Shown here piece by piece: positions 1 to 37,345 of a stretch of DNA of 37,345 bases. This DNA is from a virus. Every line of letters starts with the position of its first letter. Position 1 is the first letter of the stretch. The notes beneath the pieces were generated by a model that worked only from the letters and a program-made list of their open reading frames with translations, searched no databases and was not told the origin of the DNA. The stretch covers positions 1 through 37,345 of the IMG/VR virus record IMGVR_UViG_3300014060_000004; one strand, 5' to 3'. Position numbers and translations under genes: made by a program.

Positions 1-143
1 ATTATTTTTAGAAAAACATAAATAAACATTTTATTTTCAGAAAAACATAAATAAACATTTTATTTTCAGAAAAACATAAATAAACATTTTATTTTTAGAA
101 AACATAAATAAACAATTATTTTTAGAAAAACATAAATAAACAT
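1..143. repeat. Five tandem 28-29 bp repeats with a CATAAATAAACAT core
   Basis: Five contiguous units of 28-29 bp, roughly ATTTTCAGAAAA followed by CATAAATAAACAT. The 13-mer core lies at 17-29, 46-58, 75-87, 103-115 (last base changed) and 131-143. A sixth core is at 196-208 and a seventh lies far away at 32929-32941, before the terminase gene. Both isolated copies precede a + strand gene that also has a TATAAATA box. There are no spacers, so this is not a CRISPR array. It could be a protein-binding iteron array (origin or activator site) or a promoter-proximal enhancer. The function is not shown by the sequence. Confidence 0.85.
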
Positions 144-222
144 ATATTCTATTATCAAAAACATATTGTCAAAACAAATTTTATTTTTATTGACACATAA
201 ATAAACATATATTCTATTATCA

Positions 223-230
223 TATAAATA
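223..230 (+). promoter_or_regulatory. T4-type late promoter box TATAAATA
   Basis: Exact match to the T4 late promoter octamer, 26 nt before the ATG at 257. A TTGACA-like hexamer at 190-195 lies further upstream, but no well-spaced TATAAT follows it. Confidence 0.55.
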
Positions 231-256
231 AAATATTAAGAATGAAAGGAGAAGAT

Positions 257-538
257 ATGTTATATTTTTATATTATGAATAATCCAGATGTAAAAAATAG
301 ATGTAAAGTAGGAATAACCAAGAATCCAGATCAAAGAATTAAAGCATATCAGACAGCTAATCCAAGTTGTTATTTTTCATATTTAATAGAAATAGATAAT
401 AAAGTTCACGAAAAGTTGATAATTGATATATTAAAAGATGTGTTTTTTACATCTAGAGAGTATATTTATGGTCATCCAGAGATTGTTGAAAACATAATCA
501 GTGGATATTTTGATGATTTAACGAATAAACCCATATAA
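257..538 (+). CDS. Small GIY-YIG / T5orf172-family protein
   Basis: A 93-residue protein whose N-terminus (LYFYIMNN then KVGITKNPDQRIKAYQ) matches the core of T5orf172/MUG113-type GIY-YIG domains: a YFYI strand, a KVGIT strand and a conserved Arg in the next helix. A later Glu (VHEKLI) is in the place of the metal-binding Glu. The family cleaves or nicks DNA, but free-standing phage members are mostly uncharacterised. I take ATG 257 rather than 242 because AAAGGAGA precedes it at good spacing. The 3' end overlaps the converging helicase gene by 21 bp. A second, divergent member lies at 13384-13779. It could be a homing-type nuclease or a repair or defence protein. Confidence 0.7.
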   Translation: MLYFYIMNNPDVKNRCKVGITKNPDQRIKAYQTANPSCYFSYLIEIDNKVHEKLIIDILKDVFFTSREYIYGHPEIVENIISGYFDDLTNKPI

Positions 539-3187
539 TTCTCTAATGGCTGGATTAACTCTATAACCACGATAGCCAATAGACACGATGTCAGAGCCAT
601 TCATTTTATCAGATGAGTATCCACATTTGTCAAGAATGTATTTAAGTTGTTTGTTTTTATTGATTGTTGATTTTGTATATTCATAGAATATTTCGTTTTG
701 TCCATATTCTAATAAAATATTATAGAAATGTAAGTCATTATTTTTACCTTGAATAACTGATTTAGATACTAAATGTTTAACATCAGTTTCATCCCATATT
801 TTTTTAGTATAATTGAATGCCACTTTGTAGTATTTAGCTTTCGTAATGAAAAGTCTATCTTTCAGTGTACATTGTAGTATTTTTGATTTTGTGATATTAT
901 CTACATCTTTGATTTCTTCATCTATTTCAGCTAATGCTTTCATAATTTTGTCAGCTGGTGAATCCAATAATAATGAAGTTTTTTCGATTTCATTCAAATC
1001 TAAGAATTGTTCGATTTGTTCATTAAGTAAAGTATCTTTATTTTCCTTAGTAATTGAAGCATATTTACTTAATACATTACCTTCAAATCGTTTGTCAATA
1101 ACACGTGGTTCATTTAAAAAGTGATATTGTAATAACCATAATGTAGCCTTTTTATGGTCAAATTCCATGATATTTTTGAATGTATCTATTTTAATAGCTT
1201 TACGACCGATACTTGATAATTTTGGTTCGCCATAATCATCCACATCGAATAAGTAATTTTGCTCAATATTTTTACCAATGTTAGTCATATATTCATCACG
1301 GATATTATTATATGATGTTTTTATATAATTAATTTTGTCCTTAATGAACATATGAATTTCTTTAGTTTTTCTTGTTCTTTTAATCATTTGAATTGAACTA
1401 ATTACATCAGTACTCATAGATGAATCGTAATGAAAATGATAGTTCACTTTATTAAGATTAGATACACCTACAGTCAATGTTGGTGAGAATATTAATACAT
1501 CCCATTTATCATGTTCTTCTTGTTCAAATAATTCATATACAAGATTTTTTGTTGTTTCGGGTGTATCAGCTGTTAATGTAACAACTTTAATTCCTTTATT
1601 ATTCAACAGCATTTGCATAGAGTTAATAAAGCTTAATGATGTTGCACTAATAGTGACCTTATGTGATTTTACATGATATAAAATTGTTTGAACGAAGTAA
1701 TTGAAATTTTCATAATTATATAATGTGGTTGGGTCTCTATAATTATTAGAAATTAAGTGAATATTATGTTTTTTATTATTTAATAAGAAGTTTTCGTATC
1801 CTGTCAAAAAAGCATCAGCTATCACTAATTTTTTATTAAAACAAGCAAAGAATTTAGCTATATTAATTGAACTATTGTTTAAGTTTGAACGACTATGTAG
1901 CATCAATGAAATGAATTCATCCATAATAACGATGTCAAATTTCCTTATATCATATTTCCATAATGAATCGAACTGACATATTAAAGAATCATCAATATTG
2001 TACATATCTTTATTATAGACTTTCATATCGTATTTTCTACCAAAGTCATGTGCTACTGACACTCTATTTGTGATGATTAAAATTTTCATATCTTGATCAT
2101 GACATTCATTAATAATATGTCCAATTAAAGTACTTTTACCTGTACCCATAGGAGAACGAATAGATAGTAAACCATCTTTTTCATTTACGAAATGTTCAAC
2201 AGTATTAGCTAGTTCATCATTGACTTCTAAGTATTTTTCATTTACATTAATGACTGATGTATCGGTATTAAAGTTTAGGATTTCATCATCATAATTAATT
2301 TCCTTTTTCATTAATTCTTTGCCAGCTGGTAATTTTCTAACTGCATCAAATATGTTAATTGTTTTCGTACTATCAGAATGATGCATTGTATAAGGTGCAT
2401 TACTAAACCAAAAATATCCACCAGGAGAAGATTTTTCACTTGGGTGTTTAAATGAAATACTATCATTTGGATTGTTTCTAATAGCTGTAAAGTTCAGTGA
2501 TTGAAAAACATTTAAACATAAGTTGTCTATAGTATCAGCTGTAATGTTTTCGATATCTTTAATGTTTATAGTAACATTATCACCAACGTATTCTTTTTTC
2601 ATTTCATTAATAGCTTCATATGAAGCTGGTTTAGTGTATTTAAACAGTTCACCTTCTTCATTATTAATGAATATGGCATTCTTATTAATCGGTGCATTTA
2701 ATGAAACTAAACGGGCAACAGATTCATCCATTGTGCATAAATGGTGGAGTTCACTATGTATATGAGCGATTAAACTTTTAGTATGTTCGATTGGTAGTTC
2801 TTCTATGAATAGAATACCTTTCATTCTGAAGTTATCGATGGCATTATATGATTTAGATTGTCCTAGAATGACCTTATATGGTTTAAAGTATTCAATTATT
2901 TTGTTAGCATCTAGTTGGGAATGGACATCATCGATATCTAAGACTATGTATTTTATTGTTTTTGCGTAGTATTTTTTAAGGTTTACTATACGTCTAAATG
3001 ATCTGATTGGTTTTTCTAATTTTGCCAATGGGATATTAAGGATGAAATTAGATACCATTATCTGAAACATTTCCAAGTTTGTTTTTGTTTTGTAAGTTTC
3101 AAATACGAATGTGTTGTCATCGTACGGTGAACTCGGAAATTTATTATTAGTCGATTTCGATCTAAATATCGTAATTTTTTCGCACAT
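518..3187 (-). CDS. Helicase with N-terminal primase-like region, origin-binding-protein type
   Basis: An 889-residue protein. A superfamily 2 helicase core is visible: Walker A SPMGTGKST (about 345-353), ILIITNRV (motif Ia, about 369-376), DEF Walker B (about 423-425), ADAF (motif III) and an SIQMIKRTRK segment fitting the Q-x-x-R-x-x-R motif VI. The arrangement resembles herpes-type origin-binding helicases (Herpes_ori_bp) found in phages. Residues about 80-190 (VLDIDDVHS, then KGILFIEE and VARLVSLNAP) resemble an archaeo-eukaryotic primase-like fold; this is inference. The start has a good Shine-Dalgarno (AGGA) and follows a terminator, so the gene probably has its own promoter. A likely role is phage replication initiation or fork restart. 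The window has a separate gp61-like primase, so any priming activity would be additional. Confidence 0.7.
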   Translation of the reverse strand: MCEKITIFRSKSTNNKFPSSPYDDNTFVFETYKTKTNLEMFQIMVSNFILNIPLAKLEKPIRSFRRIVNLKKYYAKTIKYIVLDIDDVHSQLDANKIIEYFKPYKVILGQSKSYNAIDNFRMKGILFIEELPIEHTKSLIAHIHSELHHLCTMDESVARLVSLNAPINKNAIFINNEEGELFKYTKPASYEAINEMKKEYVGDNVTINIKDIENITADTIDNLCLNVFQSLNFTAIRNNPNDSISFKHPSEKSSPGGYFWFSNAPYTMHHSDSTKTINIFDAVRKLPAGKELMKKEINYDDEILNFNTDTSVINVNEKYLEVNDELANTVEHFVNEKDGLLSIRSPMGTGKSTLIGHIINECHDQDMKILIITNRVSVAHDFGRKYDMKVYNKDMYNIDDSLICQFDSLWKYDIRKFDIVIMDEFISLMLHSRSNLNNSSINIAKFFACFNKKLVIADAFLTGYENFLLNNKKHNIHLISNNYRDPTTLYNYENFNYFVQTILYHVKSHKVTISATSLSFINSMQMLLNNKGIKVVTLTADTPETTKNLVYELFEQEEHDKWDVLIFSPTLTVGVSNLNKVNYHFHYDSSMSTDVISSIQMIKRTRKTKEIHMFIKDKINYIKTSYNNIRDEYMTNIGKNIEQNYLFDVDDYGEPKLSSIGRKAIKIDTFKNIMEFDHKKATLWLLQYHFLNEPRVIDKRFEGNVLSKYASITKENKDTLLNEQIEQFLDLNEIEKTSLLLDSPADKIMKALAEIDEEIKDVDNITKSKILQCTLKDRLFITKAKYYKVAFNYTKKIWDETDVKHLVSKSVIQGKNNDLHFYNILLEYGQNEIFYEYTKSTINKNKQLKYILDKCGYSSDKMNGSDIVSIGYRGYRVNPAIRELYGFIR

Positions 3188-3235
3188 ATCAATCCTATTT
3201 GTTTATCATTTATATTATTATACAATATTTATTGT

Positions 3236-3257
3236 AAAAAAAGCGGCATAAGCCGCT
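3236..3257 (-). terminator. Rho-independent terminator
   Basis: On the - strand, AGCGGC-TTAT-GCCGCT is followed by a run of T residues. It lies 22 nt past the stop of the gene at 3279-3551 and separates the capsid/micro-ORF transcript from the helicase gene. Confidence 0.85.
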
Positions 3258-3278
3258 AAAACAAATTATATTTCTTTC

Positions 3279-3551
3279 TTAATCTACAATAAAAACTGAT
3301 TTATTTTTAATTTTAATATTGAAGTCTGATAAAATATCTTTAATTTCTTCTTCATCATATTTTTTTGCAAAATCGATTTGAATACCAAATGAAGTAGGTG
3401 TGACCATTTTAATTTTAAGACCATTTGTCCTTAATAATTCTTCAGGTTTATCTTTAGCTTCATGCACTGATTTTTTAGTACTTTTAGTACTTTCAACGAT
3501 TGTTTTATGTTCTGTTTTATGTTCTGTTTTAAATAATTTTAGAAAACTCAT
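3279..3551 (-). CDS. Hypothetical protein, last gene of the capsid transcript
   Basis: A 90-residue protein of unknown function. The N-terminal half is Lys/Thr/Glu-rich with a short repeat (EHKTEHKT). The C-terminal half (LKIKMVTPTSFGIQIDFAKKYDEEEI) reads like a small alpha/beta domain. A charged flexible N-terminus would suit a scaffold or prohead core protein such as T4 gp67/gp68, but I see no family signature. Translation probably starts at 3551, eight nt after AAGGT and directly after the stop of the preceding micro-ORF. The terminator follows at once. Confidence 0.65.
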   Translation of the reverse strand: MSFLKLFKTEHKTEHKTIVESTKSTKKSVHEAKDKPEELLRTNGLKIKMVTPTSFGIQIDFAKKYDEEEIKDILSDFNIKIKNKSVFIVD

Positions 3552-3674
3552 TTATTTTACCTTATCTACACCTTTTAGCATAGCTAAAAATTGGTCTTTG
3601 TTGATTGACTTATGATTCAAATCTAAAACCACATGTTTATAACTTTTTGTGATAATCTTCTTAAAACGAATCAT
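3552..3674 (-). CDS. Hypothetical micro-protein (40 aa)
   Basis: An open frame of 40 codons starting MIRFKKIITKSY, basic, with no recognised domain. Its TAA is immediately followed by the ATG of the 3279-3551 gene, and its last codons supply that gene's AAGGT ribosome site. No clear Shine-Dalgarno precedes its own start, but it overlaps the micro-ORF upstream, which would allow coupling. Confidence 0.45.
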   Translation of the reverse strand: MIRFKKIITKSYKHVVLDLNHKSINKDQFLAMLKGVDKVK

Positions 3675-3717
3675 TTATTTTTGGTTTAAGTACAGCACTT
3701 CTATCGAAAAAAAACAT
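3661..3717 (-). CDS. Possible 18-aa micro-ORF
   Basis: Reads MFFFDRSAVLKPKINDSF then TAA. It lies between two other small frames, with an AGGT just before its ATG, and overlaps the 40-codon frame by 14 nt. It may be a short peptide or only a coupling device; the evidence is weak. Confidence 0.25.
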   Translation of the reverse strand: MFFFDRSAVLKPKINDSF

Positions 3718-3719
3718 AC

Positions 3720-3818
3720 CTATAATTTAGCTAAATTATTATCTTTACTATCAAATGTAATATTTGCCGTTACTGCTCGGCAGTCGTGTCTATATTTATT
3801 TTTGTCATTTAATATCAT
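3720..3818 (-). CDS. Possible 32-aa micro-ORF coupled to the capsid gene
   Basis: Its ATG shares the A of the capsid gene's stop (TAATG), a typical coupled start. It encodes 32 residues ending NITFDSKDNNLAKL. The last codons contain an 18-bp perfect palindrome at 3722-3739 (ATAATTTAG/CTAAATTAT). No separate Shine-Dalgarno is visible. Confidence 0.35.
   Translation of the reverse strand: MILNDKNKYRHDCRAVTANITFDSKDNNLAKL
3722..3739. repeat. 18-bp perfect palindrome
   Basis: ATAATTTAG followed directly by its reverse complement. There is no loop and no T-run, so it is not an ordinary terminator. It is either an operator-like dyad or a by-product of the codons it spans. Confidence 0.6.
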
Positions 3819-4738
3819 TAAATAATTGTAAACGAGTGAAGCATTTCATTATTAGCAACACTTAAAGGTGATAATGTAATTGCATATCTATTGAATATGT
3901 GATAACTAATATTTCCAGTATCAAAATTAACAACTTCAATAATATCTTCAGCATAAGGGGAGAATAAAGCACTTGATTTGCTTGGTTCTTGTTCATCTAA
4001 TAAACCAACATAAGCATCGGTAGCTGTAGCATCTGGATTTAAGAAGAATTTTGTTAAACCAATCGTACCAATAAATAAACCGTCAGCATCTTCATCGTCT
4101 GCACCACCATAACCTTTAAATGTAGCAATAGAAGCAGCATTTGTGTAAGGTAATACGCAGAATGCATGGTATGTTCTTGAAGTTGGACTGTTCATATAAA
4201 GAACTAATTCATGAACACGTTGTGTGATTTCAAACATTGTAGTACGTGAATTTGCAGCATCAGTTAATGTTAAATTAGGACCACCTTTAGAGTTAGTTGC
4301 TAAAAATGCTAACGTATTATCATTTTCTTTTTGATTAGAAACACCACGAAGTAATTTACCAATAATAGTATTAGCATTTTTACCATATTGAGCCTTAATA
4401 TCTTGAACAACTTCTTGTGTAATGTTTGTAGGAATTGACTTAGATGGGTAAACTTCCACATTATTTCGAACTAATTCAAAATCATCACTTGCATCTTTTT
4501 TACGTAGATTAAATAAAGCAGCAGTAGGGCCATACATATCAATTACAGGAAAAATCTGTCTTCCTAATGATGGTAACAATGTTTGTTGAAACATACCACT
4601 AACTGATAAATTTTCATCAGTTGTTGCAATATTAGGTGCGCCTGGACCAGGTGTATCCTCATTAATTGAAGTAGTACTTTCAGATATAATTTTTGCTAAA
4701 ATTTCAGCAATACGTTTTTGTAATTCTTCTTGAGCCAT
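3818..4738 (-). CDS. gp23/gp24-type capsid protein
   Basis: A 306-residue protein. The stretch LLPSLGRQIFPVIDMYGPTA matches the T4 gp23/gp24 hallmark in which an arginine-containing segment leads to a M-x-GPT motif. Near the C-terminus, ALFSPYAEDII and FNRYAITLSPL match the family's (F/Y)-x-PY and RYG-x-x-x-x-PL motifs. It is much shorter than T4 gp23 (521 aa) or gp24 (427 aa), so the insertion domain must be absent or reduced. It may be a vertex/minor capsid protein or a compact major capsid protein. It has its own late promoter and a good ribosome site (AAAGGAA), which fits abundant late expression. Confidence 0.75.
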   Translation of the reverse strand: MAQEELQKRIAEILAKIISESTTSINEDTPGPGAPNIATTDENLSVSGMFQQTLLPSLGRQIFPVIDMYGPTAALFNLRKKDASDDFELVRNNVEVYPSKSIPTNITQEVVQDIKAQYGKNANTIIGKLLRGVSNQKENDNTLAFLATNSKGGPNLTLTDAANSRTTMFEITQRVHELVLYMNSPTSRTYHAFCVLPYTNAASIATFKGYGGADDEDADGLFIGTIGLTKFFLNPDATATDAYVGLLDEQEPSKSSALFSPYAEDIIEVVNFDTGNISYHIFNRYAITLSPLSVANNEMLHSFTII

Positions 4739-4769
4739 AATATTATATTCCTTTATTAATATTTTTATT

Positions 4770-4783
4770 TATTTATATTTATA
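4770..4783 (-). promoter_or_regulatory. Late promoter, two overlapping TATAAATA boxes
   Basis: The - strand reads TATAAATATAAATA, two overlapping exact octamers, 31 nt before the capsid ATG. The first octamer contains the TAA stop of the upstream nuclease gene. Confidence 0.75.
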
Positions 4784-5453
4784 AATTCTTACCACATGCG
4801 TCTAAAAAGTCACACCAATCACATAAAGGTGATTCTTGTTTAGTAAATGTTGTATCAGTTTCAACATTATTGATCATATTGTTAAGTTCTCTGATGTAGT
4901 TGTCTAAATATTTACGTTCTAGTATAATAGAATTTTCAAGATTTTCATGTTCAACATATACATATGAAATTTTGATTGAATTTACATCTTTAAATGTTTT
5001 GAAAAAATATATTGCATAGAACATTAATTGGTTATAATCTTGCCATTTTTGATCTTTATATTTACCAGTTTTCCAATCAATTAAATGTAACAAGTCATCA
5101 ACGATACATACATAGTCTATAATACCATAAAATAATGCTTCTTTGGTATATGGAATTGGTTCTAATTTATCATTAAGGGCAAATTTATATTCACGTGTAC
5201 TTGAACGATTCATATAATTGAATCCAAGTTCTGTTTTAAGAAATTTGTCTGTTATATACTGAATTTTAGAAGCTAATGGATGTGTTGATTGAATTGGATA
5301 ACTTTCTAATATAGAATGTACAGCACCTCCTTTAAGAAGTGCTGATCTATCTGCTGGTTTTCTTTTAAGTTTATACACATAATTATATTTATATTTTCGA
5401 GGACATTGTTTATATATCGATAATTTAGAATATGAGTATGGTTTATTTTGCAT
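4779..5453 (-). CDS. Cas4/RecB-family PD-(D/E)XK nuclease with Fe-S cysteines
   Basis: A 224-residue protein. Numbered from ATG 5453 it has SKLSIYKQCPRKY (Cys17), GGAVH (His46), GIID (Asp113), IDWKTGK (Asp126, Lys128) and YNQLMFYA (Gln142), which are the ordered motifs of the Cas4/AddB/RecB exonuclease family. CDWCDFLDAC supplies Cys211, 214 and 220, which with Cys17 would hold a 4Fe-4S cluster. Such enzymes degrade DNA ends; phage copies serve in recombination or host DNA breakdown. ATG 5453 is preferred over the upstream ATG at 5468 because it overlaps the previous stop (TAATG) and keeps the family N-terminus. Its stop codon lies in the next gene's late promoter. Cas4-like genes also occur in Campylobacter phages. 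Confidence 0.82.
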   Translation of the reverse strand: MQNKPYSYSKLSIYKQCPRKYKYNYVYKLKRKPADRSALLKGGAVHSILESYPIQSTHPLASKIQYITDKFLKTELGFNYMNRSSTREYKFALNDKLEPIPYTKEALFYGIIDYVCIVDDLLHLIDWKTGKYKDQKWQDYNQLMFYAIYFFKTFKDVNSIKISYVYVEHENLENSIILERKYLDNYIRELNNMINNVETDTTFTKQESPLCDWCDFLDACGKNL

Positions 5454-5944
5454 TAAACAATAACCCAATCATCTGATAACATATCAGTTTGTGATGCTAA
5501 CCAACCATTAAACAATGCTCTACAACCACTTGAATCAATAGTATACATCCCGATTGATGGTAAACAAATAACATCATCTTCATTACCTACATCTGACCCG
5601 TAATAATCATGAATTGCACTGCCATTTGCTTCAGATGAGATTAAGAAGATATACATACCTTTACTAGTCCAACCCATACGAGCAACCCTTTCTCCTTGTT
5701 TAAGTGCTTCTAAAGCATCTCCAAAAGTTAATGATTTTGATGTATTAAAATTATCATTAAAGTATTTTTCAGCAACCAACCACTGATCATCATGTGATTT
5801 AGAATTTACTGCAATCATATCACCGATTTTTGGCGAACCATTTTCTAAATCAGATTGCGAAACACTAACTCTTGACATATCGATTGTATTATCCCAAGGG
5901 ATCATTTCAGCATAGCCTAATCTTTTATATTTTCTAAATTTCAT
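5453..5944 (-). CDS. tad2-like: DUF2829 protein, Tad2-type anti-Thoeris candidate
   Basis: A 163-residue, two-part protein. Residues about 72-163 are a clear DUF2829 domain: LTFGDALEALKQGERVARMGW at the start, GMYIFL in the middle and GWLASQTDMLSDDW at the end. DUF2829 proteins include Tad2, which sequesters the cyclic ADP-ribose signal of Thoeris defence. Residues about 1-66 (RKYKRLGYAEM, GDMIAVN, HDDQWLVAEKYF) form a separate domain often seen in phage proteins and fused to DUF2829. Its role is unknown to me. The start has a strong ribosome site (AAAGGAG). The anti-Thoeris function is inferred from the family. Confidence 0.82.
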   Translation of the reverse strand: MKFRKYKRLGYAEMIPWDNTIDMSRVSVSQSDLENGSPKIGDMIAVNSKSHDDQWLVAEKYFNDNFNTSKSLTFGDALEALKQGERVARMGWTSKGMYIFLISSEANGSAIHDYYGSDVGNEDDVICLPSIGMYTIDSSGCRALFNGWLASQTDMLSDDWVIV

Positions 5945-5953
5945 ACTTCTCCT

Positions 5954-6241
5954 TTATTTTGCGCCTAACATACCAATTTGATTGTCGATTTCTTTGTTTG
6001 CTTCAAGCCATTCTTGAATAGCTTCTTCTTCAAATTTAGCTGCATCAGTCTTTTTCTTATTAGCTTTAATAACGTTAATAACTTTAGTAACAATACCAAC
6101 TGGAACACCTTCTTCCTTGTATTCATCTTTTAATGCTTTAATATCAGCATCGATATTTTTCTTGTCTTGTTGTAATTTGATTAGTCGTTTAGTGAATTCT
6201 TCTACATTTCTTTTGGCTTCTTCAGTACCTCGCATGTGCAT
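5954..6241 (-). CDS. dsbA: DsbA/GapR-like small DNA-binding protein
   Basis: A 95-residue, highly charged helical protein. The pattern of a first coiled helix (LIKLQQDKKNIDADIKALKD), a short link (EEGVP), a second helix (IVTKVINVIKANKK) and an acidic helix (EEEAIQEWLEAN) matches T4 DsbA, a double-stranded DNA-binding protein that acts at late promoters, and more distantly GapR (DUF2312). RNase H and gp32 lie nearby, as dsbA, rnh and 32 do in T4, which supports the call. It starts after AAAGGAG with good spacing. It may bind overtwisted or late-promoter DNA. Confidence 0.6.
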   Translation of the reverse strand: MHMRGTEEAKRNVEEFTKRLIKLQQDKKNIDADIKALKDEYKEEGVPVGIVTKVINVIKANKKKTDAAKFEEEAIQEWLEANKEIDNQIGMLGAK

Positions 6242-6242
6242 A

Positions 6243-6356
6243 TTATTTTTCTCCTTTAATTTTTGTTAATGTGTTTACACTTACATTTTCTGATGTAAAA
6301 ACAGCTAGCGTTATTTGTTGAAATACTATCATTTTTGGTGAACCACTATTGGTCAT
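6243..6356 (-). CDS. Hypothetical 37-aa protein, translationally coupled
   Basis: Its ATG overlaps the stop of the upstream gene as ATGA, and AGGAG lies at ideal distance within that gene's 3' end, so it is very probably translated. Its own final codons carry the AAAGGAG ribosome site of the DsbA-like gene. The product begins MTNSGSPKMIVF and has no recognised domain. Confidence 0.6.
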   Translation of the reverse strand: MTNSGSPKMIVFQQITLAVFTSENVSVNTLTKIKGEK

Positions 6357-6859
6357 AAATATACTCCTGTGGGATTTGTTAACAAAACGTTTGATAGATA
6401 CGCTGAATAATTCATAAATTCCGAATAATCATCACAGTTTACATATACAAATTCTGATGTTAATTTTTTCTTCTTTTCAAAATCAGTAAATGTAATTGGG
6501 TGACTTAGATTAAAGATTACTCTATTTTTATGATCTTCGAATTTAATAGAGCTAATTTGATTTTTGTTAATGAATCCATCTCCATGCGCCTTTTTAACAA
6601 AATTGTCTTTAAAGTATTTATGTTTTTCTAAAAATAATAAATTTTCAAGTAATTTATTAAGACTTTTTGCTTCCCATAATACATAATCACTAATAAATAT
6701 AGTTTTTAGTTTACCATCAATTTTATCAAAAACTTCTAAATCGATATTATGTGATAGGTTAAAGAATATTTTAAACTGTTTCTTGTTAAAATTCTTTTCT
6801 ATATTTACATTACTTACGTTTTTTAGATTTACTATTTTGTTGCTTACTTCAATAAACAT
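6353..6859 (-). CDS. Hypothetical protein with an internal duplication
   Basis: A 168-residue protein of unknown function. Two halves align: FKIFFNLSHNIDLEVFD...KTIFISDYVL with RVIFNLSHPITFTDFE...EFVYVNCDDY. Each half begins with a short strand preceded by a N-x-(I/V)-x-x-(I/V) turn and ends in a Leu-rich helix, so it is a tandem repeat of an about 80-residue domain. I choose ATG 6859 rather than 6865 because AAGGA abuts the first ATG but lies six nt before the second. A late promoter box sits 31 nt upstream of this start, within the end of the primase gene. It occupies roughly the place of T4 genes 33/59, but I see no similarity to either. Confidence 0.65.
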   Translation of the reverse strand: MFIEVSNKIVNLKNVSNVNIEKNFNKKQFKIFFNLSHNIDLEVFDKIDGKLKTIFISDYVLWEAKSLNKLLENLLFLEKHKYFKDNFVKKAHGDGFINKNQISSIKFEDHKNRVIFNLSHPITFTDFEKKKKLTSEFVYVNCDDYSEFMNYSAYLSNVLLTNPTGVYL

Positions 6860-6890
6860 ATTCATTCCTTCATTGTTGTTATAAAAATAT

Positions 6891-6898
6891 ATTTATAG
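6891..6898 (-). promoter_or_regulatory. Late promoter TATAAATA over the primase stop codon
   Basis: The - strand reads ATG-CTA-TAA-ATA at the primase end, so the octamer contains the stop. The next start is 31 nt on, inside the window seen for the other boxes. Confidence 0.6.
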
Positions 6899-7882
6899 CA
6901 TTGATTTTATGCGTACGACACCTGAAATACCATGATAGATATTTTCTTTAATCATTTTTGATAAGTTTATATTGTCATATTTGTTTAATAGAGTATTCAT
7001 ATCTTTTCCACAATAAATGTTTGGTTGGATAAACACTTTATGCCCTGATTGAAGATATTTTAATGAATTTAATAATCCAGTTTTATCATTATCTAATACG
7101 AATATTGGATATTTTAATTCTTTAATTTTATCATCTGGTATTTTAGCACCAAGAGCAGCAATTGAATTAGGTAATCCGCTTGATATAGCATCGAAAATTG
7201 ATTCGAATATATAAACAGGTTCATTTTTATTGATGTAGAACCAATTCCATATTTTGAAACCAATGTTTTTATCATTCATATATGTAGCAAATTCTTTATT
7301 ATGAATATTTCTTGAATAAAATCCATACATCAAGTCATTAAAATAAAGTGGAATCACTATTGAATCCTTTATTTTATAAACTGTACCATTGATGTTTAGA
7401 TCTTGATATCCAAAAAACCATTTTCCATAATTAGATTCTTTATAATGAATTAATCTATTTTCTAAATATTCTAAAGCTTCTGGCGCGTCATATATATCTT
7501 TTAGATATGGTGATAAGTCTTGTGTTAGTATTTCTGTTTTATCAGTTTCGGGTTTCTTAAAGGTTTCAAAAACATCCGAATCACCACTTGCTAATTTTTC
7601 CATTGTGTTACCAAATTGTTCGGTTTTATATTTACCTAATAAATTTGGGTAAAAATCTTTCAAGAAACTATAAACTGTCTTATTTTGACAAGGACAATCA
7701 CCATTAAAACAATTCACATTTGTTACAGTGTTTTTGTTATAAAGATGTAGTCTTTTTTTACTTTTATTTTTTGAATCACCACAAATGGGGCATCTAGCTA
7801 CGATGTCATTAGTTGTTTCTTTGCCTATGTTATCTAAACCAACTGCTAACTTGAAATATTTAATATCTAATCTTCCAAGCAT
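6893..7882 (-). CDS. 61: DNA primase, T4 gp61-like
   Basis: A 329-residue protein. The N-terminus holds a zinc-binding domain: CPICGDS (Cys31, Cys34) and CFNGDCPC (Cys58, 63, 65). A TOPRIM catalytic domain follows, with VYIFESIFDA (Glu227) and FVLDNDKTG (Asp264, Asp266). The length is close to T4 gp61 (342 aa). Gp61 makes RNA primers for lagging-strand synthesis together with the gp41 helicase, which is not in this window. It lies directly after RNase H in the same transcript with a 15-nt gap and a strong AAGGAAGGA site. The TAA stop is part of the next promoter. Confidence 0.88.
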   Translation of the reverse strand: MLGRLDIKYFKLAVGLDNIGKETTNDIVARCPICGDSKNKSKKRLHLYNKNTVTNVNCFNGDCPCQNKTVYSFLKDFYPNLLGKYKTEQFGNTMEKLASGDSDVFETFKKPETDKTEILTQDLSPYLKDIYDAPEALEYLENRLIHYKESNYGKWFFGYQDLNINGTVYKIKDSIVIPLYFNDLMYGFYSRNIHNKEFATYMNDKNIGFKIWNWFYINKNEPVYIFESIFDAISSGLPNSIAALGAKIPDDKIKELKYPIFVLDNDKTGLLNSLKYLQSGHKVFIQPNIYCGKDMNTLLNKYDNINLSKMIKENIYHGISGVVRIKSML

Positions 7883-7897
7883 GTTTAAATCCTTCCT

Positions 7898-9004
7898 TTA
7901 CCAGCCGAAGTCTGCTGCTGTTAATTTACATTGTGGTTTAAAGTAATTTGGTAATTGTATTGCAATATTATTAAGATTGTTGTTGAATAAATATTCTTCA
8001 AAATCCTTCTTATTGTAATCAGTTTTTGCGTTTAAAAATTCAAATACTATTTTTTCTCTGATATAATCAGGAATTCCTTCTTCCATTACTAAGGTATAAT
8101 TTCTTTCATAATGTTCACGATATAGAGGATGTGTATCAAGCCAATTGTCAATTGAACCATGTTTCTTTAGTTCTTTTTTCAATGTACTTGGTCCGAATCG
8201 TATATCTTTATATACATCTTTAATTCCTGTTGATTCATTTTTACGATTTTTTTTGAAGATATTAAATTTTTTAAGGACTTCGATTTTAACATCATTATGT
8301 ATATCGTTTGTATTTTTGAATTCATGAGGAGTTTTAATGTTTATTTCATTACTATCAAGATGTTTTATAAATGTATCACTGAACTCAGTATGGTCAACGA
8401 CTTTTGGAACATCATCTGAAACATCACCTAAACACACATGCTCTATAATCCAATGGTCCATATGATCGTGTTTATTTTCTGGTTTTATCCATTTTTTAGT
8501 TAATGCACTGTATTGGAATACTGTATCATTATCGCGTTGTGCTTGAATCATATCTTTATCAGGTGAATGAATTAATATTTCTTCATCTTTATGATATTCT
8601 TTTGCTAATACAAGCATGATATCATCAGCTTCGGCTGTTTTTACAGTTACAACTTTAATTGGTAAATGATTTTCAATTTGTGTTAATAAAACATCAAGTT
8701 CTGTGAAAACTTCTTTATAATTAATATCAGATTTATCTCGTCCAATAGATCGTCTATACTTATATGCAGGATAAACATCTTTTCTCCAGTAACCCGTGTC
8801 GGATTTGTCAATACATAAAATGACATCTCCGAAACGTGTACTGTATTCTTGAATTATACCGAATAATTCTTGAAGGATATAGTATTTAGTTAATGTTATA
8901 AATTCAGAGGTATTGTATAAACCATTAGTCTTTGATGGTTTAACATCATTGATTGATGTGAATATCTTCCTATGAATTATTGAACTATAATCAACTAATA
9001 TCAT
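7898..9004 (-). CDS. rnh: RNase H / 5'-3' exonuclease, T4 Rnh-like
   Basis: A 368-residue protein of the FEN/PIN-like nuclease family. Acidic metal-binding positions are visible in order: LVDYSS near the N-terminus, CIDKSDTGYWRKDVYPAYKYRR (nuclease core and arch), TAEADDIMLVLA, SPDKDMIQ and GDVSDDVP. T4 Rnh (305 aa) removes RNA primers and flaps during Okazaki processing and interacts with gp32; gp32 is the adjacent upstream gene here. The extra length is in the C-terminal half after the DDVP motif. The ribosome site is AAAGGT. Confidence 0.88.
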   Translation of the reverse strand: MILVDYSSIIHRKIFTSINDVKPSKTNGLYNTSEFITLTKYYILQELFGIIQEYSTRFGDVILCIDKSDTGYWRKDVYPAYKYRRSIGRDKSDINYKEVFTELDVLLTQIENHLPIKVVTVKTAEADDIMLVLAKEYHKDEEILIHSPDKDMIQAQRDNDTVFQYSALTKKWIKPENKHDHMDHWIIEHVCLGDVSDDVPKVVDHTEFSDTFIKHLDSNEINIKTPHEFKNTNDIHNDVKIEVLKKFNIFKKNRKNESTGIKDVYKDIRFGPSTLKKELKKHGSIDNWLDTHPLYREHYERNYTLVMEEGIPDYIREKIVFEFLNAKTDYNKKDFEEYLFNNNLNNIAIQLPNYFKPQCKLTAADFGW

Positions 9005-9017
9005 ATATACCTTTATT

Positions 9018-9968
9018 TTATTGGTTTAAACTACTAAGCAATGATTCCAATGATTCAGACTGTGACTGTTTAGCTTCTGTTTGAACAGGTGCTTCATTTT
9101 TAACAGTTTGACCTTGAACATTTTGGGCGGGTGTTTCTGTATGTTGAACATCTGCGACATTTCGAGCAATAGGAGCAACAGAAGCTGTTAAACCTTGTGT
9201 TGATGTTGATGCATCTTTTTGGTCAGACCATGTAACCCATTCTTTTTTCTTAACTAAATCATCGTAAGACATGAACGCTTCAGGTTTAGTTAAATCAGAC
9301 AACGTGTATGTATGTGCTTTGATAAACGCAAAGGCTTCTTCGGCACTATCAAAAACGCTTGTAACTTCATTAATTATTTCTGAAGAATCATAATTAATTT
9401 GGGTATTTGCACCTTTTTTAGCAACTAGTCTGAATGAATTACCTTGAACAGGATTGAATAATTCTTTAGGGGTTGCACCTAAATCTCTATCTTGTTGAGA
9501 TGGTCTTAAAGCAGCTTCGATTTTATCTTTCATCTTACCAGAATAGTCATAAAGGAATACTTTACCTTCATTTTCTGGATTAGCTGGGTCTTTTATAACC
9601 ATAATGTTTGAAATGTAACGTATTGCACGTCCGAATACTTTAGCTTCTTCTTTCTTATCAGTATTCCACAAATCTTGCCATGCTTCTTGGAAAGGACATG
9701 GTAGCCCAATAGTACTTGGAGAAAATTCAGAAACGAAACGCTTCTTATCATTTTTAATAATGGTTGTGTTGATCTTAAACATTTGCTTGATAATTGCACT
9801 TTCTGAATCAGGCAAAAATCTGATTAAAGCAGCACCATCACCGTCTTTATTCTTACTTAATGTGTAAAATCTTTCATCTTTAACAAATTTCTTATTTGCA
9901 TCTGCGAAAGGGTCTGTTCCCATTGCTTCTTTCATTGAATCGAAATTAAATGCACTTGCATCCATCAT
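9018..9968 (-). CDS. 32: Single-stranded DNA-binding protein, T4 gp32-like
   Basis: A 316-residue protein. The core matches gp32: GAALIRFLPD, ISNIMVIKDPANPENEGKVF and a C-terminal acidic/Ser-rich tail (ESLESLLSSLNQ) reached through a Gln/Thr/Ala-rich linker. Gp32 coats single-stranded DNA and coordinates replication, repair and recombination. The T4 zinc site (one His, three Cys) is not conserved: the protein has one Cys only, in GLPCPF. The gene follows gp45 and is preceded by an unusually structured leader with two repeated hairpins, in line with the translational self-control known for T4 gp32. The ribosome site AGGAG is eight nt before ATG. Confidence 0.9.
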   Translation of the reverse strand: MMDASAFNFDSMKEAMGTDPFADANKKFVKDERFYTLSKNKDGDGAALIRFLPDSESAIIKQMFKINTTIIKNDKKRFVSEFSPSTIGLPCPFQEAWQDLWNTDKKEEAKVFGRAIRYISNIMVIKDPANPENEGKVFLYDYSGKMKDKIEAALRPSQQDRDLGATPKELFNPVQGNSFRLVAKKGANTQINYDSSEIINEVTSVFDSAEEAFAFIKAHTYTLSDLTKPEAFMSYDDLVKKKEWVTWSDQKDASTSTQGLTASVAPIARNVADVQHTETPAQNVQGQTVKNEAPVQTEAKQSQSESLESLLSSLNQ

Positions 9969-9996
9969 ATTATATACTCCTATTATTATCTAAAAA

Positions 9997-10070
9997 ATCG
10001 ATTTATAGTCTCTTTGGACTTCATCGGTTTATAGTCTCTGGGACTTCATCGATAATTACCTAAGTAATTA
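9997..10070 (-). promoter_or_regulatory. Structured leader of the gp32 mRNA (two repeated hairpins plus one hairpin)
   Basis: In mRNA sense the order is a perfect 7-bp hairpin TAATTAC-TTAG-GTAATTA (10053-10070), then two near-identical units of 24-25 nt beginning CGATGAAGTC (10028-10051 and 10002-10026). Each unit forms AGTC...GACT over a 5-6 nt loop. ATCGAT at both ends (10048-10053, 9997-10002) can pair to close the whole unit as a multi-branch structure. The AGGAG site follows within 25 nt. T4 gp32 represses its own mRNA through a 5' pseudoknot and adjacent single-stranded leader; an equivalent role here is inferred. Confidence 0.6.
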
Positions 10071-10085
10071 TTAATTCGATTATTT

Positions 10086-10091
10086 ATTATA
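10086..10091 (-). promoter_or_regulatory. Possible -10 box TATAAT before the gp32 leader
   Basis: GGTATAATAAAT on the - strand would start transcription just ahead of the hairpin leader. No good -35 hexamer is present, so an activator would be needed if it is real. Confidence 0.35.
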
Positions 10092-10144
10092 CCAAATTGT
10101 TAGTTAATTTACTTAATGTTCAGTATAATAAACAAATTGTATTT

Positions 10145-10152
10145 TATTTATA
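10145..10152 (-). promoter_or_regulatory. TATAAATA box between gp45 and gp32
   Basis: Exact late-promoter octamer just after the gp45 stop. The distance to gp32 (about 176 nt) is far longer than for the other late boxes, so it would give a transcript carrying the full structured leader. It may be a chance match in AT-rich sequence. Confidence 0.35.
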
Positions 10153-10163
10153 CAAATTAAAAA

Positions 10164-10868
10164 TCAAATTTTAACAGACATAAGTATTTTAAAACCTTCT
10201 AAAGAAGAATTTGTTAAAAGAATTCGATAGTCATCTTTATCTGAATTGTATTTTACATCTACTTGATAATTAGAAACAGGTAACATTTTAAAGTTATTAA
10301 CAGGAATCGTAATATTAAATTCTTTGTTAGTATCTGCTTCTTTAATAACACTATAAGTGTTTGTTTTTGCATTAAACTTGTTAGTAGCACCTAAACTAAT
10401 ATTCATTTCACCATCTTTAGATTCAAAAATTACTTCAGTTAAATATTTAAATACACCTGACGCAGACTTAATATTCTTAATATCTTCGACATTAATCTCA
10501 AATGATGCAACACTTGGAGCTTGTTCAGTTCTTGTAAACTGTGCAGGGTCTTTCTTATAAGCATCCATCAATACAATATTATCTGTAATAAATGATGAAG
10601 AATTCCGGCCGTGTGCAACACTGATTACATTATTGTCAATGGAAATATCACGATCTTTAGGAAATAATTTAATCAAAGATAAAAATTCACCTAATGAATC
10701 TTTCATACCTAGATCAGGGAATTCATCACTATCAAGACTACTAAAATCAACAAGTGCCATCATATCCATCGATTCTGATAATGCTATTGTTTGTGGGTAT
10801 TGCAAAATTACTGAGTTTGTGATTCCATTAATCTGTGTTAATACATCGGTCATCTTATTGTTAAACAT
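10164..10868 (-). CDS. 45: Sliding clamp, T4 gp45-like
   Basis: A 234-residue protein, close to T4 gp45 (228 aa). The layout fits the two-domain clamp: TDVLTQINGITNSVILQ at the start, LSLIKLFPKDRDISI in domain 1, FEINVEDIKNIKSASGVF at the start of domain 2 and FNITIPVNNFKMLPVSNYQV near the end, which matches the gp45 segment around MANMKMQPGNY. The clamp tethers the polymerase and, in T4, activates late transcription at TATAAATA promoters, so it links replication to the late boxes here. The start follows AAGGAG, a TATAAT box and a tandem decamer array. Confidence 0.88.
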   Translation of the reverse strand: MFNNKMTDVLTQINGITNSVILQYPQTIALSESMDMMALVDFSSLDSDEFPDLGMKDSLGEFLSLIKLFPKDRDISIDNNVISVAHGRNSSSFITDNIVLMDAYKKDPAQFTRTEQAPSVASFEINVEDIKNIKSASGVFKYLTEVIFESKDGEMNISLGATNKFNAKTNTYSVIKEADTNKEFNITIPVNNFKMLPVSNYQVDVKYNSDKDDYRILLTNSSLEGFKILMSVKI

Positions 10869-10897
10869 TTACTATTCTCTCCTTATTTAATGTATTT

Positions 10898-10903
10898 ATT
10901 ATA
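10898..10903 (-). promoter_or_regulatory. -10 box TATAAT upstream of gp45
   Basis: TATAAT on the - strand, 29 nt before the gp45 start. The -35 position falls in the tandem decamer array rather than in a TTGACA-like hexamer, as expected for an activated (middle-type) promoter. Confidence 0.45.
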
Positions 10904-10920
10904 ATACTAAATTTATTAAC

Positions 10921-10970
10921 ATTCGTTAAGATTCGTTAAGATTCGTTAAGATTCGTTAAGATTCGTTAAG
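10921..10970. repeat. Five tandem decamers (ATTCGTTAAG)
   Basis: Five perfect head-to-tail copies, CTTAACGAAT on the - strand. They begin 18 nt upstream of the gp45 -10 box and overlap the last codons and stop of the small membrane protein gene. One helical turn per unit suggests an activator-binding array. Confidence 0.9.
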
Positions 10971-11168
10971 ATTAAATATTTTATTAATAGTATCAGCTAT
11001 GTCATACATAACTAATATCGAAAATGAAAAATACATAGCAACAAATAAATCTAATCCTTCAATAATATAAAGTGAATAAACTGAAAATAAAATAACACAT
11101 AACAAAATTATAAAACACCTAAATTTTAGATGTTTCCAAAGTTTTTTCTCTTCTTGTAACAGTTTCAT
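10956..11168 (-). CDS. Small membrane protein
   Basis: A 70-residue protein with a charged N-terminus (KLLQEEKKLWKHLKFR) and two hydrophobic segments, about residues 17-36 (FIILLCVILFSVYSLYII) and 41-60 (LFVAMYFSFSILVMY), so it is probably a two-pass inner-membrane protein. The start overlaps the ParM-like gene's stop by four bases (ATGA), so the two are translationally coupled. The pairing suggests, but does not prove, a shared role, for example membrane anchoring of the actin-like filament. The 3' end runs into the decamer array. Confidence 0.65.
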   Translation of the reverse strand: MKLLQEEKKLWKHLKFRCFIILLCVILFSVYSLYIIEGLDLFVAMYFSFSILVMYDIADTINKIFNLNES

Positions 11169-12127
11169 TTGTTCGCAACAGTATTACCATATAAAAAGAA
11201 TCCAATACTGTTATAGTATTCATGTTTTGTTTTTGGTACACGAATAAATCCATCTTGTGTAGTCTTAAAAATAGTACTACCACCACCTGATAAACTAATA
11301 AAATCACATTTATCTAAGATTGTTCCGTATTTAACTTCAATCAAAGATAATAGATCTTTTAAATACTTATCTTTAACTTGTTCTACATATTCTTTAAAGT
11401 CATGTTTTTGACCACGTAACTTATAAGTGCCAGTACCGATAATTTCTTTAGCTTCATGTAAAGTGATTTGGCGACCATGCAATTCTTTAACTTTTTTAGC
11501 TACATCAGTTGCAATTTTCATTACACCTTCACGTTCAATACCTTCAAATAAATTAGGAGATGTTTTACCATCATTAACTAAGAACATATCAAGTGTATTA
11601 AAACCGATATCACAACCAACGAAAGATGATTCTTCTAAAAATTCTTCTTGTAATGTTGGGAAGTTATTACCATATTTATCAATACATAGTTTTGAACCAG
11701 CACCCTGAGGTAAGATATAAACTTCGTTAAAAATATGTCTTTCACCATCAACTTCAAAATCCATTAACCCTTCTTTAAAATGACCTGAATTTTCGATCTG
11801 TGCTTTAGACAAACCAGACACAACAATATCAGGTTTTACACCAATCATTTTAACAACATGATATAAGAATAATGGCGCATAATATTCCAAATTTTTATAA
11901 TCAGTAATGTCAATTAGATTTTCAGATGGTAAATGTAAAGCGTTTTCACCAACATAATAACTATGTTTTTTAAAGTCATAAATTCGTGAATCTCTTACAT
12001 GTTCATTACGTTTAGTAATGCCAATTGCAGACGTGAATTTAAATTGCTTTTCAATTTCGCCTTCTGATGTACCTAATGTAACTTTAACATCACCAAAACC
12101 GATGTCAATTCCTAAGATTTTCTTCAT
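11165..12127 (-). CDS. ParM/Alp-type actin-like ATPase
   Basis: A 320-residue protein with the actin-fold signatures of the ParM/StbA family: GIDIGFGDVKV (phosphate 1, residues 6-16), FVGCDIGFNTLDMFLV (phosphate 2) and ISLSGGGSTIF (adenosine motif, near 290). The length matches ParM (320 aa). ParM filaments push plasmid copies apart, and phage and plasmid Alps can also position DNA. No ParR-like adaptor gene or classical parC iteron site next to it is evident. The tandem repeats at 10921-10970 lie at the other end of the coupled membrane gene. The ribosome site is AGAAGGA. Confidence 0.82.
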   Translation of the reverse strand: MKKILGIDIGFGDVKVTLGTSEGEIEKQFKFTSAIGITKRNEHVRDSRIYDFKKHSYYVGENALHLPSENLIDITDYKNLEYYAPLFLYHVVKMIGVKPDIVVSGLSKAQIENSGHFKEGLMDFEVDGERHIFNEVYILPQGAGSKLCIDKYGNNFPTLQEEFLEESSFVGCDIGFNTLDMFLVNDGKTSPNLFEGIEREGVMKIATDVAKKVKELHGRQITLHEAKEIIGTGTYKLRGQKHDFKEYVEQVKDKYLKDLLSLIEVKYGTILDKCDFISLSGGGSTIFKTTQDGFIRVPKTKHEYYNSIGFFLYGNTVANK

Positions 12128-12190
12128 TTTTATATCCTTCTTATTTAACGTTTAATATTTAATTATATTCTGTTTATTATTAATAAATGT

Positions 12191-12514
12191 TCATATATCT
12201 AAATTTTGCAATTCAGATGCAACTTTTACAGGTCGTTCTCTATCTTCAATAACAGGTGGTTTTACAACATCTTTCTGTACTGAACTAAAATCAGCATCAG
12301 TATCTAAAAAACCACCTGATTGATGAATATTACTATCGGTGTCATTTTTATCATGAACTTCAGTTTTATTTGACTTAATTTTTGTTTGATTGTCATTTGT
12401 CTTTCTCCTTGGATGTTTTTTAGATTTATCATTTGTTTTTACTACTGTGCCATCACTAAACGTAATGTGTAATTCATCAAATTCTTTTGAGCATTCAATA
12501 TTTAACGTAAACAT
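12191..12514 (-). CDS. Hypothetical protein, paralogue of its neighbour, acidic Leu tail
   Basis: A 107-residue protein. It starts with a short beta-type domain (LHITFSDGTVVKTND), continues through a long charged, probably disordered region and ends SELQNLDI. The gene immediately upstream has the same plan: FEIEFEDGSKVTEI, disordered middle, SEMTDLEL end. The pair is therefore a tandem duplication that keeps the ends and lets the linker drift. The short hydrophobic/acidic C-terminal peptide resembles protein-docking tails, such as those that bind sliding clamps. That is inference. The Shine-Dalgarno is weak, and the start is one nt after the previous stop. Confidence 0.55.
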   Translation of the reverse strand: MFTLNIECSKEFDELHITFSDGTVVKTNDKSKKHPRRKTNDNQTKIKSNKTEVHDKNDTDSNIHQSGGFLDTDADFSSVQKDVVKPPVIEDRERPVKVASELQNLDI

Positions 12515-12515
12515 T

Positions 12516-12860
12516 TTAAAGCTCTAAATCAGTCATTTCTGAAGGGATTGGTTTTGCTTCACGCTGAACTGGTTGTTGTGATGGTTGTTGTGATGGTTGT
12601 TGTGATGGTTGTTGTGATGGTTGTTGTTGAACTACTTGTTCATTAAATTTTAATTCTGTGTCATCATCTGTACCACACATAATTTTATCGTACATATATG
12701 GTGTATTTTGAGTGTTATGGTGATTATCATTGGGAAATGTAATAATGTTTTCTGTAACACGGGGAATTTCAGTAACCTTACTACCATCTTCAAATTCGAT
12801 TTCAAATGATATTTTCTTGATATTTTTGTTGTTTGGCAAGTCTTTGAATTCTAAAATCAT
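12516..12860 (-). CDS. Hypothetical protein with Gln/Pro/Ser repeat linker
   Basis: A 114-residue protein: an N-terminal about 40-residue strand-rich domain (IKKISFEIEFEDGSKVTEI), a disordered linker with tandem QPSQ units and a conserved C-terminal tail (PSEMTDLEL). The linker is encoded by a 12-bp tandem repeat. It is a paralogue of the downstream gene at 12191-12514. No enzyme motif is present. The architecture (small domain, flexible linker, short docking peptide) suggests an adaptor. The start has AAGAAGGA. Confidence 0.55.
   Translation of the reverse strand: MILEFKDLPNNKNIKKISFEIEFEDGSKVTEIPRVTENIITFPNDNHHNTQNTPYMYDKIMCGTDDDTELKFNEQVVQQQPSQQPSQQPSQQPSQQPVQREAKPIPSEMTDLEL
12571..12627. 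repeat. 12-bp coding microsatellite
   Basis: Four perfect copies of GGTTGTTGTGAT plus a partial fifth, encoding the Gln-Pro-Ser-Gln linker. Copy number is likely to vary by slippage. Confidence 0.9.
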
Positions 12861-12900
12861 ATATTTATTCCTTCTTTATTATATTATACAACAATCTTTA

Positions 12901-13374
12901 TTAATCTGTTGTTTGTGATCCATTTTCTTCATTTTCTTCATCAATTTCAACACAATCTAACATTATATTTAATATACCATAGTAAAATGCCAATTTATCG
13001 ACGAAATTATTAATTTCTCGCTCTAATAAAATTTTTGTTTTTTCTATAAAACTACAATCTACGCTTTCTTCTATTAACATATTATCAATTAATCTGTTAA
13101 TATATGATGTATTTGTATTACATGGTTTAAATTTGAATGCTTTTCTAAGCTTTTGCATTTCATTTATTTTTTTAGTTACAAGAGATAAATCATTGTATAA
13201 TTTTTCATTTCCAAAATCATGAGATTTCTTCATTAAGAATGTAATACAATTCAACTTAATATCTGCAAAGGTATCATCTTCTTTAAAACTTTCTGAATAG
13301 TCAATAATAAATTGACTTGCTCTTCTGCCAACTATTTTTTCAGTTATTTTTTCCATCGACCGAACATATGTCAT
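12901..13374 (-). CDS. Hypothetical helical protein
   Basis: A 157-residue, mostly helical protein with a charged C-terminus (EIDEENEENGSQTTD). No family recognised. AAAGGAA lies only one or two nt before the first ATG, so translation might start at the internal Met7 (MEKITEKIVG), but nothing better precedes that codon. It lies between a GIY-YIG gene and the paralogous pair, in the same direction with short gaps. Confidence 0.5.
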   Translation of the reverse strand: MTYVRSMEKITEKIVGRRASQFIIDYSESFKEDDTFADIKLNCITFLMKKSHDFGNEKLYNDLSLVTKKINEMQKLRKAFKFKPCNTNTSYINRLIDNMLIEESVDCSFIEKTKILLEREINNFVDKLAFYYGILNIMLDCVEIDEENEENGSQTTD

Positions 13375-13383
13375 TTCCTTTGG

Positions 13384-13779
13384 TTAACCTTTAACTAAAT
13401 TATCTTCATCGCTTTCAGCTTTTAAGATAATATCAATCATTTTTTCCTTATGTCCAATATCAAACCATTCTTTAGATAATGTAGTAGGTGGTGTATGATC
13501 GTACATGTATGTCAATATACGTCTTTCAATTTCATTTACATCTTCAAACATTTCGCTAATATACAACATTTTAGCAGTAGGAAATGGCTTATCGGAATTA
13601 TACCCAATTAAGCGTTTCTTACAATCACCCGTTCTACCGATTTTTATGTATTGAGGGAAATTACTATCAAAAAGAATATAAATAAATCCTCTTCTATCAA
13701 CATATTTTTCTAGTGGGGGGGTTGTATAATCACAAATATTAAATTCTGTTAAATCACAACTATCTGGTACTTTTATCAT
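13384..13779 (-). CDS. GIY-YIG / T5orf172-family protein
   Basis: A 131-residue protein. GFIYILFD (GIY-like strand), QYIKIGRTGDCKKRLIGYN (YIG-like strand and conserved Arg) and NEIERRILTYMYD (metal-binding Glu helix) are the ordered motifs of the T5orf172 group. About 25 residues precede the domain. The family is nuclease-like, but the roles of such free-standing copies are not established. It differs strongly from the copy at 257-538, so the two are not a recent duplication. The ribosome site is AGGAG. Confidence 0.72.
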   Translation of the reverse strand: MIKVPDSCDLTEFNICDYTTPPLEKYVDRRGFIYILFDSNFPQYIKIGRTGDCKKRLIGYNSDKPFPTAKMLYISEMFEDVNEIERRILTYMYDHTPPTTLSKEWFDIGHKEKMIDIILKAESDEDNLVKG

Positions 13780-13790
13780 TAGTTCTCCTA

Positions 13791-14447
13791 TTATAAGTTA
13801 AATCTTGATGAATATTCGCCACGAATATTAACACGTTTAAAATTACCATCTTCGAAATATGGTGTTTCTGTGAATTTTATTAATCTATCGAATTTTCTGA
13901 ATACCTTAAAATTTAAATCAGCTTCAAATTGCCCTGGGGTATTGTTTTCTTTCTCAAGTATTATATCACTATCATTAATAAACGCTTTAATCGTTTCATT
14001 TAATGCTAAACATACACGATATTTATTATTATAATACTTACCTAAATACCATATTCGCCCTGGATATTCTTTTGATATCGATAAAGCATTCTCATAACTC
14101 TGAACATTAAAAAATACTGCATACTTAGACAACCGAGCTTTCTTTAATGGCTCATTTTCAATAAACTTTAATAACGCTGATGCACCTTTATCATTCTCTC
14201 TACGTAATAATAAATACTCATCACTTGGTCGCAATGGCTTTACTGTATTAACCATCCATCTGCTTTCTGAATCGGTCGCCAAATCATAATTAACAAGAAT
14301 AGGGGTTTCTTCAATTTCTAAGTACCAATTATAAGGTGGTTTGATATTGATGTATTCTCTATAATCAATAGAGTTGTTTTTTAATGCTGCTAAACACTCA
14401 TTATAAAATTGGGTTGTATAATAAGGGTCTATTGTTATGAATGCCAT
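13791..14447 (-). CDS. Hypothetical protein
   Basis: A 218-residue protein with no recognised family. It is rich in Tyr/Phe/Trp with alternating strand-like segments (YNWYLEIEETPILVNYDL, RIWYLGKYYNNKYRVCLAL) and probably soluble. It sits directly after the membrane-protein gene with abutting stop and start, so the two are probably cotranslated. No catalytic motif is seen. Confidence 0.55.
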   Translation of the reverse strand: MAFITIDPYYTTQFYNECLAALKNNSIDYREYINIKPPYNWYLEIEETPILVNYDLATDSESRWMVNTVKPLRPSDEYLLLRRENDKGASALLKFIENEPLKKARLSKYAVFFNVQSYENALSISKEYPGRIWYLGKYYNNKYRVCLALNETIKAFINDSDIILEKENNTPGQFEADLNFKVFRKFDRLIKFTETPYFEDGNFKRVNIRGEYSSRFNL

Positions 14448-14792
14448 TTATTTCTCTTTTAATTTATTTTCAACTTGAATTATTGATCTGCGTAATTCAA
14501 GATAAATGTATTGTTTCATTCCTAAAACATGAATATAAGATGTCTTGCTAAACATATCAATTAATGTTGAAAATGGGACGAAATATCGAAAACTTTTATA
14601 TGTATGCAAAAAAATTCTTTTTTTATTTGCTAAGTTTAGTAAAAATATAAGATATTGATTTTTAGAAATAACTTTTTTCTTAAATTCTCTATTATTACTT
14701 AACAATACATACATAGCAATAATAATAATATGTGTTAAATAAAATAATAAATTAAATACAATACCAACAACTGCTCCGATAATCCATGTCAT
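14448..14792 (-). CDS. Membrane protein
   Basis: A 114-residue protein with one long hydrophobic N-terminal segment, residues 3-31 (IIGAVVGIVFNLLFYLTHII), and a second weaker one about residues 45-53. A basic cytoplasmic-type region follows. It is preceded by a late promoter box overlapping the gp52 stop, so it and the genes behind it may be made late. It is too short and lacks the charge pattern to be called a holin with confidence, but a lysis-related role is possible. Confidence 0.55.
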   Translation of the reverse strand: MTWIIGAVVGIVFNLLFYLTHIIIIAMYVLLSNNREFKKKVISKNQYLIFLLNLANKKRIFLHTYKSFRYFVPFSTLIDMFSKTSYIHVLGMKQYIYLELRRSIIQVENKLKEK

Positions 14793-14814
14793 ATTATGTT
14801 TTTCCTTTATGTAA

Positions 14815-14822
14815 TATTTATA
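14815..14822 (-). promoter_or_regulatory. Late promoter TATAAATA over the gp52 stop codon
   Basis: The - strand reads GAA-CTA-TAA-ATA, with the gp52 stop inside the octamer. The next ATG (14792) is 22 nt downstream with AAAGGAA between. Confidence 0.6.
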
Positions 14823-16134
14823 GTTCTTTTAACCATAAATCTTTTTCGGAAGTCTTGTTTAATACATCATATTCAGTTTTAGCTTGAACAATATCATCAG
14901 CTAATTTTTTCATACGTTCTTCAGACAAAAACAGAATATTCATACTTAATAGATAATCATATGTATCATCTTTCTTCAATATGTTATCGTATTTTTCTAA
15001 ATCTTTGACGATGTCTGCCTTCTTACGTTTATTAATTATTAGCTTGTCATTGACAATTAGTTTAATAAACTCATATTTAGATTTGTCGTAATCAATTTTT
15101 GATTGCAATTTTTTAAGCTGATTATCTTTACGTTTACACATATATCTTAATTTAACATCCATATATGCATGAATTAAATCTTTAGCTGATTTCATTACAA
15201 CAACTTTATTAAATTCATCCATTACTGTGTAGTTTTCACTAACAGTTTTAACTAACTTCAGCTTTTCTAATAATTTATTATCATCCCATGTTTTTAATAC
15301 CTTAGATGGGATATTAACTTCATACTTAAATGAATCCTTTTCACATAAATCTTTATATGATTGAATAACACCTTTTTCTTCTAAATCGTCTAATGTTTTA
15401 GTGTATTTTTTCAATGAAAGACCTACAGGAACCTCTGTAATAAGTACTTTATTTACACCTTTTCGTTCAACTACACCTTTAATTAACCATTGTCTAGAGG
15501 TTTCACCTTGAACAATTTCTCCTTTAAATCCATTATAACTTGGGGTAAACTTATAGTTTGACCGCTTTTCATTTAAAGAAGTTTGAATATACTTCTTAAT
15601 GTCATCTTTATTTCTAGGTAGGATTTTCTGAGCATAACCAGATGATACACCTTCTGAACCATTAATCAAGATCATTGGTAAATTAGGTACATAGAACATT
15701 GGTTCGATTTTTTCACCTTCAAAATACTGATTAACTAAGATATCATTATCTTCTTTATTAAAGATATCAGTAAATGCTTCATTAGAATATACATAGATAT
15801 ATCTTGGAGCGGCTGCAGCAGGTTCAAAACGTGTACCGAAGTTGCCTGATTTCATTAATAGAGGTTCATTGTTTGTACCTACGAATGTTCTACTGATATT
15901 AACAATGGTTTCACTAAGGTCACCATGTAAGTATTCAGCAAATTCAGCTGTTTTTGAGTTAAGTTGAGAAACTTTGATTTTTGATTTGATATTTTTTTCA
16001 GATGATGTGTAAATTACTTTACGTGAGGCATTTTTCAAGCCATCGATATAATTAGCAATTTTTCTAAGATTATCATATGACGCTTGGTCAACATAATAAT
16101 TCTCAAAAAATTCCGTAATTGTCATTTTATTCAT
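14818..16134 (-). CDS. 52: DNA topoisomerase II medium subunit, gp52-like
   Basis: A 438-residue protein (T4 gp52: 442). It is the GyrA-type DNA breakage subunit: the catalytic tyrosine is Tyr112 in AAAAPRYIYV, preceded by the LMKSGNFGTRF loop. PMILINGSEGVSSGYAQKILPRN is the conserved segment after it, and a coiled-coil region rich in Lys follows near the end. With the ATPase subunit it relieves supercoiling and in T4 is needed for normal replication initiation. The ribosome site AAAGGTAATAAT is duplicated in tandem in the 29-nt spacer. Confidence 0.93.
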   Translation of the reverse strand: MNKMTITEFFENYYVDQASYDNLRKIANYIDGLKNASRKVIYTSSEKNIKSKIKVSQLNSKTAEFAEYLHGDLSETIVNISRTFVGTNNEPLLMKSGNFGTRFEPAAAAPRYIYVYSNEAFTDIFNKEDNDILVNQYFEGEKIEPMFYVPNLPMILINGSEGVSSGYAQKILPRNKDDIKKYIQTSLNEKRSNYKFTPSYNGFKGEIVQGETSRQWLIKGVVERKGVNKVLITEVPVGLSLKKYTKTLDDLEEKGVIQSYKDLCEKDSFKYEVNIPSKVLKTWDDNKLLEKLKLVKTVSENYTVMDEFNKVVVMKSAKDLIHAYMDVKLRYMCKRKDNQLKKLQSKIDYDKSKYEFIKLIVNDKLIINKRKKADIVKDLEKYDNILKKDDTYDYLLSMNILFLSEERMKKLADDIVQAKTEYDVLNKTSEKDLWLKEL

Positions 16135-16163
16135 ATTATTACCTTTGTATTATTACCTTTGTA

Positions 16164-17963
16164 TTATAAATTTGCTATACTAAATTCATTACTGTCGATG
16201 TATTTCTTTCTTGGTGCTGAATCATCACCTAACCATTCATCAATAATCTTATCATTATCGAATTCAAGTAGATTAATCATTTCTTGTAATCCATCTGTGT
16301 CAACAACTTGTACTAAATCTTCAGTATCCCATGAACCTAAACCTTTATAATAATGCGAATGTTCACCAGCTTTTAACTTAATAGAATCATTAAGCGTGTA
16401 TGACCATCTTATTAATTTATTGTTTTTAGAAATACCAATTACGGGCGTTTGAATCATACCAACAGCACCTTTCAATTCAGGTAAATAACGTTGAATAAAT
16501 CCGATTAATAGTCCACGAATATGGTAACCATCTAAATCTTGGTCAGTTGCGAAAATAACATATTCATATTGTTCACTATTAATAATTGCATATAATTCAC
16601 TTAATTCATTATTCTTAGTGAACTTAGCTTGTGGTTGTGAATAAGCATTTAATGGCTTACCTTTTAATACATAATAACCACATTCTTTTCTCCCTAAAAC
16701 TGGAGAAAGACCACCAAATGCAGATTCACCTTCAACTAGCATTAAGTATTTTTTCTTACCGATAGAAGGATAGTATTTTTCTGATTTGATTTTTTTAGTT
16801 TTCTTTAAACCTTTCAACTCTTGACGACGTTTAAGTTCTTCTTTAATACGATATACTTCAGTAATTGGTTCAATAATTTCTTTGTTTTTGTACAATTTGT
16901 TGACAATATCGTCAAAAGGAATAGTATCAAAATACTTTGAAATATCAGCGTGGCTGTTAGTGATTCGTTCTTTTGATTGTGAATTAAATTTTGGATTTTT
17001 TACATTTTTTAGAAATGCAACTAACATTAATTTGTTTTTAATATCACCCGGTTTAATGGTTTTATATTTTCTCATTAATTTTTCACGTAAACGAGATACT
17101 ACATTTTGCATAATGTAATCAACATGTGTTCCACCGTCAGGGATTTTTAAACCATTTACATATGAAAATTGACGGAAATCATCATCAGCATTTGGTAAAA
17201 TAGCGAATTTATAGTCTTCTGTCTCATAAATTTCATAATTATCATCGAATAATGAAATATATTTCTTAAATGTTCCACTGTTGATCTTTTTACCGTTAAA
17301 CTTAAATGCAATTTTAGGAAATGACATCGATAAATTAATCAATCGCTGCTTAATTACATTAAAATGTGTTTCATTGATTTCATTAACGTCAAACTTACTT
17401 AAATCAGGATAAAACTTAACATTTACTCCAGTCTTACCTGAAGATTTATCTTCTTTATACGACACAATTGATTCATTTCCAGTATTCTTAAATGTAATCA
17501 TTAAACTTTTCTTACCATCATCTGATATACCAATGAATTTATTACTAAAGCAATTCGTAGCGAATGAACCAACTCCATTCATTCCCATCTGTGTACGATT
17601 ACCGTCGTCATCGAAATTAGAACCAGCTCGGGCATGCCCCCATGCTAATTCAGGATAATAATTTCCTTCTGCATCTTTTTCAACAGGAATACCCGTCCCA
17701 TTATCTTGGATTTCGATATAATCAGAAGTCATTTTTACTGAAATAATATTGCTTGATTTAAAGTCTGATTTGATTGCGACATCGACAGAGTTATCGATTA
17801 TTTCATTGATAATTTTGATTAAACCTGGAACATATTCGATTTCTTTATACTGAATCTTATTATCTTCAAAAATATATTCATTAGTTACTGTCTTATCTAC
17901 TGCTCCGATATACATCGCTGGACGAGCAATAATATGTTCGCGTTCACCCATTTTTCTAATCAT
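16164..17963 (-). CDS. 39: DNA topoisomerase II large (ATPase) subunit, unsplit gp39/gp60
   Basis: A 599-residue GyrB-type subunit. The GHKL ATPase motifs are present: NEIIDNSVD (Glu54, Asn58), IQDNGTGIP (from 85) and MNGVGSFATNCFS. The TOPRIM domain follows, with LVEGESAFGG and FATDQDLDGYHIRG. T4 splits this protein between genes 39 and 60; here it is one continuous frame, the ancestral arrangement. It is the first sizeable gene of the leftward operon, about 350 nt from a sigma70-like promoter. The start has AAAGGT. Confidence 0.93.
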   Translation of the reverse strand: MIRKMGEREHIIARPAMYIGAVDKTVTNEYIFEDNKIQYKEIEYVPGLIKIINEIIDNSVDVAIKSDFKSSNIISVKMTSDYIEIQDNGTGIPVEKDAEGNYYPELAWGHARAGSNFDDDGNRTQMGMNGVGSFATNCFSNKFIGISDDGKKSLMITFKNTGNESIVSYKEDKSSGKTGVNVKFYPDLSKFDVNEINETHFNVIKQRLINLSMSFPKIAFKFNGKKINSGTFKKYISLFDDNYEIYETEDYKFAILPNADDDFRQFSYVNGLKIPDGGTHVDYIMQNVVSRLREKLMRKYKTIKPGDIKNKLMLVAFLKNVKNPKFNSQSKERITNSHADISKYFDTIPFDDIVNKLYKNKEIIEPITEVYRIKEELKRRQELKGLKKTKKIKSEKYYPSIGKKKYLMLVEGESAFGGLSPVLGRKECGYYVLKGKPLNAYSQPQAKFTKNNELSELYAIINSEQYEYVIFATDQDLDGYHIRGLLIGFIQRYLPELKGAVGMIQTPVIGISKNNKLIRWSYTLNDSIKLKAGEHSHYYKGLGSWDTEDLVQVVDTDGLQEMINLLEFDNDKIIDEWLGDDSAPRKKYIDSNEFSIANL

Positions 17964-18247
17964 ACTTTTACCTTTTGTTTGAATTTTTATTTATTATTAT
18001 AACACACGTTAAGTAATTTTAAACCATTTTAAATTAAATATTCAACATATACAAGTTCTAATTGTATTTTTCTTCGTCAATAGGGGAAAATACCATTTAT
18101 CGTATATATATATTATATTTTGTATAAACATCATTTATTTATTTTATTGGTAATTTTATACATTCTTTAAATACTAATCTTTATAAAATCTGATATATTA
18201 TCTTTCTTAAGAAATTATATTTTCACAATAATAAATTACATGAGTGT

Positions 18248-18298
18248 TTAAACATCAAAATGACCCATTTCTTGTATATCAAAAATATTCGTTTTCAT
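18248..18298 (-). CDS. Possible 16-aa leader peptide
   Basis: AAGGATCTAAT precedes an ATG opening a 16-codon frame (MKTNIFDIQEMGHFDV). It is the first frame of the transcript from the promoter at 18325-18353. It may be a leader peptide, or the remnant of a longer gene whose rest has been lost. Confidence 0.3.
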   Translation of the reverse strand: MKTNIFDIQEMGHFDV

Positions 18299-18324
18299 AT
18301 TAGATCCTTACAATAATAAAATTT

Positions 18325-18353
18325 ATTATATCAAAAATGGGTGTACTTGTAAA
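18325..18353 (-). promoter_or_regulatory. Sigma70-like promoter of the leftward operon
   Basis: On the - strand TTTACA (18348-18353), a 17-nt spacer and a perfect TATAAT (18325-18330). This is the best host-type promoter in the window and probably drives early transcription of the topoisomerase genes. Confidence 0.75.
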
Positions 18354-18361
18354 TATAAATA
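18354..18361 (+). promoter_or_regulatory. Late promoter TATAAATA of the tail/fibre operon
   Basis: Exact octamer, 32 nt before the gp15-like ATG and directly abutting the -35 box of the divergent early promoter. Only one direction may be active at a time. Confidence 0.7.
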
Positions 18362-18393
18362 TAAAATAATTTATAAAATAGAGAAAAATAAAT

Positions 18394-19911
18394 ATGGCAT
18401 TTCATCACGGAAGTATGAGAAAATACACAGCAGCATTATTAGATTTATTTAATAATGTTGAGATACAGTATAATCTGAGTACTGGTGTAAATCAAACAAA
18501 AAATGTTCCGATAAAATTTAGTTCACGTGAAAAAACAAAAGAATTTGACGATAAGACTGTCGACCAATTATTAAGTGGCAATGTAAATGTTTTGCCTAAG
18601 GGTTCATTAGCATTAGGTGGAATGACTAAAGCTGAAGGGCGAATTACCAATAAGAATTTAAAAGTTAATAGATTTAAGAATGATGATTTAATAGAATTTT
18701 CTTATAATTCTGTACCATACGTTTTCAATTTTTCAGTCGTATATCAGTGTAGAGGAATGAACGAAGCCACACAGATAATTGAACAAATCGCACCAAAATT
18801 CAATCCTTCTGTTAATATAGATGTTTGGGATGTATCTAATCTTCATGAACCTACACGCGTACCAGTTATGCTTGATGATATTAGTGTAGAAACTGAGGAT
18901 TATGAAGAGTTTTCAACAAATATTGTTACTGTAGAATTCACGTTAAGATTAATTGGTAATTTACACCCGCCAATTCAGTCAGCTGATAGAATCAAGCAAT
19001 TACAAATCTATTTAAATGAAATAGATACTGATAGTACGACACATGCTGTTGAAATGGTAGAATGGGATGTTGATTTAACCGGTCATATAATGGGTGCTGG
19101 TTTAGACATTTATACTGATGAATTAACGAACCCTATTTATTCTGGAACAACTTATCCTGAATCATATGACCCAAATGATTTAAAAGTATCTTTAGATAGT
19201 AATAAGGTTATTGTAACAGGATTAGGTGATTATTATACAGCAACAACTGTAGAAGGTATTTTACAGGAAATTGCACAAAATAATATAAATAATGAAAGTA
19301 TAAACATTGATAATGTATTGACATTAGATAATACAACGATTTATACACCAACAAAGCCATATCATCCAGCTACGAAAGATTATGTTGATAGTTTAGCAGT
19401 TCAGGGATTATCAAATATAACTGCGATTGAAAGAACATTAATCGAAAATAATCAGATAGTTTTACCTAAGCCTGCCCAAGGTGATATTGTGTTAAACATG
19501 GTAAAAATATGGGATGACTTAACAACAAATGTATTTACTGAATATTCTTGTACATTATTAGGTGATAATGTAACGATAAAATTTGATGCTGCAGATAATT
19601 TAAATGGTTTTTATTGTACATTATCTTATTTAGCAGTTTCCGATGTTTCTGTAAGTAATGTAAGTTTAACTGAATTAAATACAATAGAAAAACAATTAAT
19701 AACAAATGACGAAATAATATTACCTAAGATGGCGCTTGGTGATATAGTTAATAATTCTGGTATGGTGTTTGAAACTCTAAGTACAAACATCTTTACTGAA
19801 CATACATGTTCATTGTCAGTAGATAAAACTAAAGTTTTATTTGATGTGGCTGATAATATAAGTGGGCTGTATTGTACATTAACTTATCTGGCATATAAAA
19901 ATAATACATAA
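18394..19911 (+). CDS. 15: gp15-like tail-sheath terminator with fibre-like C-terminal extension
   Basis: A 505-residue protein. Residues about 8-205 match T4 gp15 (272 aa): RKYTAALLDLFNNVEIQ, VPIKFSSREK, IIEQIAPKFNPSVN, VPVMLDDI and a closing HPPIQSADRI that parallels YPPVDDAEGL in T4. Gp15 caps the tail tube and sheath at the neck. The extra about 300 residues are fibre-like: TTVEGILQEI, PYHPATKDYVDSL, then two about 80-residue repeats (345-420 and 425-505) each with TxxxxxxIEx, (Q/E)I(V/I)LPK, GDIV, NxFTE and GLYCTL/GFYCTL. The repeats look like exposed beta domains. Neck-borne decoration of this kind is unusual. Confidence 0.75.
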   Translation: MAFHHGSMRKYTAALLDLFNNVEIQYNLSTGVNQTKNVPIKFSSREKTKEFDDKTVDQLLSGNVNVLPKGSLALGGMTKAEGRITNKNLKVNRFKNDDLIEFSYNSVPYVFNFSVVYQCRGMNEATQIIEQIAPKFNPSVNIDVWDVSNLHEPTRVPVMLDDISVETEDYEEFSTNIVTVEFTLRLIGNLHPPIQSADRIKQLQIYLNEIDTDSTTHAVEMVEWDVDLTGHIMGAGLDIYTDELTNPIYSGTTYPESYDPNDLKVSLDSNKVIVTGLGDYYTATTVEGILQEIAQNNINNESINIDNVLTLDNTTIYTPTKPYHPATKDYVDSLAVQGLSNITAIERTLIENNQIVLPKPAQGDIVLNMVKIWDDLTTNVFTEYSCTLLGDNVTIKFDAADNLNGFYCTLSYLAVSDVSVSNVSLTELNTIEKQLITNDEIILPKMALGDIVNNSGMVFETLSTNIFTEHTCSLSVDKTKVLFDVADNISGLYCTLTYLAYKNNT

Positions 19912-19922
19912 AAGGTAATACA

Positions 19923-20138
19923 ATGATAAGATTACGCGACCATTATTTTATTGCATGGTTGAAGGTGTTTAAGGGAATAAATTTCATAATTGATGATAAA
20001 GGCGTTCAAATAAATATAAATAATACAGAATTAGAACAATTATTAGCTGAATACGAACAAACCCTTAAACCTTTATTTAAAGAAGTTCGTAAAACAGTGA
20101 AAATTCTTTCAAAACAAACCCCTATCTCAAATAAATAA
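19923..20138 (+). CDS. Hypothetical 71-aa protein of the tail operon
   Basis: A short protein with a strand-rich first half (FIIDDKGVQININN) and a helical second half (TELEQLLAEYEQTLKPLFKEV). No family recognised. It lies 11 nt after the gp15-like gene with AAAAGGT. It could be a small chaperone or adaptor for the neighbouring fibre proteins; nothing in the sequence decides this. Confidence 0.55.
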   Translation: MIRLRDHYFIAWLKVFKGINFIIDDKGVQININNTELEQLLAEYEQTLKPLFKEVRKTVKILSKQTPISNK

Positions 20139-20180
20139 TTATTTGAATGATTAAAATTTTAATATACTAGGAGAAAAATA

Positions 20181-22067
20181 ATGGCTGTTCTATTAAGAAG
20201 TCAAAGTTCGGTTTATAATTTAACTACTGATTTAACAAATTTAGCGAATTTGATCAGTACTAATACTACGAACATCACAAACGAAATTACTCGTGCTACT
20301 GGTGCAGAAGCAACATTACAAACAAACATTGATAATGAAGTTACTCGTGCTACAGGTGTTGAAGGTGATTTAGTTAACTTAACAACAATTGCAAAAACTA
20401 ATTTAGTTTCTGCAATTAATGAAATTGCTAGTAATGTTAGTTCAATGGCTGGTTTTCAATCAGAATTAGATGCTACACAAGCTGGTGCTGGTTTAGGTAC
20501 TGATGGTACATATACTGCTAATGCAACTTCAAATTATATTGCAAGTGCTACATCTTTAGTAAGTGCAGATGAATTATTAGATGCACAAATTAATACTGTT
20601 ACTGCTAATGTAACTGCTGAAGCAACTGCCCGTAATGATGCTGACGTGTTGATTCAATCAGAATTAGATGCTACACAAAGTGGAGCTGGTTTAGGTACTG
20701 ATGGTTCTTATACATCAAATGTTAGTTCTAACTTTATTGTTGCAGCAACTAGTTTAGCAAATGCAGATGATTTGTTAGATGCACAAGCACAATTTAATGC
20801 GGTTGCAATTGTAAGTTTAGATAATGCAACATTAAAAATTGCTTCTAACTTAGGTGATTTAGGTGATGTAGTAACTGCCCGCACTAACTTAGGTGTATAT
20901 TCTACAGCCGAAGTTGATAATGCAATTACAACTGCTGGGTTAGCACTTGGTACTAACTGGTCTGCTGCTAATGCTGCAGGTGCTTCTGTTGATTTTACAG
21001 CTGGCGATTTATCAGTTGGTGATAACGTATACTTATCAGATGATGGTGATACTAAATGGGCTATCTATAAAATTACTGCAATTACTGATGGTGCATGGGA
21101 TACTTCAACTATTGAAAAAATCATGGATGAAGATGTATATCTTAACGCTCAATCGGCTGCTGCAATTAAAGCATCTTATGAATCAAATGCAAATACAAAT
21201 GAATTCAGCGATGAAGAACAAGCACAAGTAGCTCGTTTAGGTACATCTTCAACAGTTCTTGATACAAATGCAACTCAAGTATTACTTGCAATTAATGAAT
21301 TAGTTGCTGATGATGTAGGTATTCAAACTGAGATTGATACTACACAAACAGGTGCTGGTTTAGCTGGCGATGGTACTTATGTTGTTAATGCAACTTCAAA
21401 TTATATTACAACTGCTACAAGTTTAGCAAATGCTGATAATTTATTAGATGCTCAAATAAATACAAATGCTACAAACATTGGTTCTGTTTCATTCACGAAT
21501 CTAACAAGTACTGATTTAACTTCTGCAATCGATGAAGAAAATGTAAGAGCTCTAACAGTGGAAACTTCAATTAATGATTCTGTTACTGCTGAAGCTACCG
21601 CTCGTGCAAATGCTGATACAACAATTCAATCAGAATTAGATGCTACACAAAGTGGAGCTGGTTTAGGTACTGATGGTTCTTATACTGCAAATGCAGCAAC
21701 TAACTATATCGGTGCAGTAACCTCATTAACTGGTGCAGACGAAGCATTAGATACTACATTAAAATCATTATCTGATAATACATACACAATTGCAGAAACT
21801 GATGCGGCTATTGCAGCGGGTGGTGCGGTATTTATTACTGAATCATTGCCAGTTACTGCAGATGCAATTACATTAACACATGCAGCAAAATCTGATATGT
21901 TGTTCAACTTTAATACAGTTAGACATACAGATGCTAATGGAATTTCTTATGATATTCCAGCAACAGCAGCAAGTGCTAATTCAACAACTTATAACCTATC
22001 GCCAGATACTTCTGGACAATTTGATGGTGTTTCTGTTATTGTACAATATGCATATGTTCCAGTTTAA
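20181..22067 (+). CDS. Repeat-rich tail-fibre-like structural protein
   Basis: A 628-residue, Ala/Thr/Asn/Asp-rich protein with almost no Cys or Trp. Four units of about 45 residues share QSELDATQSGAGLGTDG, then Y-x-x-N-x-x-(S/T)-N-(Y/F)-I and A-D-x-x-L-D; two of the units are encoded by identical 62-bp DNA. LVSAINEI and TEEN/EITRATGAEA-type segments are typical of trimeric phage fibre stalks. The C-terminal about 90 residues (from AVFITESLPVTADAITL) form a distinct beta domain ending VIVQYAYVPV. It is probably an exposed fibre or head/tail decoration protein. AGGAG precedes ATG, and a terminator follows. Confidence 0.7.
   Translation: MAVLLRSQSSVYNLTTDLTNLANLISTNTTNITNEITRATGAEATLQTNIDNEVTRATGVEGDLVNLTTIAKTNLVSAINEIASNVSSMAGFQSELDATQAGAGLGTDGTYTANATSNYIASATSLVSADELLDAQINTVTANVTAEATARNDADVLIQSELDATQSGAGLGTDGSYTSNVSSNFIVAATSLANADDLLDAQAQFNAVAIVSLDNATLKIASNLGDLGDVVTARTNLGVYSTAEVDNAITTAGLALGTNWSAANAAGASVDFTAGDLSVGDNVYLSDDGDTKWAIYKITAITDGAWDTSTIEKIMDEDVYLNAQSAAAIKASYESNANTNEFSDEEQAQVARLGTSSTVLDTNATQVLLAINELVADDVGIQTEIDTTQTGAGLAGDGTYVVNATSNYITTATSLANADNLLDAQINTNATNIGSVSFTNLTSTDLTSAIDEENVRALTVETSINDSVTAEATARANADTTIQSELDATQSGAGLGTDGSYTANAATNYIGAVTSLTGADEALDTTLKSLSDNTYTIAETDAAIAAGGAVFITESLPVTADAITLTHAAKSDMLFNFNTVRHTDANGISYDIPATAASANSTTYNLSPDTSGQFDGVSVIVQYAYVPV
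20652..20713 (+). repeat. 62-bp direct repeat, copy 1
   Basis: Identical over 62 bp to 21624-21685, 972 bp apart and in the same reading frame. It can recombine to delete 324 codons in frame. Confidence 0.9.
21624..21685 (+). repeat. 62-bp direct repeat, copy 2
   Basis: Second identical copy of the repeat at 20652-20713, encoding the fourth stalk unit of the fibre-like protein. Confidence 0.9.
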
Positions 22068-22091
22068 GCTAAATTATTAATTTAAACTTAT

Positions 22092-22115
22092 AAAACGGGT
22101 TTTTAACCCGTTTTT
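22092..22115 (+). terminator. Rho-independent terminator inside the fibre operon
   Basis: AACGGGTT-TTT-AACCCGTT followed by T residues, 24 nt after the repeat-rich fibre gene and 20 nt before the next ATG. It probably attenuates rather than ends expression of the later fibre genes. Confidence 0.85.
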
Positions 22116-22135
22116 GCTATAAAAAAGGAATTAAT

Positions 22136-22711
22136 ATGGCAATTATTTTATACAAATTTTTTGATAAAACTGTTGGTACTATTGCAGAACGTGATAGCCT
22201 TACAAAAATAAATGATATGATTGTGACGGTTACAGATGCAATAGGTGACCCTTTATCAGGTGTTGGCACAGCTACTTATCGTTGGAATGATGCTTATAAT
22301 GATTGGATTATCATTAATAGTGAATTCAATGGTGATACATTAAACTTCTTAACTGAAGAACTTTTAATATCGAATGGTGAAGTTCAACTAACAAATGTAC
22401 CCTTAGATAATAAAATTTGGGGCATTACTATTATTGAAAATGACTTAATTTTAAAAGACTTACGTTTAAGCGATTTATCAATTAATGGAGCAACTATTTC
22501 ATTATTAGATGAGTATAATGGTAAGAATATAAGATTCACATATGCTTTTGGTTCAATTGGTGCACAAATGGAAGCATACATGGAATACAAAATAGATAAT
22601 TTAATGAATGGTGTACCTGCTTCTTATAATACAGTAGAAAAATTAGTGAATGGATATAATTTACTTAATTTTAACACAGGAACTATCAGTGATTTCGAAG
22701 CTTCTCTATAA
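22136..22711 (+). CDS. Fibre-operon structural protein, paralogue A
   Basis: A 191-residue protein closely related along its full length to the next gene: (A/S)IILYK at the start, a YRWN turn with NDWIIINS/GYWLLISS, TEELLI, and at the end a helix with MEAYME/METYMN and NTGTI(S/A)DFE. No enzyme motif is present. The N-terminal half looks like a small beta domain and the C-terminal region like a trimerisation helix, as in short fibre or adaptor proteins. Its last codons, S-L-stop, form the late promoter of paralogue B. Confidence 0.65.
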   Translation: MAIILYKFFDKTVGTIAERDSLTKINDMIVTVTDAIGDPLSGVGTATYRWNDAYNDWIIINSEFNGDTLNFLTEELLISNGEVQLTNVPLDNKIWGITIIENDLILKDLRLSDLSINGATISLLDEYNGKNIRFTYAFGSIGAQMEAYMEYKIDNLMNGVPASYNTVEKLVNGYNLLNFNTGTISDFEASL

Positions 22712-22714
22712 ATA
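22707..22714 (+). promoter_or_regulatory. Late promoter TATAAATA over a stop codon
   Basis: TCT-CTA-TAA-ATA at the end of paralogue A, with the next ATG 27 nt downstream behind AAGGAA. This is the only + strand case of the stop-codon promoter. Confidence 0.6.
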
Positions 22715-22741
22715 ATATATTATAACAAGGAAAATATAAAA

Positions 22742-23320
22742 ATGTCAATTATTTTATATAAAAAAGCTGATAAAACAGTTGCAGATATTGCAGCTAGAAA
22801 TGCTTTAACGAAAAAACCTGATGATATGGTTGTTACAGTATTAGATGCGATAGCTGACCCAGATGCTGGGGCAGGTGTAGCAACATATAGATGGAACCAA
22901 ACATTAGGATATTGGTTATTGATATCAAGTACTACTAGTGAATCAATGAGCTTTAATACTGAAGAATTATTAATCACAGATGGTTCAGTTACAGCAAGTA
23001 ATATACCAATCAATGGAAAATTATGGAATGTTACAATCGTATCAGGAGATGTTATTCAAGCAGACATTAGAGCTGAAGATTTAATAATTTCAGGTCCTAA
23101 TATTTCGAATATCAATGCAACTTATAACGGATTAAAACTAAGATTTACTTATGGATTTGGTTCAATTACAACACAAATGGAAACATACATGAATACACGT
23201 ATTGCAGAAATAGTTGGAAATGCGCCAGCAAATTTAGATACTTTAGGTGAAATTGCAACCGTTATTGATGCAGCAAATACTAACACAGGCACAATTGCAG
23301 ACTTTGAGGGCGCACTATAA
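22742..23320 (+). CDS. Fibre-operon structural protein, paralogue B
   Basis: A 192-residue tandem duplicate of the gene before it, with the same ends and core motifs but clearly diverged (roughly two residues in five identical by eye). Its C-terminal stretch NLDTLGEIATVIDAANTNTG is a common phage fibre motif. The stop overlaps the next ATG (TAATG), so it is coupled to the large fibre gene that follows and is likely to join or fold with it. Confidence 0.65.
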   Translation: MSIILYKKADKTVADIAARNALTKKPDDMVVTVLDAIADPDAGAGVATYRWNQTLGYWLLISSTTSESMSFNTEELLITDGSVTASNIPINGKLWNVTIVSGDVIQADIRAEDLIISGPNISNINATYNGLKLRFTYGFGSITTQMETYMNTRIAEIVGNAPANLDTLGEIATVIDAANTNTGTIADFEGAL

Positions 23321-24909
23321 TGGCAACTTTAGCAACAAGAATTGGACAAGAGTTCAATACAATAAGAACAGTAGATTTACCTTTAAAATTAGACACGTCA
23401 GCATATAATGCTACGTTCGAAAATATAGCTGGTAACACTGTATTCAAAAATAGTTTAGTGCCAGAAGGTACAACTGAATCTATTACTACAAATGATATGA
23501 CAGTAAATGGCACATTATTAGTTAATGGTGAAGCTGTTGTTCCCGGTGCAGAAACATTAACATCATTGGAAGCAACAGGAAATATCTTGACATATACTGA
23601 TGAAAATGGTACAGCTAATGATATTGATTTATCAACTATTAATGGCACTAATTTATCTACAGATGCACCAGTAAATTTAACTAGTTCTTTAGGTTATAAT
23701 AAAGGTGATGGTTCCTTAGGTGCTATTGTGTTACAACCAGAAGGTGGATTTGCACATTTCAGAACAGCAACCTTTAATGGTTTTATTAAAATAACATTAC
23801 CTACTGCTTGGCCACAATCTTTTATCAGTATGGAAATAGATGTATTTAACTATACTGCAACTGCTAATGCTGAGACTTACAAGCTAAGAGTTAGTGGTTA
23901 TTTATATTCATTATGGGGTACTGATAGAGAAGTCAGTATAATATCATCTAACGGTGTAGTATTGCCTAAAGTAATATTTGGTGATGATGGCACTCACTCC
24001 TGTTTATGGATTGCTGGTAACGATGGTTTAGCTCATGTATGGAAATATACTAATGTTAGAGTTTCTAATGTAATGGTTGGTAATTTGAATTCAACGTTAG
24101 ATATATTTGCAACAGGTTGGACTATAACACAGGAAGTGGCAACTGTTAATGAACGTCATGTAATGAATGCTAAGTTAACAGCCACAGATTCATTAAATGC
24201 AGATGCATTAGGTAATACACCTGCTAGTGATATAATAAATTCAATAAATGATTTAGAAACGAGTATTAATGGTTTGGCGTCATTCTCTGAACCATTAGTA
24301 ATCGATTATGCTAATCCAGTAATCAAAATGAATGATAATGATGGTTCACCAACTGACCAATCTATTAATATAAGAGCTAATGGTACTAATATAGAATTAC
24401 CTAGAAATGGTCAAGCTATTATTATCGAACAGAGTTCTACTAATGTTGCAGCAGAGAATTTTGCTGATTTAATAGTTACAGGCGAAATATATGCTGGTAA
24501 TCTTGATCCAAAATTAGGTAATAAAGTTATTCATGAAGGTAATATGAACAATTATAACTTTATTAAAACTAATACACAAGCAAGTGGTTCTTGGTTAGAT
24601 TTATTCGCTGGTAATACAGGTTCACAATTTGACTTAAGTATTGGTGGTGGTAGAAGTGTATTAGGTAGTACGATAGCCACGCTTAGGTTTGTTAATAATT
24701 ATAATAATAATACAGGTATTTTATCAGTAAATGGTTATGGTCAAGCTACATGGAATAATAACTTGGAAATTCAAGGTGAATTTAATTTAACAGGTGGTAC
24801 CCAAGGTGATATTTTATATCATGATGGTACAAGCTTTGTTAAATTAGCTGCAGGTACTCAAGGACAAGTCCTAACAATGGGCGCTGGTGGTATTCCAGAA
24901 TGGGTTTAA
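23320..24909 (+). CDS. Tail-fibre / receptor-contact candidate
   Basis: A 529-residue protein. The N-terminus has a helix-rich attachment segment (ATRIGQEFNTIRTVDLPLKL). The middle contains jelly-roll-like strands (GFIKITLPTAWPQSFISM...VFNYT) of the kind seen in fibre beta domains. The end has the standard phage-fibre tail GGTQGDILYHDGTSF then GTQGQVLTMGAGGIPEWV. The C-terminal knob probably faces outward. It is the last gene of the late fibre operon, coupled to paralogue B and followed by a perfect terminator. Confidence 0.7.
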   Translation: MATLATRIGQEFNTIRTVDLPLKLDTSAYNATFENIAGNTVFKNSLVPEGTTESITTNDMTVNGTLLVNGEAVVPGAETLTSLEATGNILTYTDENGTANDIDLSTINGTNLSTDAPVNLTSSLGYNKGDGSLGAIVLQPEGGFAHFRTATFNGFIKITLPTAWPQSFISMEIDVFNYTATANAETYKLRVSGYLYSLWGTDREVSIISSNGVVLPKVIFGDDGTHSCLWIAGNDGLAHVWKYTNVRVSNVMVGNLNSTLDIFATGWTITQEVATVNERHVMNAKLTATDSLNADALGNTPASDIINSINDLETSINGLASFSEPLVIDYANPVIKMNDNDGSPTDQSINIRANGTNIELPRNGQAIIIEQSSTNVAAENFADLIVTGEIYAGNLDPKLGNKVIHEGNMNNYNFIKTNTQASGSWLDLFAGNTGSQFDLSIGGGRSVLGSTIATLRFVNNYNNNTGILSVNGYGQATWNNNLEIQGEFNLTGGTQGDILYHDGTSFVKLAAGTQGQVLTMGAGGIPEWV

Positions 24910-24927
24910 TTTAATATTTTCATATGT

Positions 24928-24957
24928 ATTAAAACCCCGTATAAACGGGGTTTTAAT
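24928..24957. terminator. Bidirectional Rho-independent terminator
   Basis: ATTAAAACCCCGT-ATAA-ACGGGGTTTTAAT, a perfect 13-bp stem with a T-run on each strand. It lies between the convergent fibre operon (+) and the - strand operon that ends at 25016. Confidence 0.92.
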
Positions 24958-25015
24958 CTTTTAATATCACTAAAATTATATTATACTACTATTAAGTTAT
25001 AATGTAAATTGTTTT

Positions 25016-25327
25016 TTATAAAATAAAACCGGATGTTTCTTTAACATACGCTTTTTCTACTTCAGGAAATTCATCTAAAGGTACAGCCCATATTACATTC
25101 ATTGGATGTATTTGAATTGCACCAGGTGCATTACCCATTTGATTTGACATATATGGTGAAATTTTACCATTACCTTGAGCAATAAATGGTTGTTTGATTA
25201 GAATTTCTACTGTGTTAGCTAACTGTACTGATTCACAATTTCCAAAGATAACTTCATTAGTAATCAATTTGAAGACTCTCTTACCTGCTGATTTATTAGG
25301 TACTTGTTTTTCTTCATGTTCTGCCAT
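25016..25327 (-). CDS. Sm-like small phage protein (tentative)
   Basis: A 103-residue protein. The pattern FKLITNEVIFGNCESV, then VEILIKQPFIA, a variable loop and NVIWAVPLDEFPEVEKAY with SGFIL at the end follows short proteins common in T4-like marine phages that are predicted to adopt an Sm/LSm beta-barrel. The role is unknown. It follows a decamer array and starts after AAAGGAA. It is the last gene before the terminator. Confidence 0.55.
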   Translation of the reverse strand: MAEHEEKQVPNKSAGKRVFKLITNEVIFGNCESVQLANTVEILIKQPFIAQGNGKISPYMSNQMGNAPGAIQIHPMNVIWAVPLDEFPEVEKAYVKETSGFIL

Positions 25328-25350
25328 ATTATTTCCTTTAGTTATAATCA

Positions 25351-25420
25351 GTTATATTTAGTTATATTTAGTTATATTTAGTTATATTTAGTTATATTTA
25401 GTTATATTTAGTTATATTTT
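25351..25420. repeat. Seven tandem decamers (GTTATATTTA)
   Basis: Seven head-to-tail copies (the last with one change), preceded by one degenerate copy. On the - strand each reads TAAATATAAC, so TATAACTA, one mismatch from the late promoter octamer, recurs every 10 bp upstream of the 25016-25327 gene. The array begins at the stop codon of the 59-aa gene. Confidence 0.9.
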
Positions 25421-25587
25421 TCTTCTTTACAAATTTCACAATTAATATTTTTATGGCTCTTGCATTTTTTACCTTTATCTTGGTGTTTTTTATGGCGTTG
25501 GACTAAATCTAATTTAGTTTCTACACCAGCAATATCACTAACACATGTTTCTTCTGCAAGTTGCTTCATATATTTCTTGAAACTCAT
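25408..25587 (-). CDS. 59-aa protein with a possible zinc knuckle
   Basis: ATG 25587 follows AGGAAAAA and opens 59 codons. The C-terminal half is very basic (QRHKKHQDKGKKCKSH) and contains C-x-x-H-x4-C-x-x-C (Cys42, His45, Cys50, Cys53), a plausible small zinc-binding site for nucleic acid. The stop codon TAA lies in the first unit of the decamer array, so the gene end and the repeat grew together. No family recognised. Confidence 0.55.
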   Translation of the reverse strand: MSFKKYMKQLAEETCVSDIAGVETKLDLVQRHKKHQDKGKKCKSHKNINCEICKEEKYN

Positions 25588-25676
25588 AATTATTTTTCCT
25601 GTCGTTGTAATTAATTTTTTGGTTACGATTTAATTATAATCTAAGTTTAGTTAATGTAGGGCAATTTGTACCATTT

Positions 25677-27077
25677 TTATATTTTAAACTGAATATCTGG
25701 GGTTTTCACTTGAATTTCTGTATTAGCAAATGCAATTAATGATGAAAAACTTTCTTTAACAATATTAAATATTTTACCGAACCACTTTGTTATAATAGAA
25801 GAAATGAATTTTTTAACATTAGAAACCCCTTTTTTAAGGTAACTAACAAAACCTTCATTAAGTAAATATGCTTCATCTATTGTTTCATTTAATGTTCTTA
25901 GTAAAAAATCATCAGTTGATTCTTTCACAATACCTTTTAATGCTACCCATGATGTATTTCTAGCTGATTTAAATGAAATATCAAACGATGTTTTTGAAGC
26001 ATAATTAGTCACGACTGATTTATCAATTTTAGTCAATTTTGATTTACCAAGTTCATTAAAAACCATAATATGAGTACTTCGAGCTAATTCAGTTGAAAAC
26101 TTATTATTACCTGTCATAGCTTCATAAACCATTGCATTTTTAAATTCGTTATTATCCGTTAACTTCCTAATTGCATTACGCATTTCATCATTCTTATCTA
26201 GTTGAGATTTTACAACATCAATAAGTTCTGATGTTTCACCTTTATCGATTTGTTTTTTAATATTGTTAATACTTACATCATTGATTTTAGAAAAATGATC
26301 TGATACATTACTAATAAGTGAATCAAATGTACTCTTGAATAATTTATCTTTAGCTTTATTTGACATCTCATTATATGAAAACATTAATGTGGCCATTGTT
26401 TCAGCTTGGCCACCTGACATTAATTGTGAACCACCTTCCTTTTTAAGGGAAATATTTGTATTATTAATTAAATACATATCAGTTTTTGGTGTTTTTGTTG
26501 CTGCTGTAGCATGTTTACCTGTCATATCAAAGAAATATTTATCCCATTCTTTAGTTAAATCAGCTGAACTTGCACCATAATGTTTCATTATTGGTCCTTT
26601 AATTTTGGCACTTTTAATGATTTCGATACCTATATCAACAAGTTCAACTAAGTCTTTATCAAAGGATGAAACATCACCTTCTTTAATTGCATCTTCTAAT
26701 GTTAATTTATGATTATACATATTATGTGCAACTACAATAACCTTTTCCCAGTCTGCGGCTGCTAATGATTTACCTGTTGATGTTTTGCCAGATATTATGA
26801 ATCTTAATTTATAATCACTAAATATAACATCAATTTTACTTTTTTCGATAGTAACACCGAACTCATTAGCTAATTGTTGTACATTTAAGGCTGATGTTTT
26901 TACTTCACCCGTTAAATTTTTAGCTGATGGTTTTAATGCACCAAAAAATCTGTTTGGTTCTGGTAATTTAACGTTCTTTAGTTTATCTTGAACTTCCTTT
27001 GGCATCGAACCTAAAAATTTATCAAACGGTATTGAAAAATTATCGGCTTCTAATATATATTGTGTAAATGACATCAT
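25677..27077 (-). CDS. Predicted head-packaged protein with possible PD-(D/E)XK core
   Basis: A 466-residue protein. The N-terminus MMSFTQYILEADN matches the T4 capsid-targeting sequence (as in MKTYQEFIAEA) and offers ILE for prohead protease cleavage. Further on, WEKVIVVAHN and the segment from WDKYFFDMTG to PKTD (Asp200), NISLKK (Ser210, Lys212) and GGSQLMSGGQAE recur in phage structural proteins. D-x9-(S)-x-K is compatible with a restriction-endonuclease-like fold, which is inference. The C-terminal 60 residues are amphipathic and basic. The start overlaps the preceding stop (TAATG) with AAGGAA. It is probably carried in the head and delivered with the DNA. Confidence 0.6.
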   Translation of the reverse strand: MMSFTQYILEADNFSIPFDKFLGSMPKEVQDKLKNVKLPEPNRFFGALKPSAKNLTGEVKTSALNVQQLANEFGVTIEKSKIDVIFSDYKLRFIISGKTSTGKSLAAADWEKVIVVAHNMYNHKLTLEDAIKEGDVSSFDKDLVELVDIGIEIIKSAKIKGPIMKHYGASSADLTKEWDKYFFDMTGKHATAATKTPKTDMYLINNTNISLKKEGGSQLMSGGQAETMATLMFSYNEMSNKAKDKLFKSTFDSLISNVSDHFSKINDVSINNIKKQIDKGETSELIDVVKSQLDKNDEMRNAIRKLTDNNEFKNAMVYEAMTGNNKFSTELARSTHIMVFNELGKSKLTKIDKSVVTNYASKTSFDISFKSARNTSWVALKGIVKESTDDFLLRTLNETIDEAYLLNEGFVSYLKKGVSNVKKFISSIITKWFGKIFNIVKESFSSLIAFANTEIQVKTPDIQFKI

Positions 27078-28585
27078 TATTCCTTGTAAGTATTTTTTAT
27101 TTTGTTATACATCGAATGTATTTCTTTTGGTGTATTATTTTTGAAATATTCTTCATCATCTATATTAGCAATAATCTTACTTGCACTAATATCTGAATCA
27201 GTTCTAGGCATTTCTTTAACATCAACACCTAATGAATTTCTTAATTGTTCTTTATAAGCAGGTACTCTATCAGTCCCAGCATATATAACGTTTATATTTA
27301 TAGGTGATTTATTTAAAATACTTGTAAGATTACCATTTATATGATGAATAATTTCAACATTTGGAAATACTTTCTTCATCATTTCTGTTCTTAAATCTTT
27401 GGTATCTGAATTAGCTCTACTAGTAACAATACATATCACAACATTATCATATAAAGTACTTGCACGCTTAATCATTTTATAATGGCCATCTTTAGTCAGT
27501 ATTCTGAATTTACCTAAAATTAATGCATTATTATTACCACGCATCTTTTTAATCATTTGTGTTTTTGCTGTTAATTGAATGTCATCTTTAATCATAGCAT
27601 CAGTTTTCTTAGCATGGTCAAATGTAATCTTTAATCCTTTAATTTCGTTAGATAGTTCTTTAGTTAAATCATTTAGTTTTCTTGATTTAATTGTCATAGA
27701 ATTAACGATTTCTAAAGCAGAAGTTTTTACATAGTTCCAATATAGTGTTTCATTTTTAGGGTCATCTTTATATTTCATTTTAATCAGAGCACGAGCTTCT
27801 TTGCTTAACTGATATTCTTGTTGCCATTTTAAAATCATGTCATTGAATTTAAGAACTACACCTTCCTCTTGACCCCCATATTTCGATTCTACTCGTAAGA
27901 ATAGTTCTCTGATATTATCTATTAATAATTCAGGAGAGTTCCAAATAAATGAATTTTTAGCTGAATCAAATTCAAATTGTAATTTCTTATTTTTAATACC
28001 TTTATTGAATGAAATCTCAGAATCCATTCGTCCAACAAATAATAACTGAGGTACATCAATTTTAAGTTCTTTTGCAAAAACATCTCTTTTACTATTATCA
28101 AAACCACTGTTTTTAGTCTTTAATTTACCGAACTTTTCATCCCAACTTGATCTTGAATGTCCTATAAGTACCATTTTATGTTTAGTGTTATAATTAGATG
28201 ATAAAGTTGGTTTAGACATTAGAAATTCGACAAATAGTTCAGTTCCTACCGGAATACTATTTTTAGATAATTTGTCGAAATGTTTAAACACTGTTTTGAA
28301 TTGAGATGCACCAATAGATTCTTTTTTAATTTTTGTGTTAGGTTGATAATCATATTCTGTGCTATATAAGATGTTACCTTTATATGCGAAAATATAATCA
28401 TTAATATTTCCATTATTTGCTTGTTTGATTATTGTCAGTTTTACACCATCAGTTTTGTGTTCTACAGTAACTTCAGATGATAAGAATGATTCAATTTTTG
28501 ATGTGGTATTTAAGTACTTACCAGCAGCTAATATTGAAATATCTAATTGTTCTTTAGATTCGTTAATAAAGTCTCTTAATTTCAT
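27077..28585 (-). CDS. Fusion of a nucleic-acid ligase and an NMNAT-like nucleotidylyltransferase, predicted head-packaged
   Basis: A 502-residue protein. It begins MKLRDFINESKEQ, a capsid-targeting-type peptide with an INE cleavage signal. Residues about 35-260 carry covalent nucleotidyltransferase (ligase) motifs in order: EHKTDG (motif I, Lys44), ELFVEFL (motif III, near 118), EGVVLKF (motif IV, 241-247) and ILKWQQ (motif V, 251). This is an RNA or DNA ligase-like core. Residues about 353-475 form a cytidylyltransferase-type domain: GKFRILTKDGH (T-x-x-GH, His368), VVICIVTS, NVIYAGTDR and DISASK (near 465), like the ISxTK motif of NMN adenylyltransferases. I know of no standard enzyme with this fusion; the substrates are unknown. 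Confidence 0.75.
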   Translation of the reverse strand: MKLRDFINESKEQLDISILAAGKYLNTTSKIESFLSSEVTVEHKTDGVKLTIIKQANNGNINDYIFAYKGNILYSTEYDYQPNTKIKKESIGASQFKTVFKHFDKLSKNSIPVGTELFVEFLMSKPTLSSNYNTKHKMVLIGHSRSSWDEKFGKLKTKNSGFDNSKRDVFAKELKIDVPQLLFVGRMDSEISFNKGIKNKKLQFEFDSAKNSFIWNSPELLIDNIRELFLRVESKYGGQEEGVVLKFNDMILKWQQEYQLSKEARALIKMKYKDDPKNETLYWNYVKTSALEIVNSMTIKSRKLNDLTKELSNEIKGLKITFDHAKKTDAMIKDDIQLTAKTQMIKKMRGNNNALILGKFRILTKDGHYKMIKRASTLYDNVVICIVTSRANSDTKDLRTEMMKKVFPNVEIIHHINGNLTSILNKSPININVIYAGTDRVPAYKEQLRNSLGVDVKEMPRTDSDISASKIIANIDDEEYFKNNTPKEIHSMYNKIKNTYKE

Positions 28586-28594
28586 ATTATTCTC

Positions 28595-29116
28595 TTAGTT
28601 TTTTATTATTGTGCTATAATCTACTGATGATTTCAAACTATTGTATGTATCTTTTGCTGCTTTATTAGTTTTTTCAACTTTCCAATCAGGTATTAAACCT
28701 TGCAATCCTTGCTCTGCGCGTTTAACATTTCGTTCATAAGCAACTTTCCAATCAGTGTCAACTAATATTAACGCAGTCGTATAACCATACTCTTTAGCCT
28801 TTTTAAGTTTGTTTTCTACACCTTTAGCACCTGCACCTGTTGTTACTTGTGCTACAGATTTACCACGTTCGAAATATTTTTCAATTTCTTTATTAGCTAT
28901 TGCTATCGCTTTTGATACCATTTTACGTGCTTTCGTAGTATCACCACCTGATAATTTATGAGTTATTTTGTCAATATCAATCAAGTCTATTTTGAAATTC
29001 TTTTCAAAAATATAATTTTTACCAGATGCAGAACCACCTATAACTAATAAGAAAACTTTCTCGCTTTTATTAATATCTGTTATAGTAGATTCAATTAAAT
29101 ATTGTATAAATCTCAT
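28595..29116 (-). CDS. P-loop kinase (zeta-toxin/polynucleotide-kinase-like), predicted head-packaged
   Basis: A 173-residue protein. It begins MRFIQYLIESTIT, a capsid-targeting-type peptide with an LIE signal. A Walker A loop follows (GGSASGK, Gly27-Lys33, then Asn) with LIDIDKI as the next strand, VAQVTTGAGAKG mid-protein and YTTALILVDTDWKVAYERNVKRAEQ, the Arg-rich lid helix of zeta-toxin and AAA-33-type kinases. It could phosphorylate nucleic acid ends or a small molecule. It overlaps the upstream nucleotidyltransferase gene by 26 bp, which suggests coupled expression. Confidence 0.72.
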   Translation of the reverse strand: MRFIQYLIESTITDINKSEKVFLLVIGGSASGKNYIFEKNFKIDLIDIDKITHKLSGGDTTKARKMVSKAIAIANKEIEKYFERGKSVAQVTTGAGAKGVENKLKKAKEYGYTTALILVDTDWKVAYERNVKRAEQGLQGLIPDWKVEKTNKAAKDTYNSLKSSVDYSTIIKN

Positions 29117-30371
29117 TGGTTTCGCTCGTGTTCCGTTTGTAATTTTCTAATAAACCACGGAAATTATTGCCATGTAATTCTGATTCTTCTAATTTTTTCT
29201 TATCGTAGTCAGCATAAAATCTATCAGTCATTACTTTAATTTTTTTATCGTATGACTTCAATTGTGGGATTTTCTTGATCATATAATTAACTGCGTTAGC
29301 TTTAATTTCAAAATCAATATTAGGATCGTCTCTTTCTAATTTCTGACCACCAAATCCCCACTGAATATCTAAAAATCGTTCAAATGTATCTGTAATAGAA
29401 CGCTTATCAAGGTATTTATTCATCAAGTCAACTATACCAACAAATGACCACATTTTTTGTAAATCACGTGAATTTACATCATTAAACAAAATCTTAAACA
29501 TTTCTTTAATAGATGTCTCATAATTTGAATCATCTGGACGCTTTTCCTTATATACACGTTTGCCATCTTCAATCCATGGCTCATTAGTATCAGGAATAAA
29601 CATAGGTTCATAAGCTCGTCTTAAACCTCTAGAAATAAAGAATTTTTCCATTCTTAATTCAGTAATATGTTCACCTTTAGTCTTCTTAAATGCAGGTTTT
29701 TCATACGAACCTCTTGGTGTCAATATTAATACATCTTTCCTCAATGATGCTCCACCAGCTAATGCTCTTAAAATATACTTATGTGATACACCTTTAAATC
29801 CATTCTGTGCATCTGACAATGATGAACTATGTCCAAATCGTGAATACTCTGCAGGCACTTCTGTTTCACCTTTACCTTCGAACTGAGTGAACTCCCAGTC
29901 AACTTGAGATTGTGTCACGATGTCTCCGAAACGAACCTCAAACACTGAGTTTATTTGATCACCAATAGCGGATATTGATAATTTATTTGAGCCCATATAA
30001 ACGACATCTTTCATGATTTTTGGTTTAGCTTCGAATTGATTTAATAAATGCCAAAGATCAGATTTATCAGATTCTTTAACCATGATATCTAAATCACCAG
30101 AAGTACTTTTATAAGGGATTACTTCATCATCATGTATTTCGGGATTCATAATAAACGATGTACTACCATTAAAAGCTACACCATTTTTCAAGATTTTTTT
30201 ATTCGCCCATAATGGACGATTATATTTTTTCTCAAATTGTTTATCAATTTCTTCAAATAATTCAATAAACTTTTTAATGAACTGACTTCTTCCAATATCT
30301 TTCAATGGTATTTTTTGTGCTAATGTATCAACACCAGTGATTTTATTAGTTGCACGTGCGTTTCCACCCAT
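29091..30371 (-). CDS. DNA-polymerase-beta-type nucleotidyltransferase
   Basis: A 426-residue protein. GVAFNGSTSF (Gly69, Ser70) followed by SGDLDIMVKE (Asp93, Asp95) is the GS...DxD signature of the polymerase-beta-like nucleotidyltransferase fold that includes CCA-adding and aminoglycoside enzymes. A third acidic residue may be in VDWEFTQFEG. The long helical C-terminal half has no recognised domain. Unlike the next three genes it lacks a capsid-targeting peptide (it begins MGGNARATNK). It has its own late promoter and ribosome site (AAAAAGGAAA) and is coupled to the kinase gene. It possibly adds nucleotides to RNA ends. Confidence 0.7.
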   Translation of the reverse strand: MGGNARATNKITGVDTLAQKIPLKDIGRSQFIKKFIELFEEIDKQFEKKYNRPLWANKKILKNGVAFNGSTSFIMNPEIHDDEVIPYKSTSGDLDIMVKESDKSDLWHLLNQFEAKPKIMKDVVYMGSNKLSISAIGDQINSVFEVRFGDIVTQSQVDWEFTQFEGKGETEVPAEYSRFGHSSSLSDAQNGFKGVSHKYILRALAGGASLRKDVLILTPRGSYEKPAFKKTKGEHITELRMEKFFISRGLRRAYEPMFIPDTNEPWIEDGKRVYKEKRPDDSNYETSIKEMFKILFNDVNSRDLQKMWSFVGIVDLMNKYLDKRSITDTFERFLDIQWGFGGQKLERDDPNIDFEIKANAVNYMIKKIPQLKSYDKKIKVMTDRFYADYDKKKLEESELHGNNFRGLLENYKRNTSETNEIYTIFN

Positions 30372-30399
30372 TTTATGTTTCCTTTTTATAATATTTTTT

Positions 30400-30407
30400 T
30401 ATTTATA
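30400..30407 (-). promoter_or_regulatory. Late promoter TATAAATA
   Basis: Exact octamer on the - strand, 28 nt before the nucleotidyltransferase start and just past the flgL-like stop. Confidence 0.65.
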
Positions 30408-30412
30408 TTATA

Positions 30413-31192
30413 TCATATCATGTCGAATAAAGTTTTTTGGGATTTTGACATTACTTTTAAGCTATATTCCAAAGCTATTTGATAATTATTTAGTTCAATG
30501 TTTAAATCAATTAAATTAGGTTCTAATTCATTCTTTGACGATGTAAATTCAACAATTAAATCATTATTATATCGATGTCTTAAATCTAATAAAGATGATT
30601 TTACACCATGAGTAGCAACATTATTTTTCACATCATTAAAAAACGCATCAGCCGTATCTTTATTATAAGGGTCATCTAAAAACGCGATTGTTGATTGCGG
30701 TAGTACACTCATTATATCGATACCTGATACAGTAAATGTTGCTGTTTTAGGTAAAATTGTAGTAGGTGGGCCCATAGTAAATGGTGATTTAAGACTACCA
30801 CCAGAAAACAAATAATTATTATTTTCATCTTTTGATAATAAAAGATCTTTAATTATTTCTACATTTGCATCTAACTTATTATTTAATGTGTTAATATTTG
30901 TAGGTGAATTAGTATCATTACTTAAAGTAATTTGAATGTCTTTAATATCGCCTAATAATGTACCAACTTTTTCATATACATTTGCTTTTAAATCTAATCG
31001 ATTTTTACCTAGTACAATACCTTTATTTTCTGCTAATAATTGGTTTATTGTATTATCGAATTTTGATGTTTTTGAATACGTAATTGGATCATCACTTGGT
31101 AATGAATTACCTTCTTGAATTCTTCGGCTTGTATTAGTAATTTTTTCATATAAATTACTTAAATTACTAATCATTTTATTATTTAAAAGCAT
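30413..31192 (-). CDS. flgL-like: FlgL-like flagellar hook-associated protein 3
   Basis: A 259-residue protein. The N-terminal helix pair with IQEGNSLPSDDP (Pro32 to Pro36) is the FlgL/flagellin D0-D1 signature (usually SGKRINRPSDDP). NNNYLFSGG (from 124) matches the FlgL NYLFAGT motif, and the C-terminal helix ends IALEYSLKVMSKSQKTLFDMI, where bacterial FlgL has LQA-x-x-x-x-x-x-x-x-x-SLLDYL. It is shorter than most FlgL, so the outer domain is reduced. FlgL joins hook to filament. The gene directly follows flgK, the usual bacterial order, with a strong GAAGGAG site. It may be made to alter the host flagellum or may have become a virion part. Confidence 0.8.
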   Translation of the reverse strand: MLLNNKMISNLSNLYEKITNTSRRIQEGNSLPSDDPITYSKTSKFDNTINQLLAENKGIVLGKNRLDLKANVYEKVGTLLGDIKDIQITLSNDTNSPTNINTLNNKLDANVEIIKDLLLSKDENNNYLFSGGSLKSPFTMGPPTTILPKTATFTVSGIDIMSVLPQSTIAFLDDPYNKDTADAFFNDVKNNVATHGVKSSLLDLRHRYNNDLIVEFTSSKNELEPNLIDLNIELNNYQIALEYSLKVMSKSQKTLFDMI

Positions 31193-31204
31193 GTATAAAC
31201 TCCT

Positions 31205-32335
31205 TCATACAATGTTAATTAATGATTTCATCATATCATCTTCTGTTTTAATCAATTTCAACAACGAATCATACATTTGTCTGTATTTCATTTGATTGAC
31301 AGCTTCTTCATTTAAATCAACACCAGTTTCTTTCGTATAGTTTTCTTTAACACTATTGAACATGTTCTGCGAAATATCGAACGATAAACGTGATTGTTGC
31401 ACACTGTTACCTAATGTTAATTGATTGTTATTCCATTGGCTTGTATAAGTTGAAATTGTATTCCTAATACCTTGTAGATTTTCATTATCACTTGAATAAT
31501 TCTTATTAAGATCTACTTGTACACCATTTTCAGTAAACATTTCTTTATTGTTTAAACCTGACTTATTAACAGTATTTAAATCATTTTTAAAGTCATTTAT
31601 AAATGTTTTTATATTGTCATGTTGTTTTAAAAGAATCGTTCCATTTTCTTCAATTGAACCTAATTTACCACCCGAAATATTATTTTCATTGAATCCTGCT
31701 TCATTAAAAACAATGCCTTTATCAGTCTGAAGTTCTTTTACATTTTTGAATTTAGTACTATCAGTCACTTCAACTTTTATGTATTCAGATATTTTTGTGA
31801 TTAGTTCGTTTTGTTTAGATAATAGAGATGGGTTATAATTTTCATTTATATAGCGTTGAACATTCGATAGTTCATCAAAATAAGGTTTTACTTCATCTAA
31901 AGTACTTGAATAATAAGCTTCATTGCTATTCATGTCTTTTTTAAGATTATCTTGAATATTATTAAGATTGTCTGATAATAATTCGATACTTTGATTAAGT
32001 GTACCTTCATCTGGTATATCAGTAGATACATTAATGTTCACATTTTGAATTAATTTATCCATACCGATGAAGTTTTGTTCAATATTAGATAAGTTTATTT
32101 TTCTTTCATCATAAAAACTCTTATCTGAATTGCTTCTTATTAGTGAATTAAATAATAATGACGAGGAATTTTTATCTTTTAGCGTTACATGATCAATATT
32201 GTTATTGAATGCTGAAATAGTTTTTGTGTAGCCTTCTGTATTAACATTAGCAACGTTATTAGATGAATTTTTAAGAGCTTGCTGAGATGATAAAATCCCA
32301 GATAATGCATTATTAGCTACCATATTAGTTACCAT
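31205..32335 (-). CDS. flgK-like: FlgK-like flagellar hook-associated protein 1
   Basis: A 376-residue protein. The N-terminal D0/D1 motif LSSQQALKNSSNNVANVNTE then GYTK is the FlgK signature (SNN-(I/V)-AN-x-NT-x-GY). The C-terminus GVDLNEEAVNQMKYRQMYDS, then IKTEDDMMKSLINI, matches the FlgK end (GV-(S/N)-LDEEAANL-x-x-(Y/F)-QQ-x-Y...D-x-MFD-x-LLN). Bacterial FlgK is about 550-600 aa, so the outer domains are largely missing while the assembly core is kept. No good Shine-Dalgarno precedes ATG 32335; ATG 32323, one nt after the decayed upstream frame, is an alternative. FlgK forms the hook-filament junction. Confidence 0.88.
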   Translation of the reverse strand: MVTNMVANNALSGILSSQQALKNSSNNVANVNTEGYTKTISAFNNNIDHVTLKDKNSSSLLFNSLIRSNSDKSFYDERKINLSNIEQNFIGMDKLIQNVNINVSTDIPDEGTLNQSIELLSDNLNNIQDNLKKDMNSNEAYYSSTLDEVKPYFDELSNVQRYINENYNPSLLSKQNELITKISEYIKVEVTDSTKFKNVKELQTDKGIVFNEAGFNENNISGGKLGSIEENGTILLKQHDNIKTFINDFKNDLNTVNKSGLNNKEMFTENGVQVDLNKNYSSDNENLQGIRNTISTYTSQWNNNQLTLGNSVQQSRLSFDISQNMFNSVKENYTKETGVDLNEEAVNQMKYRQMYDSLLKLIKTEDDMMKSLINIV

Positions 32336-32839
32336 ATTTGATGTTTTGTTCTGTATTAAGTAAAATAAAATCAGACTGTGTATTCAATATTTTAATTGGC
32401 TTACCGTTCATAAAATCATACTTAGAATCAAAAAATGAAAACATTGGTGATTTTGGTGAAACTAAACCCCTAGGATAAACTTCATTTGATTCCTTATCAA
32501 TATAACACGTAATAAACCAATCAATATCTTATTTATTTTTCAACATATAACGTATGTTTGTTTCCTTTAACTGAACAGGATATTTGTCTGATTTTAAAGC
32601 GTACTTACTTTAACTTCGATTATTATGTTCAGCTCCTAATATTAAAGCAATACCATGTTCAACTAATAAACCCTTTTGATGTGATTTATCATTGTTGATC
32701 TTGATCTACCATACGAGTTCATTTTATCAACTATCTTATATGCTTCAATTTGACATTCTTTTAAGATGTTTATATCTAAGTCGTCCAAATTAAAAGAATA
32801 GTTAGTCAGTTTACCTACAATCATTTCAAAATTATTCAT
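32325..32839 (-). pseudogene. Decayed gene upstream of flgK-like (one frameshift, two in-frame TAA)
   Basis: ATG 32839 has a good AAAGGTG site and a late promoter, and opens about 50 codons (MNNFEMIVGKLTNYSF...DKMNSYG). The frame then closes, but a shifted frame continues as coding-like sequence (SHQKGLLVEHGIALILGAEH), broken by TAA twice (after HNNRS and after MLKNK). After the second TAA it reads DIDWFITCYIDKESNEVYPR and on to ILLNTEQNIKYGN, ending in TAA at 32325-32327, 12 nt inside the flgK start. Sense on both sides of each stop indicates one gene of about 170 codons damaged recently. Both stops could be CAA-to-TAA changes. The family is unknown. Confidence 0.6.
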
Positions 32840-32858
32840 TTTATACACCTTTATTTAT

Positions 32859-32866
32859 TATTTATA
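32859..32866 (-). promoter_or_regulatory. Late promoter TATAAATA of the flg-like operon
   Basis: Exact octamer on the - strand, 19 nt before the ATG at 32839. It would transcribe the decayed gene, flgK-like and flgL-like, and possibly the genes beyond. Confidence 0.65.
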
Positions 32867-32928
32867 TTTAATTATAAACTAATTTTACTAAGATGTAAAC
32901 ATTTTATTTTTATAAACACATAAATAAA

Positions 32929-32941
32929 CATAAATTATATT
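32929..32941 (+). repeat. Isolated CATAAATAAACAT copy
   Basis: Perfect copy of the 13-mer core of the array at 1-143, located between divergent late promoters, 36 nt before the terminase promoter box. Confidence 0.7.
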
Positions 32942-32976
32942 ATAAAAAAACACATAAATGTAAAGATTTTAATAAA

Positions 32977-32984
32977 TATAAATA
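32977..32984 (+). promoter_or_regulatory. Late promoter TATAAATA of the terminase gene
   Basis: Exact octamer, 23 nt before the terminase ATG, with AAAAGG between. Confidence 0.7.
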
Positions 32985-33007
32985 CATAAAATAACAAAAG
33001 GCCATTT

Positions 33008-34837
33008 ATGAGTGAAATACATGAAATATTTGATGAAAATGTAATAAGACAATATAAAGAAAACCAGCATGAGATAACTGAAGAGTTATTAACGACTTTG
33101 AGGGAGACTAATGAAGGTAAACATATTGCATTAGAGATATTAGAATTGCCTAAAGACGAAGAGCAATATTTTTTAGATGCTTATGGCAATAGAATATCGT
33201 ATATGGGTAATAGACGTTTGAAGAAGCCATATACTAGGATATCTTTAAGTGAAATACATAAGACAGAGATTACGAAATGTAAAAACGATATACATTATTT
33301 TAAAGATAATTATGTAAAAATTAAAACACCAAAAGGTATTGAATTTCCATTTTTACGTGAATATCAAAATGAATTTATTGATAGTCTTTTACCAGATGAA
33401 CATGAAGATAACATTGGATTAATGGGTCGACAAAGTGGTAAAACAATTTCCACTTCAATATATGCTGCTTATAAGTATATATTTTCTACAGACATAGCAA
33501 TTGGTATTGTTGCTAACAAAGGACGTATGGCTAGAGAGTTTTTATCAAATATTAAAAATATATTAATTGAATTACCGATGTGGCTACAACCTGGTACCAC
33601 TGTTTGGAATAAAGGTTCGATTGAGAATGAATCCAAAATGATAATTATGACTGATGTACCATCATCTGATGCATTCCGTGGTTTTACAATTGGTTTATTA
33701 ATAGTTGATGAGTGTGCATTTATTCGTCCATCTGTTTGGGGAGAATTCTCAGATTCAATATTTCCATCACAGTCAGGTTTAGCATGGAAGAAAAATATCA
33801 TTCTTAGTACAGCAAAAGGTATGAACCATTTTTATGATATGGTAGATGGTGCTAGGAAGAAAACTAATGGTATGAATATTTATGAAGTTGATTGGCGAGA
33901 TGTACCACGATATAAACCTGATGGCACAGTTATGTCAAATGAAGAGTTCTATAATAAGATCGTTAATAAATATGGTATCATATATTTTAACCAAAACTAT
34001 GCTAATGAATTCGTTGGTTCGAGTCATACATTAATCAGTGCTGAACGATTAAAGGAAATGAGATCTATGATACCTGAAGAAATTAGAGATGGTAAATTAA
34101 AAATATATCATTATCCTATAAAAGATCATAGATATATTATGTCAGTTGATGCTGCTAAAGATGGTGAAGATTATTTTGCTGTACAAGTAATAGACATCAC
34201 TGATTTTGATTTTAAACAAGCAGCTACAGCTAGAATGAAAATAGACTATTTGAAAATGCCTGAGTTTTTAAATGAATGGTGTGAATTTTATAATAAACCT
34301 TACCTAATAATTGAAAATAATGAGGGTGCTGGGCAGAGTATTGCCGATCAAATGTATAATGATTATGAATACGAAAACCTTCATTTTGATAAAGATGTTG
34401 GTAGAAATAAGAAGAAAAAATTTCCTGGATTCAGAACTACATCTAAATCAAGAAGACAAATATTGCAAACATTAAAATTATTTATTGAAAATGGTAAACT
34501 TACTGTAAATGACAAATCAACTATTAATGAATTTTTTCAATTCATCATGATAAAGAAGAAATTCCAAGCCGAAGATGGAGCTCATGATGATATGATTATG
34601 TCATTAGCATTGATATTTGCACCCTTTACTAACACTAAAAACTTCGAAGATATGAAATTAGTTATTAAAAATCTATATGAAGATGAAGATTTAACAGAAG
34701 AAGAAAAGATTGACTTTGGTGATATGTTAACAATGTGTGAATTTAACGATGGAACTGATGAAGAATATCTAGCGTCTACTGAACAAAAAGAATATTTGAC
34801 TATGGAAGAAGCTATGATGGATATAGAAGGATTTTAG
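33008..34837 (+). CDS. 17: Terminase large subunit, T4 gp17-like
   Basis: A 609-residue packaging motor (T4 gp17: 610). The ATPase domain has Walker A GRQSGKT (140-146), Walker B LLIVDE (230-235) and a coupling segment ILSTAKG (265-271). The RNase H-like nuclease has IMSVDAAKDGEDYF (Asp381), IIENNEGAG and GAHDDMIMSLAL near the C-terminus. It cuts concatemeric DNA and drives it into the prohead through the portal. It is a single-gene + strand unit with its own late promoter; no small terminase is seen next to it. The 3' end overlaps the converging gene by 4 bp. Confidence 0.95.
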   Translation: MSEIHEIFDENVIRQYKENQHEITEELLTTLRETNEGKHIALEILELPKDEEQYFLDAYGNRISYMGNRRLKKPYTRISLSEIHKTEITKCKNDIHYFKDNYVKIKTPKGIEFPFLREYQNEFIDSLLPDEHEDNIGLMGRQSGKTISTSIYAAYKYIFSTDIAIGIVANKGRMAREFLSNIKNILIELPMWLQPGTTVWNKGSIENESKMIIMTDVPSSDAFRGFTIGLLIVDECAFIRPSVWGEFSDSIFPSQSGLAWKKNIILSTAKGMNHFYDMVDGARKKTNGMNIYEVDWRDVPRYKPDGTVMSNEEFYNKIVNKYGIIYFNQNYANEFVGSSHTLISAERLKEMRSMIPEEIRDGKLKIYHYPIKDHRYIMSVDAAKDGEDYFAVQVIDITDFDFKQAATARMKIDYLKMPEFLNEWCEFYNKPYLIIENNEGAGQSIADQMYNDYEYENLHFDKDVGRNKKKKFPGFRTTSKSRRQILQTLKLFIENGKLTVNDKSTINEFFQFIMIKKKFQAEDGAHDDMIMSLALIFAPFTNTKNFEDMKLVIKNLYEDEDLTEEEKIDFGDMLTMCEFNDGTDEEYLASTEQKEYLTMEEAMMDIEGF

Positions 34838-35421
34838 ATTTTTTTATTGATGTATTCTTTTTCTACAATATCAGTGATTAATTTTGATCTATTCAAAAGT
34901 TTATTGAATAAAATTGTATAATCTTCGATATCAACCAACGATGTTTTATAATTATATACATCATGATAAGCCAAATATGAATCAATTAATGTTTTATATT
35001 TGGTTTCAACAGTTGGTATCATCGTGTTATTGTTAGTTAAAATGTCATTAACCAAGAACACTAACAAGCGTTCATTCAGAACTAATCTTTTCGTTAAATC
35101 TGATATCAAGTCTTCATTGTCGCCTATTTGATTTTCAATTTTAGTTCTACATTTGTACTTCAATATTTCATTTATTGAATTCGGTTGCTTGAATTTCTGG
35201 TCTATAAAAAATTCTATATTATTCGCTGGTATTTTATCATGTACTATATATAAAGATGCATCATTTAAAGCTTGAAAATTAGCTACATCACCATATAATT
35301 TACCAAAAATATTATCATTTAATATATTTCTACCTAAAAATGTAATCTCAAAGGTAGGCACAAATAATGGGTCTGTTGATTCTTCATACGTGATATTTTC
35401 TAAATTAAATTCTATTAACAT
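34834..35421 (-). CDS. Hypothetical protein, virion-surface region
   Basis: A 195-residue protein without a recognised family. The first half is strand-rich (LIEFNLENITYEES, FEITFLGRNIL) and the second half helical (LISDLTKRLVLNERLLVFLVNDIL). Its position after a LamG-like and a fibre-like gene suggests a structural or assembly role. It starts nine nt after the upstream stop with AAGGAA. Confidence 0.55.
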   Translation of the reverse strand: MLIEFNLENITYEESTDPLFVPTFEITFLGRNILNDNIFGKLYGDVANFQALNDASLYIVHDKIPANNIEFFIDQKFKQPNSINEILKYKCRTKIENQIGDNEDLISDLTKRLVLNERLLVFLVNDILTNNNTMIPTVETKYKTLIDSYLAYHDVYNYKTSLVDIEDYTILFNKLLNRSKLITDIVEKEYINKKI

Positions 35422-35429
35422 ATTATTCC

Positions 35430-36467
35430 TTATCCATTATTCTTTAAAATTGTTATTTCTTCTGGTAATAACACTCTGTCGAAAAAATATAATTCATCAA
35501 AATGTCCGTTATATTCATCTTTATAGCCATAACCAATATCAATATCAGTATCAGTTTTCTTACTTACTGTTATAACTGGACCATAATTAGTAACATTTTG
35601 TTTTATTGCATTTATGTAAATTTCAAAATAGTCATTGTTTTTAATAATAGTAATATGATTCCATTCATTTTCTTGAATTGAACCTATAGATGTGGTTCCC
35701 ATAGTATTTCCTATTTCATCACCACATTGACAATTTATTCTACCATTACGATCTTGCCAAATTGAAAACTCACCCATTTCATCTTTATGTATATGTGTTG
35801 ATTCTTTTAGATGTTTTGGTTTAACCCAATATGCAATACTAAATATATCTAACATAAAATATTCACCATTTTTTATTTCAAGCTCTGATTTTTTACTGAA
35901 ATAACATGACTTACCTTCATTAAATGGTGTATTAGATGACTGTGATAAATCATTAAAATATGCACTGATTTCATTGTTACTTGATAAAAATTTATCACCT
36001 TTTATATGATGAAAATTGAAATGTGCAATCAAATTATATGATTTAATACTTTCAAGTGTTATTATTTTGTTCGATATTTTCTTTCCAGTTATCTGACCAA
36101 CCCAAACATTATTATCAATCGTATAGTCTATACATATAAAAATCTCACCAGTTGTATTATTAATCCACATTATCTCTTGAGCAGTATCATATGTTTTTGA
36201 ATTAGTTGTTGGCGTTGGGTCTTCAAAACTATTAATTATTCTATTTTCTGTGCTAGTTTCTAGAACAATTTGATTAACAATATCTTTTTCTTCTTCAGGT
36301 GTTTCAGGAATAGTTTCAATTAAATTAGGATCAATTATACTATAATATTTTGAAATACCATCAGGCATTACATTTATCCCATTAATTATTGACTTTTTCT
36401 TATCAAGACTAATGATTTTACCTTCATGTTTCTTTGAAATTGATAATGTTTTATATTTGTATAACAT
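35430..36467 (-). CDS. LamG/concanavalin-like domain protein, possible adhesin
   Basis: A 345-residue protein. The C-terminal about 190 residues form a LamG_3-type lectin-like fold: LIAHFNFHH, SCYFSKKSELEI, FSIAYWVKP, EFSIWQDRNGRINCQCG, EWNHITIIKNNDYFEIYIN and GHFDELYFFDRVLLPEEI, the usual closing motif. The N-terminal 150 residues look like a virion attachment part. Such domains bind sugars or proteins at the cell surface; here the protein probably belongs to the fibre or baseplate periphery. Ribosome site AGGA. Confidence 0.75.
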   Translation of the reverse strand: MLYKYKTLSISKKHEGKIISLDKKKSIINGINVMPDGISKYYSIIDPNLIETIPETPEEEKDIVNQIVLETSTENRIINSFEDPTPTTNSKTYDTAQEIMWINNTTGEIFICIDYTIDNNVWVGQITGKKISNKIITLESIKSYNLIAHFNFHHIKGDKFLSSNNEISAYFNDLSQSSNTPFNEGKSCYFSKKSELEIKNGEYFMLDIFSIAYWVKPKHLKESTHIHKDEMGEFSIWQDRNGRINCQCGDEIGNTMGTTSIGSIQENEWNHITIIKNNDYFEIYINAIKQNVTNYGPVITVSKKTDTDIDIGYGYKDEYNGHFDELYFFDRVLLPEEITILKNNG

Positions 36468-36476
36468 TATTAGTCC

Positions 36477-36938
36477 TTATGCTGTATTAAAATCAGTTGA
36501 TTTACCTAATGTTGTATCATGATCTGATTGATAATGTATATTTAACATAAAAATAACAGCATCACCTACAAAGGTATCACCTACATTTGCAGCATCTCTA
36601 TATATTGTCATTAAAACAACAGTATCCGGTTCTGCTGCTGAAAACGCAGCTGTTAATGGAACTTCAACAATAATGTGTTCACCAATAGTGCCTGTACCTG
36701 ATGAATTTAATACAACTTGTGTTGGTATACCTGTTACAATATCACCTTGTGTATGACCTTTAGCTAATGTGTATTCGATAACCCATCTAACATTACCTGT
36801 ACTTGCAGACATTGGAGCCCAATGAATATGCGGATACATTAAACTATTAACTTTATAATCATGATTTATATTGAAAGTTGCATACATTTCATTACGTTTA
36901 CTATCTTCAAAATGATATGCATAAATACCATTTCCCAT
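36477..36938 (-). CDS. Virion protein, 3' part of a frameshifted gene
   Basis: The open part from ATG 36938 encodes 153 residues. Coding-like sequence continues upstream in the same frame (LAQQVTGWKDNVIPLTDAFG, KQIYSPLWADM) to about 37033, where it meets the 5' fragment in another frame. The body (MYPHIHWAPMSASTGNVRW, IEYTLAKGHTQGD, VLMTIYRDA, IFMLNIHYQSD) is the beta-sandwich HPHIHW-type module of phage tail and capsid-fibre proteins. ATG 36938 has no good ribosome site, so a separate short product is less likely than a broken or frameshift-read gene. The downstream LamG-like gene follows closely. Confidence 0.65.
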   Translation of the reverse strand: MGNGIYAYHFEDSKRNEMYATFNINHDYKVNSLMYPHIHWAPMSASTGNVRWVIEYTLAKGHTQGDIVTGIPTQVVLNSSGTGTIGEHIIVEVPLTAAFSAAEPDTVVLMTIYRDAANVGDTFVGDAVIFMLNIHYQSDHDTTLGKSTDFNTA

Positions 36939-36996
36939 ATCAGCCCATAATGGTGAATATATTTGTTTCCCAAACGCATCTGTTAATGGAATTACA

Positions 36997-37164
36997 TTAT
37001 CTTTCCAACCAGTTACTTGTTGGGCAAGCTGTTATACTACTCAACTCAGTGTCAATATAATTTAATACTTCTTGTACAGTTGTACCATTTAAATTAGTAA
37101 AATTAGTAAAATTAACACCAATTTCATCAGCTTCATCAGTAGTACCTGATTTAATTAAACCCAT
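36997..37164 (-). pseudogene. 5' part of the frameshifted virion gene
   Basis: ATG 37164 follows AGGGA and encodes MGLIKSGTTDEADEIGVNFT, then NGTTVQEVLNYIDTELSS, a standard fibre-type start, before running out of frame to TAA at 36997. A +1 change near 37025-37033, such as one extra A in ATAACAG, would join it to the 36477 frame and give about 228 residues. It may be a real mutation, a programmed shift or a sequencing error. Confidence 0.6.
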
Positions 37165-37165
37165 A

Positions 37166-37345
37166 TTATTCCCTTAGTTTATATTCTAAATATTTCAAAT
37201 AGTAAAAATTGTGAACTAACAAATCTAAATGAGGGTCGTCTATTTCTTTAATATCAACACCATTATTTTTGTATTTTAAAATAATCTTCCAACCACCCCA
37301 TTTTGGATAGTCTTTCTTAGAAATACCTAAATAATTATAATATAA
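37166..37345 (-). CDS. C-terminal fragment, possibly a GH108-type muramidase
   Basis: The frame is open from the window edge for 59 codons to TAA, one nt before the next ATG; the 5' end lies outside. The visible part starts LYYNYLGISKKDYPKWGGWK and later DPHLDLLVHNFYYLKYLEYK. A (Y/F)-x-GIS-x-x-x-(Y/H)P-x-W segment followed by a (F/Y)Y-x-x-Y(W/L) helix is typical of the catalytic region of GH108-family cell-wall hydrolases in phages. The catalytic Glu would lie upstream of the window, so this is tentative. Confidence 0.4.
   Translation of the reverse strand, partial: LYYNYLGISKKDYPKWGGWKIILKYKNNGVDIKEIDDPHLDLLVHNFYYLKYLEYKLRE

Follow-up and report, generated by a model that had tools for sequence, protein, structure and literature searches.

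The gene order of this phage fragment raises the question of why a tandem array of very short hairpins should stand directly before gp32, the gene for its single-stranded DNA-binding protein, and of what might read it. The window (the whole stretch of DNA analyzed, a 37,345-bp IMG/VR phage fragment, IMGVR_UViG_3300014060_000004) carries on its minus strand, from left to right, genes for a primase, an exonuclease/RNase H, gp32, and a sliding clamp. In the direction of transcription, the gp45-like clamp gene (10868..10164; phrog_223, E 1.1e-18) comes first and is followed, after a gap of 195 nt, by gp32 (9968..9018), which encodes a protein of 316 aa (PF08804, E 3.1e-31; phrog_224, E 6.6e-55). 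Just upstream of the clamp gene, a 10-nt tandem repeat (TTAAGATTCG; 10916-10973, 5.8 copies, 97% match) overlaps the 3' end of a 70-aa open reading frame.

On the sense (minus) strand, the gap between the clamp gene and gp32 contains a T4-type late promoter element, TATAAATA (10145..10152, 184 nt before the gp32 start codon), followed by an 8-bp hairpin, two repeat units, the Shine-Dalgarno sequence AGGAG (9977..9981), and the start codon. The 8-bp hairpin, AUAAUUAC-UUAG-GUAAUUAU (10052..10071; arms 10052-10059 and 10064-10071), lies just upstream of the units. Unit 1 (10027..10045) is the hairpin AGUC-CCAGA-GACU with the tail AUAAAC (AGTC at 10045-10042, GACT at 10036-10033), and unit 2 (10001..10020) is AGUC-CAAAGA-GACU with the tail AUAAAU (AGTC at 10020-10017, GACT at 10010-10007). 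The general form in the window is thus a 4-bp AGTC/GACT stem, a loop of 5 to 6 nt, and then AUAAA(C/U). Tandem Repeats Finder places both units, along with the words ATCGAT and CCGATG, in 2.2 copies of a repeat of period 26 (9997..10053). The late promoter is closely followed by a 10-bp inverted repeat, TTTATTATAC ... GTATAATAAA (10083-10092 and 10123-10132); in the Vibrio phages described below, the same place is taken by an inverted repeat of other sequence whose arms are complementary too, TTATATCCTT ... AAGGATATAA.

The earlier note on this DNA had described two AGTC-loop-GACT units before gp32, and all of their elements are indeed present on the gp32 sense strand. The upstream hairpin, which it gave as 7 bp, is actually 8 bp. 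The ATCGAT elements are where it saw them (9997-10002 and 10048-10053), but they reflect the register of the tandem repeat, as does the CCGATG between the units, rather than a pair enclosing the array; ATCGAT is self-complementary, and the relatives do not generally have an enclosing pair of this kind. Similarly, the element does end before AGGAG, but at a distance of 15 nt from the last ATCGAT rather than immediately before it.

The two-unit array before gp32 is real and beyond chance. No unit matches were found in 100 shuffles, and a covariance model of the unit (R1), which includes both window units, scores them at E 2-3e-6, with the next match in the window at E 0.68; the only strong matches in the window are the two units in the gp32 leader. 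The folding energy of the leader is unremarkable (z -0.68), and the single hairpins are weak (-2.4 to -5.6 kcal/mol). The case rests on comparing phages with one another.

For this comparison, a sample of 33 gp32 leaders from the clade was used, including those of the Vibrio phages Va1 and phiKT1024 and many IMG/VR contigs. The Vibrio phages Va1, phiKT1024, pv27, phiTY18, and TDDLMA, whose gp32 is about 60% identical, have one unit, AAAGUCCGCAAAGACUUAAAA, at the same place. About 25 further relatives came from IMG/VR protein scans, most of them with a gp32 that is 53 to 74% identical to that of Va1, and their leaders contain one to four units. Only one cysteine (C91) remains in the region of the clade's gp32 that aligns by eye with the T4 zinc site, so this clade appears to have lost the zinc ligands known from the T4 protein.

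Pairing in related phages, on which the earlier note had made its proposal depend, is conserved: the stems in the gp32 leaders of relatives differ and yet stay matched. The stem types include AGTC, CGTC, TGTC, TGAC, TCGA, CACC, AGAC, AGTG, and others, and stems vary even inside one leader while the UAAA tail is retained. For example, the four units of the L112 leader have four stems (CGTC, GTTC, AGTC, and GGTC), and the L015 leader, which was missed by the first pattern, has TCGAA/TTCGA, CACC/GGTG, and AGACG/CGTCT, with UAAA or UUAAC after each of them. Other parts of these leaders also differ among relatives. L097, L099, and L100 have a different hairpin where the window has the 8-bp one, and L096, L098, L099, L101, and L106 have an extra 6- to 7-bp hairpin between the last unit and the Shine-Dalgarno sequence, with compensatory differences (e.g., GAAGTGA-TTGAC-TCACTTC, GAACCGA-TTGAC-TCGGTTC, and GAAAACC-AACTC-GGTTTTC).

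R1 was built from units picked because they pair, which makes its first pair counts partly circular, and these were superseded by sequence-only anchors and by stem-agnostic counts with controls. With the anchors, for which pairing is no condition, complementarity holds at the inner variable pair in 42/42 cases (TA in 38, AT in 3, and CG in 1) and at the outer variable pair in 36/42. The stem-agnostic unit was defined as four Watson-Crick pairs, at least two of them GC, with a loop of 3 to 7 nt and then TAAA or TTAAC within 2 nt. By this definition there are 50 units in the 33 clade leaders compared with 1.6 in shuffles (never more than 5) and an expectation of 1.7 based on the remainder of these loci; since the leaders are related by descent, the 50 are not independent events, and the argument rests on the controls and on how many stem types occur. 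The arrangement is specific to the sense strand, with 3 units on the reverse complement and 3 in the reversed sequence. The hairpin and its tail are therefore conserved at the level of RNA, and the clade, which is T4-like, has a conserved RNA leader element upstream of gp32 that apparently has not been described before.

The element is restricted to this clade among the gp32 leaders compared. The stem-agnostic definition finds 0 units in 74 gp32 leaders from outside it, and R1 has no match at the gp32 of T4, RB69, RB49, KVP40, P-SSM2, CP220, or NCTC12673; the leaders of KVP40 and P-SSM2 are without any such array. On the gp32 tree, the units cluster on one supported branch in 33/35 rows as first scored, the two exceptions being L015, later shown to have units, and the Campylobacter phage CP220, which sits on a long branch of unsure placement. 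In the complete genomes of Va1, phiKT1024, and pv27, R1 has a single strong place each, at gp32 (E 1.6e-6).

Position is conserved as well, with the units sitting between the TATAAATA late promoter and the Shine-Dalgarno sequence. The last unit is downstream of TATAAATA in 26/26 leaders having both, the sole exception among all units being a chance match in the coding sequence of L097, and AGGA, GGAG, or AAGG is found within the last 22 nt of 33/33 clade leaders. A transcript start downstream of the element, which the earlier note had named as speaking against its proposal, is thus not borne out. In phiKT1024, late genes such as those for the portal, tail tube, scaffold, and capsid have TATAAATA 28 to 42 nt upstream, in support of its assignment as the late promoter there, and its distance of 131 nt from gp32 indicates a long gp32 leader.

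A function at the DNA level, whether as tandem late promoters (with the tails TATAAAC and TATAAATC), a replication origin, or a protein-binding DNA repeat, is very improbable on these data. The second tail in the window is TATAAATC, only one base off the late promoter TATAAATA. However, the stems change on both sides together, the order of hairpin and tail is specific to one strand (50 versus 3), and a real TATAAATA is found upstream in every leader in which both occur. The units were also rejected specifically as T4-type late promoters, given the separate TATAAATA upstream and tails that vary to TTAAAC, CTAAAC, and TAAAAA.

The gp32 proteins of T4 and RB69 repress their own mRNA via a structured element and UUAAA/UAAA repeats extending into the ribosome-binding site (PMC535899, PMC3014915), and the same order of parts in these operators and in the new leaders favors a gp32 operator. 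The leaders share with the T4/RB69 gene 32 operator the gene itself (the downstream gene is a PF08804 homologue), the place in the mRNA leader between promoter and ribosome-binding site, and the order of structure, U(U)AAA, and Shine-Dalgarno sequence. UUAAA or UAAA follows the structure in the 50 units (compared with about 1.6 expected), although a TAAA or TTAAC ending is part of the definition of the unit. The architecture is different: T4 has one pseudoknot and bare UUAAA repeats, whereas here there are one to four simple hairpins with drifting stems, each with its own UAAA tail. The conserved pairs are those of simple hairpins, with no Rfam match, and no T4-type pseudoknot was recognized from these two comparisons; pairing of loop or tail elsewhere, which would make a pseudoknot within the unit, was considered by eye and rejected as inconsistent across phages. 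Together with the lack of R1 matches at the gp32 of T4, RB69, RB49, and KVP40, this agrees with the suggestion of the earlier note that the leader is built differently from that of T4. RB49 is itself without the conserved pseudoknot, and a review has asked for study beyond T4 and RB69 (PMC3014915).

We therefore favor, at a probability of about 0.43, the reading that the array is a translational operator by which free gp32 limits its own synthesis. The leader would consist of one to four modules set downstream of the late promoter and ahead of the ribosome-binding site, each combining a short hairpin whose stem sequence is free to vary with a single-stranded U(U/A)AAA(C/A) tail immediately after it. 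Each hairpin would position one gp32 beside a UAAA site, and binding would then extend cooperatively over the tails and onto the Shine-Dalgarno sequence, a spread that several modules would serve. The logic of the T4 operator (5' structure, 3' UUAAA/UAAA, and then the ribosome-binding site) would in effect be split into repeated small pieces. Binding of gp32 is known for the T4/RB69 operator; for the candidate operator here, we infer the ligand, the repression, and the cooperativity. Counted against the operator are the weakness of the single hairpins and the KVP40 and P-SSM2 leaders that have no array.

The boundary between the clamp gene and gp32, where the unit lies in the window, Va1, and others, could instead be a site of RNA processing or stability, with a host or phage RNase cutting at or near the units and leaving a stable gp32 mRNA. 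In T4, the gene 32 mRNA, which RNase E cuts 71 nt before the start codon, shows unusual stability (PMC3014915). However, the conserved tail UAAA(C/A) is followed by different sequence in different phages, and a cut site needs no multiple copies. Furthermore, the first unit begins about 17 to 27 nt after the start of TATAAATA in several leaders, close to the expected transcript start, such that there would be little to remove. We consider a processing site improbable.

A greater difficulty for the gp32 operator is that similar modules stand before other genes. In pattern scans of viral contigs, the unit also turned up ahead of further phage genes, with scaffold genes from several protein families the most frequent, but the 101 matches were not above a reversed-pattern control (at least 120), and the share lying directly before an open reading frame (40/86 versus 10/78 in the control) is inflated by the stop codon within the motif. 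A pattern scan of genome contigs gave 28 matches, which is about chance. Since such scans select for the pattern and their totals were at chance, scaffold genes were sampled by protein family in bacterial genomes instead. Scaffold genes of phrog_172, sampled within the taxonomic family of a Streptococcus genome (Streptococcaceae type), have units in 14/25 distinct leaders (0.7 to 1.2 expected), with the stems AGTC, CGTC, CGTT, CGCC, TCCG, TTCG, and AGAC. Those of phrog_2303, from another Firmicutes order, have units in 9/27 leaders (0.5 expected), although weaker family matches in this sample may not all be true scaffolds, and other genes in the same loci have units in 2/43 leaders. Searching named phages by tblastn with four scaffold proteins gave few or no relatives. 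In the loci L433-L462 and L463-L492 (e.g., L441, L448, L463, L468, and L472), a hairpin and U(U)AAA(A/G/C) stand directly before the scaffold Shine-Dalgarno sequence, with stems that are changed yet matching, and L463 has three tandem hairpins with the common loop AGACA and differing stems, each followed by AAAACUGAA or a closely similar sequence.

As gp32 cannot be the reader of the scaffold modules, either a reader is shared or similar feedback operators arose by convergence for gp32 and for the scaffold proteins. The scaffold of P22 is autoregulated, as is T4 gp32, and convergent feedback operators would fit this. A shared reader would be a widespread factor (the 30S subunit, an S1-like protein, an RNase, or another RNA-binding factor) of which gp32 is just one user, and its effect would be to raise or time translation or to stabilize mRNA between a low-output gene (the clamp; portal or protease) and a high-output one (gp32; scaffold). 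Along with the frequency of modules in both groups of scaffold leaders, near-identical units in gp32 and scaffold settings (AGTCC-GACA-GGACT-TTAAAC and AGTCC-ACCG-AGACT-TTAAAC) point this way, as does an unrelated phage contig (L164, 1264-1375, minus strand) in which a tandem array of four CGTC/GACG-TTAAAC-type units separates portal from a scaffold-like gene. However, one gene per genome has the module in the phages scanned, phiKT1024 has its strong model match at gp32 and not at the capsid gene, and the rarity of units before the other genes of the scaffold loci is unlike a general enhancer. A shared reader is thus a serious possibility, if one we rate below the gp32 operator. The earlier note had inferred an autoregulatory gp32 RNA; what stands is a conserved, pairing-preserving leader element acting at the RNA level, while an explanation by gp32 only is not secure, because scaffold genes of Firmicutes prophages have the same kind of module.

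Units before still other genes (L254, L154, and L129) likewise count against the gp32 operator. L254 (3333-6610) has NGTCCNGCGGGACN-TTAAA(C/T)ACGC before the starts of five genes within 3.3 kb, and the unit is also found before genes of phrog_2367 (L116 and L129), phrog_1366 (L147), and a major tail protein (L154/L162). The phrog_2367 protein has a Pfam SSB match below the cutoff (E 0.0075) and an acidic C terminus, and it may represent a second SSB family with a hairpin-UAAA element; its AlphaFold model is of low confidence (pLDDT 33), and in homologues found by protein (L171-L174), the unit is not clearly kept.

An Rfam scan at gathering and permissive thresholds returned nothing credible. 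The STAXI motif (RF01728) is similar in that small structured repeats occur in tandem near genes for single-stranded DNA-binding proteins, but its repeats are pseudoknots, often with UUCG loops, from Enterobacteriales, unlike the simple hairpins of the gp32 leaders, and it had no match at either threshold. The gene 43 operator hairpin of T4/RB69 is also small, immediately precedes the ribosome-binding site of a replication gene in T4-like phages, and is bound by that gene's own product; its conserved UAAC/UAAA is in the loop, whereas here the loop varies and UAAA comes after the stem. The Escherichia coli rpsA leader, which is repressed by S1, has several hairpins with A/U-rich single strands between them. 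It resembles the gp32 leaders in layout as a hairpin array with A/U-rich spacers at a strong translation start with an OB-fold reader, putative in the gp32 leaders, but it belongs to a cellular gene and its hairpins are different. As far as the available part of its description goes, the GUCCY-hairpin (PMC2864571) may be alike, its name pointing to a hairpin that contains GUCC, which occurs in the commonest stem and loop here. A hammerhead ribozyme, suggested by GUCC..GGACGAAAC, was rejected, as the core CUGANGA and GAAA are absent from the units and there is no Rfam match.

Autoregulation of gp32 is a textbook case, for which this element offers a second, differently built, and compact leader, and the isolated Vibrio phages Va1, phiKT1024, and pv27 make it testable. 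More broadly, and tentatively, hairpin-UAAA(C) may be a widespread phage leader element, single or tandem, before genes whose product is kept in proportion, with either a common factor or convergent readers. Similar modules before the scaffold genes of unrelated phages, recognized by no scanned Rfam family, suggest a general post-transcriptional device of phages.
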